IMG/VR virus record: IMGVR_UViG_3300022696_000066
Location: 1-36,289 of that record
Direction: 5' to 3' (one strand)
Origin: a virus
Length of the DNA stretch: 36,289 bases
This document shows positions 1 to 36,289 of the stretch, in pieces. The notes under the pieces were generated by a model, which was given only the letters and a program-made list of their open reading frames with translations, was not told where the DNA came from and did no database searches. The position numbers were made by a program, and so were the translations under genes. Within the stretch, counting starts at the first letter, position 1, and each line of letters begins with the position of its first letter.

Positions 1-99
1 GAAGTGAACAATAACCGCTTCTTTCAGTCTGGATTTAGTGCGGCACCTTCGGTTGTCTTTTTTAGTGATGTAGGTGAGCCAGAAGTTGTGCAGCCTGAA
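1..99. repeat. 99-bp terminal direct repeat, left copy
   Basis: Identical to 36191-36289 over all 99 bases. The reading frame of the tail nozzle gene continues unbroken from 36190 into base 1, so this is the overlap left when a circular (or circularly permuted) molecule is assembled into one contig, not a biological repeat inside a gene. Confidence 0.95.
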
Positions 100-972
100 A
101 ATTTCTTTGAGGTTCGCACAGACGATGGCGACCGCATTACTGGCATGAAGCAATATAATAATGAGCTTGTAATATTTAAGCGCGACTCTTTTTATAAGCT
201 CCTTGGTGACTCAGTGGACAATTATACGTTGTCCGAAATTAGCCGAGAGTATGGGTGTCTTTCAAACAAAGCCGTTATTGAGTATCGCGACAAAATTATG
301 TTCTTAGATGAAAAGGGCATTGTTGAGTATAACGGAGCGTCTTGGGATCTTGTGTCTTTTCCTGTCGAGGACACTTTTCGGCGCATGAACTTAAGCGCAG
401 CCCTTGAAAAGGCTGTCGGCGTTCATTTAGATTTTCGCAACCAAATCTGGTGGGGAATTCCTGTTGATGGTTCGAGTGAAAACAATTTAACTGTTGTTTA
501 TGATTATTTAATTGGGGCCTGGACGTGGTTTGATGGCTTTAATCCGTCTGCGTTTGCAATGGCAAAACAAGAGACCGCCCGTGATCATCTTTGGTTTGGT
601 GATTACAGTGGAGTCATTAATTACTTTAGCCCATCTTTTTATGGCGACAACGGCCAAGGAATTACTTGTCTGATTCAGACAAAGTTCGATTCGCCTGACG
701 GCGAAAATATTCAAAACATGTTCCGTAGGCTCTTTATTGACAACGATACGCCATCGGGCACAACGGGAACGATTAATGTTCAGGCCTTTCGCGACTATGA
801 CAGGTCAACCATTCAGGCCACCTTTTCTGTGTTTCAAAGCCAGTTTCAAACAAGAACTGACTTTGGAGTGCCAGGGAGGGCAATTGCTTTTGATATGAGT
901 CATAATTCGGCAAGCCTTCCGCTTACCCTGTTTGGCTATACGGTGCAGCGCAGATACTTAAGGGATGTGTAA
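1..972 (+). CDS. Tail nozzle / tail tubular protein B-like, C-terminal part
   Basis: Continuation of the gene that begins at 35165; base 1 is the first base of codon 343. A GTG at position 4 could be mistaken for a start, but it lies inside the gene. The segment has blade-like repeats: ITGMKQYNNELVIFK, then KIMFLDEKGIVEYNG, then LTVVYDYLIGAWTWFDGF. Each is a short beta-hairpin unit typical of the propeller of podovirus tail hub or nozzle proteins. It ends one base before a GTG-started small gene. Confidence 0.7.
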   Translation, partial: EVNNNRFFQSGFSAAPSVVFFSDVGEPEVVQPENFFEVRTDDGDRITGMKQYNNELVIFKRDSFYKLLGDSVDNYTLSEISREYGCLSNKAVIEYRDKIMFLDEKGIVEYNGASWDLVSFPVEDTFRRMNLSAALEKAVGVHLDFRNQIWWGIPVDGSSENNLTVVYDYLIGAWTWFDGFNPSAFAMAKQETARDHLWFGDYSGVINYFSPSFYGDNGQGITCLIQTKFDSPDGENIQNMFRRLFIDNDTPSGTTGTINVQAFRDYDRSTIQATFSVFQSQFQTRTDFGVPGRAIAFDMSHNSASLPLTLFGYTVQRRYLRDV

Positions 973-1308
973 GTGGCTCAAATAAAGTCTTCGTCAAACA
1001 TTACTGAGATACCCACGAATGAAGAAAAGATCCGCTACATTCAGCTATTTTTGCAGGACACTCAGCAGGTGGTAAATGGGCGTCTGGACTTGGCGACCAA
1101 TACAAATAGCCCCGTGGTGAGTCAGGCCTTTTCTGCGGCGAATACGGACACGACAGTTAATCACAACTTGGGTCGGGCTCCTAGAGGGTACTTGGTTGTA
1201 GGTCGGACAGCGGCTATGATAATCTATGATGGCACGGTTGCGTCAAATGCGACAACAATTACACTAAAGTCGAGCGCAGTTGGCACGGCTCGTTTTATTT
1301 TTTTGTGA
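973..1308 (+). CDS. Small tail/virion protein, hypothetical
   Basis: 111 residues, starting at GTG directly after the nozzle stop, so it is probably translationally coupled. The N-terminal half is helical (NEEKIRYIQLFLQDTQQVVNGRL). The C-terminal half is a beta-rich segment with an HNLGRAPRGYLVV motif and a hydrophobic end. The motif 'vnHnLGR.P.gylvv' recurs in small phage tail and tail-spike accessory proteins that cap beta-rich trimers, so a virion role is likely. I do not recognise a named family. Confidence 0.6.
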   Translation: MAQIKSSSNITEIPTNEEKIRYIQLFLQDTQQVVNGRLDLATNTNSPVVSQAFSAANTDTTVNHNLGRAPRGYLVVGRTAAMIIYDGTVASNATTITLKSSAVGTARFIFL

Positions 1309-1314
1309 GGTAAT

Positions 1315-2031
1315 ATGAAGCCCGGATTAGTACAAACACAAGGTAGGGGTGGCCCACAAACGCCGCAGCCTATGCAAAACTCGGTTAACTATCGTAATCC
1401 ATACGAGTTTGACACCCATCAAGACTTTGTAAGTTATGCTGATGAAGAGTGGGAAAGAGCTAGGTCTGGCGCGGGCCCAGACAGGCTAAGGCGAATAAAC
1501 GAATACAGACAGTGGGCTAATCAAAATCAGATTGGTGCAATTCGACAACAAGGCCGCGATGTTTTTAATCGTAATCGAATGCAAAGACAACTTGGCGATG
1601 AGGCTGAGAGTTTTCGGCAAAACCTTGATGATTATAAGCAAGATCGAGTTGAGGGTCTGCTTCCTACCTATCAATTGGCCGAAGAGAGAGGCACAGAGCT
1701 TTCGCGTGAGTCATCTTCTCGGCGCGGGCTTTTGTTTTCTGGTCTTGCTAAAAAACAAGAAGGTGAGATGCGAAGCAACTTAGCGCAGGAGCTTGCCCAA
1801 CAAAAGGCTGATATCAACGTGGAAGCTGAAACACTTGCCCGCAAAAAAGAATTGGCTGCCGCGGCGTCAAGCCTAGACCAGCAAATGCGCCTTTTAGGTG
1901 AGGCTGAAAACTATTACAACATTTCAATGCAAAACCAGGCCAATCGCCGTAGACAGTTGGCTAATTTATTTGGTGGAATTGGTTACGGCATCGGTTCTTA
2001 TGCTGGCAGTAGGTCTGGAGGGGAAAGCTAA
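1315..2031 (+). CDS. Internal virion / ejection protein candidate, coiled coil
   Basis: 238 residues. An SD-like GAGG lies about 6 bp before the ATG. The protein is very polar and Gln/Arg/Glu rich, with a predicted long helix or coiled coil from about residue 60 to 210 (many Q, E, A, L heptads), then a short Gly-rich tail (GGIGYGIGSYAG). It is the first of four co-oriented genes joined by 1-base TAATG overlaps. In P22- and T7-like phages this position, after the tail nozzle, holds proteins ejected ahead of the DNA. No enzyme motif is seen, so the ejection role is inferred from position, composition and the Gly-zipper end. Confidence 0.55.
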   Translation: MKPGLVQTQGRGGPQTPQPMQNSVNYRNPYEFDTHQDFVSYADEEWERARSGAGPDRLRRINEYRQWANQNQIGAIRQQGRDVFNRNRMQRQLGDEAESFRQNLDDYKQDRVEGLLPTYQLAEERGTELSRESSSRRGLLFSGLAKKQEGEMRSNLAQELAQQKADINVEAETLARKKELAAAASSLDQQMRLLGEAENYYNISMQNQANRRRQLANLFGGIGYGIGSYAGSRSGGES

Positions 2032-2588
2032 TGCTTAGAGGATTATTTGGTGGCAATAGCCGTAGTCCTGGGCCGAGCGGCTCGGCGTTTCAAGACGTTG
2101 ACCCTGAAACATCTCAACGCATTGAGGACTTTGCTAAAGATGCTGGCAAGTCCAGTCAGGACCTTTATCAAGATTCAATCTCTGGCGTTGATGAAAGTCC
2201 GGCGTTCTTACAAGACAAAAATTTATCAGGTCAACTGGGCCAGGGCGTTGATTCAGATGCTTTGGTATCTGCTATTGAGCGAAGGGCTTCTCGGTCTGCG
2301 GCTGCCAAGAATACACTAATGAAGAGCGAGCTTCAGACACAGGCCTTAGAGTCGAGATTTCGCAGGCTTCAGCAGGCGGCTCAGTTATCGCAAGCAGAGG
2401 CAGAGCAAAACGAGCGAGCAAGAATGAACAGATACTTAAGGCGTCAAAACCGTAGGCGAGCAAGGGCGGCTGTTCTTGGTAATGTCTTAGGAATTGCCGG
2501 GGCTGCTGTTGGCTCAATGGGCGGACCTACTGGCGCAATGGCTGGTTATCAGATTGGTCAGGGTCTTGGTCAAATGGGTGGTGAATAA
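2031..2588 (+). CDS. Internal virion / ejection protein candidate with C-terminal glycine zipper
   Basis: 185 residues, starting at the ATG that overlaps the previous stop. The middle is a basic coiled coil (about residues 90-145, ending in an R-rich RRQNRRRARAA stretch). The last 40 residues are a Gly/Ala zipper (LGIAGAAVGSMGGPTGAMAG) able to insert in membranes. A basic helix followed by a glycine zipper is common in phage proteins that form or line the DNA ejection channel. The function is inferred. Confidence 0.55.
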   Translation: MLRGLFGGNSRSPGPSGSAFQDVDPETSQRIEDFAKDAGKSSQDLYQDSISGVDESPAFLQDKNLSGQLGQGVDSDALVSAIERRASRSAAAKNTLMKSELQTQALESRFRRLQQAAQLSQAEAEQNERARMNRYLRRQNRRRARAAVLGNVLGIAGAAVGSMGGPTGAMAGYQIGQGLGQMGGE

Positions 2589-3484
2589 TGGCAATTAAAT
2601 CGTTTGGGTTTGGTGGTGGTCTTGATACTTTAGCGGCGGCTATTCCGCAGGCTATTCAGGGTTTTCGAGACCAAGAAGCCTTCAATATGCAAAAGCAAGA
2701 AATTGCGGCAAAAATGGCGGCTGATGAGTTTCGCAAGAAGCGGCAGGAGGCAATGGACCGTGTTGCTATTCAAAAAGATTTTGAATTGCCTCAGGGTGCC
2801 GAGGGGCAAGACATTTATGGTCTTGTAAATCAGGGCCTTCTTAAGCGCAGGAAAGGTATGCTTGGCGACGATGTGCTTAATAGGCAGCTCACTCAAATGC
2901 GTATTATGGACCTTGCTGGCAAAATGGAAGATCGTCAAACGAAACAAGCAAAAGCCGAAGAAGCTACTGCTAAAAAGAAAGAGATGACTAAAGATCAGTC
3001 GCAAATGATGGTGGACGAAATTAATCGAGCTTTGGAGTTATCTGAAGGCAATGATTTAGCGTCTGGTCCATTAGCTTCTTTAGTTACAAGTTTGCCCTTG
3101 GTAGGTCGAGCGACTCCTGGCTATAAACTTGAAGGAATTTTAAAAACTATTCAGGCTAACATCGGTTTTGATAAGCTACAGGCAATGCGAGAAGCGTCTC
3201 CCACTGGCGGTGCTTTGGGTGCTGTTTCTGAGCGCGAAATTGATTTACTTCAATCAACTGCTGGGCGGCTTGATCCATCCCTGCCAGACGATGTTTTCCA
3301 AGACAACTTAAAGCGACTAGCCAATCAATACATGGACGTGATTCATGGTCCAGAAGCCGGTCCAGAGCGTTATGAATTGTCATTCAAAAAAAGCAAGTCA
3401 AAGGTTGCTGATAAAAAATCTAAATCTAAAACAAAAAGCGCTGGTCCTTCTACGAGTGAAGGAAGCCCGTGGGATGATTTCTAA
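2588..3484 (+). CDS. Internal virion protein candidate, helical
   Basis: 298 residues in the same overlapping chain (TAATG at both ends). The N-terminus (FGFGGGLDTLAAAIPQAIQG) is Gly-rich and amphipathic. Residues about 30-150 are a charged helix with many Met and Gln, followed by a more globular region (GPLASLVTSLPLVGRATPG). The C-terminal 40 residues are a Lys/Ser low-complexity tail (KSKSKVADKKSKSKTKS). I recognise no family. Position and composition suggest another protein packed in the head and ejected into the host. Confidence 0.5.
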   Translation: MAIKSFGFGGGLDTLAAAIPQAIQGFRDQEAFNMQKQEIAAKMAADEFRKKRQEAMDRVAIQKDFELPQGAEGQDIYGLVNQGLLKRRKGMLGDDVLNRQLTQMRIMDLAGKMEDRQTKQAKAEEATAKKKEMTKDQSQMMVDEINRALELSEGNDLASGPLASLVTSLPLVGRATPGYKLEGILKTIQANIGFDKLQAMREASPTGGALGAVSEREIDLLQSTAGRLDPSLPDDVFQDNLKRLANQYMDVIHGPEAGPERYELSFKKSKSKVADKKSKSKTKSAGPSTSEGSPWDDF

Positions 3485-5421
3485 TGCCAAAAAAGGGTGA
3501 ATTTAGAAAAGGATATTACTTTAAAGGTGGCAACCCAAAAGATAAGTCTAACTGGGTAAAGCCGCCTGAAGTTGGCACAGAGCAAAAGGGCCATGTTTAT
3601 CAGGGTGGAGCGCCTTGGGATAAGGATTCATGGAAGAAACAACCATCTGGCTTTGTGCAGGGCGCTGTCAATGCTCTTCCTGCTGTCGGGTCAATTGTAG
3701 GTGGGGCGCTTGGGACGCCTCTCGGCCCTGCTGGAATAGCTGGTGGAGGGCTTTTAGGCGCAGGCCTTGGTAAGGGCCTTGAGGGTATGATTGAGTCGGC
3801 AATGTACGATAAAGAGCCTTTGAGGGCACCAACCGTATCTGGCACATCTCAGGCATTGGGTGACGTAGGTAAAGAAATGGCCATGGATGTTGGGTTTGCT
3901 GGATTGGGCGCTGTTGCAAGGCCTGTGGCAAGGGCTGTTCGTGGTGGGGCCGACGATGTGCTTAGGTCTGTGCGTGCATTAGGTGCTCCGGCAAAAGAAA
4001 CAGCCGAAGAAATTACCGAGGCCGGCGCGAGGCTGGGAGTTAAGCCAACAAAGGGTATGTTAAGTAGCTCAGAAATGGTTGGCGGCATGGAGTCGTCTTT
4101 GATGCAACAGCCAACACGGGCTGGGCGTCAGGTGTTGGGCGAGTTTTCACAAGTGGATGAGGGCCTTGAGGCTGCGGCTAAAAAAGTTATGGAGCCTGGC
4201 CGCATGGCTCCAACTGTAGTTGAGGCTGGAGAGCAGTCAAAGGGATTAATTACTGCCAACATTGGCGAGAGACTTGATCCGGCTGTGGCAACATATCAAG
4301 CAATTGAAGACGCGGTGCCTTTTATTGAAGTTGGTATGCGATCAGTAAAGCCTGTGGCTCGCAATATTCGAAACGTAAAGTATGCAAAAATAAAAGGCTC
4401 GCCAGAAGCCTCGTTTGCAAATCAAATAGCTGACAGCCTTGAGGGAGTTCAAACACTTGAAGACTTAAGAGTCCTAAAGACCTATGTTGGACAAGTGGGC
4501 CGCGATATTAACACAAAGGGTCCTTTGCGTTTTACAGCCGGTGAAATTGGCAGAAAACTTGCGAAAATGGAACAAAATGCCATTACAAGGAGTGCAATTG
4601 CTGCGACAAAAGATAAGCGTTCTGGGAAAGCTATTGCTACAGAAATGATAAATCAGATTAAAGATGCGAATAAAATCTATGGTGAAGTTAGCCAAGGACT
4701 TAAAGAGTTTGCTAGAAAATCTGGAATGGGCAAGGTTCGTGATTATTCTGATTTTATAAATAAGCTCGAAGGCTTGAAGTCTGAGGACGTTGTTCGCAAG
4801 TTCTTTAATCCTAAAAACATCCGTGCCGTAGAAGATTTAAAGAGTCAGTTCCCAGAGGCTTTTGATGCTTTGCGAAATGCGAAGCTGGGCGAAATCTATT
4901 CAAAGTCTGTTATGCCAAAAACGCAAGAACTATCATTTAAGAAGTTGATAGGAAATGTTAGGCGGCTGTCACCAGAAATGCGACAACAGCTTTTTAATGC
5001 CGATGATTTAAGGAAGCTAGACGACATTCAGACCGTCTATGCTTCTTACCCAGAGAGGATGGGTCCAAGCGGCACTCCGCAGGGATTGTCTTTTCAAGAA
5101 ATGAATCCTCTGAGTCCAAAGACATGGATTAATGAAATTTTTGATCGCATGAAGCGAGATATGATTAAAAACCCAGACAAATACAGCTCAGGTATTCGCC
5201 GCCGCTTTCAACAAAGAATGGCTACGGAAGGGCTAATGACTCGTCCACAAATGCTTGAAATGGTAAGAACTGGAAGTGCTCCGGTCGATCAATTTACAGA
5301 AACTGTGCTAAGGCCAATTGGCGGTGAAGCGGCTGCTCAAACAATCCGCCAAAGAACTACAGAACAGCTAATGCCAAGAGGATTAATTCAGGGCTTTCAG
5401 GGGTTTTTAGGTGGCGAATAG
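3484..5421 (+). CDS. Large internal virion / ejection protein candidate
   Basis: 645 residues, the largest of the ejection cluster. Residues about 5-60 carry two similar Gly/Lys/Trp segments (GYYFKGGNPKDKSNW and GHVYQGGAPWDKDSW), a tandem motif. Residues about 60-110 form a long glycine zipper (VGSIVGGALGTPLGPAGIAG and onward), a likely membrane-inserting segment. The rest is mostly helical and polar. No lytic transglycosylase motif is evident. Comparable large proteins with an N-terminal Gly zipper are the trans-periplasmic channel components of short-tailed phages; that role is inferred here. Confidence 0.55.
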   Translation: MPKKGEFRKGYYFKGGNPKDKSNWVKPPEVGTEQKGHVYQGGAPWDKDSWKKQPSGFVQGAVNALPAVGSIVGGALGTPLGPAGIAGGGLLGAGLGKGLEGMIESAMYDKEPLRAPTVSGTSQALGDVGKEMAMDVGFAGLGAVARPVARAVRGGADDVLRSVRALGAPAKETAEEITEAGARLGVKPTKGMLSSSEMVGGMESSLMQQPTRAGRQVLGEFSQVDEGLEAAAKKVMEPGRMAPTVVEAGEQSKGLITANIGERLDPAVATYQAIEDAVPFIEVGMRSVKPVARNIRNVKYAKIKGSPEASFANQIADSLEGVQTLEDLRVLKTYVGQVGRDINTKGPLRFTAGEIGRKLAKMEQNAITRSAIAATKDKRSGKAIATEMINQIKDANKIYGEVSQGLKEFARKSGMGKVRDYSDFINKLEGLKSEDVVRKFFNPKNIRAVEDLKSQFPEAFDALRNAKLGEIYSKSVMPKTQELSFKKLIGNVRRLSPEMRQQLFNADDLRKLDDIQTVYASYPERMGPSGTPQGLSFQEMNPLSPKTWINEIFDRMKRDMIKNPDKYSSGIRRRFQQRMATEGLMTRPQMLEMVRTGSAPVDQFTETVLRPIGGEAAAQTIRQRTTEQLMPRGLIQGFQGFLGGE

Positions 5422-5593
5422 TTTTTTGTCTAAGTCCACAGGGGTTGGCTTGTTAAAAAAGAACTATGTTGGCGGTCAGCCAATGAGCCAGCTTGCCGAG
5501 GCCTTACAGCGAAAACGCCGCAAGCGCAAAAAAAAGAAAATGGGCGGGGAAAACACGCAAGCCAAACAATCCAATATGGGATTTAAGGTCTAG
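5411..5593 (+). CDS. Small highly basic protein, hypothetical
   Basis: 60 residues with a GTG start 11 bases inside the end of the previous gene, so coupled to it. Residues 33-44 are an extreme basic patch (QRKRRKRKKKKMG). Such a patch suggests contact with DNA or with acidic parts of the virion, perhaps as a co-packaged partner of the ejection proteins. No family recognised. Confidence 0.5.
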   Translation: MANSFLSKSTGVGLLKKNYVGGQPMSQLAEALQRKRRKRKKKKMGGENTQAKQSNMGFKV

Positions 5594-5634
5594 GTCTAGT
5601 GTTTGCCGCATAGCGCGTGTGCAACAATTGTCTT

Positions 5635-5844
5635 ATGAAGGTTTGTATTACACACGTTAAAACCTACAAGAAGGCCGCAAGCTTTAAGGTCAAAAACGCC
5701 TTTGTCGAAAAGCTCATTAATTGTGGCATGCCTGAAGAGATGGCTGCTGAGTTAATGGAAAACAACAAGGTTATCTGGCAGCGTGAAGATGTTGATTGCA
5801 ATAACATTTATGCGGCTGAAGTCATGGATGAGGATGAAGAGTGA
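5635..5844 (+). CDS. Small acidic protein at the head of the lysis cassette, hypothetical
   Basis: 69 residues from the ATG at 5635; an in-frame GTG 18 bases upstream is possible, but neither start has a clear ribosome binding site. No membrane segment is visible, so it is unlikely to be the holin. The C-terminus is strongly acidic (EVMDEDEE). It overlaps the next gene through GTGA. Its place directly before the spanin genes may mean a regulator of lysis, but nothing in the sequence proves this. Confidence 0.45.
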   Translation: MKVCITHVKTYKKAASFKVKNAFVEKLINCGMPEEMAAELMENNKVIWQREDVDCNNIYAAEVMDEDEE

Positions 5845-6089
5845 GCGGTATTATTAGTTGGTTGGCAAAATTGATTTTACCTATGCTTCTTGATTGGATT
5901 AAAGATCAGGCTGAGCGTTATTATGACAAGCTCAAAAAAAAGCAAGAGCGTAATGATAAAAGGGAGCTTTCCAATGACAAAAATATTGAAAGGCTTCGTG
6001 AGTGCGCAGATCTTAAATGTCGCATTGATGCTGCTGCTGATGTTTTTAATGGCCGCGTGCGACTCGATGCCAAAATTCCCGAAGAATGA
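5841..6089 (+). CDS. Inner-membrane spanin candidate (Rz-like)
   Basis: 82 residues, GTG start overlapping the previous stop. A hydrophobic N-terminal segment (about residues 4-19, IISWLAKLILPMLLDW) is followed by a charged helix or coiled coil (about 22-60) and a short tail with two Cys (ECADLKC). This is the architecture of an i-spanin: one membrane anchor and a periplasmic coiled coil that fuses inner and outer membranes at lysis. It is short for the family. The strongest support is the lipoprotein gene that begins inside it in another frame and the peptidase gene that follows. Confidence 0.55.
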   Translation: MSGIISWLAKLILPMLLDWIKDQAERYYDKLKKKQERNDKRELSNDKNIERLRECADLKCRIDAAADVFNGRVRLDAKIPEE

Positions 6090-6297
6090 AATTCGGATTT
6101 ACTTTGTTGATGTAACATTTCAAAAGTGTGTCGAGTTTGAAGTTGTTGATACTGAAAACTTTCAGATTGAGGCAACGGGCAACGTGTTTGAGATTGAGCA
6201 TTGTCATCTTGCATTTGGAATGCTTCCCAAGTCACAAACACTTTTTAATGACTGGCTAAGAGACGTAAAAGAGTGGGGCGAAGATCGTTGTGATTAA
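5974..6297 (+). CDS. Outer-membrane spanin lipoprotein candidate (Rz1-like), overlapping the i-spanin
   Basis: 107 residues from the ATG at 5974, preceded by AGGGAG at the right distance; an in-frame start further upstream lacks this. The first 116 bases lie inside the i-spanin gene in another frame, as in Rz/Rz1 pairs. Residues 1-29 form a lipoprotein signal: basic MTKILKG, hydrophobic VALMLLLMFLM, then the lipobox MAAC with Cys29. The mature part is longer and more globular than most Rz1 proteins, so it may be a distinct lipoprotein. Its presence implies a host with an outer membrane. It overlaps the peptidase gene by 8 bases. Confidence 0.6.
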   Translation: MTKILKGFVSAQILNVALMLLLMFLMAACDSMPKFPKNEIRIYFVDVTFQKCVEFEVVDTENFQIEATGNVFEIEHCHLAFGMLPKSQTLFNDWLRDVKEWGEDRCD

Positions 6298-6718
6298 AAT
6301 TGCATTGAATGAAAGGGTTGATGGCGCAAAGCACTTTTATTGGGGTGAATTTTTGCACCTAACCAGCTGGGGATTTGCGGCCTTTCCAGACCGTGAGCAA
6401 TATCATAATTTAATAAAGGTTGCTGGTGTCATGGACGAGATTCGAGCCATTTTAGGCAATGAGCCTATTCGTGTCACAAGCGGGTTAAGGCCAAAGCCTT
6501 ATAATAAATTAATTGGTGGGTCTCACTTTTCAAGACACATGCGGGGCATGGCTTGTGATTTTGTTCATAGTACAATGTCTGCGGATCTTGTAAGAGAGGC
6601 CTTGCTTCCTTACCTTGATGATTTGAATATCCGTATGGAGAATTTGCCTGGCGCAAGTTGGACCCACATTGACATTTCGCAGCCCGGACTTCATGGCAGA
6701 CGTTATTTTAAGCCTTAG
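6290..6718 (+). CDS. Peptidase M15-family endolysin (L,D- or D,D-peptidase)
   Basis: 142 residues, about the full size of a single M15 catalytic domain. Zinc ligands are visible: H83 and D90 in SRHMRGMACDF, and H126 in SWTHIDI, with the usual upstream TSGLRPKPYN element (residues 63-72) that shapes the active site. Phage members cleave cell-wall peptide stems. No signal peptide or wall-binding domain is present, so release to the periplasm would need a holin. It is the third gene of the lysis cassette and overlaps the spanin lipoprotein. The GTG at 6290 follows GGGGCGAAG. Confidence 0.8.
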   Translation: MIKIALNERVDGAKHFYWGEFLHLTSWGFAAFPDREQYHNLIKVAGVMDEIRAILGNEPIRVTSGLRPKPYNKLIGGSHFSRHMRGMACDFVHSTMSADLVREALLPYLDDLNIRMENLPGASWTHIDISQPGLHGRRYFKP

Positions 6719-6971
6719 TTTTGTAGCACTTTTTTTGAAGCAGCTTTTTAAAGTCGTTTCTTTGGTCGTTGAACATTTCATACATGCATTTGTAGAGATG
6801 TTTTTTTACGCAACCCTCAGATTTACAGCGGCCTGACTTTTGAAAGGTGCAAAGCTCAATTGTGGTGTCTGCGTTTAGTGCTCTGTTGTTGATTCTGTCT
6901 TTGATTTTGCCACAGTCTGACTTTGCGGTAGCTGTGAATAGCAAAATGCTTAACATAACGCGAATTTTCAT
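6708..6971 (-). CDS. Small exported cysteine-rich protein, hypothetical
   Basis: 87 residues on the minus strand, overlapping the peptidase gene tail by 11 bases. It has a classic signal peptide (KIR, then VMLSILLFTATA, cleavage near AKS-D at about 18). The mature part has six Cys and many Lys, suggesting three disulfides in an exported protein. Upstream is an extended -10-like TGCTATTAT about six bases from the ATG, with no ribosome binding site, which could mean a leaderless message. It may act in the periplasm on competing phages or on host surface proteins; the function is unknown. Confidence 0.5.
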   Translation of the reverse strand: MKIRVMLSILLFTATAKSDCGKIKDRINNRALNADTTIELCTFQKSGRCKSEGCVKKHLYKCMYEMFNDQRNDFKKLLQKKCYKTKA

Positions 6972-7062
6972 AAATAAATAATAGCACTAAAACATAGGAC
7001 CAGATCGGTTTTTGGACCTTCGTCGCAGGCAAAAAATGCCGGGTCTGTGGTTAGATTAATCT

Positions 7063-7767
7063 ATGGGCTATCGTTCGGTGCTTGTTATAAGTGATACACA
7101 TTTTCCCTATAATCACCCGGATACCTATCGGTTTTTGAGAGCCTTAAAGACCAAGTATAAGCCACAAAAGGTAATTCACATTGGGGATGAGGTGGATGGC
7201 CACGCTATCAGTTTTCATCCTAGCGACCCAGACCTTCTGAGCCCTGGGGACGAGCTTGATAAAGCGATCCAAAGGCTAAGGCCTTACTACAAGCTATTCC
7301 CCAGGGTTGATTTAGTAGACAGCAATCACGGATCCCTTGTCTACCGCAAGGGTAAGGTGCATGGGCTTCCTAGAAATGTGTTTAAGAGCTATCGCGAAAT
7401 TTTAGAGGCTCCGAAAGGGTGGAATTGGCATTTTGATTTAACCTTGGAGTTGAGTGATGGCAACAAGGTGTATTTTTGTCACGGCAAGACTTCGGCTGCG
7501 GCAAAGCTATCGCAGTCTATGGGTATGTCTACGGTTCAAGGTCATTATCACGAGCGAATGGAGATTATATATTGGGCAAATCCGAATGGGCTCTATTGGG
7601 ATATGCGAGTCGGATGTTTGATACACGACAAGTCTTTAGCCTTTAATTACAACAATACAAACTTGAAGCGCCCACTGATTGGAACGGGTGTAATTATTGA
7701 CGGGCAGCCGAAGCTCCACCCTATGGTTTTGGACAAAAAAGGCAAGTGGATAGGGAAGATTGTATGA
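7063..7767 (+). CDS. Calcineurin-like metallophosphoesterase
   Basis: 234 residues with the full motif set of the family: D11/H13 in ISDTHFP, GDEVDG (residues 41-46), a variant NH motif (DSNHGS) in place of GNHD, a later CHG, and GHYH. These bind two metals and hydrolyse phosphate esters or diesters. Phage members are often placed near DNA metabolism genes, but the substrate cannot be read from sequence. The ATG has no visible ribosome binding site and lies a few bases after an AT-rich, -10-like patch, so translation may be leaderless. The last codons overlap the following gene. Confidence 0.8.
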   Translation: MGYRSVLVISDTHFPYNHPDTYRFLRALKTKYKPQKVIHIGDEVDGHAISFHPSDPDLLSPGDELDKAIQRLRPYYKLFPRVDLVDSNHGSLVYRKGKVHGLPRNVFKSYREILEAPKGWNWHFDLTLELSDGNKVYFCHGKTSAAAKLSQSMGMSTVQGHYHERMEIIYWANPNGLYWDMRVGCLIHDKSLAFNYNNTNLKRPLIGTGVIIDGQPKLHPMVLDKKGKWIGKIV

Positions 7768-8051
7768 AGCTCTTAATGATCTTTGGAGAGTGTGTAGAGA
7801 TTAGGGAGGTCGATAATCTTTTGCACGATGAGCAGACGGCAGGTGATTATTGCAGCAGGACAAAAACGATTCGGATTGATTCCTCGTTAAGGGGTGACGA
7901 GTTTTTGACTACCCTTATCCATGAGCTAGTTCATGCTTTGTCAGATCGCATTAGCATTCGGCAGGCCTTGGATCATCAAACAGAGGAAATTATTGCTGAC
8001 ACTTTCGCAAAGGCAATTGTGGAAAATTTTCGGTTAAAGCTCAAAGAATAA
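7764..8051 (+). CDS. HExxH zinc-metallopeptidase-like protein
   Basis: 95 residues from the ATG at 7764, which overlaps the phosphoesterase stop (an upstream in-frame ATG at 7746 would also fit). HELVH at residues 53-57 and a downstream EEIIADTFA segment give the two His and a Glu ligand of small gluzincin-type proteins (SprT or ImmA/IrrE-like fold). It follows the phosphoesterase in one operon. Phage proteins of this kind may cleave repressors or host factors, or be structural relics. The target is unknown. Confidence 0.6.
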   Translation: MKLLMIFGECVEIREVDNLLHDEQTAGDYCSRTKTIRIDSSLRGDEFLTTLIHELVHALSDRISIRQALDHQTEEIIADTFAKAIVENFRLKLKE

Positions 8052-8232
8052 ACCAAATCCAATACCACAAACAAAAAATTATGATTGAGCTGTTTAGATC
8101 GTCGATGTCTTTGCGTTTACTAAAAAGACAGTTTATCGCCACAAAAACACCCATCCATCCGAAGAATATACAGATGACACCGCCCACTAGAATATCTGAC
8201 GGTTTTGGGCTCTTTTTGTTTTCTTCGTTCAT
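8041..8232 (-). CDS. Two-helix membrane protein, hypothetical
   Basis: 63 residues on the minus strand from the ATG at 8232, preceded by GGAG six bases upstream (a TTG at 8244 is the longer alternative). Two hydrophobic segments are visible: about residues 15-38 (ILVGGVICIFFGWMGVFVAI) and about 47-63 (SSIIIFCLWYWIWFIL). Two membrane spans in a tiny protein is one holin topology, and the lysis cassette is 1.3 kb away, but it lies on the opposite strand. It is convergent with the HExxH gene, overlapping by 11 bases. Confidence 0.5.
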   Translation of the reverse strand: MNEENKKSPKPSDILVGGVICIFFGWMGVFVAINCLFSKRKDIDDLNSSIIIFCLWYWIWFIL

Positions 8233-8245
8233 TGTGTGCTCCAAT

Positions 8246-8285
8246 AAAAAAACAGCCTGACCCCAGTGTTGGTGAAGGCCAGGCC
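8246..8285 (-). terminator. Rho-independent terminator of the leftward block
   Basis: Read on the minus strand, a G/C-rich stem (GGCCTGGCC pairing with GGTCAGGCTG, with one G-U pair) around a loop of about 14 bases is followed by seven T. It ends transcription arriving from the DUF932 block, just before the 63-residue membrane gene, which would then need its own promoter or read-through. Confidence 0.65.
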
Positions 8286-8288
8286 GCC

Positions 8289-8321
8289 GAGCCCTAAGTG
8301 GTTGGCGCCAGGATAGGGCTC
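8289..8321. repeat. Inverted repeat with an inner palindrome
   Basis: Perfect 8-base arms, GAGCCCTA (8289-8296) and TAGGGCTC (8314-8321), enclose the palindrome TGGCGCCA. It lies between the stop of the 54-residue minus-strand gene and the leftward terminator, and could be an RNA hairpin that protects the message end or a protein binding site. Confidence 0.5.
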
Positions 8322-8335
8322 TAAGGTTGATAATA

Positions 8336-8500
8336 TCATTTTCCTGCGGGTTTGCGGTTCATTTTTTGAAGCACCTTAACGCTGAAATCGGTGTCCTCAA
8401 CAATCTCGGACTGAATTTCAATCTCGCCGGTTACCATTTTGTCATCGGCGGGGCTCCAAATTAAAACGCCTACAAATATGCCCAAAAACACTAAACTCAT
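8336..8500 (-). CDS. Small N-terminally anchored or exported protein, hypothetical
   Basis: 54 residues on the minus strand, starting one base after the stop of the DUF932 gene, so probably coupled. Residues 1-17 (MSLVFLGIFVGVLIWSP) are a membrane anchor or signal sequence; the remainder is soluble and charged and ends in NRKPAGK. It keeps an open frame through the entire gap and ends shortly before a hairpin and terminator, which supports it as a real gene. No family recognised. Confidence 0.45.
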   Translation of the reverse strand: MSLVFLGIFVGVLIWSPADDKMVTGEIEIQSEIVEDTDFSVKVLQKMNRKPAGK

Positions 8501-8501
8501 A

Positions 8502-9602
8502 TTACACCGCCTCTGGTATGATGTTACGAAATTGACTTTTATCGAGAGTTAGAATTTTCCCGCCAGCTCGTTCCATTTCAATGCTATCCTCGTATGAAAT
8601 TCCAGGGGTCTGGTGGGCTGCCTTCGTGAAGCTATTAATGAGTCCCCACTTCGTAAGACCAGCGCCCTCATTCCCGCTGGCGAGAGCCGCCAAGATACCG
8701 TCACGCTTTCTGTCACCTGTAATTTTGGTTGCTCGCATGGCGTTGTCTACCAGCTTCTCGATTTTAAAGGTTTTAATCTCTTCTTCGGCAGCATTTTGAA
8801 TTTGCTCAACTTGGCGCTCAAAATTTACCGATTCCATACTTGCTAGGATTAAGTCACGGACCTTAAGCCAGAAAGCCTTATTGTCGGCCTCTACGGTCTC
8901 ATGTGCTAAGAGCTTGTACATTTCGTCCTCAAGCTGGTTACGGCCTGTGTGGTACTTTCTCATAGCGGTTGGGGCGATCATACCGTTAAGGCAGGCTAGG
9001 CGATAAACCATAGGCTCAATTCTAAGGGATCCGGCACCTACGTCCGAGTTACTAATAACCAACCCGTATTGAAGCGTATCTCCTACCTGACGGTCTTTTA
9101 GTTTGATGTCAGTCTTTAGTTTAGGGCTAAGAGCTTTAACGTACACGCGCTGTTCTGTGATCTGACAGCTGGTAATCTCCATTTCGTTTTCCAGCAAGAT
9201 GGGTAAGGCTGTGTTGAGTAGCTCATGGCTGTCTAAAATACGATAAGATGATGAGAGGAAGCCGCGGACTGTACCGTCGAGCGTTCTAACCATTCGGCCT
9301 GAGCTGCTACGGCGCTCAAATCCATGATTAATATTATCTACCAGAAGCCCAGGATTTTCACTCTGTAGCTTCTGATAATACCGTGAAGGTATTTCTGTGA
9401 AGCCAGCAACTTGACCGTTTGAGTGATTGTTTAGGTCAACTTGAACCAGTTGCTTGTCGGCATCCTGAAAATTAAGTTGAACCTTATTTTCTTTGCCCAA
9501 GTCTGCTTTTATCGTTGAGGTGGGTACAATATGGTCTACCCGTTGCTCAGCGATTCGTTCCAGCTCTTGAGCCATTTCTGTAAGTGATTTACCTTTTAGC
9601 AT
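8502..9602 (-). CDS. DUF932 family phage/plasmid protein
   Basis: 366 residues from the ATG at 9602, seven bases after AAGGAG; an ATG six bases upstream sits too close to the ribosome binding site. Features of the DUF932 family (phage/plasmid-like, TIGR03299 type) are visible: the RTLDGTVRGFLSSSYRILDSHELL block (about 107-130), YGLVISNSDVGAGSLRIEPMVYRLACLNGM (about 180-210), and a C-terminal helical part with GLTKWGLINSFTKAAH. The biochemical role of this family is not established. It is often carried by large plasmids and lytic phages and is usually well expressed. Here it leads the leftward block. Confidence 0.8.
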   Translation of the reverse strand: MLKGKSLTEMAQELERIAEQRVDHIVPTSTIKADLGKENKVQLNFQDADKQLVQVDLNNHSNGQVAGFTEIPSRYYQKLQSENPGLLVDNINHGFERRSSSGRMVRTLDGTVRGFLSSSYRILDSHELLNTALPILLENEMEITSCQITEQRVYVKALSPKLKTDIKLKDRQVGDTLQYGLVISNSDVGAGSLRIEPMVYRLACLNGMIAPTAMRKYHTGRNQLEDEMYKLLAHETVEADNKAFWLKVRDLILASMESVNFERQVEQIQNAAEEEIKTFKIEKLVDNAMRATKITGDRKRDGILAALASGNEGAGLTKWGLINSFTKAAHQTPGISYEDSIEMERAGGKILTLDKSQFRNIIPEAV

Positions 9603-9641
9603 GTGCATGCTCCTTAGTTTGCAGCGAAGAGCAGTCAGAGG

Positions 9642-9902
9642 TTATTCTCCAGACCCTCGGTTGCCGCGGTTAAAATCAGAATTTAAAAAACAAACAAATA
9701 ATTCGTCGATAATACGGGTCTGCTTGGTACTTGGGCGCTTCTGCTTCATGGCCCACTGGTTAAACTGGTACTCAGTCTGAGCAGGACAGGCCTCACATAG
9801 GGCCTCAAAGTCCGTCAGAGCTTGCTGGTTAAGCTGTGTGAGCAGGGTGCTAAGATATATGTCTGAGGCGATAAAACGCAGCACAGAGCGATATGAGGCC
9901 AT
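9642..9902 (-). CDS. Small helical protein, hypothetical
   Basis: 86 residues on the minus strand, upstream of the DUF932 gene in the same direction with a 39-base gap. Mostly helical with two Cys (LCEACPA at about 35) and a polar C-terminus ending in NRGNRGSGE. No ribosome binding site of note, but it is likely coupled to the 21-codon reading frame whose stop lies just before its ATG. Family unknown. Confidence 0.5.
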   Translation of the reverse strand: MASYRSVLRFIASDIYLSTLLTQLNQQALTDFEALCEACPAQTEYQFNQWAMKQKRPSTKQTRIIDELFVCFLNSDFNRGNRGSGE

Positions 9903-9903
9903 C

Positions 9904-9969
9904 TCAGTCTACCTCTACTGTGAGCCAGCTGAGCCAAGCCATGATAATTAAGAACTGAATGATTTCCAT
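9904..9969 (-). CDS. Possible 21-residue membrane peptide
   Basis: The minus-strand frame MEIIQFLIIMAWLSWLTVEVD is almost entirely hydrophobic, with AAAGGG nine bases before the ATG. The stop is separated by one base from the ATG of the next gene. Tiny membrane peptides are common in phage early blocks, but such a short frame can arise by chance. Confidence 0.3.
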   Translation of the reverse strand: MEIIQFLIIMAWLSWLTVEVD

Positions 9970-10044
9970 GAGCGCCAACCCTTTGTTAAGTTATACCTAT
10001 ATAATAACACAGGGAGCCATAATTGCTACTAAAAAAAGCAGAGT

Positions 10045-10061
10045 TGTCTCGAAATTGTACA
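10045..10061. promoter_or_regulatory. Operator-like site 1
   Basis: TGTCTCGAAATTGTACA matches the dyad at 10073-10089 at 13 of 17 positions and keeps the outer TGT/ACA. Its centre is 28 bp from that of the second site, close to an integral number of helical turns. Two related sites between divergent gene blocks suggest a dimeric regulator, host or phage. Confidence 0.4.
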
Positions 10062-10072
10062 TTATTTAAGCA

Positions 10073-10089
10073 TGTCTAGAATTTAGACA
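10073..10089. promoter_or_regulatory. Operator-like site 2 (perfect dyad)
   Basis: TGTCTA and TAGACA are perfect 6-base inverted arms around GAATT. See site 1 at 10045. No obvious HTH repressor gene is nearby, so the ligand may be a host protein or one of the unassigned small proteins. Confidence 0.45.
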
Positions 10090-10094
10090 ATAGG

Positions 10095-10190
10095 TGTCGT
10101 TCTCCCCTACCTACCGCTTGACCAGCGGGAGCCCAAAGGCTACAAGAGAAGGCGAGGGGTTGCCCGGGCGCTCAAACCCGGCTTCCCCAT
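10095..10190. ncRNA. GC-rich multi-hairpin element, possible structured RNA or origin element
   Basis: Three hairpins follow each other: CCGCT/AGCGG (10114-10128), AGCC/GGCT (10130-10141) and CCGGG/CCCGG (10164-10181). The first two are enclosed by CCCCT (10104-10108) pairing with AGGGG (10155-10159). The same GGGG can instead pair with CCCC at 10185-10188, around the third hairpin. The two folds exclude each other. It is not a tRNA: no 7-base acceptor stem and no 7-base T loop. It works on either strand, so direction is unclear. Confidence 0.4.
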
Positions 10191-10352
10191 CATTTAATCA
10201 CTTCTTAAGAGTACAACTCAAATCCCAGTAGAATCTCAGTAGACCTCTCAAGTTAATAGTGCCTAGGACAAACACGACACTAACAGCTTTAGAGATGGGT
10301 ATGGTTTAACGATTAGTTTATCTAAAATCCCCTCAGAGACCCGAAAGTCCCC

Positions 10353-10366
10353 TATCAATTTTGATA
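10353..10366. promoter_or_regulatory. Short perfect dyad
   Basis: TATCAA and TTGATA are 6-base inverted arms with a 2-base spacer, flanked on both sides by CCC tracts. A possible protein binding site in the intergenic region; chance occurrence of such a short dyad is not negligible. Confidence 0.3.
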
Positions 10367-10441
10367 CCCTTAACCGGTCTACATTTATTAAGACATTCGC
10401 TCAGTTTTACGAGTGATTAGCTACGCTGCCCTCGAACGCTT

Positions 10442-10497
10442 TATCGGATACCCCTTCTCCGGGGAGTACCGATGCCATGCGCCTGGCTTGACCGATA
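10442..10497. other. Hairpin cluster before the early operon
   Basis: TATCGG at 10442-10447 can pair either with CCGA at 10469-10472, closing a strong bulged hairpin with CCC/GGG core (10452-10464), or with CCGATA at 10492-10497, closing a junction that contains that core plus the hairpin GCCA/TGGC (10474-10487). It lies about 100 bases before the first early gene, in what would be its 5' leader. Confidence 0.4.
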
Positions 10498-10590
10498 GGA
10501 ATATATAAGAATTTTGTGTAATAAAACCCTTTACAACATGTGCCATTCAAATTAGGACTTAGGTAGCACAGAAAACTATGGAGCACGCAA

Positions 10591-11085
10591 ATGGCTAAGA
10601 TTCGTATAGACGACTCTGAGACCGATTATATCATTAAACAAGTTGAGAAGGTTTTAGAGCGAGCTCAGGGTCTAAAGGATTATGGGGTTGGATCTGATCG
10701 CTTTACCAGACACGCCATTGGTTTTGCTGGTGAATACGCCGTTAGTAAATATCTTTACCTTAAAAAGCCTACCTTTGATCTTGATACCAGACACGGTGGG
10801 GATGTGGGGCCCTTTGAAGTTCGCACCACACCCAACATAAACGGCAGACTATTATTAAATCAAAGAGACTGGCCCAAGCGTGATCGGGCTTTTATCCATG
10901 TCATATCCCTTAAAGACAGATGGTTTAAAATTGTGGGCTGGCTTTATGGCTATGAAGTTATGCGGCCTGAAAATTATTTCGAGCGCCCGCAATTCAAGGA
11001 GGCTGTTTATAAAGTGGAAAATCATGAGCTTAGACAAATAGAGGAGTTACAAGATGGGAAAACCACTCATTCACTTGGCTGTTGA
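10591..11085 (+). CDS. PD-(D/E)XK-like nuclease candidate
   Basis: 164 residues. An N-terminal helix is followed by GFAGEYAVSKYL (about residues 48-60, with a Glu as in motif I of the fold), then GGDVGPFEVRTT (about 70-81), which looks like the D...E-x-K/R pair of motifs II and III with an R or T in place of the usual Lys, and NQRDWPKRDRAFIHV, a strand-helix typical of the core. First gene of the rightward early operon, after GGAG. Role could be DNA end processing with the ERF protein downstream, or host DNA breakdown. The altered third motif leaves activity uncertain. Confidence 0.5.
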   Translation: MAKIRIDDSETDYIIKQVEKVLERAQGLKDYGVGSDRFTRHAIGFAGEYAVSKYLYLKKPTFDLDTRHGGDVGPFEVRTTPNINGRLLLNQRDWPKRDRAFIHVISLKDRWFKIVGWLYGYEVMRPENYFERPQFKEAVYKVENHELRQIEELQDGKTTHSLGC

Positions 11086-11578
11086 AAAGGCAGAGCTTGC
11101 AAATCGCCTAATGGATCTCGATGGCGAGCTAGATCAAATAACAGAGCTCGAGCTAAGCGAAAATGATGAGGCCATTGCAAGTAAGATTGATGACTATTAC
11201 TGGCGCCTTTTTTATTTAGACATGACAGTCGAGCAGGGAAAGCAGCTTAAAAAAGTCATTGACCAAAAAATGAAGTCAGCCACAAAAAGCATAAAATTCC
11301 TAAAAGAGCGTCTTGTTGGATTTAGTGAGTTGATCGGTGACAAGAAGCTAAAGGGTAATCAATGGCGCTTTTCTGTTAGCGACACACAAGGAAAACTTGA
11401 GATTGTAAACGAGGACATAATTCCCGCGACCTATCTAAAAGAGCGTGTCGTATATGAGATAGACAAAGATGCGATTAAAAAAGCCATTTTATCTGGTGAA
11501 GATGTGCCTGGGTGCAGAATTGTACCGGGCAAGTCTGTGCGCAGCTATATGAACGAGGCAATGCTTTGTGGTGAATGA
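11054..11578 (+). CDS. Siphovirus Gp157-like protein
   Basis: 174 residues, overlapping the previous gene by 32 bases, with GAGGAG before the ATG. The N-terminal two thirds are a helical, acidic region; the C-terminal part shows the family pattern with W-R-F-S-V, then IIPATYL, then a DKDAIKKAILSGEDVPGCRIV block close to the end. Gp157-type proteins accompany single-strand annealing proteins in many phages and have been linked to phage resistance in streptococci, but their biochemical role is not known. Its neighbours here (ERF, SSB, RusA) fit that context. Confidence 0.7.
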   Translation: MGKPLIHLAVEKAELANRLMDLDGELDQITELELSENDEAIASKIDDYYWRLFYLDMTVEQGKQLKKVIDQKMKSATKSIKFLKERLVGFSELIGDKKLKGNQWRFSVSDTQGKLEIVNEDIIPATYLKERVVYEIDKDAIKKAILSGEDVPGCRIVPGKSVRSYMNEAMLCGE

Positions 11579-11801
11579 TAAAGAATGGCAAGAATGGCAC
11601 CAGCATTTAATTAAAATGACCGCAAGTGTAAGGCGGCACGTTCAGCTCGGGCGCACGCGACATAAAAAAGAAGAGTTTGACGCTTTATATTCAATGCTAG
11701 GTAAGTTAAATAATGTCACCGACTCGGTTGCTAAAATTAGATCAGACCGAGAGATAAAAAAACTAAGGAGTAATTATGAGCACGATCAAGGCCTTAACTG
11801 A
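11568..11801 (+). CDS. Small basic helical protein, hypothetical
   Basis: 77 residues, with two adjacent GTG codons at 11568 and 11571 as possible starts; overlaps both neighbours (11 bases with Gp157-like, 26 with ERF). Rich in His, Lys and Arg (RRHVQLGRTRHKKEEFDALY) and predicted helical. Overlap on both sides implies coupled translation with the recombination genes. No family recognised. Confidence 0.5.
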   Translation: MVNDKEWQEWHQHLIKMTASVRRHVQLGRTRHKKEEFDALYSMLGKLNNVTDSVAKIRSDREIKKLRSNYEHDQGLN

Positions 11802-12438
11802 GGTCGCAAAAGAATTAAAGGCCGTAAAAATGGCCAACATGCAAAGATACAAAGCTCGCCACATTTATGATGTTTATAATATGATTCAACCGCTCTTGGC
11901 AAAACACGGCATTGTCGTTGGGCGTGAATTAATAAAAGAGGAAAGCAAAGAAGTTGAAAGCGCCAAAGGGTCTAAGGGTGTGCATCGTTATCAACTTTGG
12001 GCCTTTCGATTTAAAGCTGCTAATTCCGAGGATTTTTTTGAAACACAATTTCCAGCCGAAAGCATTGACTGGGGTGATAAGGCAGCAAGCCAGTGTGACG
12101 CTATGGCTTTTAAGCAAATGTTTATTCACACCTTTCAAATCCCTACCCAAGATATGCAGGAGCCTGACGATCAGCCACAAAAAAATGTAGCTCGATCAAA
12201 AGAAAAGGTCTTCAATCCACCGCCTAAGCCTAAAACAAAACGAACAAAAAAAGAGATTGAGACCTTGCGCGAAATTATGGACAGCAAAGAGTTAGATCGA
12301 GATACGGTAAATTCTTTTAGCGTTAAGATGATTGGCCAAGACGTGAATGAGCTTGAGGCGAAGGACTTTGATACGCTTGTTAAATTATTAAAGGATTCAA
12401 CAAAGGCTGCGATTAAGAAGCAAGCCGTTAGTATGTAG
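11776..12438 (+). CDS. erf: ERF-family single-strand annealing protein
   Basis: 220 residues, starting after AAGGAG. The ERF signature is clear: YKARHIYDVYNMIQPLLAKHGI (about residues 25-46), then ESIDWGDKAASQCDAMAFKQMFIHTFQIPTQD (about 95-125), which includes the conserved Asp and Ala-rich helix. The C-terminal half is a Lys/Pro linker (PPPKPKTKRTKKE) and a helical tail. ERF proteins anneal complementary DNA strands and promote recombination-linked genome circularisation or concatemer formation. With SSB and RusA downstream this gives a simple annealing and junction-resolution pathway. Confidence 0.85.
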   Translation: MSTIKALTEVAKELKAVKMANMQRYKARHIYDVYNMIQPLLAKHGIVVGRELIKEESKEVESAKGSKGVHRYQLWAFRFKAANSEDFFETQFPAESIDWGDKAASQCDAMAFKQMFIHTFQIPTQDMQEPDDQPQKNVARSKEKVFNPPPKPKTKRTKKEIETLREIMDSKELDRDTVNSFSVKMIGQDVNELEAKDFDTLVKLLKDSTKAAIKKQAVSM

Positions 12439-12486
12439 TGCTGGGGGCGTCTGCGCTTTTACTGCTCCATAGTTGGGCGTGGGCGT

Positions 12487-12500
12487 CTCCTTTTTTGGAG
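12487..12500 (+). promoter_or_regulatory. Hairpin that can mask a ribosome binding site
   Basis: CTCC, six T and GGAG form a 4-bp hairpin in which GGAG is the ribosome binding site of the 35-residue gene starting at 12506. Such a small hairpin is weak, but it could reduce initiation. Confidence 0.3.
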
Positions 12501-12505
12501 TAAGC

Positions 12506-12613
12506 ATGACAGATAATTACACAATTCATTTTACCTTAGGGGTTATACTGGGCATTCTATTTGGTCATCTGATGACTGTTTTTATTTTAACTCACATTCC
12601 TTTGGGTAGCTAA
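12506..12613 (+). CDS. 35-residue single-span membrane protein
   Basis: Starts five bases after GGAG. Residues about 8-30 (HFTLGVILGILFGHLMTVFILT) form one membrane span. It is followed two bases later by a second tiny membrane protein gene. Good ribosome binding site and tight packing support it. Function unknown; could be a holin or antiholin-like element, or an inner-membrane modulator of the infected cell. Confidence 0.5.
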   Translation: MTDNYTIHFTLGVILGILFGHLMTVFILTHIPLGS

Positions 12614-12614
12614 A

Positions 12615-12695
12615 ATGGACGATGCTGCAAATCTTGTGATTATTTTTTTTATTGGCATGGCCGTTGGGTCAGCGTTTGTTTACTACTTTAACTAA
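12615..12695 (+). CDS. 26-residue single-span membrane peptide
   Basis: Begins 1 base after the stop of the 35-residue membrane gene. The whole length from residue 6 (NLVIIFFIGMAVGSAFVYYF) is hydrophobic. Too short for homology; kept because it tiles exactly between two genes with good starts and has the composition of a membrane span rather than random sequence. Confidence 0.4.
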   Translation: MDDAANLVIIFFIGMAVGSAFVYYFN

Positions 12696-12708
12696 AAGGG
12701 AGACACAA

Positions 12709-12942
12709 ATGACAGAAGAAAGTCCTTTGACCGACGCAATAGGCAAGCTGGAGCGAGCCATTGAGCTTTACCACTGGGAAGAGGTGGAGAACCAAAAACT
12801 TGTAAATGCACTCCGCAAGATTGCCATGCATGGCAGCTTTATTGAGGGCGAACTAAACCACAAAGAAATTTGTGAGCTTTACATTGAGATAGCAACAAAG
12901 GCTCTCGCTGAGTACGAAGTTGCCAAACAAGATTACGAATAG
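12709..12942 (+). CDS. Small acidic helical protein, hypothetical
   Basis: 77 residues from the ATG at 12709, which follows AAAGGGAG; an in-frame upstream start lies within the preceding peptide gene and is rejected. Fully helical by composition, with an ERAIELYHWEEVENQKLVNALRK segment resembling a coiled coil. Family unknown. Confidence 0.5.
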   Translation: MTEESPLTDAIGKLERAIELYHWEEVENQKLVNALRKIAMHGSFIEGELNHKEICELYIEIATKALAEYEVAKQDYE

Positions 12943-12967
12943 CTTTAGCTGCTCAGAACACTGACGT

Positions 12968-13042
12968 ATGGACACCGATAAGGCGCCAGCTATTTACAAA
13001 AAAGAGGCTTGGGAGCAACGCAATGATGACCAAGCTAGATGA
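12968..13042 (+). CDS. Possible 24-residue peptide
   Basis: ATG frame encoding MDTDKAPAIYKKEAWEQRND and four more residues in the otherwise empty 128-base gap between two small genes. No clear ribosome binding site. Kept only as a possible gene, because this operon is tightly packed elsewhere. Confidence 0.2.
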   Translation: MDTDKAPAIYKKEAWEQRNDDQAR

Positions 13043-13070
13043 CATAAAGACCGCTAGATCGGGAGGGTGA

Positions 13071-13376
13071 ATGAGTGATAAAGAGCCAAAAGAAGACGCT
13101 ATCATTAATGATGATGACATAATTATTCAAATGATCGAGAAACCAGCTTTTGACGCCAAGTGCGCGGAGCTTGAGAAATGGAAGGCGATGGCTGAAGAAT
13201 TGGCGAATGAACTCAAGACGGCTCGGAACCAATTAGAAGGAGTATCTCTAGCTTTTAAGGCTCACGGAAACGAATTAAATGAGGGCTTTATGATCTATGA
13301 ATATCAAAACATGGCAGATGACAAAGATATCGTGTTGCAAGAATACGAATCATTCAAGAAGGATTTAAACAAATGA
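13071..13376 (+). CDS. Coiled-coil protein, hypothetical
   Basis: 101 residues, starting four bases after GGGAGG. A short acidic head (MSDKEPKEDAIINDDD) is followed by a predicted coiled coil (about 30-70, CAELEKWKAMAEELANELKTARNQLEG). Overlaps the following gene by four bases (ATGA). No family recognised. Confidence 0.5.
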   Translation: MSDKEPKEDAIINDDDIIIQMIEKPAFDAKCAELEKWKAMAEELANELKTARNQLEGVSLAFKAHGNELNEGFMIYEYQNMADDKDIVLQEYESFKKDLNK

Positions 13377-13777
13377 CTTTAAATACAGAAAACGCAAAAA
13401 CTCTCGGTATGCTTTTTTTATTTCTGCACGAAAGTGATCCCGAAGCGAAAGTTAAAATGACAGAGCCTGTATTCCATGTTTGTGGCACCACAGCCTGCCA
13501 TGCTGGGTGGTTTGCTGTAGCTAATAATAAATCTTGTCGTGAATCGTATGGCTTCGGATACGCGGCAGACGAAATGGCCCAGTTTTTAGGTTTTGTAAGG
13601 CATTGTGTTTTACAAGATTGGGCAGAGGAAAACCCAAATATTTGGGGCAATTTGTACGGGAGATATATATTTTCATCATGCAAGGCTTTTGGTGTAATCC
13701 GCGAACCAACGCTTGAAGAAATTGGGACTCACTGGCTGCAAGTGGCTGACAGGGCTGAGGAGATTGGGGGTGAGTGA
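13373..13777 (+). CDS. Globular hypothetical protein, Cys/His/Trp-rich
   Basis: 134 residues, starting at the ATGA overlap with the gene before. It contains HVCGTTACHAGWFAVA (about residues 34-49), with two Cys and two His close together, and further Cys later (RHCVLQDW, SSCKAFGV). This looks like the small phage proteins that share a 'C.T..C.aGw...l' motif, of unknown function, found among early genes. The Cys/His pattern could bind metal. Confidence 0.5.
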   Translation: MTLNTENAKTLGMLFLFLHESDPEAKVKMTEPVFHVCGTTACHAGWFAVANNKSCRESYGFGYAADEMAQFLGFVRHCVLQDWAEENPNIWGNLYGRYIFSSCKAFGVIREPTLEEIGTHWLQVADRAEEIGGE

Positions 13778-13806
13778 TAAAGATCCGAGAGGCAAGAGGC
13801 ATAAAA

Positions 13807-13983
13807 ATGCTTGAAGCCAAATACATCCTTCTCATGCTGCTAATTCACACCAACTGCGGCCAAAGCTCAACCAAGGTCTCATACAAGGCTTGTCGCAAAG
13901 CTGTCGCATCATGTTACAAGCAAAACCAAGGTGACGTAAATGCTTGTGTCGTTAAATACTTACACCAATGGCAAACCAACTAA
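13807..13983 (+). CDS. Small exported Cys-rich protein or lipoprotein candidate
   Basis: 58 residues from the ATG at 13807; a GTG at 13774 that overlaps the previous stop would add 11 residues and a basic N-terminus. Residues 5-16 are hydrophobic (KYILLMLLIHTN) and run into a Cys, so signal peptide or lipoprotein export is likely. The mature part is helical with three more Cys spaced as in a disulfide-linked helical hairpin (ACRKAVASC, then NACVVKYL). It has the same character as the minus-strand protein at 6708. Confidence 0.4.
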   Translation: MLEAKYILLMLLIHTNCGQSSTKVSYKACRKAVASCYKQNQGDVNACVVKYLHQWQTN

Positions 13984-13993
13984 GGGGAAAACC

Positions 13994-14281
13994 ATGATCG
14001 CAAGTGCAGTCTTAACTCTAGCTATGTGCTCAAGCCCGGCACTCGATGTCGATTTACAAGTAAAAGGTGGCGACCTTTTTGCTACATTTAAAGTAGGCAA
14101 AAGCGTTGTCTACCAAAGCTCAGTCGATGGACGAGTAAAAGACGGCGTGTGGTCGCTTAAGTGCCCAAATAGAAGATGTTCAATCGACATGATCCTGTCT
14201 GCTAACTATGCAGATATAAAACTAAAAGCCCGTGATTTAAAACTTGATGTTGAAAGCGAGTGTTTACAGGCCATTGATTAA
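13994..14281 (+). CDS. Small exported protein, hypothetical
   Basis: 95 residues from the ATG at 13994, after AAGGGGA; the earlier in-frame start at 13940 lacks this. Residues 1-15 are a short hydrophobic signal (MIASAVLTLAMCSSPA) with a possible lipobox Cys at 12. The mature part is beta-rich with three Cys (KCPNRRCS, ESECLQ). It is the second predicted exported protein in a row. Function unknown. Confidence 0.45.
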   Translation: MIASAVLTLAMCSSPALDVDLQVKGGDLFATFKVGKSVVYQSSVDGRVKDGVWSLKCPNRRCSIDMILSANYADIKLKARDLKLDVESECLQAID

Positions 14282-14528
14282 ACGAGTTAAGCTTTCAGAT
14301 TTTATCGAGCGCGAAAAGGCTCGATTCACCTACTATAACCTCAAAGCCTGGAACGGTAGGCCACGAAACGAGATTTTTGCCATGGGTGTTGCGTGGGGCG
14401 TTAACATGGTGGCGGGCGACCAAGAGTCCATGCGCTGCGAGCAGTGCAAAAGTGTTCAGGTCGAAATTTGTAGCCACGGGCGATGCTTTGCTTGCAAATG
14501 CTCTCACGAATGCTGGGATGTGTTGTAA
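14247..14528 (+). CDS. Zinc-ribbon-like small protein
   Basis: 93 residues from the ATG at 14247, overlapping the previous gene by 35 bases. The N-terminal half is basic and helical. The C-terminal 32 residues hold seven Cys and two His, beginning CEQC and continuing CSHGRCFACKCSHEC, a pattern that would bind one or two zinc ions. Likely a nucleic-acid or protein adaptor. No named family recognised. Confidence 0.45.
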   Translation: MLKASVYRPLIKRVKLSDFIEREKARFTYYNLKAWNGRPRNEIFAMGVAWGVNMVAGDQESMRCEQCKSVQVEICSHGRCFACKCSHECWDVL

Positions 14529-14710
14529 TGGATAGTGGCGAAGAAAAGCGAATAATGATCGAATATTTAAAGCTGAAGGTCCATCAAGAGGACTGGCATG
14601 GAGTGGCAGACGCAGCAAATGATTTAAGGGAGCTTGAGGTTTATATTGAACACGAAAAGACAAGTGAGACATTTAGCAAACCACTGGATTCCGAAAGTGT
14701 TAAGGGTTAA
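14528..14710 (+). CDS. Small helical protein, hypothetical
   Basis: 60 residues from the ATG at 14528, sharing one base with the previous stop (TAATG). Predicted helical and acidic (YLKLKVHQEDWHGVADAANDLRELEVYIEHEK), a shape common to small phage early proteins. An upstream in-frame start would place 15 extra residues in the zinc-ribbon gene and is rejected. Confidence 0.5.
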   Translation: MDSGEEKRIMIEYLKLKVHQEDWHGVADAANDLRELEVYIEHEKTSETFSKPLDSESVKG

Positions 14711-14975
14711 TGCCATCACCATTTATCCCTACGTCCTCTATGCCGATGTCATCTTGTACCCGACGTGGGTCCATGAGATGACTCACATAAGGCAAATAGA
14801 GGTATATGGTTTTTGGAGATTTTATTTTATTTATTTAAAAGAGTATTTTAAAAGACTAATGAGCACACGCAGTCACTTTCAAGCCTACTATACCATTCCT
14901 TTTGAGGTTGAGGCTCGCTATTGGGAGTCTAGACAGTATGTGCCGGAAAAGGAGCAAATTCATGTCAGGAGTTAA
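14634..14975 (+). CDS. HExxH metallopeptidase-like protein (DUF4157-type)
   Basis: 113 residues, no ATG near the start; TTG at 14634 follows AAGGGAG and overlaps the previous gene by 77 bases. HEMTH at about residues 47-51 and a conserved tail (YTIPFEVEARYWESRQYV) match small phage and bacterial proteins with a 'HE.tH..Q....G...F...Y........a+..ipfE.eA' pattern, in which the last Glu may be the third zinc ligand. Precedes SSB. Function in phages is not known. Confidence 0.5.
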   Translation: MRFILNTKRQVRHLANHWIPKVLRVNAITIYPYVLYADVILYPTWVHEMTHIRQIEVYGFWRFYFIYLKEYFKRLMSTRSHFQAYYTIPFEVEARYWESRQYVPEKEQIHVRS

Positions 14976-15360
14976 TAAGGTCATCTTGCTTGGCAGATTA
15001 GGCAAAGATCCAGATGTTAAAACAACCTCTGGGGGCAAAACGCTTGCCACATTAAACCTTGCGACCAGCTCAAAATACAATGACGTTGAATACACCGAAT
15101 GGCACCGAGTAGTCATCTGGGGAAAGCTTGCAGAGCTTTGCGGTCGATATACAGCCAAAGGCAATCAAGTTTATGTCGAGGGGCGCCTTCAGTCCCGGTC
15201 CTATGAAGACAAAAACGGAGCAAAGCAATATGTGACAGAAGTTGTTGCATCCAATGTCACATTCTTGGGATCAAAAGAGCCAACCGACAATTACACGCCA
15301 AGTCACGACAGCTTTGGTCCAGAGCCAACTTTTGACCAGAGCGAAGAGATTCCCTTTTAA
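14962..15360 (+). CDS. ssb: Single-stranded DNA-binding protein (SSB)
   Basis: 132 residues from the ATG at 14962 with AAAGGAG upstream; a longer in-frame start lies inside the previous gene. One OB fold: VNKVILLGRLGKDPDVKTT, LATLNLATS, EWHRVVIWGKLAELCGRYTAKGNQVYVEGRL are all standard. The tail is short and ends in EEIPF, the acidic tip that docks partner proteins such as exonuclease, primase or RecO in the host. It covers single strands for the ERF annealing protein. It ends on the ATG of the following gene. Confidence 0.92.
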   Translation: MSGVNKVILLGRLGKDPDVKTTSGGKTLATLNLATSSKYNDVEYTEWHRVVIWGKLAELCGRYTAKGNQVYVEGRLQSRSYEDKNGAKQYVTEVVASNVTFLGSKEPTDNYTPSHDSFGPEPTFDQSEEIPF

Positions 15361-15605
15361 TGGAATACAAGTTTAATGAGGATGAGTCGCATTCCTTTGT
15401 TTTTGAGGCTTTTCCTGTTTACTGCCGAGACGATGGGCCAGCTTATGTCTGTGGATATTCTCTTGAAAGCGCCCATGTTGTCCTCTATCCACAAGAGCTG
15501 TGGATATCAATTGACGACAGCTGGGTAAGGGATCACAGGGATTTATCAAAGCGTTTGCTTGAGGCGTTGATTGCTGACCATGCATCGGGTAAATTTGATG
15601 AATGA
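15360..15605 (+). CDS. Small acidic protein, hypothetical
   Basis: 81 residues, ATG overlapping the SSB stop. Rich in aromatic and acidic residues (HSFVFEAFPVYCRDDGPAYVCGY), compact and probably globular. Translationally coupled to SSB. No family recognised. Confidence 0.5.
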   Translation: MEYKFNEDESHSFVFEAFPVYCRDDGPAYVCGYSLESAHVVLYPQELWISIDDSWVRDHRDLSKRLLEALIADHASGKFDE

Positions 15606-15679
15606 GCAGTGAACTTTACACATACGGCATTGGAGCGACCCTTGTTACTGCGGGGGTTAGATGGATTGAAGATATATGA
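15602..15679 (+). CDS. Possible 25-residue peptide
   Basis: ATG at 15602 just before the previous stop, ending in ATGA overlap with the RusA start at 15676, so it bridges the two genes exactly. Encodes MSSELYTYGIGATLVTAGVR and five more residues. The tight overlaps at both ends argue for a real coupled gene, but its length gives no other support. Confidence 0.4.
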   Translation: MSSELYTYGIGATLVTAGVRWIEDI

Positions 15680-16119
15680 TATTAAGGGAATTTCCCTTTC
15701 CCCCAACAGTCAATCAATGCTACCCGTCAAATAAACAAGGACGCAGGTTTGCCAGTGCTGAGCTTAAAAATTTTAAGCACAAAGCCCAAGTCTATGCTCA
15801 CCAAAACCACGAAAAGATATTGAAATTAAAAAACAGTCTCGTTGCTGTCGCTCGCACAGACCTTCACTACATTCAAGTAGAGGCGTACTTCGAGCGCCCG
15901 CCAAGTAAGATTTGGACCAAAAAGATTACAATCCGAAAGCAGGATGTGAGTAATCGCGTCAAAGCGTTGCACGATATTTTAAGCGAGATTTTGAACATAG
16001 ATGATTGCTATTTTTGCTTAGGTCCTACACAATTTGTCGAGGGCACAAAAGAGCGCGTACATCTCAGATTTAAGCCCATCAAGATACAGCACATAGATCA
16101 CATAGAGCTTAATGACTGA
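15676..16119 (+). CDS. rusA: RusA-type Holliday junction resolvase
   Basis: 147 residues. PPTVNQCY at residues 8-15 and RKQDVSNRVKALHDILSEILNIDDCYF (about 90-120) give the RusA signature with its catalytic Asp residues (the D in RKQD and the DD pair). RusA cuts four-way junctions, which would resolve recombination intermediates made by ERF and clear branched DNA before packaging. Overlaps the next gene by eight bases. Confidence 0.85.
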   Translation: MILREFPFPPTVNQCYPSNKQGRRFASAELKNFKHKAQVYAHQNHEKILKLKNSLVAVARTDLHYIQVEAYFERPPSKIWTKKITIRKQDVSNRVKALHDILSEILNIDDCYFCLGPTQFVEGTKERVHLRFKPIKIQHIDHIELND

Positions 16120-16384
16120 TGACAGAGATAAAATTAGACAACAAAACTGCGCGGCTTGTAATAGACCAGGACCGTCCGACCCTGCTCACATTAAATCCAG
16201 AGGGGCAGGAGGAAAGCACCACGAGCACAACTTGCTTCCGCTCTGCCGAAGCCACCATATACTTCAGCACAGAATTGGATTTAAACAACTGTCCGAATAC
16301 TATCCTGGTGTTTATAAAGCCCTCAGTGAAAAGGGCTGGGAATTAGTAAGCGAAAATGGAATATTTAAGTTAAGGAGAAAATAA
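16112..16384 (+). CDS. HNH-like zinc protein (DUF968/NinG-like)
   Basis: 90 residues. CAACNRPG supplies one Cys pair, DPAHIKSRGAGGKHHEHNLLPLCRSHH gives the HNH core with AH, N and HH, and a further Cys completes a zinc site. Small proteins of this type sit next to RusA in many phage recombination operons and may nick DNA. Eight-base overlap with rusA and two bases from the ParB-like gene suggest one message. Confidence 0.7.
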   Translation: MTDDRDKIRQQNCAACNRPGPSDPAHIKSRGAGGKHHEHNLLPLCRSHHILQHRIGFKQLSEYYPGVYKALSEKGWELVSENGIFKLRRK

Positions 16385-16385
16385 A

Positions 16386-17036
16386 ATGGAGCTGGCATTT
16401 GACGCATACGATGAGCTTTATCCCTTGGATAAAATGGTAAGTTCACGTTTTCAAAGGAATTTTCACCCATCAGATCAAGTTGAGCGCCTAGCCAAAATAA
16501 TGAGAGAACAGGGAGTGCGCCAGCCCATTCACCTCGCCATTATTGACGGTAAAAAAACAAACGAAATTGCTTTCGGTCATGGTCGTCGTGAGGCCGCCAT
16601 GATTAATAAATGGACAGAATACCCAGTTGTCTATCAAGAATTTGCTACTGAAGACGAATATTATGCTTGTGTGCAGTCTGATAATGCCATTGCGATGTGG
16701 TCTGAGCTTGATATGAGCGCAATTAACAAAGACCTTCCCGAACTGGGTCCAGACTTTGACATTGAGCTTCTGGGTATTAAAGACTTTACCCTGGATCCAA
16801 GCGAGAAAACCTTTAATCCGGACAAAGCAGAAGATCATTGGCAGGATATGCCAGCGTACGAAAATACAGACGCAAGACCATATCGCTCAATTGTTGTACA
16901 CATGGAGTCGGAAGAGGATGTACAAGCCTTTGCTAAAGCGATTAATCAAGAGTTTACCGACAAGACGAAATACGTTTATTTTCCGTTTAAAGAGCGAGAA
17001 GTAAGAAAAGACAAGGCATATATCAGTGAAGAGTGA
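16386..17036 (+). CDS. ParB-like N-terminal domain protein
   Basis: 216 residues. The ParB/sulfiredoxin-fold nuclease-like domain is visible at about residues 18-105, with FHPSDQVERLAKIMREQGVRQPI, then FGHGRREAA at 63-71 in place of the GHRRxxA box, and an acidic helix. The C-terminal part is unassigned. In phages this domain frequently precedes DNA modification genes, where it may bind DNA or act as an NTP-dependent switch. Starts after AAGGAGA, overlaps the methyltransferase by 11 bases and belongs to the modification operon. Confidence 0.75.
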   Translation: MELAFDAYDELYPLDKMVSSRFQRNFHPSDQVERLAKIMREQGVRQPIHLAIIDGKKTNEIAFGHGRREAAMINKWTEYPVVYQEFATEDEYYACVQSDNAIAMWSELDMSAINKDLPELGPDFDIELLGIKDFTLDPSEKTFNPDKAEDHWQDMPAYENTDARPYRSIVVHMESEEDVQAFAKAINQEFTDKTKYVYFPFKEREVRKDKAYISEE

Positions 17037-17826
17037 GAGCCCACTCAAATGGAATAAAGAAAGGCACTCCCGTCGCCTTGCTCAACAATGCCAGGATTAT
17101 GTGCAATTTGACATTGATAGGGCCTTTGACGATCTAACTGCTTATAAAATGGGCGATAGTTCCAGTTCAAATGTGGTGAAAAGCCTAGAAAACCGATGGT
17201 ACAAAAGCCTGCTTACGGAGCCAGATTACAGCGTTTACGCTGATCCGTACTATGTCTGTGACATATGGAACTGCTGGACCCAATATTCAAGAAAATACCT
17301 AAAAGAGCTAGCAAATCCAAAATCGTACCCTCCTGACGGGCTGATAAAATTAATGACGCCCATGTCCACTATTGTCGATTTAGGCTGTAGTTTTGGCTAC
17401 ACAACTGCGGCGCTTAAAGAAATTTGGCCTGATGCTAAAGTCCTAGGCACCAACTTAAAAGATACATTTCAGTTCAAAATGGCGAGTCAGTTGGGTAAGG
17501 AAATGGGCTTTACAGTTACAGAAAGCACAAAAAAAATAGGCAAAGCAGACCTTGTATTTGCGTCTGAATATTTTGAACACTTTCAGAAGCCAATAAATGA
17601 GCTACACAGAGTGGTTACTGATTTAATGCCTACTTTTATGGCAATTGCAAATGGATTTAATGGTCACGCGATAGGACACTTCAACGTATATGAACACAGG
17701 GGCCAGACTTTCTCAGCCTCTCGAATGTCAAAAGAATTTAATAAGGCTATGAAGCATTACGGATATACTAAAATACAGACAAAAATATGGAATCAACGAC
17801 CAGCAATATGGTGTAGATCAAAATGA
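17026..17826 (+). CDS. SAM-dependent methyltransferase-like protein
   Basis: 266 residues from a GTG inside the ParB-like gene. Motif I is VDLGCSFGYT (about 117-126), a typical class I SAM-binding loop; then GTNLKDT (141-147) and ADLVFASEYFEHFQKP (174-189) as motifs II to IV. No NPPY, DPPY or PC cysteine box is seen, so an ordinary DNA adenine or C5-cytosine methylase is not supported. Position between ParB and the glycosyltransferase suggests it acts on a modified base, a sugar or a nucleotide. The substrate is open. Ends with ATGA overlap with the next gene. Confidence 0.65.
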   Translation: MKSESPLKWNKERHSRRLAQQCQDYVQFDIDRAFDDLTAYKMGDSSSSNVVKSLENRWYKSLLTEPDYSVYADPYYVCDIWNCWTQYSRKYLKELANPKSYPPDGLIKLMTPMSTIVDLGCSFGYTTAALKEIWPDAKVLGTNLKDTFQFKMASQLGKEMGFTVTESTKKIGKADLVFASEYFEHFQKPINELHRVVTDLMPTFMAIANGFNGHAIGHFNVYEHRGQTFSASRMSKEFNKAMKHYGYTKIQTKIWNQRPAIWCRSK

Positions 17827-18695
17827 ATCCTCAATTCCCACTATTTATTGTCAGTAAAGGCCGGTCAGCCAGTCGATTAACTTCTAAAGCCCTCGAAAGA
17901 ATGAACACGCCCTATTATATTGTTATCGAGGAGCAGGAATATAAGGACTATGCTGCCGTAATTGATAAAAAAAAGATCGTAATTCTGGATAAAAGCTATC
18001 AAGACAATTATGAGACCCTTGACGACTTAGAAAACACAAAGTCAAAAGGTCCAGGTCCGGCTCGCAACTTTATTTGGGAGTACAGTATGGACTTAGGATT
18101 TTCACATCACTGGGTAATGGATGATAATATTGTTAAGTTCTACCGCTATCACCAAAATAAACGCTTTCAAGTAGGAGATGGCACCATTTTTAAGGCAATG
18201 GAGGACTTTTGCCTGAGATATGAAAATATAGGAATGGCAGGACCAAATTACAGTATGTTTATTGCTGAAAAGTTAAAATTTCCACCGTTTGTTAAAAATA
18301 CACGCATCTACAGCTGTAACTTTATTCGTAATGATATTCCCTTTCGTTGGCGTGGAAGATACAACGAAGACACCATTCTGAGTATTGATATGATGAAGAA
18401 AGGCTGGTGCACAGTTCAGTTTAACGCCTTCCTTCAGGACAAGATTCACACTCAGGTCGTAAAGGGAGGAAACACAGCAGAGTTTTACGCAAAAGAGGGC
18501 ACGATGCCAAAAAGCCAAATGCTTGTAGATGTTCACCCAGACGTGAGCGAGATCAAATGGCGCTTTAAAAGATGGCATCATTATGTAGATTACACCAGGT
18601 TCAAACACATACCGCTGCGCAAAAAGAAAGGGCTCGAATTAACCGGAAAGCCCAATAATTATGGCATGGTGCTTAAGAAAATTGCCGATAAGTGA
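17823..18695 (+). CDS. TET/JBP-associated-type glycosyltransferase (TAGT-like)
   Basis: 290 residues. Recognisable landmarks of this phage family: FIVSKGRSASRLT (8-20), SKGPGPARNFIWE (74-86), HWVMDDNI (96-103, the metal/sugar-nucleotide DD), RIYSCNFIRNDIPFRWRGRYNEDT (161-184), and DVSEIKWRFKRWHHYVDY near the C-terminus. The family is GT-A-like and in other phages occurs with TET/JBP oxygenases, where it is thought to add sugars to hydroxymethylated bases in DNA. No such oxygenase is visible here. Last gene of the ParB operon, so a DNA-glycosylating role fits. Confidence 0.75.
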   Translation: MNPQFPLFIVSKGRSASRLTSKALERMNTPYYIVIEEQEYKDYAAVIDKKKIVILDKSYQDNYETLDDLENTKSKGPGPARNFIWEYSMDLGFSHHWVMDDNIVKFYRYHQNKRFQVGDGTIFKAMEDFCLRYENIGMAGPNYSMFIAEKLKFPPFVKNTRIYSCNFIRNDIPFRWRGRYNEDTILSIDMMKKGWCTVQFNAFLQDKIHTQVVKGGNTAEFYAKEGTMPKSQMLVDVHPDVSEIKWRFKRWHHYVDYTRFKHIPLRKKKGLELTGKPNNYGMVLKKIADK

Positions 18696-18698
18696 CCA

Positions 18699-18727
18699 TT
18701 GTAAAAGCTCATAGCACCGTGTAACCT
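18699..18727 (+). promoter_or_regulatory. Possible promoter of the packaging operon
   Basis: TTGTAA (18699-18704), a 17-base spacer, then TAACCT (18722-18727), before the first packaging gene. The spacing is right but the -10 is poor. Similar TAACCTT patches occur at 24305 and 29114, near other head genes. Confidence 0.25.
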
Positions 18728-18733
18728 TAAGCA

Positions 18734-18928
18734 ATGAGTCAAACAGAAAAGGAAAAGGACAACCACTTTCGCTGCATGGTTTGTAATGCCTGGAAACTTC
18801 GAGGTTGTTATGCTCGTGTCATCAACGGGCCCTTCATGGGCTACTCTGTCAAGGTATGTAGAAAATCAAGTTGTGTTAAAAAAGGTATCGAGGGGCGGTT
18901 TAATGAAAACAAAAAAGTACGACCCTAA
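18734..18928 (+). CDS. Small zinc-finger-like protein, hypothetical
   Basis: 64 residues. Cys pattern CMVC (15-18), GC (about 25), then CRKSSC (about 42-47) suggests one zinc-binding treble-clef or similar fold, with a basic tail. Overlaps the small terminase gene by 26 bases and opens the packaging block, so a role in packaging, DNA recognition or late control is possible. Family unknown. Confidence 0.5.
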   Translation: MSQTEKEKDNHFRCMVCNAWKLRGCYARVINGPFMGYSVKVCRKSSCVKKGIEGRFNENKKVRP

Positions 18929-19355
18929 GTTCTGTGACTTTCTTATTGACCACATGAGTCGAGGGTATAGCTACGAGTCCTTTGCGGCCAATGTAAACGT
19001 AGGTAAATCCACCCTTTACTACTGGGAAAACAAACACCCAGAGTGGAAGGAAGCTAAAGAAATAGGCTGGTCTAAGAGTCAATTGTTTTGGGAGCAACTT
19101 GGAAAAGCTGGCTGCTCGGGTCAGGTCCCAGGCTATAACAACGCCACCTGGATATTCACCATGAAGAACCGATTTGGCTACAGAGATGAACACCATCTCC
19201 ACAGCAACAACACAAATGTAAATGTGAACCTACAAGTTGAAGGCAAGCAAAAATCTCCTGTTATCGAGAAGTTAGAGAAGCAAATGCTCGGGGCACCGCC
19301 AGAGCGAGACGTAACACCTGTAAAAATTGACGCAAGACAAAAAGAAAGTGTATGA
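18903..19355 (+). CDS. terS: Terminase small subunit candidate
   Basis: 150 residues from the ATG at 18903, after GAGGGGCGG; a much earlier in-frame start at 18786 is not used because it would lie over the zinc-finger gene. The N-terminal part (KFCDFLIDHMSRGYSYESFAANVNVGKSTLYYWENKHPEWKEA) is a helix-turn-helix of the kind that TerS proteins use to bind pac or cos DNA; the rest is a coiled-coil/oligomerisation part and a charged tail. Four-base overlap with the large-subunit ATPase half. Confidence 0.8.
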   Translation: MKTKKYDPKFCDFLIDHMSRGYSYESFAANVNVGKSTLYYWENKHPEWKEAKEIGWSKSQLFWEQLGKAGCSGQVPGYNNATWIFTMKNRFGYRDEHHLHSNNTNVNVNLQVEGKQKSPVIEKLEKQMLGAPPERDVTPVKIDARQKESV

Positions 19356-20068
19356 GCAACTTCTTAACGCCCAAGGTTTACCATAGCCTTGAGGAGTCAG
19401 AGCAAAAAGAGGCGCAGCAAATTTACCTTAAGTCTGACCTTATGGCCTTTTGTCACTTCCTTGGCTATACAGACGTAAACAAGCACACGCATGAAGAAAT
19501 TATCACCGCTCTTGAGTCACCGCATAAGCGAAAGCTCATTACTGTGCCCAGGGGAGCCTTTAAGTCATCCATTGCCTCAATTGCTTATCCAATCTGGAAA
19601 TTGCTCAGAGACCCAAATGAGCGCATTCTTATCGACTCTGAGGTTTTTAGTAACGCTGTGACATATTTAAGATCAATTAAAACTCACATTCAAAGTGCTG
19701 ATTTTATTGAGATGTTTGGGGATATTACCGGAGACCCGTGGCAGGAAAGCAACATTCAGGTTAGGACAAGGACTAAGAACTACAAAGAGCCAAGTATCAC
19801 TTGCGGTGGTGTGGCAACGACAAAGGTCGGGCAGCATTACTCGACAATAATCGGGGATGACTACAATTCGAGAGAAAACAGTAAGACGCGAGAGGCTGCG
19901 ATGAAGGTTGTTGATCATTATAGGTACAATCTGAATATCCTTGAGCCTGACGGAGAGTATGTCATAATTGGAACACGCTACAGTGAAGATGATCTAATCG
20001 GATTTATTTTACGCGAGCAATTAAATCAGATGATTTTAGCCGAGGGGAAGTTTGATGAGTGGAAATGA
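19352..20068 (+). CDS. terL-N: Terminase large subunit, N-terminal ATPase half (split gene)
   Basis: 238 residues. Motor motifs are complete: the Walker A variant VPRGAFKSS (65-73), Walker B STIIGDD (164-170, DD instead of DE) and the coupling motif IIGTRYSEDDL (205-215). The protein stops just after, in the linker before the nuclease domain. The nuclease domain is a separate gene 4.3 kb away (24367-25182); together 238+271 = 509 residues, a normal full TerL. Its C-terminus overlaps the first cassette gene by 14 bases. No intein or intron signature at the end. If the halves associate, packaging works as a two-chain motor; otherwise packaging would need another nuclease. Confidence 0.85.
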   Translation: MSNFLTPKVYHSLEESEQKEAQQIYLKSDLMAFCHFLGYTDVNKHTHEEIITALESPHKRKLITVPRGAFKSSIASIAYPIWKLLRDPNERILIDSEVFSNAVTYLRSIKTHIQSADFIEMFGDITGDPWQESNIQVRTRTKNYKEPSITCGGVATTKVGQHYSTIIGDDYNSRENSKTREAAMKVVDHYRYNLNILEPDGEYVIIGTRYSEDDLIGFILREQLNQMILAEGKFDEWK

Positions 20069-20345
20069 GCGAGCCTATGTCTTGGGCGCAACAAACATAA
20101 GTGTAGGGGCATCGGTTACGGTTGAGTTTGTGCCGCCTGCTGGAATGCAGTCGGGCTACATTGTGCCACTGAGCGGAACGCTAGGCATAGGCGGTGCGAC
20201 TCTCTCTGACGCCACTAATGGTTTTGTTGTTCCAAGTGGCGGCGTAGAGGTTGGTGGTCCTGCAAAATTTTATCTTGGCGCTGGTGCTGGTGCTGCGGTT
20301 GCGACAGTATTAATTAGAGGATCTGCGGGAGCCACACTTGGCTAG
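20055..20345 (+). CDS. Small beta-rich protein, virion-associated candidate
   Basis: 96 residues from the ATG at 20055, after GAGGGGAAG, overlapping the ATPase-half gene by 14 bases (an in-frame TTG three bases upstream is possible). Entirely beta-type: Gly, Val, Ala, Thr repeats such as VGASVTVEFVPPAGM, GTLGIGGATLSD and GAGAGAAVATVLIRG. This composition is common in capsid decoration or tail-fibre accessory subunits. No family recognised. First gene of the cassette that separates the terminase halves. Confidence 0.5.
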   Translation: MSGNERAYVLGATNISVGASVTVEFVPPAGMQSGYIVPLSGTLGIGGATLSDATNGFVVPSGGVEVGGPAKFYLGAGAGAAVATVLIRGSAGATLG

Positions 20346-20700
20346 GCTATTTCAATCCGGCGGCGGCGGGGCTGGAATATCTGGCTTTGCCACCGAGACA
20401 ATTAGTGCTGCGGGCACAATTTCGTCAACATCAAGCGGCATTCAATCACGTCCAGTAGTTGGCGATGGCGGCGCGGTCACTGCCTCAGGCACTCCCTTTG
20501 GAACATCAATTAACTGGCAGAATGGAACAATGATTGTTCTACGTGGAACAGATGCCACAAATACAGTTCGCATTGACCACAATGATGTTACTGATGGGGC
20601 CATACTTAACGGAACAGCAACACTTGGCGAAAACGACATTTTAAGTTTAGTTTACGACTCCAACGCAGAGCGGTGGATTGAGGTCTCAAGGAATTTCTAG
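20338..20700 (+). CDS. Small beta-rich protein, tail/decoration candidate
   Basis: 120 residues with a TTG start overlapping the previous stop by eight bases. A Gly-rich N-terminus (QSGGGGAGISGFATETI) precedes beta strands ending in GENDILSLVYDSNAERWIEVSRN, a pattern seen at the ends of phage tail-fibre and decoration proteins ('...d..sl.yd.....WievsR.'). Likely exposed on the virion; not proven. Confidence 0.5.
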   Translation: MARLFQSGGGGAGISGFATETISAAGTISSTSSGIQSRPVVGDGGAVTASGTPFGTSINWQNGTMIVLRGTDATNTVRIDHNDVTDGAILNGTATLGENDILSLVYDSNAERWIEVSRNF

Positions 20701-20790
20701 TTGAGTGACTTAGGTGTTTACTTAGGAATAATAGCAATGGGAGCTTTTATGCTCTTTTTAATGTTTGTAGGAGACGATTGGGATGAATAA
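20701..20790 (+). CDS. 29-residue single-span membrane protein
   Basis: TTG start directly after the previous stop, with AAGGAA about seven bases upstream; its stop overlaps the ATG of the following adhesin-like gene. Residues 4-24 (LGVYLGIIAMGAFMLFLMFVG) are a membrane span and the C-terminus is acidic (DDWDE). Packing with both neighbours supports it. Confidence 0.45.
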   Translation: MSDLGVYLGIIAMGAFMLFLMFVGDDWDE

Positions 20791-23200
20791 AAGGCTTTGG
20801 GTTTTGCTTCTAATGATTGTGCCAGCTGTGGCCATTGGCATTGGTTCAGCTAAGCGTCAGCTAAACTTGCCTGGATTTGCTTCAGATCGCCTTCTTTATG
20901 TCGGTCCCAACAATAACATTGATGACTCTGCGATTGTTGTCGGAGGCGCTACAGACGACGAGCTTTCCGGCATTGGTGTTTTGACTGTTGATAATTTACA
21001 GATGAACACCAACACACTAAACACAAGCTCCGGGGATCTAAACCTAGACGCTAATGGGGCTGTAAACCTTGGCGGCGGCGGCACAATTGCAAATCTTTTG
21101 GAGGGCTCGCCTCTGCGCTTCCAAGACCAAACGGGCGGAGAATATATTGCTTTTCAACCGCCAACTGCTGTAACTAGCTCGACAACATTTACGCTTCCTG
21201 ATGGAGACGGGAATAATGGTCAGGCAATTGTAACTGATGGCTCTGGCGCTTTGTCTTGGGGTAACGCTGGAGCGTCGAGTAACTATATTTACTTTGATGA
21301 CTTTGAGGCTGACGAAGTTTCAAATGTTAGTGAATACAACGATGGTGCAAGCGCAACACCAACAGACCTAACGGGTGGCACGCCAGTTGATGCCTCAAGC
21401 TCGAGTGAAACAACAAATCCACTAAGCGGAGACGCGTCATATCTTTTAAGCAAGGCTGCGGCTGACGGCCAGGGCGAGGGCTGGGCAATTACCACCAAGG
21501 CTCTGCAAAGATTCGAAACTGTTGGCCCACAGAATATTACAATTAGCTTTGATTACGAAACATCGGCTAACTATGCCTCTGATGATGTAACGGTTTGGAT
21601 TTATCGCGTTGGGTCGGGCACTCTTGAGAGTTGCAGCGGGCTTAACTTTGCTGGATCTTTCAGCAATCAATTAAAGGCTTCCCCTGACGGGGCTTCTTAT
21701 TCTTGTGTGTTTTCTGTTAATAGCTCAGACACGAGCGTAAGGATTGGCTTACATATCGCTACAACCAATGCGAGCGCATACGATGTTGTCATTGATCGGA
21801 TTCAGGTGAGTACGGCAACACAGATTCCGGTGCCAATTATGACTAACGCGGAAGACTGCACTCCAAGTTATTCAGGGTTCACAGCGAACGCGGTTACAGC
21901 AAAATGTCGCCGTGATGGGCAGTTTTTAGAGGTCTGGTGGTCTGGGAATATAACTGGAGCAACAACACTCTTTGCTTTCAATCCACCTTCTGGTTACTCA
22001 GTTGATGAGAGCGCATTAAATACTGGTACGAACGGGATCGTAAAAATAGATGGTGGGGCCATCGCACTGGATGTTGGCACAGCATACAGAACAGGTGAAG
22101 CCCATTGGAACACTACAAATAATGCCGTATATATATTAAACGCAGGTGGCAGCTCCCCTTGGCAAGCGTCGGGCTCACCGCACGTTTGGGCGTCGGGCGA
22201 TGATCTTAGTATTTATTTCAAGGTGCCAATTGAACAATATGCCTCAAGCAACGCGACAATGTCCACGACTGCGGTGAATAATCAGCCTGTTTTGGCAAAT
22301 TGCGAAGTGACTTCAAGCACAGCGAATAGTTCTTTTGCAGACATTACCTACGAAACAATTGATTTCGATAACTGCACAGAGGATACCCATGACGCCGTGA
22401 CAACTGGAGCATCTTGGGTTTTCACAGCGCCTGTTCCAGGTCGATATAAGGTTTGTGGGTTAACCGGATGGGGCTCCGCGAACGATCTTCAGCAATCAGT
22501 AACAAAAATAAGGGTTAATGGTTCCGACCGTGACTTTATTGGCGGGCTAGGGAACGCTACAGCTACAACGGTGAGCAATATTCAGTCGTGGTCTTGTCGC
22601 ATTATAGCCCTTGAACAAGGAGACACGCTAGACGTTCAGGCTTATCAAGACAGTAATCCAAGTGCTGCGCGAGTACTTGCGACCGGATCATCTTTCAAAT
22701 CCTTTATTTCTATAGAGCGCAAACACGACTTCTCAACCTTTGGGGTCTATGGAGTGCATGAGATTTTGAGTGCGACAAGCTCAGTTAAAACGCCAAGTGG
22801 CAGCAGTCATTTTCACAACCATACGAACAATGAACTCGTATTAACTTCGGGCACATTTAGACTTTTAGGTTATGCAGAGTTTGCCAACAACGGCAGTGGC
22901 CCAGGTTACTCAAACGCACTTACTTTTTGGGGTGGGTCTGACGGCGCCGACAATGGAACGAATCCCGCAACGCTTGGTACTGTTTCGGGCCTTACGGTTA
23001 TTTCTGATACTTCTTCGGATTATCAAGGAACCCATTGGGTTGATGGAATAAGCTCTGCTGTCAACTTAAGGATGAGCACACAACCTCTAATTGTCCGGTG
23101 TGCAAGCTCGTGTACTGTCTATTTGAATACCTTCTCGGTGCAAACCACGTCATCGAACGCTCGAATAACTGTTTATCCAACAGCGGAAAGGCTTCAATAA
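20783..23200 (+). CDS. Large adhesin- or tail-fibre-like protein with a signal peptide
   Basis: 805 residues. The N-terminus MNKRLWVLLLMIVPAVAIGI is a convincing signal peptide, cleavage near GSA at about residue 23, which is unusual for a phage fibre. Residues about 100-165 contain the fibre motif YIAFQPPTAVTSSTTFTLPDGDGNNGQAIVTDG seen in phage fibres and in large bacterial surface proteins. Then follow a jelly-roll region (about 170-360, FDYETSANYASDDVTVWIY), a second module with pairs of Cys (about 500-640, C1q-like, NCEVTSS and YKVCGLTGWG) and a third repeat-like module to the end. Paired Cys fit an exported, disulfide-bonded protein. Either a host-surface adhesin or receptor-binding fibre exported during infection. 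Confidence 0.6.
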   Translation: MNKRLWVLLLMIVPAVAIGIGSAKRQLNLPGFASDRLLYVGPNNNIDDSAIVVGGATDDELSGIGVLTVDNLQMNTNTLNTSSGDLNLDANGAVNLGGGGTIANLLEGSPLRFQDQTGGEYIAFQPPTAVTSSTTFTLPDGDGNNGQAIVTDGSGALSWGNAGASSNYIYFDDFEADEVSNVSEYNDGASATPTDLTGGTPVDASSSSETTNPLSGDASYLLSKAAADGQGEGWAITTKALQRFETVGPQNITISFDYETSANYASDDVTVWIYRVGSGTLESCSGLNFAGSFSNQLKASPDGASYSCVFSVNSSDTSVRIGLHIATTNASAYDVVIDRIQVSTATQIPVPIMTNAEDCTPSYSGFTANAVTAKCRRDGQFLEVWWSGNITGATTLFAFNPPSGYSVDESALNTGTNGIVKIDGGAIALDVGTAYRTGEAHWNTTNNAVYILNAGGSSPWQASGSPHVWASGDDLSIYFKVPIEQYASSNATMSTTAVNNQPVLANCEVTSSTANSSFADITYETIDFDNCTEDTHDAVTTGASWVFTAPVPGRYKVCGLTGWGSANDLQQSVTKIRVNGSDRDFIGGLGNATATTVSNIQSWSCRIIALEQGDTLDVQAYQDSNPSAARVLATGSSFKSFISIERKHDFSTFGVYGVHEILSATSSVKTPSGSSHFHNHTNNELVLTSGTFRLLGYAEFANNGSGPGYSNALTFWGGSDGADNGTNPATLGTVSGLTVISDTSSDYQGTHWVDGISSAVNLRMSTQPLIVRCASSCTVYLNTFSVQTTSSNARITVYPTAERLQ

Positions 23201-23799
23201 TGAAACCCTTCATTTTAATTTTACTTTTGCCGTTAACAGCTAATGCCAATAATTACGTCATGAGATGCGACGACGACCCTTCAAAGTTTTGCGTTGTAAG
23301 TGGCGACCCAAGACCTAAAGGTGCTTTATTTCGAGCGCCGGACTTATCAAAGCTTGGTCAGATCAGAGACCGCTGGGGCGATATCTTACGCCGCCGCTTT
23401 CGACCCATTGACCGATCGCCAAGGTTTCTTAACTGCGAAGACGCCACCGACTGCCAGGCCAGAATTGATGCGGCTGGGGATAATGCTTGCCCACTTGGTG
23501 AAACTCCGCGCTTTGATGATTTGGCAAATCACCCAGACTTAACGCCAAGAAGCGGTTTTGAGCTAACGGGTCCTTGGTTTGCATGGTGCGAAAGGTGGGT
23601 GGGGTTTGAAATTGACCCGGCTAAACGTGATCAAGCCATCGCTGATTGGCAAGCAGAACGGTCTGCGGGGCAGGCAGAGCGACAAGCAAAGCGGCAGCTA
23701 TTTGAAAGAATGAAAACGCGATGCGATAATACGAGCGCTAATACCTTTCAGCGTGATGTGTGCCTGGTGCTCCGAGAAATTGTGAGCGAGCTAAGATGA
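23200..23799 (+). CDS. Exported hypothetical protein, Cys-containing
   Basis: 199 residues from the ATG that overlaps the adhesin stop (TAATG). Signal peptide residues 1-16 (KPFILILLLPLTANAN), cleavage after ANA. The mature protein holds several Cys (MRCDD, KFCVV, NCEDATDC, NACP, WCERW, RCDN, VCLV) and a Gln/Arg/Ala helix (RDQAIADWQAERSAGQAERQ). The longer frame starting at 23098 lies inside the adhesin gene and is rejected. Likely periplasmic or secreted; function unknown. A CxxxxCxxRIDAA segment resembles one in the i-spanin candidate. Confidence 0.5.
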   Translation: MKPFILILLLPLTANANNYVMRCDDDPSKFCVVSGDPRPKGALFRAPDLSKLGQIRDRWGDILRRRFRPIDRSPRFLNCEDATDCQARIDAAGDNACPLGETPRFDDLANHPDLTPRSGFELTGPWFAWCERWVGFEIDPAKRDQAIADWQAERSAGQAERQAKRQLFERMKTRCDNTSANTFQRDVCLVLREIVSELR

Positions 23800-24047
23800 C
23801 AAAAAGAATGGTAGCAAATATTGAATTTAAGGATTTTATAAACTGGGCCTTCATGGCTCTTCTTGCTGGGTGTATTATGTATGCAGTCGAGGCTGTGAAG
23901 GATTTGAATAAAGCTGTTCAGGTTAACAATGGTCACATTGCGACTTTAATCGAGCGTACAGGTTGGCACGGTGCGAAGTTTGTGACGCATGAGAAACGAC
24001 TAGACAGACACGAAAACAGAATTCAAGCTTTGGAGCAAAAGAACTAA
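23796..24047 (+). CDS. Single-span membrane protein, holin-like candidate
   Basis: 83 residues from the ATG at 23796, overlapping the previous stop (ATGA). One membrane span (about 15-35, NWAFMALLAGCIMYAVEAV), then a charged helix or coiled coil (about 36-83). This matches small phage holin-type or XhlA-like proteins of unknown action. No other holin is obvious near the lysis cassette, so this is one candidate, with the 63-residue protein at 8041 as another. Confidence 0.4.
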   Translation: MTKRMVANIEFKDFINWAFMALLAGCIMYAVEAVKDLNKAVQVNNGHIATLIERTGWHGAKFVTHEKRLDRHENRIQALEQKN

Positions 24048-24068
24048 AAACCAATCCTAGGGGGATAA

Positions 24069-24293
24069 ATGTTAGATGCAAAAGCCATTGCGCTTAAAAT
24101 TATTGATGAAGAGGGTCTAAAAAGCCTGCTGCTTGTAGACGTAGCCGACGGCGTTATTAAGGCAAAGCTTGATGAGCTAGTTCAATCGAGCGAAAACAGC
24201 CTTGATGATGCTCTTGTTGCGATGATCTACCCACTTGTTCGAGACGCTGTTGAACAGTTTCTTGACGAGAAGATTGCGGAGCTTCAGGCTTAA
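24069..24293 (+). CDS. Small acidic helical protein, hypothetical
   Basis: 74 residues, starting after AGGGGGATAA. Nearly all helix, acidic and Leu/Ala/Val-rich (KIIDEEGLKSLLLVDVADGV, VRDAVEQFLDEKIAELQA), a coiled-coil-forming profile. Last gene of the cassette before the terminator. Function unknown. Confidence 0.5.
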   Translation: MLDAKAIALKIIDEEGLKSLLLVDVADGVIKAKLDELVQSSENSLDDALVAMIYPLVRDAVEQFLDEKIAELQA

Positions 24294-24312
24294 TTAGGGC
24301 CCTGTAACCTTT

Positions 24313-24366
24313 TAAGGGTGCCCCAGTCATATACCCGACTCAATCCTGGGGTGCCCTTATTTTTTT
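24313..24366 (+). terminator. Rho-independent terminator at the cassette end
   Basis: A stem of about 13 bp with two G-U pairs (AAGGGTGCCCCAG with CTGGGGTGCCCTT, 24314-24357) and a 19-base loop, followed by ATTTTTTT. The T-run touches the ATG of the terminase nuclease half at 24367, leaving no room for a ribosome binding site. Confidence 0.75.
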
Positions 24367-25182
24367 ATGTTATTTGAAATTGAAACAGAGCAGCACACTT
24401 GGTTAGTCGCCTATGACAAGGCCATTCGCGACGATGGCACGCTATTCTTCCCCGAGCGATTAACAGAGGGGTTTTTAAAAGAGCAGCGCAAGGTCATGGG
24501 TCCTTACATCTTTGCTAACCAATACATGAATGAAATTATTCCTGGCGAGGATCAGGACTTTAAGAAGAGATGGCTTCAGTATTACGAGAAGCTCCCACCT
24601 AATTATAATACTTTTATCTTTTTAGACCCAGCCATTAGCCAGCAAGATCATGCTGATTATACGGCCTATGTTGTGGTTCATGTAGATCCGCATGGCTATT
24701 GGTATGTAGAGGCGGCAAAGCGTCAAAGAATTACGGCAACAGAAACCGTGAAGCTGATCTTTGATTTGAATGCGATGTATAAGCCGCGAAATATTGGGAT
24801 TGAAATTGTGGCTTATCAGCAGGCGCTTTTGCATTTTTTAAATGAGGAGATGCGAAGGCGCGGGACAGTTATACCGGTGACTGGAGTACGAAGAGGTCCT
24901 GATAAAACTAAAGAGCAAAGGATTTTAGCGCTTGTCCCCAGATATGAATGGGGTAGGATATTGCATAATCGAGGCCTTGAAGATTTAGAGGATGAGTACG
25001 CTAAATTCCCACGATCTAAGCATGATGATATTATAGATGCTTTGGCCTCTATTGAAGAAATATCGTACAACCCACCGAGTGAAAGGATATTAAATGAGCC
25101 GAAATCACCAAACGACCCAGGTTACGAAAGTTGGTACATCAGACAGCAAACCGAGGGAGACGGCGGAGAATTTGACTTCTAA
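24367..25182 (+). CDS. terL-C: Terminase large subunit, C-terminal nuclease half (split gene)
   Basis: 271 residues. LFFPERLTEGFLKEQRKVMGPYIFANQYMNEIIP (26-59) is the linker before the nuclease in TerL proteins; the RNase H-like nuclease has D87 in FLDPAI, E146 in IGIEIVAY and the acidic pair in KHDDIIDALA (219-227). It cuts concatemers at the start and end of packaging. No Walker motifs are present. No ribosome binding site precedes the ATG, and a terminator T-run ends at it, so expression must come from read-through or an unusual initiation. Overlaps the next gene by 89 bases. Confidence 0.85.
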   Translation: MLFEIETEQHTWLVAYDKAIRDDGTLFFPERLTEGFLKEQRKVMGPYIFANQYMNEIIPGEDQDFKKRWLQYYEKLPPNYNTFIFLDPAISQQDHADYTAYVVVHVDPHGYWYVEAAKRQRITATETVKLIFDLNAMYKPRNIGIEIVAYQQALLHFLNEEMRRRGTVIPVTGVRRGPDKTKEQRILALVPRYEWGRILHNRGLEDLEDEYAKFPRSKHDDIIDALASIEEISYNPPSERILNEPKSPNDPGYESWYIRQQTEGDGGEFDF

Positions 25183-25564
25183 GCCAAAAAGAAAGCGCCG
25201 CACGAAGGCTGAAATGGAAGCCGCCCGTGCCGAGCAAAGTATTGAGCGTAAAGAGAAACTAAGCGGTGTGCCCGCTGGCGTGGTGGATGACTTTAAAGAC
25301 CTTCGCAGCTATGTAGATCGGGCTTTGGTCGAGAAGGTGCCACAACTGTTAGTGACCAAGGAAGTATTAAAGCAAGCCATTGGTCCGAGGTATGAGTCTG
25401 AGCGTGATTATTCTATGATGTTCTACAATGTGATGCTTGTTGATTACCAGCGCGTGTCTGATGCAGAGCTAAAAGAGGCTGAAAAGGCTGAAGAGGTTCT
25501 TTTTGGTGGGTCTAAGGTTAAGATTGGCAACAATGCCATTCAGAATGCGAGTCAGCCAGAATGA
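25094..25564 (+). CDS. Basic, disordered-then-helical protein, hypothetical
   Basis: 156 residues, beginning 89 bases inside the terminase nuclease half. The first 60 residues are a polar basic tail (KPKRKRRTKAEMEAARAEQ) and the rest is helical (DDFKDLRSYVDRALVEKVPQLL, YSMMFYNVMLVDYQRVSDAEL). Position between terminase and portal is often taken by head-assembly or portal-associated proteins. The large overlap is an unusual arrangement. Function unknown. Confidence 0.5.
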   Translation: MSRNHQTTQVTKVGTSDSKPRETAENLTSKPKRKRRTKAEMEAARAEQSIERKEKLSGVPAGVVDDFKDLRSYVDRALVEKVPQLLVTKEVLKQAIGPRYESERDYSMMFYNVMLVDYQRVSDAELKEAEKAEEVLFGGSKVKIGNNAIQNASQPE

Positions 25565-25806
25565 TTGAAGCTATTGTTCCGGGTGCGTTTAGTGTTATCA
25601 TGCTGATATGGAATCTGTATTTGATGCGTCAGAATGGGCAATTGGTTAATAAATTAATGAGCCGTAATTATTCTGACTACATTGCATCGGAAAGTTATGT
25701 AAACCGAAAGTCTGAAAAGGCAAAGGATGCTGAAGAGGTAGATGCTGTTGATCCGTATGATGAGCAGCGAGCGCGTGACCTTAACGCAATGCTGGGGATG
25801 GGATAA
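25561..25806 (+). CDS. Single-span protein near the portal, hypothetical
   Basis: 81 residues, ATGA overlap with the gene before, ending one base short of the portal gene. An N-terminal hydrophobic segment (about 3-22, EAIVPGAFSVIMLIWNLYLM) is followed by a charged region (SEKAKDAEEVDAVDPYDEQRA). Membrane anchoring near head genes is unusual; it may tether early assembly to the membrane, or be another holin-type protein. Confidence 0.45.
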   Translation: MIEAIVPGAFSVIMLIWNLYLMRQNGQLVNKLMSRNYSDYIASESYVNRKSEKAKDAEEVDAVDPYDEQRARDLNAMLGMG

Positions 25807-27870
25807 ATGTTTAAGCGGGTCGATGAGCGTTTAGAGGCTGCCTTAAATGGCGATGATGTTGAATTAAAAGATGTGTCTGACCAAACGGAGTCAGAAAAGC
25901 ACCTAGCCTCTTATGTAAAGGACCAAATTGAAGAGGTTCGCAACAGCTCAAGCCGCATTGTAAATGAGGGCCAGTGGCTTACTAATTCTGCTTATTTATT
26001 AGGTTTTACAAATCTGTTCTTTGATACGTCTTTAAGAATGTATCGGCCAATTAATATGCCCAACCGTTCTGTTCGAGGGAATCGGATTGAATTTAATTAC
26101 ATCTTGCCCAACATCCAAAACAGACTGGCTCGATTAACAAAGAGCCCACCGCGTTATAATGTTAAACCTAACTCTACAAGTGACGACGATAGGGAGGGCG
26201 CTCGCCTTGGTCTTTATTTAATTGGCCAGGTGTGGGATCAGCAGCGAATTAACAAGAAGCGTTTAACAATGACTATGGCAATGCAGCAGATGGGATACGC
26301 TTATCTGAAGGCAAGTTGGGACCCGTCTTTAGGGCCGCAGATCAAGTACCGAGAAGATGATGGCTCGGTAATGACCCGCACTCTTGGGGATATTCGCATA
26401 GATGTGTGTTCTCCCTTTGAGGTTTTTGTTGATCCACTTGCTAAGAGCCATGAGGAAACCAATTGGTTGATTCACGCTAAGATCAGGCCCATTAGTTATT
26501 TTCGCACACAATATCCAGAGCGCGGGCACTTGGTTAAGCCAGAGGGTGTATGGCTACAATCCCTTGAATATCAAAACAGAATTAACAGTTTTAATGCTCA
26601 GGTAGGTGCTGGCAGTGGTGCGAATAACGCCATTGAAAATGCGGCGATTGAGCTTATGCTCTATGAAAAGCCTTCATACAAGCAACCACAGGGGCGTCAT
26701 ATTATTGTCGCAAATGGTGTGCTGCTTAAAAATGCAGACTTGCCGATTGATGAAATACCTTTCGCTAAGTTTGATGACATTATGGTTGCTGGTAAGTATG
26801 CGTCAGAGAGCGTTATTACTCACCTTCGCAATCTTCAGGATCAGTATAATAGAACACTGACCCAGAGGGCGCGTTGGACGAACAGACTTCTTGCTGGCAA
26901 GTATTTAACGGCTAAAGGGTCTGGTCTTAAGGCTTCGGCGTTAAATGACCAGAGCGGTGAAGTGGTCGAGTTTGATCCTGTTCCAGGTGCGCCGCCGCCG
27001 ACTCCCTTACAAACGCCAACTATACCTCAATATGCCTATAATGAGGATGACTACATTAAAGGCATGATGAATGAAATGTCTGGGGTGGGGGAAATTTCTA
27101 AAGGCAACTTACCGTCTGCTGGTATTCCGGCAATAGGTATGCAGTTCTTACAGGAAATGGATGACACCCGTATTGGGACAATTACAGAAAACAATGAGTA
27201 TGGTTATGCTGATGTTGGTCGGTTTATTCTTAAATTTGCTGAAAAGTATTACAGCTATCCGCGAATGCTCAAGAAGGCGGGCAAGGGCATGGAATATGCC
27301 GTACAGAGTTTTAAAGGCTCAGACCTTAAAGGCAATACGGATGTTGTAGTTGTAAGGGGCTCGACTCTGCCAGGATCTAAAGTCCTACGCAGACAGGAGA
27401 TTATTAACCTTCACCAACAGGGTTATCTTGGAGACCCAGCCGACCCTCAAGTTCTGGAAAATGTGCTTCAGATGCTTGAGTATGGAGATATTGGTGAGGT
27501 CTGGAAGGATTACAGTCTTGATAAAGCTTCTATTGATGAGGCTATTGAAAAGATTGAAAACGACATCATGCCTCATGTGAGCGAGTTTGATAATCACCCG
27601 CTTTATATTAAAGAGCTTAACCGCTACCGCAAGTCTGATAATTTTAAACAGTTATCACCACAGGCTCAGCAGATGTTGTTAGAGGTTATGGAGCTTCATC
27701 TTCAGTACATGGCTGATATTACCGACCCTGACAGCGCGGATGAGGGCGCGGGCATGAACCCTGAAGAGGAAATGAGCATGGTTGCCCAGGAGATGCAGCA
27801 AGAAGAGGAAGCAAAAGTTGCTCAAGAAATGATTCAAGAAGATGAGCCTATTGGTGAGGGAGAAATTTAA
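25807..27870 (+). CDS. Portal protein, P22-like size
   Basis: 687 residues. Twelve copies of such proteins form the DNA channel at one capsid vertex. Typical portal parts: an N-terminal helical region, a core with NRIEFNYILPNIQNRLARLTKSPPRYNVKP (about 97-127), the wing segments around residues 180-240, and a C-terminal coiled-coil, acidic end (MNPEEEMSMVAQEMQQEEE). The 'NRI..N...p.i....a+lt...P...V.P' block is typical of large podovirus portals. TAATG overlap with the next gene. Confidence 0.8.
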   Translation: MFKRVDERLEAALNGDDVELKDVSDQTESEKHLASYVKDQIEEVRNSSSRIVNEGQWLTNSAYLLGFTNLFFDTSLRMYRPINMPNRSVRGNRIEFNYILPNIQNRLARLTKSPPRYNVKPNSTSDDDREGARLGLYLIGQVWDQQRINKKRLTMTMAMQQMGYAYLKASWDPSLGPQIKYREDDGSVMTRTLGDIRIDVCSPFEVFVDPLAKSHEETNWLIHAKIRPISYFRTQYPERGHLVKPEGVWLQSLEYQNRINSFNAQVGAGSGANNAIENAAIELMLYEKPSYKQPQGRHIIVANGVLLKNADLPIDEIPFAKFDDIMVAGKYASESVITHLRNLQDQYNRTLTQRARWTNRLLAGKYLTAKGSGLKASALNDQSGEVVEFDPVPGAPPPTPLQTPTIPQYAYNEDDYIKGMMNEMSGVGEISKGNLPSAGIPAIGMQFLQEMDDTRIGTITENNEYGYADVGRFILKFAEKYYSYPRMLKKAGKGMEYAVQSFKGSDLKGNTDVVVVRGSTLPGSKVLRRQEIINLHQQGYLGDPADPQVLENVLQMLEYGDIGEVWKDYSLDKASIDEAIEKIENDIMPHVSEFDNHPLYIKELNRYRKSDNFKQLSPQAQQMLLEVMELHLQYMADITDPDSADEGAGMNPEEEMSMVAQEMQQEEEAKVAQEMIQEDEPIGEGEI

Positions 27871-28253
27871 TGAAGCACGACCTAATGATTGAGGCGCTTA
27901 AGCGGCGTCGCGGCAAGTCCTTACATAAGACAGCACAAAAAGGAATTGATAGTCCAGACCTAGAAGAAAAGACTGAGCTCGATTTGGGCGCTGGGATTCG
28001 GGAAGAAAACCTAAAAGACAGTCGCCATCATCAAAAGCACTCGACAGATGATTTAAGCCCATCGAATGAGGAGCTTGAGATGAAAACGGGTGGGGATAAA
28101 ATGCCAAGCCTATCGGATAGTGGCGGTAATATTGGCGGGTATGACGATGATATTTTTGACGAAGATGAATATGAGAAACTAAAGCGCAGAGGCGGCAAGA
28201 AGTCTCTGCTTGACCGAGTTTACGAAAACATAGCTAAAAAGCGAGGGATGTAA
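27870..28253 (+). CDS. Small charged head protein, hypothetical
   Basis: 127 residues, ATG in the portal stop. Very polar with acidic C-terminal half (GYDDDIFDEDEYEKLKRRGGKK) and little hydrophobic core, so probably disordered. Between portal and scaffold; likely a head-assembly partner. No family recognised. Confidence 0.5.
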   Translation: MKHDLMIEALKRRRGKSLHKTAQKGIDSPDLEEKTELDLGAGIREENLKDSRHHQKHSTDDLSPSNEELEMKTGGDKMPSLSDSGGNIGGYDDDIFDEDEYEKLKRRGGKKSLLDRVYENIAKKRGM

Positions 28254-29116
28254 TGTCTGAAGAGCAAGCACAAGAAATGGATTTGGCAGATAAAGCGGCA
28301 GCGGCTGTTAAAGAGGGCGAGACAAAGGCCCAGGAGCAAACCGAGGCGCTTAAAAAAGAGGCTGAAAAGACCCAACAAGAGCTTATCGAGTTGGAAGCAC
28401 TGGAGAAATTTAAGTGGAACGGTCGTGAACTAACTCCTGAAGAGTTAGATAAAGCGGCTATGATGCAGTCTGATTACACAAAAAAGACGCAGGCCCTTGC
28501 CGAAGAGCGTAAGTTCATTGATAATTTAAGTGTTGATATTGAGAACGTTAAGAATAACCCACAACTGGCTGACCAATTTAGGCAGATTTATCCAGAGAAG
28601 TTCCACCCTTTAGTGGACCTTGCCCTAAACACTGGCAGCGAAGAGGCTTCTGACGATCTTGATGATGTTGACGTAGAAAGCAAAACTGTAAAATCACTCC
28701 TTAGCGAAATTAAAGAGCTTCGGAATAAGATTGACGGTTATGACAAACGCTTTCGTGATGAAAATGTTCAAGCTGCGGAAGTCAAGATTGACGCCGTATT
28801 CGACAAGTTTGGCTCTAGGTATGAGCTTGCAGACGAAGACGCGGTGATTAATAAGGCTTATCGGTTAATCGAGGACAATCGCGAGAACCCTCATTTCGAG
28901 CTAACTGATGCCCGCTGGGAGAAGCTTTTTAAGGCCGATCACGAGGCGAGATACGAAAAGCTAATGTCTTATGAAAAGGCACGGCTTGAAGAACAGGCCA
29001 AAAAAGGAAAAGAAGCGGCTGATGGGGGTCCTGGTGGTACAGCGCCAGGTAGACCGCGTAAAAGATTAAACCTTGATGAGGCTGAACAAGCCATGATTGA
29101 GGATTTAACGCGATAA
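28253..29116 (+). CDS. Scaffolding protein candidate
   Basis: 287 residues, TAATG overlap with the preceding gene. Acidic, Glu/Lys/Ala-rich coiled coil, with the recurring phage scaffold motif LEKFKWNGRELTPEELDKAAMMQSDYTKKTQALAEERKF (about residues 50-88), and a basic C-terminal part (GRPRKRLNLDEAEQ) that could bind the capsid inner face. It would build the procapsid around the portal and leave before DNA packaging. Gene order portal-scaffold-capsid supports it. Confidence 0.8.
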   Translation: MSEEQAQEMDLADKAAAAVKEGETKAQEQTEALKKEAEKTQQELIELEALEKFKWNGRELTPEELDKAAMMQSDYTKKTQALAEERKFIDNLSVDIENVKNNPQLADQFRQIYPEKFHPLVDLALNTGSEEASDDLDDVDVESKTVKSLLSEIKELRNKIDGYDKRFRDENVQAAEVKIDAVFDKFGSRYELADEDAVINKAYRLIEDNRENPHFELTDARWEKLFKADHEARYEKLMSYEKARLEEQAKKGKEAADGGPGGTAPGRPRKRLNLDEAEQAMIEDLTR

Positions 29117-29153
29117 CCTTTATTAGACCGCACAAACTTATGTGGGGTTAAAA

Positions 29154-30374
29154 ATGTCTAATCAATTTCAAAACGTGACTTCAGGTCTGGCTGAGCTGAA
29201 GAATTACTATCAAGGGCCGATTCAAGATCAGCTCAACGAGGACTTGCCGATTTATCGTGCAGCCTCTGTTGGGAAACATTCTTGGAGTGGTCAACAAGTT
29301 ATTCGTCCGTGGCGCGTTCGCCGAAACCAAGGTATTGGTGCAACTTCTGATGGTGGGAGCCTTCCTTCTATCGGTCGCCAAACCACTGTGCAGGCAATTA
29401 TCCCTGCAAAGTTCAACTACCTTCGTTTTGGTGTAACCGGCCCAATGATTGCGGCTTCTCAAAGTGACATTGGCTCGTTTGTTCGCGCTGCTGCCTTTGA
29501 ATTGAAGATGGGTTATGTTGACTTAAAGTCAGATGTAAACCGTCAGCTTTCCTGGGATGGTACTGGGGACCTTGCTCGACTTAATGCTGCTGCTGCTGCC
29601 TCTACGTCTATTGTTATCAAAGGGCGTGAGGATACTGAGGCTGCTCTTAAGTTTGTAGACATTGGAACCGAGTTTGATGTTTACACTTCTGCTGGTGTTC
29701 TAGTTCAATCTGGTGTTCAGGTAACTGCTATCACTGCTGGTGACGCGGCTTCATCTACAGCTACTTTGACTGTAAATGCTGCGGTGACCGCTAGTGCTGA
29801 TGACATTCTTGTGCGCGCTAATTCTTTTGGCCAAGAAATCCAAGGTCTTTTGACTCAACTTGATGGTGGGACAACTACTGTTTTTAACGTAGACCGTTCT
29901 GCTTATATTTCTGCACAAGGCAACCAGCTTGACCTTTCTGGTGGGCAGTTAAGCCTTGACGATATGCAGCGGGCTGAAGATGAGGCAATGCGACGTGGTG
30001 GCGCTAAGTTGTCTGCGATTTACACTGACTTCGCTTCTAAGCGTATGTATCAGAAATTGCTGACTGCTGATAAGCGCTATGTGAATACAATCCAAGGTGA
30101 CGGTGGATTTGCTAATAAGGGCGAGAGCTACTTAGAATTCAATGGCAAGCCAGTTGTGGCCGACAAGGATTGTCCAACCCGCATGTTCTTCTTAGATGAT
30201 TCTTACATTGTTAAGTACATCTTGAAGGAAATGGAATTTGCCTCTGAGACTGGGACTATGTACATTGCCCAGCCTGAGAGCGATGAGTTGGAAGTTCGTT
30301 TGCGTCTATTTGCAAACCTCTTCAACGAGATGCCTTCAGGTTCAGCAGTTATTACTAACTATGTGAGCCCGTAA
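29154..30374 (+). CDS. Major capsid protein (HK97-fold type)
   Basis: 406 residues from the ATG at 29154, seven bases after GGGG; a GTG at 29142 would add four residues. N-terminal region (FQNVTSGLAELKNYYQGPIQDQLNEDLPI), a mid-region with Ala/Thr-rich insertion (about 150-230) that fits a surface loop domain, then GGQLSLDDMQRAEDEAMRRGGAKLSAIYTDFASKRMYQKLL and a C-terminal beta-rich end (YIAQPESDELEVRLRLFANLFNEMPSGSAVI) typical of HK97-fold coats. High gene position after scaffold supports it. Confidence 0.85.
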   Translation: MSNQFQNVTSGLAELKNYYQGPIQDQLNEDLPIYRAASVGKHSWSGQQVIRPWRVRRNQGIGATSDGGSLPSIGRQTTVQAIIPAKFNYLRFGVTGPMIAASQSDIGSFVRAAAFELKMGYVDLKSDVNRQLSWDGTGDLARLNAAAAASTSIVIKGREDTEAALKFVDIGTEFDVYTSAGVLVQSGVQVTAITAGDAASSTATLTVNAAVTASADDILVRANSFGQEIQGLLTQLDGGTTTVFNVDRSAYISAQGNQLDLSGGQLSLDDMQRAEDEAMRRGGAKLSAIYTDFASKRMYQKLLTADKRYVNTIQGDGGFANKGESYLEFNGKPVVADKDCPTRMFFLDDSYIVKYILKEMEFASETGTMYIAQPESDELEVRLRLFANLFNEMPSGSAVITNYVSP

Positions 30375-30814
30375 TGAGAGACGCTTACTGTAGCCTTATA
30401 AATCGAGTTGCAAAGGGCCACGACAAGGATTTGTCTGCTACCCGTTCGCACCTTGGCATGGTGGTTATTAACCGCCGGGCTACAGTTGGCGCACCTTCTC
30501 AGCAAGTGTTTGCTTTAACCGATAATTGGACCGTGAACGGCAAGCCCAGGGAATGGGGCGCAGAAGTGGTTCTACAGCGGTTAAAACAGCACGACATGGC
30601 TACAAATATTCGTTTTATGGCTGAGCTAGATGCCCGTGAAGAGCGTCTAGCTGAGCAAAAGCAGCGTGATTTGGAAAACAAGAACGAGGCTTGGGCGTAT
30701 GAAAATCACAAGATGTTTAAGGATGCCTTTAAGGACACTTTGACGCATGGGATGGATATGTCAGACAGGCGGCGTAGACGGTTTGAAGAGTCACAGAAAT
30801 TTAAAAAAGTTTAA
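30374..30814 (+). CDS. Head-completion or structural protein, hypothetical
   Basis: 146 residues, ATG sharing one base with the capsid stop. Mixed fold then a long basic and acidic helix (about residues 72-146, ending in MSDRRRRRFEESQKFKKV). Likely a minor virion component; no family recognised. Confidence 0.5.
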   Translation: MRDAYCSLINRVAKGHDKDLSATRSHLGMVVINRRATVGAPSQQVFALTDNWTVNGKPREWGAEVVLQRLKQHDMATNIRFMAELDAREERLAEQKQRDLENKNEAWAYENHKMFKDAFKDTLTHGMDMSDRRRRRFEESQKFKKV

Positions 30815-30827
30815 GGAGATTTAAGAA

Positions 30828-31238
30828 ATGGGAAACATTAACCGATCAATGGATGCGAGCGAACAGCAGCGCGACATCTCTGTAAATGTTGAAGATACTG
30901 TTACCTCTACTCAGGACCAGCTTTATCATGTACCACACGCTTTGGAAATTCAAAGCGCAAAGGCTTGTGCTGAAGGATTGTCTGGTTCACCAACTGCTCA
31001 GCTTCAGATTCAACGATTTGTAGTTGGCGCTGGTGAGACTCAAATTCCTCTTGGCCCAGCGCTTTCGCTTCAGGCTGTTGGAACATCTGGGCCTCAGTCT
31101 TTTGCCTTTTCAAGCGTTCAGCTTCAGGCAGGGGATCAAATTCGAGTAGTTCACGCTGGAACCAACGCTGCTGCCGACCAATTGCAGGTCAGCATTGTTG
31201 TTAAGGCGACTCAAGACATTAAGTCCTGGGATTACTAA
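30828..31238 (+). CDS. Decoration or head protein candidate, beta-rich
   Basis: 136 residues after AAGGAGATTTAAGAA. Beta-rich with many Gln, Ala and Ser (AQLQIQRFVVGAGETQIPLG, SVQLQAGDQIRVVHAGTNAAADQLQVSIVVK), like small capsid decoration subunits that follow major capsid genes. A terminator follows, so it closes the capsid transcription unit. Confidence 0.55.
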   Translation: MGNINRSMDASEQQRDISVNVEDTVTSTQDQLYHVPHALEIQSAKACAEGLSGSPTAQLQIQRFVVGAGETQIPLGPALSLQAVGTSGPQSFAFSSVQLQAGDQIRVVHAGTNAAADQLQVSIVVKATQDIKSWDY

Positions 31239-31247
31239 TTAATTTTT

Positions 31248-31300
31248 GCGGGGCTCTGGGAAATTCTGTGCGTGCTCGCCTGGGGTCCCGCTCTTTTAAT
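31248..31300 (+). terminator. Rho-independent terminator after the capsid unit
   Basis: 13-bp stem, GCGGGGCTCTGGG (31248-31260) with CCTGGGGTCCCGC (31279-31291), containing four G-U pairs, an 18-base loop and then TCTTTTAATT. Ends the highly expressed capsid unit. Confidence 0.65.
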
Positions 31301-31311
31301 TCGGGGCGGTT

Positions 31312-31788
31312 ATGTCTGTAGATTATTTTCTTGCTTTTGGTAGCGGCGATCCCTCTGGCAACACGGGGCTTGCGCCTACATTTACCGTCTTTACCAATCC
31401 AGCAGGAGGGGCAACAACACCGCCCGCAATATCGGAGATTGGCTCAAGTGGAATTTTTACGTTTAATTACGACCCGCAAGGCCCTATCGCTTTCGTTGTT
31501 GACGGTGCAACTACTGGCTTGGTTGCATCTGATCGGTACATTGTCGGCGCTCTGGATGTTGGCGACTCCATAGGCAATGTTGTTGGCACATCTTCAGATC
31601 CAATTGGGGATGACTCTACAGATCCGACCACACTCTTTGCTTTTACAAGACGTGTTAAAGAATGGCTTGAGGGCCAGAGTATTTATACAAAGGCGACAGG
31701 CGGCTGGGTTGTTAAAGAGACAACTGGCGCAACGACATTAAGCAGTCGAACCATTGTAGACAACGGGTCTACTGTGGATAAGACATAG
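31312..31788 (+). CDS. Virion structural protein candidate, hypothetical
   Basis: 158 residues, starting after GGGGCGG. Beta-rich N-terminal domain (YFLAFGSGDPSGNTGLAPTFTVF, GIFTFNYDPQGPIAFVVDG) followed by a linker and RRVKEWLEGQSIYTKATGGWVVK then TIVDNGSTVDKT. Similar modules end head-fibre and tail-accessory proteins. Overlaps a minus-strand gene by 20 bases at its 3' end. Confidence 0.55.
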   Translation: MSVDYFLAFGSGDPSGNTGLAPTFTVFTNPAGGATTPPAISEIGSSGIFTFNYDPQGPIAFVVDGATTGLVASDRYIVGALDVGDSIGNVVGTSSDPIGDDSTDPTTLFAFTRRVKEWLEGQSIYTKATGGWVVKETTGATTLSSRTIVDNGSTVDKT

Positions 31789-31948
31789 ACTTTTTGTCTG
31801 GGTCAAATTTCATTTTGTTGATGTCTAGCCTTGCTGATACGTGCTTAGCTAAGTAGTAGGTTGTTTCGCTTCCAAACTCAACAACGTGGCCTGGTCGCCT
31901 CATGGCTTGGGCAATTAAACTAAGAACATTTGCCATATCTTGATTCAT
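31769..31948 (-). CDS. 59-residue antisense protein, hypothetical
   Basis: Minus strand, from the ATG at 31948 with AAGGGAG upstream (a longer frame starting at 32068 would overlap the glycosyltransferase start and lacks a ribosome binding site). Compact, basic, helical with a MRRPGHVVEFGSETTYYLAKHVSARLD core. It runs opposite to the head genes, sharing a short intergenic region with the glycosyltransferase. A small regulator of the divergent pair is one possibility, but no HTH motif is clear. Confidence 0.45.
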   Translation of the reverse strand: MNQDMANVLSLIAQAMRRPGHVVEFGSETTYYLAKHVSARLDINKMKFDPDKKSMSYPQ

Positions 31949-31965
31949 TGCGACTCCCTTTTTAT

Positions 31966-31980
31966 ATTGCATATTGCAAT
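31966..31980. promoter_or_regulatory. Palindromic operator between divergent genes
   Basis: ATTGCA and TGCAAT, perfect 6-base inverted arms, spacer TAT. It lies between the divergent starts at 31948 (minus) and 32019 (plus), 18 and 39 bases away, a good place for an operator controlling either or both. AT-rich -10-like sequence flanks it. Confidence 0.5.
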
Positions 31981-32018
31981 TAAGAATATAAAAATAATCA
32001 AGGCAAAAGGAGCGCACT

Positions 32019-34238
32019 ATGTCACGGAGCACAATAAAAGATCGCCCAAGTATTGCTTTGGCAATCATTGTAAAGAATGAGGCTCATAATCTGGGTCCAT
32101 TATTACAGTCTGTTGAGGGTTGTTTTGATCAAATACACATTACAGATACAGGCTCAACAGATAGCACAATTCAATTGTTAAATGACGATAAGCTCAGCGT
32201 TGTGGCTAAGGCTCCTGTTTTTGTGTCTCACTTTAAGTGGTGTGATGATTTTGCAAAGGCTCGCAATTATAATTTCTCACAGGTTCCAAAATCTATGGAC
32301 TATGTAATGTGGATGGACGCTGACGATGTGTTGTCAGACAAAGATGCGTTTATTCACTGGCGAGACAACACTCTTCACACAGCCCATAGGCACTTTGCAA
32401 ATTACAATTATGCTTATGATAATCACGGCAACCCTGCTTGCACCTTTTTTAGAGAGCGTGTGATTCGTAATAACTATGGGTTTTATTGGAAGTATTTTAT
32501 TCACGAGGGCATTGTTCACGATGGGGATAAAAAAGTGGACGATATGTTTTGCCCTACTTGGACAATTAATCACAGCCGCACGAAGGCTGACGAAAAGGCT
32601 GACCGCAATCGCAATATTGCTATCTTTGAAAAGCACAAAGAAGAGGGTGAGCTAGACCCTAGGATGCAATATTACTACGCTAAGGAGCTTTTTGATGCGG
32701 GCCATTTTCTAAAGTCGGTTAAGGCTTTTGAGGCTTTAAGTGTCTTTGATGGGCAAAATGGTCTGGACATTCATGACAGAATTATGGCCCAGCAATATTT
32801 GTCGATGGCCTATGGTCAATGCGGTAAGTGGGATGAAAGTCTGACTATTGCTTTAAATGGGCTCAGGAAGGCTCCAGAAAGGTCAGAGCTTTTAATTTGT
32901 GTGGCTGATGCTCTTGTAAGGATTGGTAACTCACGTGCGGCTAAGGGCTATTATGAACACGCCAAGCACGGTGAATCTATCTCTGTTGGTGGTACTATTT
33001 ATACAAGCCCTCATGCGCGTCTGATTTATCCTTACTACCAATTGGCTCATATTTATTTGCAAGAATACAACTGGAAAGCGGCAGAGAAGGAGCTTCAGCA
33101 CCTTGAAAAGATGGGAGAGCAGCCCGTTGATTTGATCGCAAGGTGTAATGAAATGAAGGCTTTAGATCAGCAGCCTCAAAGTAGTGATCTGGTTGAAAAC
33201 CTTGATATTGTTATTAGTACACCGCCGGGCGTTTATGTTAGTGAGTATGATGAGAACGTGCTTCAAAGGGAAGGGCTTGGAGGGTCTGAGACCGCTCTTG
33301 TTGAAGTCGCTCGCTTACTTCACCAAAAAACAAAGCGCCCGGTTAAGGTGTTTCAAAAAAGAAGACAGTCAGAGGAAATGCCAAGCGGAGTTGAGTATTT
33401 ACCCATTGAGCAAGCGGCTGATTATTTTCGTAGGTACAAGCCGTCTCGCCATATCGCATGGCGCCATGCCAATGATTTAACGCCAGCCAAGACCTATGTT
33501 TGGTCGCATGATTTAATTACTCCTGGGATTGAGAAGTTAAAAGACAATATGAAGCTTTGGTGTTTAACCGAGTTTCATAAGAATTTTGTCCATGATTTGC
33601 GTGGCGTTTCAAAGAATAAGATCGATATTGTTCAAAACGGCATCGAGCCTAAGTTATTTGAGAACAGTCATCTGGTTAAAATCCCTCACAAGGTCATTTT
33701 CTCTAGTAGTCCCGACCGTGGCTGGGAGCGGGCCATTGAGATTTGCAAGCGCAGCCGTGAGGTTATCCCAGACCTTGAGCTCCATTTATTTTACGGGACT
33801 GGGAATATGCGCAAGGCGGGTCATGAATCCGAAGCAAATCGTCTAGATAATCTTGTTGCCCAGTATGATTGGGTTAAGTATCACGGCTTTGTAGATAAGC
33901 AGACGCTCGTAAATCACTTTCTTGAGTCGGCTGTGTGGCTTTATCCTGCGGATTTTATTGAGACCTCGTGTATTACGGCTATGGAGGCCCTTTGCGCTGG
34001 GGCGTTTCCGCTGGTTCGCAACATGGGAGCCCTTCGATATACCTTAAAAGAGGCTTATGAGCATGGAATGTGTGATATTTTAGACCTAGATGCTTATGAT
34101 GACACGACTTATAGCCAGTGGGCAGATAAATTAACCGAGCACCTTTTGGCTGAGTCATACAAGAAGGTTGACGTTGATCGGTCATTTTATAGCTGGGAAA
34201 ATCGCATTGAGGGCTATATAAAGTCTATGAATCTCTGA
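32019..34238 (+). CDS. Bifunctional glycosyltransferase: GT2-TPR-GT4 fusion
   Basis: 739 residues from the ATG after AAAGGAG. Residues about 10-130 are a GT2 domain: IALAIIVKNEAHNLGPLLQSV, TDTGSTD (42-48) and the metal-binding DADD (100-103). Residues about 210-390 are TPR-like helices (YYYAKELFDAGHFLKSVKAFEALSVF and repeats). The C-terminal part is GT4-like: SSSPDRGWERAIEICKRS binds the sugar nucleotide and FIETSCITAMEAL has the E-X7-E pair (E648, E656). A membrane anchor is absent. Targets could be a virion protein, a host glycan or modified DNA. It sits alone among head genes with its own divergent promoter region. Confidence 0.75.
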   Translation: MSRSTIKDRPSIALAIIVKNEAHNLGPLLQSVEGCFDQIHITDTGSTDSTIQLLNDDKLSVVAKAPVFVSHFKWCDDFAKARNYNFSQVPKSMDYVMWMDADDVLSDKDAFIHWRDNTLHTAHRHFANYNYAYDNHGNPACTFFRERVIRNNYGFYWKYFIHEGIVHDGDKKVDDMFCPTWTINHSRTKADEKADRNRNIAIFEKHKEEGELDPRMQYYYAKELFDAGHFLKSVKAFEALSVFDGQNGLDIHDRIMAQQYLSMAYGQCGKWDESLTIALNGLRKAPERSELLICVADALVRIGNSRAAKGYYEHAKHGESISVGGTIYTSPHARLIYPYYQLAHIYLQEYNWKAAEKELQHLEKMGEQPVDLIARCNEMKALDQQPQSSDLVENLDIVISTPPGVYVSEYDENVLQREGLGGSETALVEVARLLHQKTKRPVKVFQKRRQSEEMPSGVEYLPIEQAADYFRRYKPSRHIAWRHANDLTPAKTYVWSHDLITPGIEKLKDNMKLWCLTEFHKNFVHDLRGVSKNKIDIVQNGIEPKLFENSHLVKIPHKVIFSSSPDRGWERAIEICKRSREVIPDLELHLFYGTGNMRKAGHESEANRLDNLVAQYDWVKYHGFVDKQTLVNHFLESAVWLYPADFIETSCITAMEALCAGAFPLVRNMGALRYTLKEAYEHGMCDILDLDAYDDTTYSQWADKLTEHLLAESYKKVDVDRSFYSWENRIEGYIKSMNL

Positions 34239-34251
34239 TATACTTTTGCTC

Positions 34252-34503
34252 ATGGGGCAACCGTTTAATAATGCGCGTCACAATCCGACAAGTCAGGCTG
34301 TTTATGGTCTAATAAAGGGTGAAACGTATTCGCCTGATATTGACGACCGTTCGCCGCTGTCTTTATGCACCTTTGGACTGGTCATTAGTGACCAATACTC
34401 AAATTGTGGGCCTGCAATAACGACTGGGTATAGTGCTTGCCCAGGTGTGACGACTGGTTATTCAATGGTTGCGGGTGTAACTACAAGCTGGGGATTGAAA
34501 TGA
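34252..34503 (+). CDS. Small protein with 10-residue tandem repeats
   Basis: 83 residues from the ATG at 34252 (an in-frame TTG at 34246 is the alternative); no ribosome binding site. Its C-terminal third has three repeats of about 10 residues beginning TTGYSACPGV, TTGYSMVAGV and TTSWGLK, and the DNA is periodic by 30 bases (34420, 34450, 34480). The final codons overlap the adaptor start. Likely a structural or fibre-tip accessory; unknown family. Confidence 0.45.
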   Translation: MGQPFNNARHNPTSQAVYGLIKGETYSPDIDDRSPLSLCTFGLVISDQYSNCGPAITTGYSACPGVTTGYSMVAGVTTSWGLK

Positions 34504-35165
34504 CACTTTCTGAAATTCGTGAGCTTGCTCGCATTTGGTTAGATGATACTGAAGGCGGCTACTTCACTGACGCCATTATGAATCGCTTTATTAACCAAGC
34601 TCAGCGAGAGGCGCAAAAGAAGATTATTCAAGCGGGAGAGAGTTTTTACACAAAATGTGTCGAGACAACTACGGTTGCAAATCAACGCGATTACGCCATT
34701 CCTAGCGACTTTATGAAGCTCTTACGGCTTGAACGCATACTTGACGGGTCTGGAGATACGGCTTCGACTCAAAGGTTATGGCCATTGACTCGCAATGAAA
34801 TTGATGTGGCTGATTTTAATTCACAGGCATCAGACACCGGCGAGAGTTTTAACTATGTTTTAAATCAAAGTACCTTTTCACTTTATCCGGTGCCAAACGG
34901 AGCTGTAACATTACGCTTGTGGTATGTGTACCGCGTAACAGACATGTCTGCTGATGGCGATACCCCAGATGTGCCAGAGGATTATCACGAGTACATTGCA
35001 ATTTTAGCGGCCCGTGATGGGTTCTTAAGAGATGGCCGGTCGATGGGTCCCGTTGAAAATAAGCTTATGTATTACGAGCAATTAATGGAGCAAAATGCTG
35101 AAAGTCGTACTCTTGACAGTCCTCGAATGATTGTTGCAACTCCGGAAGGATTTGGTTCAGTCTAA
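34500..35165 (+). CDS. Head-to-tail adaptor protein candidate
   Basis: 221 residues from the ATG at 34500 that overlaps the previous gene by four bases; an in-frame start at 34437 is rejected since it would lie inside it. The N-terminal MTLSEIRELARIWLDDTEGGYFTDAIMNRFINQAQREAQKKI is the helical head of gp11/gp4-type adaptors; YAIPSDFMKLLRLERIL and FSLYPVPNGAVTLRLWYVYRVTDMS form the beta part. Twelve copies would join portal to nozzle. TAATG overlap with the nozzle gene. Confidence 0.8.
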   Translation: MTLSEIRELARIWLDDTEGGYFTDAIMNRFINQAQREAQKKIIQAGESFYTKCVETTTVANQRDYAIPSDFMKLLRLERILDGSGDTASTQRLWPLTRNEIDVADFNSQASDTGESFNYVLNQSTFSLYPVPNGAVTLRLWYVYRVTDMSADGDTPDVPEDYHEYIAILAARDGFLRDGRSMGPVENKLMYYEQLMEQNAESRTLDSPRMIVATPEGFGSV

Positions 35166-36289
35166 TGGCTCAAAGAAAGCGGCGAGAGACCACATATCAG
35201 CTTGTTGGCGGTATCAACGAAAAGACATCAAAGTACAACCTGAATAATGCTCAGGTGTCTGGGCTTTATAATATGGACTTTAATCAGCCTGGGGCACTTA
35301 CAAAGCGGCCTGGTTATACTCAAATGGTTGGGGCTGGCACAAGTGGAACAATAAGAAGCCTTTATGAGTTTGAGCGCTTAAATGGCGCGAGTTTTTTGTT
35401 ATCTGGTTCTAATAATGAGTTGCTAGTTCGAGACGGCACAACGGGCTTTAGTTCGATTGCGACAGGGTTTACAAATGGACAACCAGAGGATTTTCTGGCT
35501 TTCCTTGATCGTGCGTGGGTTGGAACAGGGCAAAGGGCCGGATCATTTGATGGGACATCTTTTTATAACCTTGGCCTTGTTGAAAGCATTTCAAATTCTG
35601 TTGTCTCTGGCCTTGGGGTTGCGGGTCACTCTTTTCCGTTTCAGGTGTTGGGAGAGACTTGTGCGTTTAACTTAAGCGGATCAAGTTATGCGTTTGGCTA
35701 TGTAATGTTTCGGGCTGAGCGCAACGACGGCTATCAGGGTCCTTTTAATTTCCCAGAGGGTCTACCTGGCGGCGGCGGTAAGCTGGCTTTCTTTTCTCCA
35801 AACTCTGTAGATGGATCTAATAATTACATCGGAAATACAACAGGCGTTGGTAATTACGGTGTGAATTTAACAGTTGCTATCAACACGAGCTTTGTGACAA
35901 AGCCTAACTCTGACATAGATAAAATTGCTGTTTATCTTTATGTCGAGACCGACCCGCAGGGTTCGGCACCTATTCGCACAAACGGTCTTGTGCCTGTTTT
36001 TGGCGTGTGGGGTCCTGGCTTTGATATGTCAAAATTTCGTTACTTTAGCTCCTGGCCCGCAAATACAACGCAAATTATTCTTGGCAACCTTCCTGGCTGG
36101 AGCACAATAAACAACGCAAGCGGCGGTTCATATCCTAACTTTTCTGGGATGATTCAAAATTACTTTGCAACATACACGCCTAAATACATTGAAGTGAACA
36201 ATAACCGCTTCTTTCAGTCTGGATTTAGTGCGGCACCTTCGGTTGTCTTTTTTAGTGATGTAGGTGAGCCAGAAGTTGTGCAGCCTGAA
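35165..36289 (+). CDS. Tail nozzle / tail tubular protein B-like, N-terminal part (gene crosses the contig join)
   Basis: The ATG overlaps the stop of the adaptor gene (TAATG). The frame is open for 342 codons to 36190 and continues in frame at base 1 to the stop at 970-972, giving a 665-residue protein. The start, with a GGIN motif, then repeated Asn/Gly and a GxxKRPGY motif at about residues 45-50, matches the nozzle/stabilisation proteins of podoviruses (T7 gp12 and P22 gp10 type), which open as 'GGI...GL.+RP' and then form a beta-propeller-rich tail tube end. It sits directly after the head-tail adaptor, the usual order. It would extend the short tail and gate DNA release. Family call is by pattern and synteny only. 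Confidence 0.7.
   Translation, partial: MAQRKRRETTYQLVGGINEKTSKYNLNNAQVSGLYNMDFNQPGALTKRPGYTQMVGAGTSGTIRSLYEFERLNGASFLLSGSNNELLVRDGTTGFSSIATGFTNGQPEDFLAFLDRAWVGTGQRAGSFDGTSFYNLGLVESISNSVVSGLGVAGHSFPFQVLGETCAFNLSGSSYAFGYVMFRAERNDGYQGPFNFPEGLPGGGGKLAFFSPNSVDGSNNYIGNTTGVGNYGVNLTVAINTSFVTKPNSDIDKIAVYLYVETDPQGSAPIRTNGLVPVFGVWGPGFDMSKFRYFSSWPANTTQIILGNLPGWSTINNASGGSYPNFSGMIQNYFATYTPKYIEVNNNRFFQSGFSAAPSVVFFSDVGEPEVVQPE
36191..36289. repeat. 99-bp terminal direct repeat, right copy
   Basis: Exact copy of 1-99. Removing it leaves a circle of 36,190 bp. A length of 99 matches a common assembler k-mer, which supports an assembly overlap rather than a physical direct terminal repeat. The physical ends of the packaged DNA cannot be read from this. 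Confidence 0.95.

Follow-up and report, generated by a model that had tools for sequence, protein, structure and literature searches.

Terminase genes in the window

TerL, the motor of tailed phages with a counterpart in herpesviruses, is nearly always one protein. The window analysed here, the whole stretch of DNA under study, covers a complete virus record from IMG/VR, 36,289 bp long, and its TerL is carried by two ORFs on the same strand. An earlier reading of the letters alone (the sequence-only reading) had described ORFs of 238 aa at 19352 and 271 aa at 24367 with a 4.3-kb cassette between them; both were present as described, and the gap measured 4,298 bp. The packaging and head genes are as follows.

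18786..19355, + strand: TerS, small terminase subunit (phrog_309, E 2.4e-12)
19352..20068, + strand: TerL-N, ATPase (ASCE) core without the lid, 238 aa (phrog_38, AlphaFold2, Foldseek, mapping to P74-26 and D6E)
24367..25182, + strand: TerL-C, lid, linker and RNase H-like nuclease, 271 aa (phrog_38, Terminase_6C, AlphaFold2, Foldseek)
25807..27870, + strand: portal protein (phrog_156, E 6.7e-27)
29142..30374, + strand: major capsid protein (phrog_14242, E 4.5e-46)

The end of TerS and the start of TerL-N share an ATGA overlap, and TerS homologues lie directly 5' of TerL-N in the relatives L023, L033, L038, L049, L053, L060 and L062. Downstream of TerL-C come two small genes and then those for the portal, a scaffold-like protein and the capsid protein, and the order TerS, TerL, portal, capsid that marks the TerL class is present in the window. 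In nearly all loci of the clade described below the portal gene lies about 1 kb after TerL-C, and the order portal, scaffold, major capsid protein is conserved. In the PHROG search TerL-N matched columns 268-465 of phrog_38 (TerL) with an E value of 1.5e-35, and TerL-C matched columns 468-715 with an E value of 1.9e-52; the two matched stretches are adjacent. TerL-C also matched Pfam Terminase_6C (1e-8). Whereas a TerL of the phrog_38 or Terminase_6 type is one polypeptide, the window has two ORFs with one N and one C match.

Motifs, folds and selection

The Walker A, Walker B and coupling motifs noted earlier in the first half were located at residues 66-72 (PRGAFKS), 166-170 (IIGDD) and 207-210 (GTRY) of TerL-N, which are the three elements of an ASCE ATPase core. 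In the alignment of relatives, the invariant residues of the N-half include PRGxxK of Walker A, DD of Walker B and TRY. The nuclease triad noted in the second half corresponds to D87, E146 and D221 of TerL-C, all invariant in 49 relatives, and TerL-C has the acidic metal-binding residues of an RNase H-like nuclease. The AlphaFold2 models gave pLDDT values of 92.4 for TerL-N and 84.6 for TerL-C. The top Foldseek matches of both halves were terminases: the PhiV-1 terminase (8dgc_E) and the ATPase domains of T4 gp17 and P74-26 for TerL-N, and the PhiV-1 terminase, the HCMV terminase nuclease domain, T4 gp17 and the G20c nuclease for TerL-C.

Both halves are under purifying selection: in the closest non-identical pairs nonsynonymous change was 0.1-0.3, whereas synonymous change had reached saturation or come close to it. 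Distances of the N-halves and C-halves were correlated as well (Mantel r 0.63, permutation p 0.0002). With motifs kept, purifying selection and co-divergence, both halves look functional, in agreement with what had been concluded from the complete motifs and open frames. In two relatives an intein-like insertion lies within a single half, interrupting Walker A in L055 and the HDD motif of the nuclease in L065; because these are catalytic motifs, the inteins must splice out for the respective half to work.

Position of the break

The sequence around the joint in the fused TerL of L008 reads ...GTRYSFADLYGYLLEEAMNV-FIVHKRGAIHPDGTLYFPS..., while in the split relative L063 the N-half ends with ...GTRYSAADVYQYILDDLI and the C-half restarts with LSWSLVQKKAIDEDGNLLFPE.... 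The spacing across the break is 35 residues in L063 and 35 in fused L008. Hence no residues were lost at the break, and the claim that the halves together make a full TerL with nothing missing holds.

For structural mapping, the D6E terminase sequence was verified against the residue numbers in PMC5727402 (R44, K47, N169, Y213, R224, N362 and D394 agree). The break aligns before the lid, at about residue 175 of D6E and about residues 191-212 of P74-26, and TerL-C D87 aligns with D6E D263 and P74-26 D294. TerL-C therefore comprises lid, linker and nuclease. The comparison of both halves with phage TerLs and an intact relative, proposed earlier as a check, thus gave a phrog_38 match for each and a break placed by means of L008, D6E and P74-26. 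It also moved the joint: the sequence-only reading had put it in the linker that joins the ATPase to the nuclease, but it lies one subdomain earlier, within the ATPase domain, between the catalytic core and the lid.

Under one of two alignment settings, Tyr47 of TerL-C falls on D6E Tyr213, which contacts the P-loop arginine (PMC5727402). From this alignment we tentatively propose an inter-chain contact in which the P-loop Arg67 of TerL-N would face Tyr47 of TerL-C, modelled on the Arg44-Tyr213 pair of D6E.

The split is a trait of a clade

Single-sequence scans found only 8 relatives with the C-half and none with the N-half, so alignment queries were required. The C-half alignment scan of viral contigs gave 78 loci. 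C-halves of the clade are 47-69% identical to that of the window, and every locus with a C-half at least 47% identical to it is split; relatives at or below 40% C-half identity with a readable frame all have one-gene TerLs. In all 59 informative loci (58 plus the window) a stop codon ends the C frame 0-41 codons before the conserved lid strand, and no N-half is in frame. An independent N-half scan gave the same picture: all readable N-halves of at least 44% identity are split and end no more than about 30 residues past the conserved match, and fused TerLs occurred only at 43% identity or less. The distance between the halves ranges from 224 to 6,346 bp across the clade, and about 50 contigs contain both of them. 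In L035 (G023) the C-half is near the contig start and the N-half near the end, as expected for a permuted or circular genome.

Phylogenetic analysis placed 57 C-halves as monophyletic against 14 outgroups, at a low branch support of 0.485. In the full-length tree, which was built with FastTree and has modest basal supports, the 30 insert-type TerLs formed one clade (support 0.83). No clade member was found among 84,980 prokaryote genomes, nor was a cultured close relative, a result that was weighed against a working two-chain TerL. The isolates Shocker, Jasmine, ctEqG8 and DS1, which have a similar capsid module, were considered as fused comparators and rejected, the split-half profiles failing to match their TerLs. 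A PDB search with fused L086 gave no match.

Since all clade members are metagenome contigs and some relatives contain runs of N (L012), an assembly chimera or scaffolding artefact might have wrongly joined an intact terL to other genes. This is hardly conceivable, because some 80 further contigs of uncultivated phages, drawn from more than 50 metagenomes (a hand count that includes some near-duplicates), show the same break with differing inserts, a conservation that refutes an artefact; moreover, the halves are bounded by stop and start codons of their own and show no cut codons. Relatives with the same split, whose existence had been named as a check, are thus numerous. Given this recurrence, the split gene looks less like a damaged one than like a two-part motor that works. 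The option of a recent, tolerated insertion gained no support, as a whole divergent clade is split and its inserts are very different in size and content.

A phrog_38 search of 17 long contigs gave, in every one of them, a single N match and a single C match, and detected no intact TerL. This bears on the view that one half is a relic or has been repurposed while another, undetected terminase packages the DNA. Contigs may be incomplete, and the N-half by itself might serve as an ATPase in some other process; yet the 17 long contigs held no further phrog_38 match, the catalytic residues are invariant in both halves, the halves are jointly retained and co-diverging, and they are located beside TerS and portal. 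We therefore consider this view very improbable. The situation that the earlier reading had named as fatal to a functional split, a decayed half with an intact TerL elsewhere, was not encountered: no half is decayed.

Probable separate translation of the two halves

An ATG, GTG or TTG precedes the conserved region in 58 of the 59 C-halves, and the C-half start overlaps or abuts the stop of an ORF upstream in 37 of 59 loci; the gene upstream varies between phages. The C-terminal tails of the N-halves are variable (0-40 residues). One structural element lies directly at the start of TerL-C.

24313..24366, + strand: terminator-like hairpin with a T7 run, abutting the TerL-C start codon (-23.8 kcal/mol, z -4.06)

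L009, too, has such a hairpin and T run immediately before the ATG. TerL-C of the window has no Shine-Dalgarno sequence and the hairpin lies just upstream, which was counted against a two-chain reading.

Introns and inteins do occur in phage terL genes (PMC5618024, PMC3322345), and intein-like insertions were seen in the TerLs of L008, L199, L076, L055 and L065, so a trans-splicing intron or a split intein might rejoin the halves into a full-length TerL. However, no intein sequence was found at any N-half end or C-half start, an Rfam search of the window and six short-gap or adjacent relatives found no intron, and the intein site of L008 is about 20 residues off the break. The way C-half starts overlap the stops of unrelated genes upstream speaks for separate translation instead. 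Rejoining is therefore quite improbable, and the window lacks the splicing element at the break that marks an intron- or intein-interrupted terL. Two related ideas were rejected. The split does not derive from an intein at the GTRY site, which is about 20 residues from the break; and readthrough or frameshifting across the gap fails in L045, where the halves share a frame, yet 41 stops lie in that frame.

Separate genes would permit unequal dosage, and those of the window have a terminator-like hairpin between them. Both points would suit two machines, with the ATPase chain translocating alone and the lid-nuclease chain only cutting DNA at the start and end. We regard this as unlikely, since the lid sits on the nuclease chain, so that the ATPase chain alone would be without the transmission part, and since the C-half start overlaps the preceding same-strand gene in many relatives.

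Comparison with known terminases

In the herpesvirus gene UL15/UL89 a stretch divides the terminase gene as in the window, with two exons and other virus genes in the intron; unlike in the window, the spliced mRNA gives one chain, and the break is elsewhere. The closest solved structures by N-half sequence are T7-type TerLs (PhiV-1 8dgc; DNA maturase B 4bij and 4bil), and the PhiV-1 terminase is the closest by fold for both halves; this type is one chain, unlike the window. The terL frame of Staphylococcus phage fRuSau02 (PMC5618024) and Campylobacter phage IBB_35 (PMC3322345) is interrupted as here, but splicing presumably rejoins the product there, whereas the halves in the window have their own stop and start and no splicing element.

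A two-gene TerL has already been published. In Arthrobacter cluster AY phages the TerL domains are on consecutive genes (PMC11920828, PMC12820723), and as in the clade, the ATPase and nuclease are on two genes (genes 2 and 3 of both BillyTP and BlueShadow). No intron is reported for these viable isolates, and BillyTP is plaque-forming (PMC11920828), a point in favour of the two-chain reading. Like the AY genes, those of the window are separate and have no splicing element, but they are not consecutive and the break is not between lid and nuclease. In the BillyTP record the TerL genes are consecutive with a 17-bp overlap and no inserted module, compared with a gap of 0.2-6.3 kb in the clade; its break, between lid and nuclease, comes about 75 residues later than the pre-lid break of the clade; and AY TerL is divergent from clade TerL. 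So the word "new" in the sequence-only reading has to be given up for a two-gene TerL as such, but is kept for the different joint, the separation of the genes and the clade-wide spread. No TerL split by a gene cassette, and no report of this clade, was found in the open-access papers that the search covered.

When T4 gp17 was artificially cut at the linker, ATPase and nuclease activities were kept and translocation was completely lost (PMC3012670). The product is two polypeptides as in the window, although it is a laboratory construct cut in the linker and not before the lid. The result means that a severed TerL is not automatically active, and it was counted against the two-chain reading.

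Further fissions between core and lid

In L193, L194 and L172 the N and C genes are direct neighbours read in different frames, with an ATGA overlap in L193 and L194 and a 23-nt overlap in L172. The three group with fused L180 (support 0.996) and are an independent adjacent fission at the core-lid joint without an insert. L190 has a TAATG junction and groups with fused L173 (support 1.0); it is probably a second insert-free lineage split there, though a sequencing frameshift is possible in this single contig. The position of these loci next to fused relatives indicates repeated breakage of TerL at the joint, at least twice and probably three times as judged from these genes.

A proposed two-chain packaging motor

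We consider it highly probable that the clade has a natural, stably inherited two-gene TerL working as a two-chain motor without a covalent link. Of the two options left by the sequence-only reading, the two-chain motor thus gained support and the recent insertion did not. The halves would be translated separately, TerL-N and TerL-C would dock non-covalently at the portal, and the lid of the C-chain would close over the ATP site of the N-chain; the docked complex would then pump and cut DNA like a one-chain TerL. In its likeliest history, gene fission with overlapping frames (cf. L193 and L194) would have been followed by gene insertion between the cistrons. The broader proposition, that an uncultured clade packages with a heteromeric TerL (ATPase core and lid-nuclease) whose core-lid hinge is non-covalent, and that fission at this hinge has been repeated in TerL evolution, we hold to be likely.

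In current models the lid moves on ATP hydrolysis to drive DNA, and the way in which the lid transmits ATP hydrolysis from the core to DNA is still debated (PMC5727402). A clade that has lived with a cut between core and lid would show that the hinge need not be covalent, and would provide a natural setting for swapping or titrating either half or the interface. Surveys that use full-length TerL as a marker will read such phages as carrying partial genes.

Genes between the halves

The gap in the window contains six genes.

20055..20345, + strand: small beta-rich-looking protein of a recurrent gap family (alignment, 33% identity to the L012 member)
20338..20700, + strand: cassette protein related to part of the L061 fibre-like protein (BLAST cluster with L061_3411)
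20783..23200, + strand: 805-aa fibre-like protein with a hydrophobic N-terminus (type inferred from sequence)
23200..23799, + strand: protein with a signal-peptide-like N-terminus (ORF list and sequence; no Pfam/PHROG match)
23796..24047, + strand: short protein with a single hydrophobic stretch and a tail resembling a coiled coil (XhlA E 0.0087, sub-threshold)
24069..24293, + strand: 74-aa protein (ORF list; no Pfam/PHROG match)

The start codon of the first gene is inside the end of TerL-N. BLAST clustering found its family in 31 of 36 gaps, and a structural role of the product may be supposed. The 805-aa protein had no Pfam or PHROG match, and similar-sized repetitive or beta-rich ORFs take its place in other gaps. 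The product of 23200..23799 could, at a guess, be lysis-associated, and that of 23796..24047 is perhaps holin/XhlA-like. Across the clade, 171 of the 180 ORFs in the gaps share the strand of the terminase genes, and the variable contents include big fibre-like ORFs, glycosyltransferase-like and other proteins and small hydrophobic proteins, with roles mostly inferred from type. The insert, described earlier as unrelated genes, is thus made up of same-strand phage genes, including a family of small proteins that recurs here in most relatives. Genes which vary quickly with the host are probably kept at this site, and the fission would have opened a new slot.

Fused L008 has a CHAP protein and fibre-like proteins between its intact TerL and the portal. 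Homology of the clade cassette to this fibre/CHAP cassette was considered and rejected, having no sequence support; the gene types alone look alike. The smallest gap, of 224 bp in L026, holds a single 75-aa gene coupled at both ends.

TerL breaks and insertions in related phages

Some related uncultivated phage contigs encode TerL as two adjacent genes. Their break lies at the core-lid joint as in the main clade, and apparently these breaks are independent of that clade. Intein-like insertions were found in fused (one-gene) TerL relatives as well as in single halves of split TerLs.

Adjacent two-gene TerLs, core-lid joint break
L172 331-1882
L193 474-2026
L194 3716-5268
L190 7938-9499

Intein-like insertions in fused TerLs
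L008 3457-5931, at GTRY motif
L199 from about 5500, at GTRY motif
L076 4737-7016, in lid (IFS|C)

Intein-like insertions in split TerLs
L055 5833-7641, N-half only, at Walker A
L065 1655-3400, C-half only, at nuclease HDD motif

The gap and the TerL-C start

In the window (20055-20345) and in about 31 relatives, the gap separating the two halves of TerL encodes a member of a recurring family of small proteins, about 95-125 aa long, that bear the motif GPxxFYLxAxGAT. PHROG and Pfam gave no match for the window member; the family probably represents a virion protein. At the other end of the gap, a T7 run and a terminator-like hairpin abut the TerL-C ATG in two divergent phages (window 24313-24366; L009 1800-1842), and no Shine-Dalgarno sequence precedes the ATG at either site.

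Genome organization

The 36,513-bp contig of L035 (G023) carries both halves, the C-half at 2005 and the N-half at 32616. From these positions, it is a permuted genome version, an arrangement pointing to DNA that is circular or terminally redundant. Separately, a 739-aa protein among structural genes (window 32019-34238) showed two distinct glycosyltransferase matches, phrog_13126 N-terminally and phrog_2170 C-terminally.
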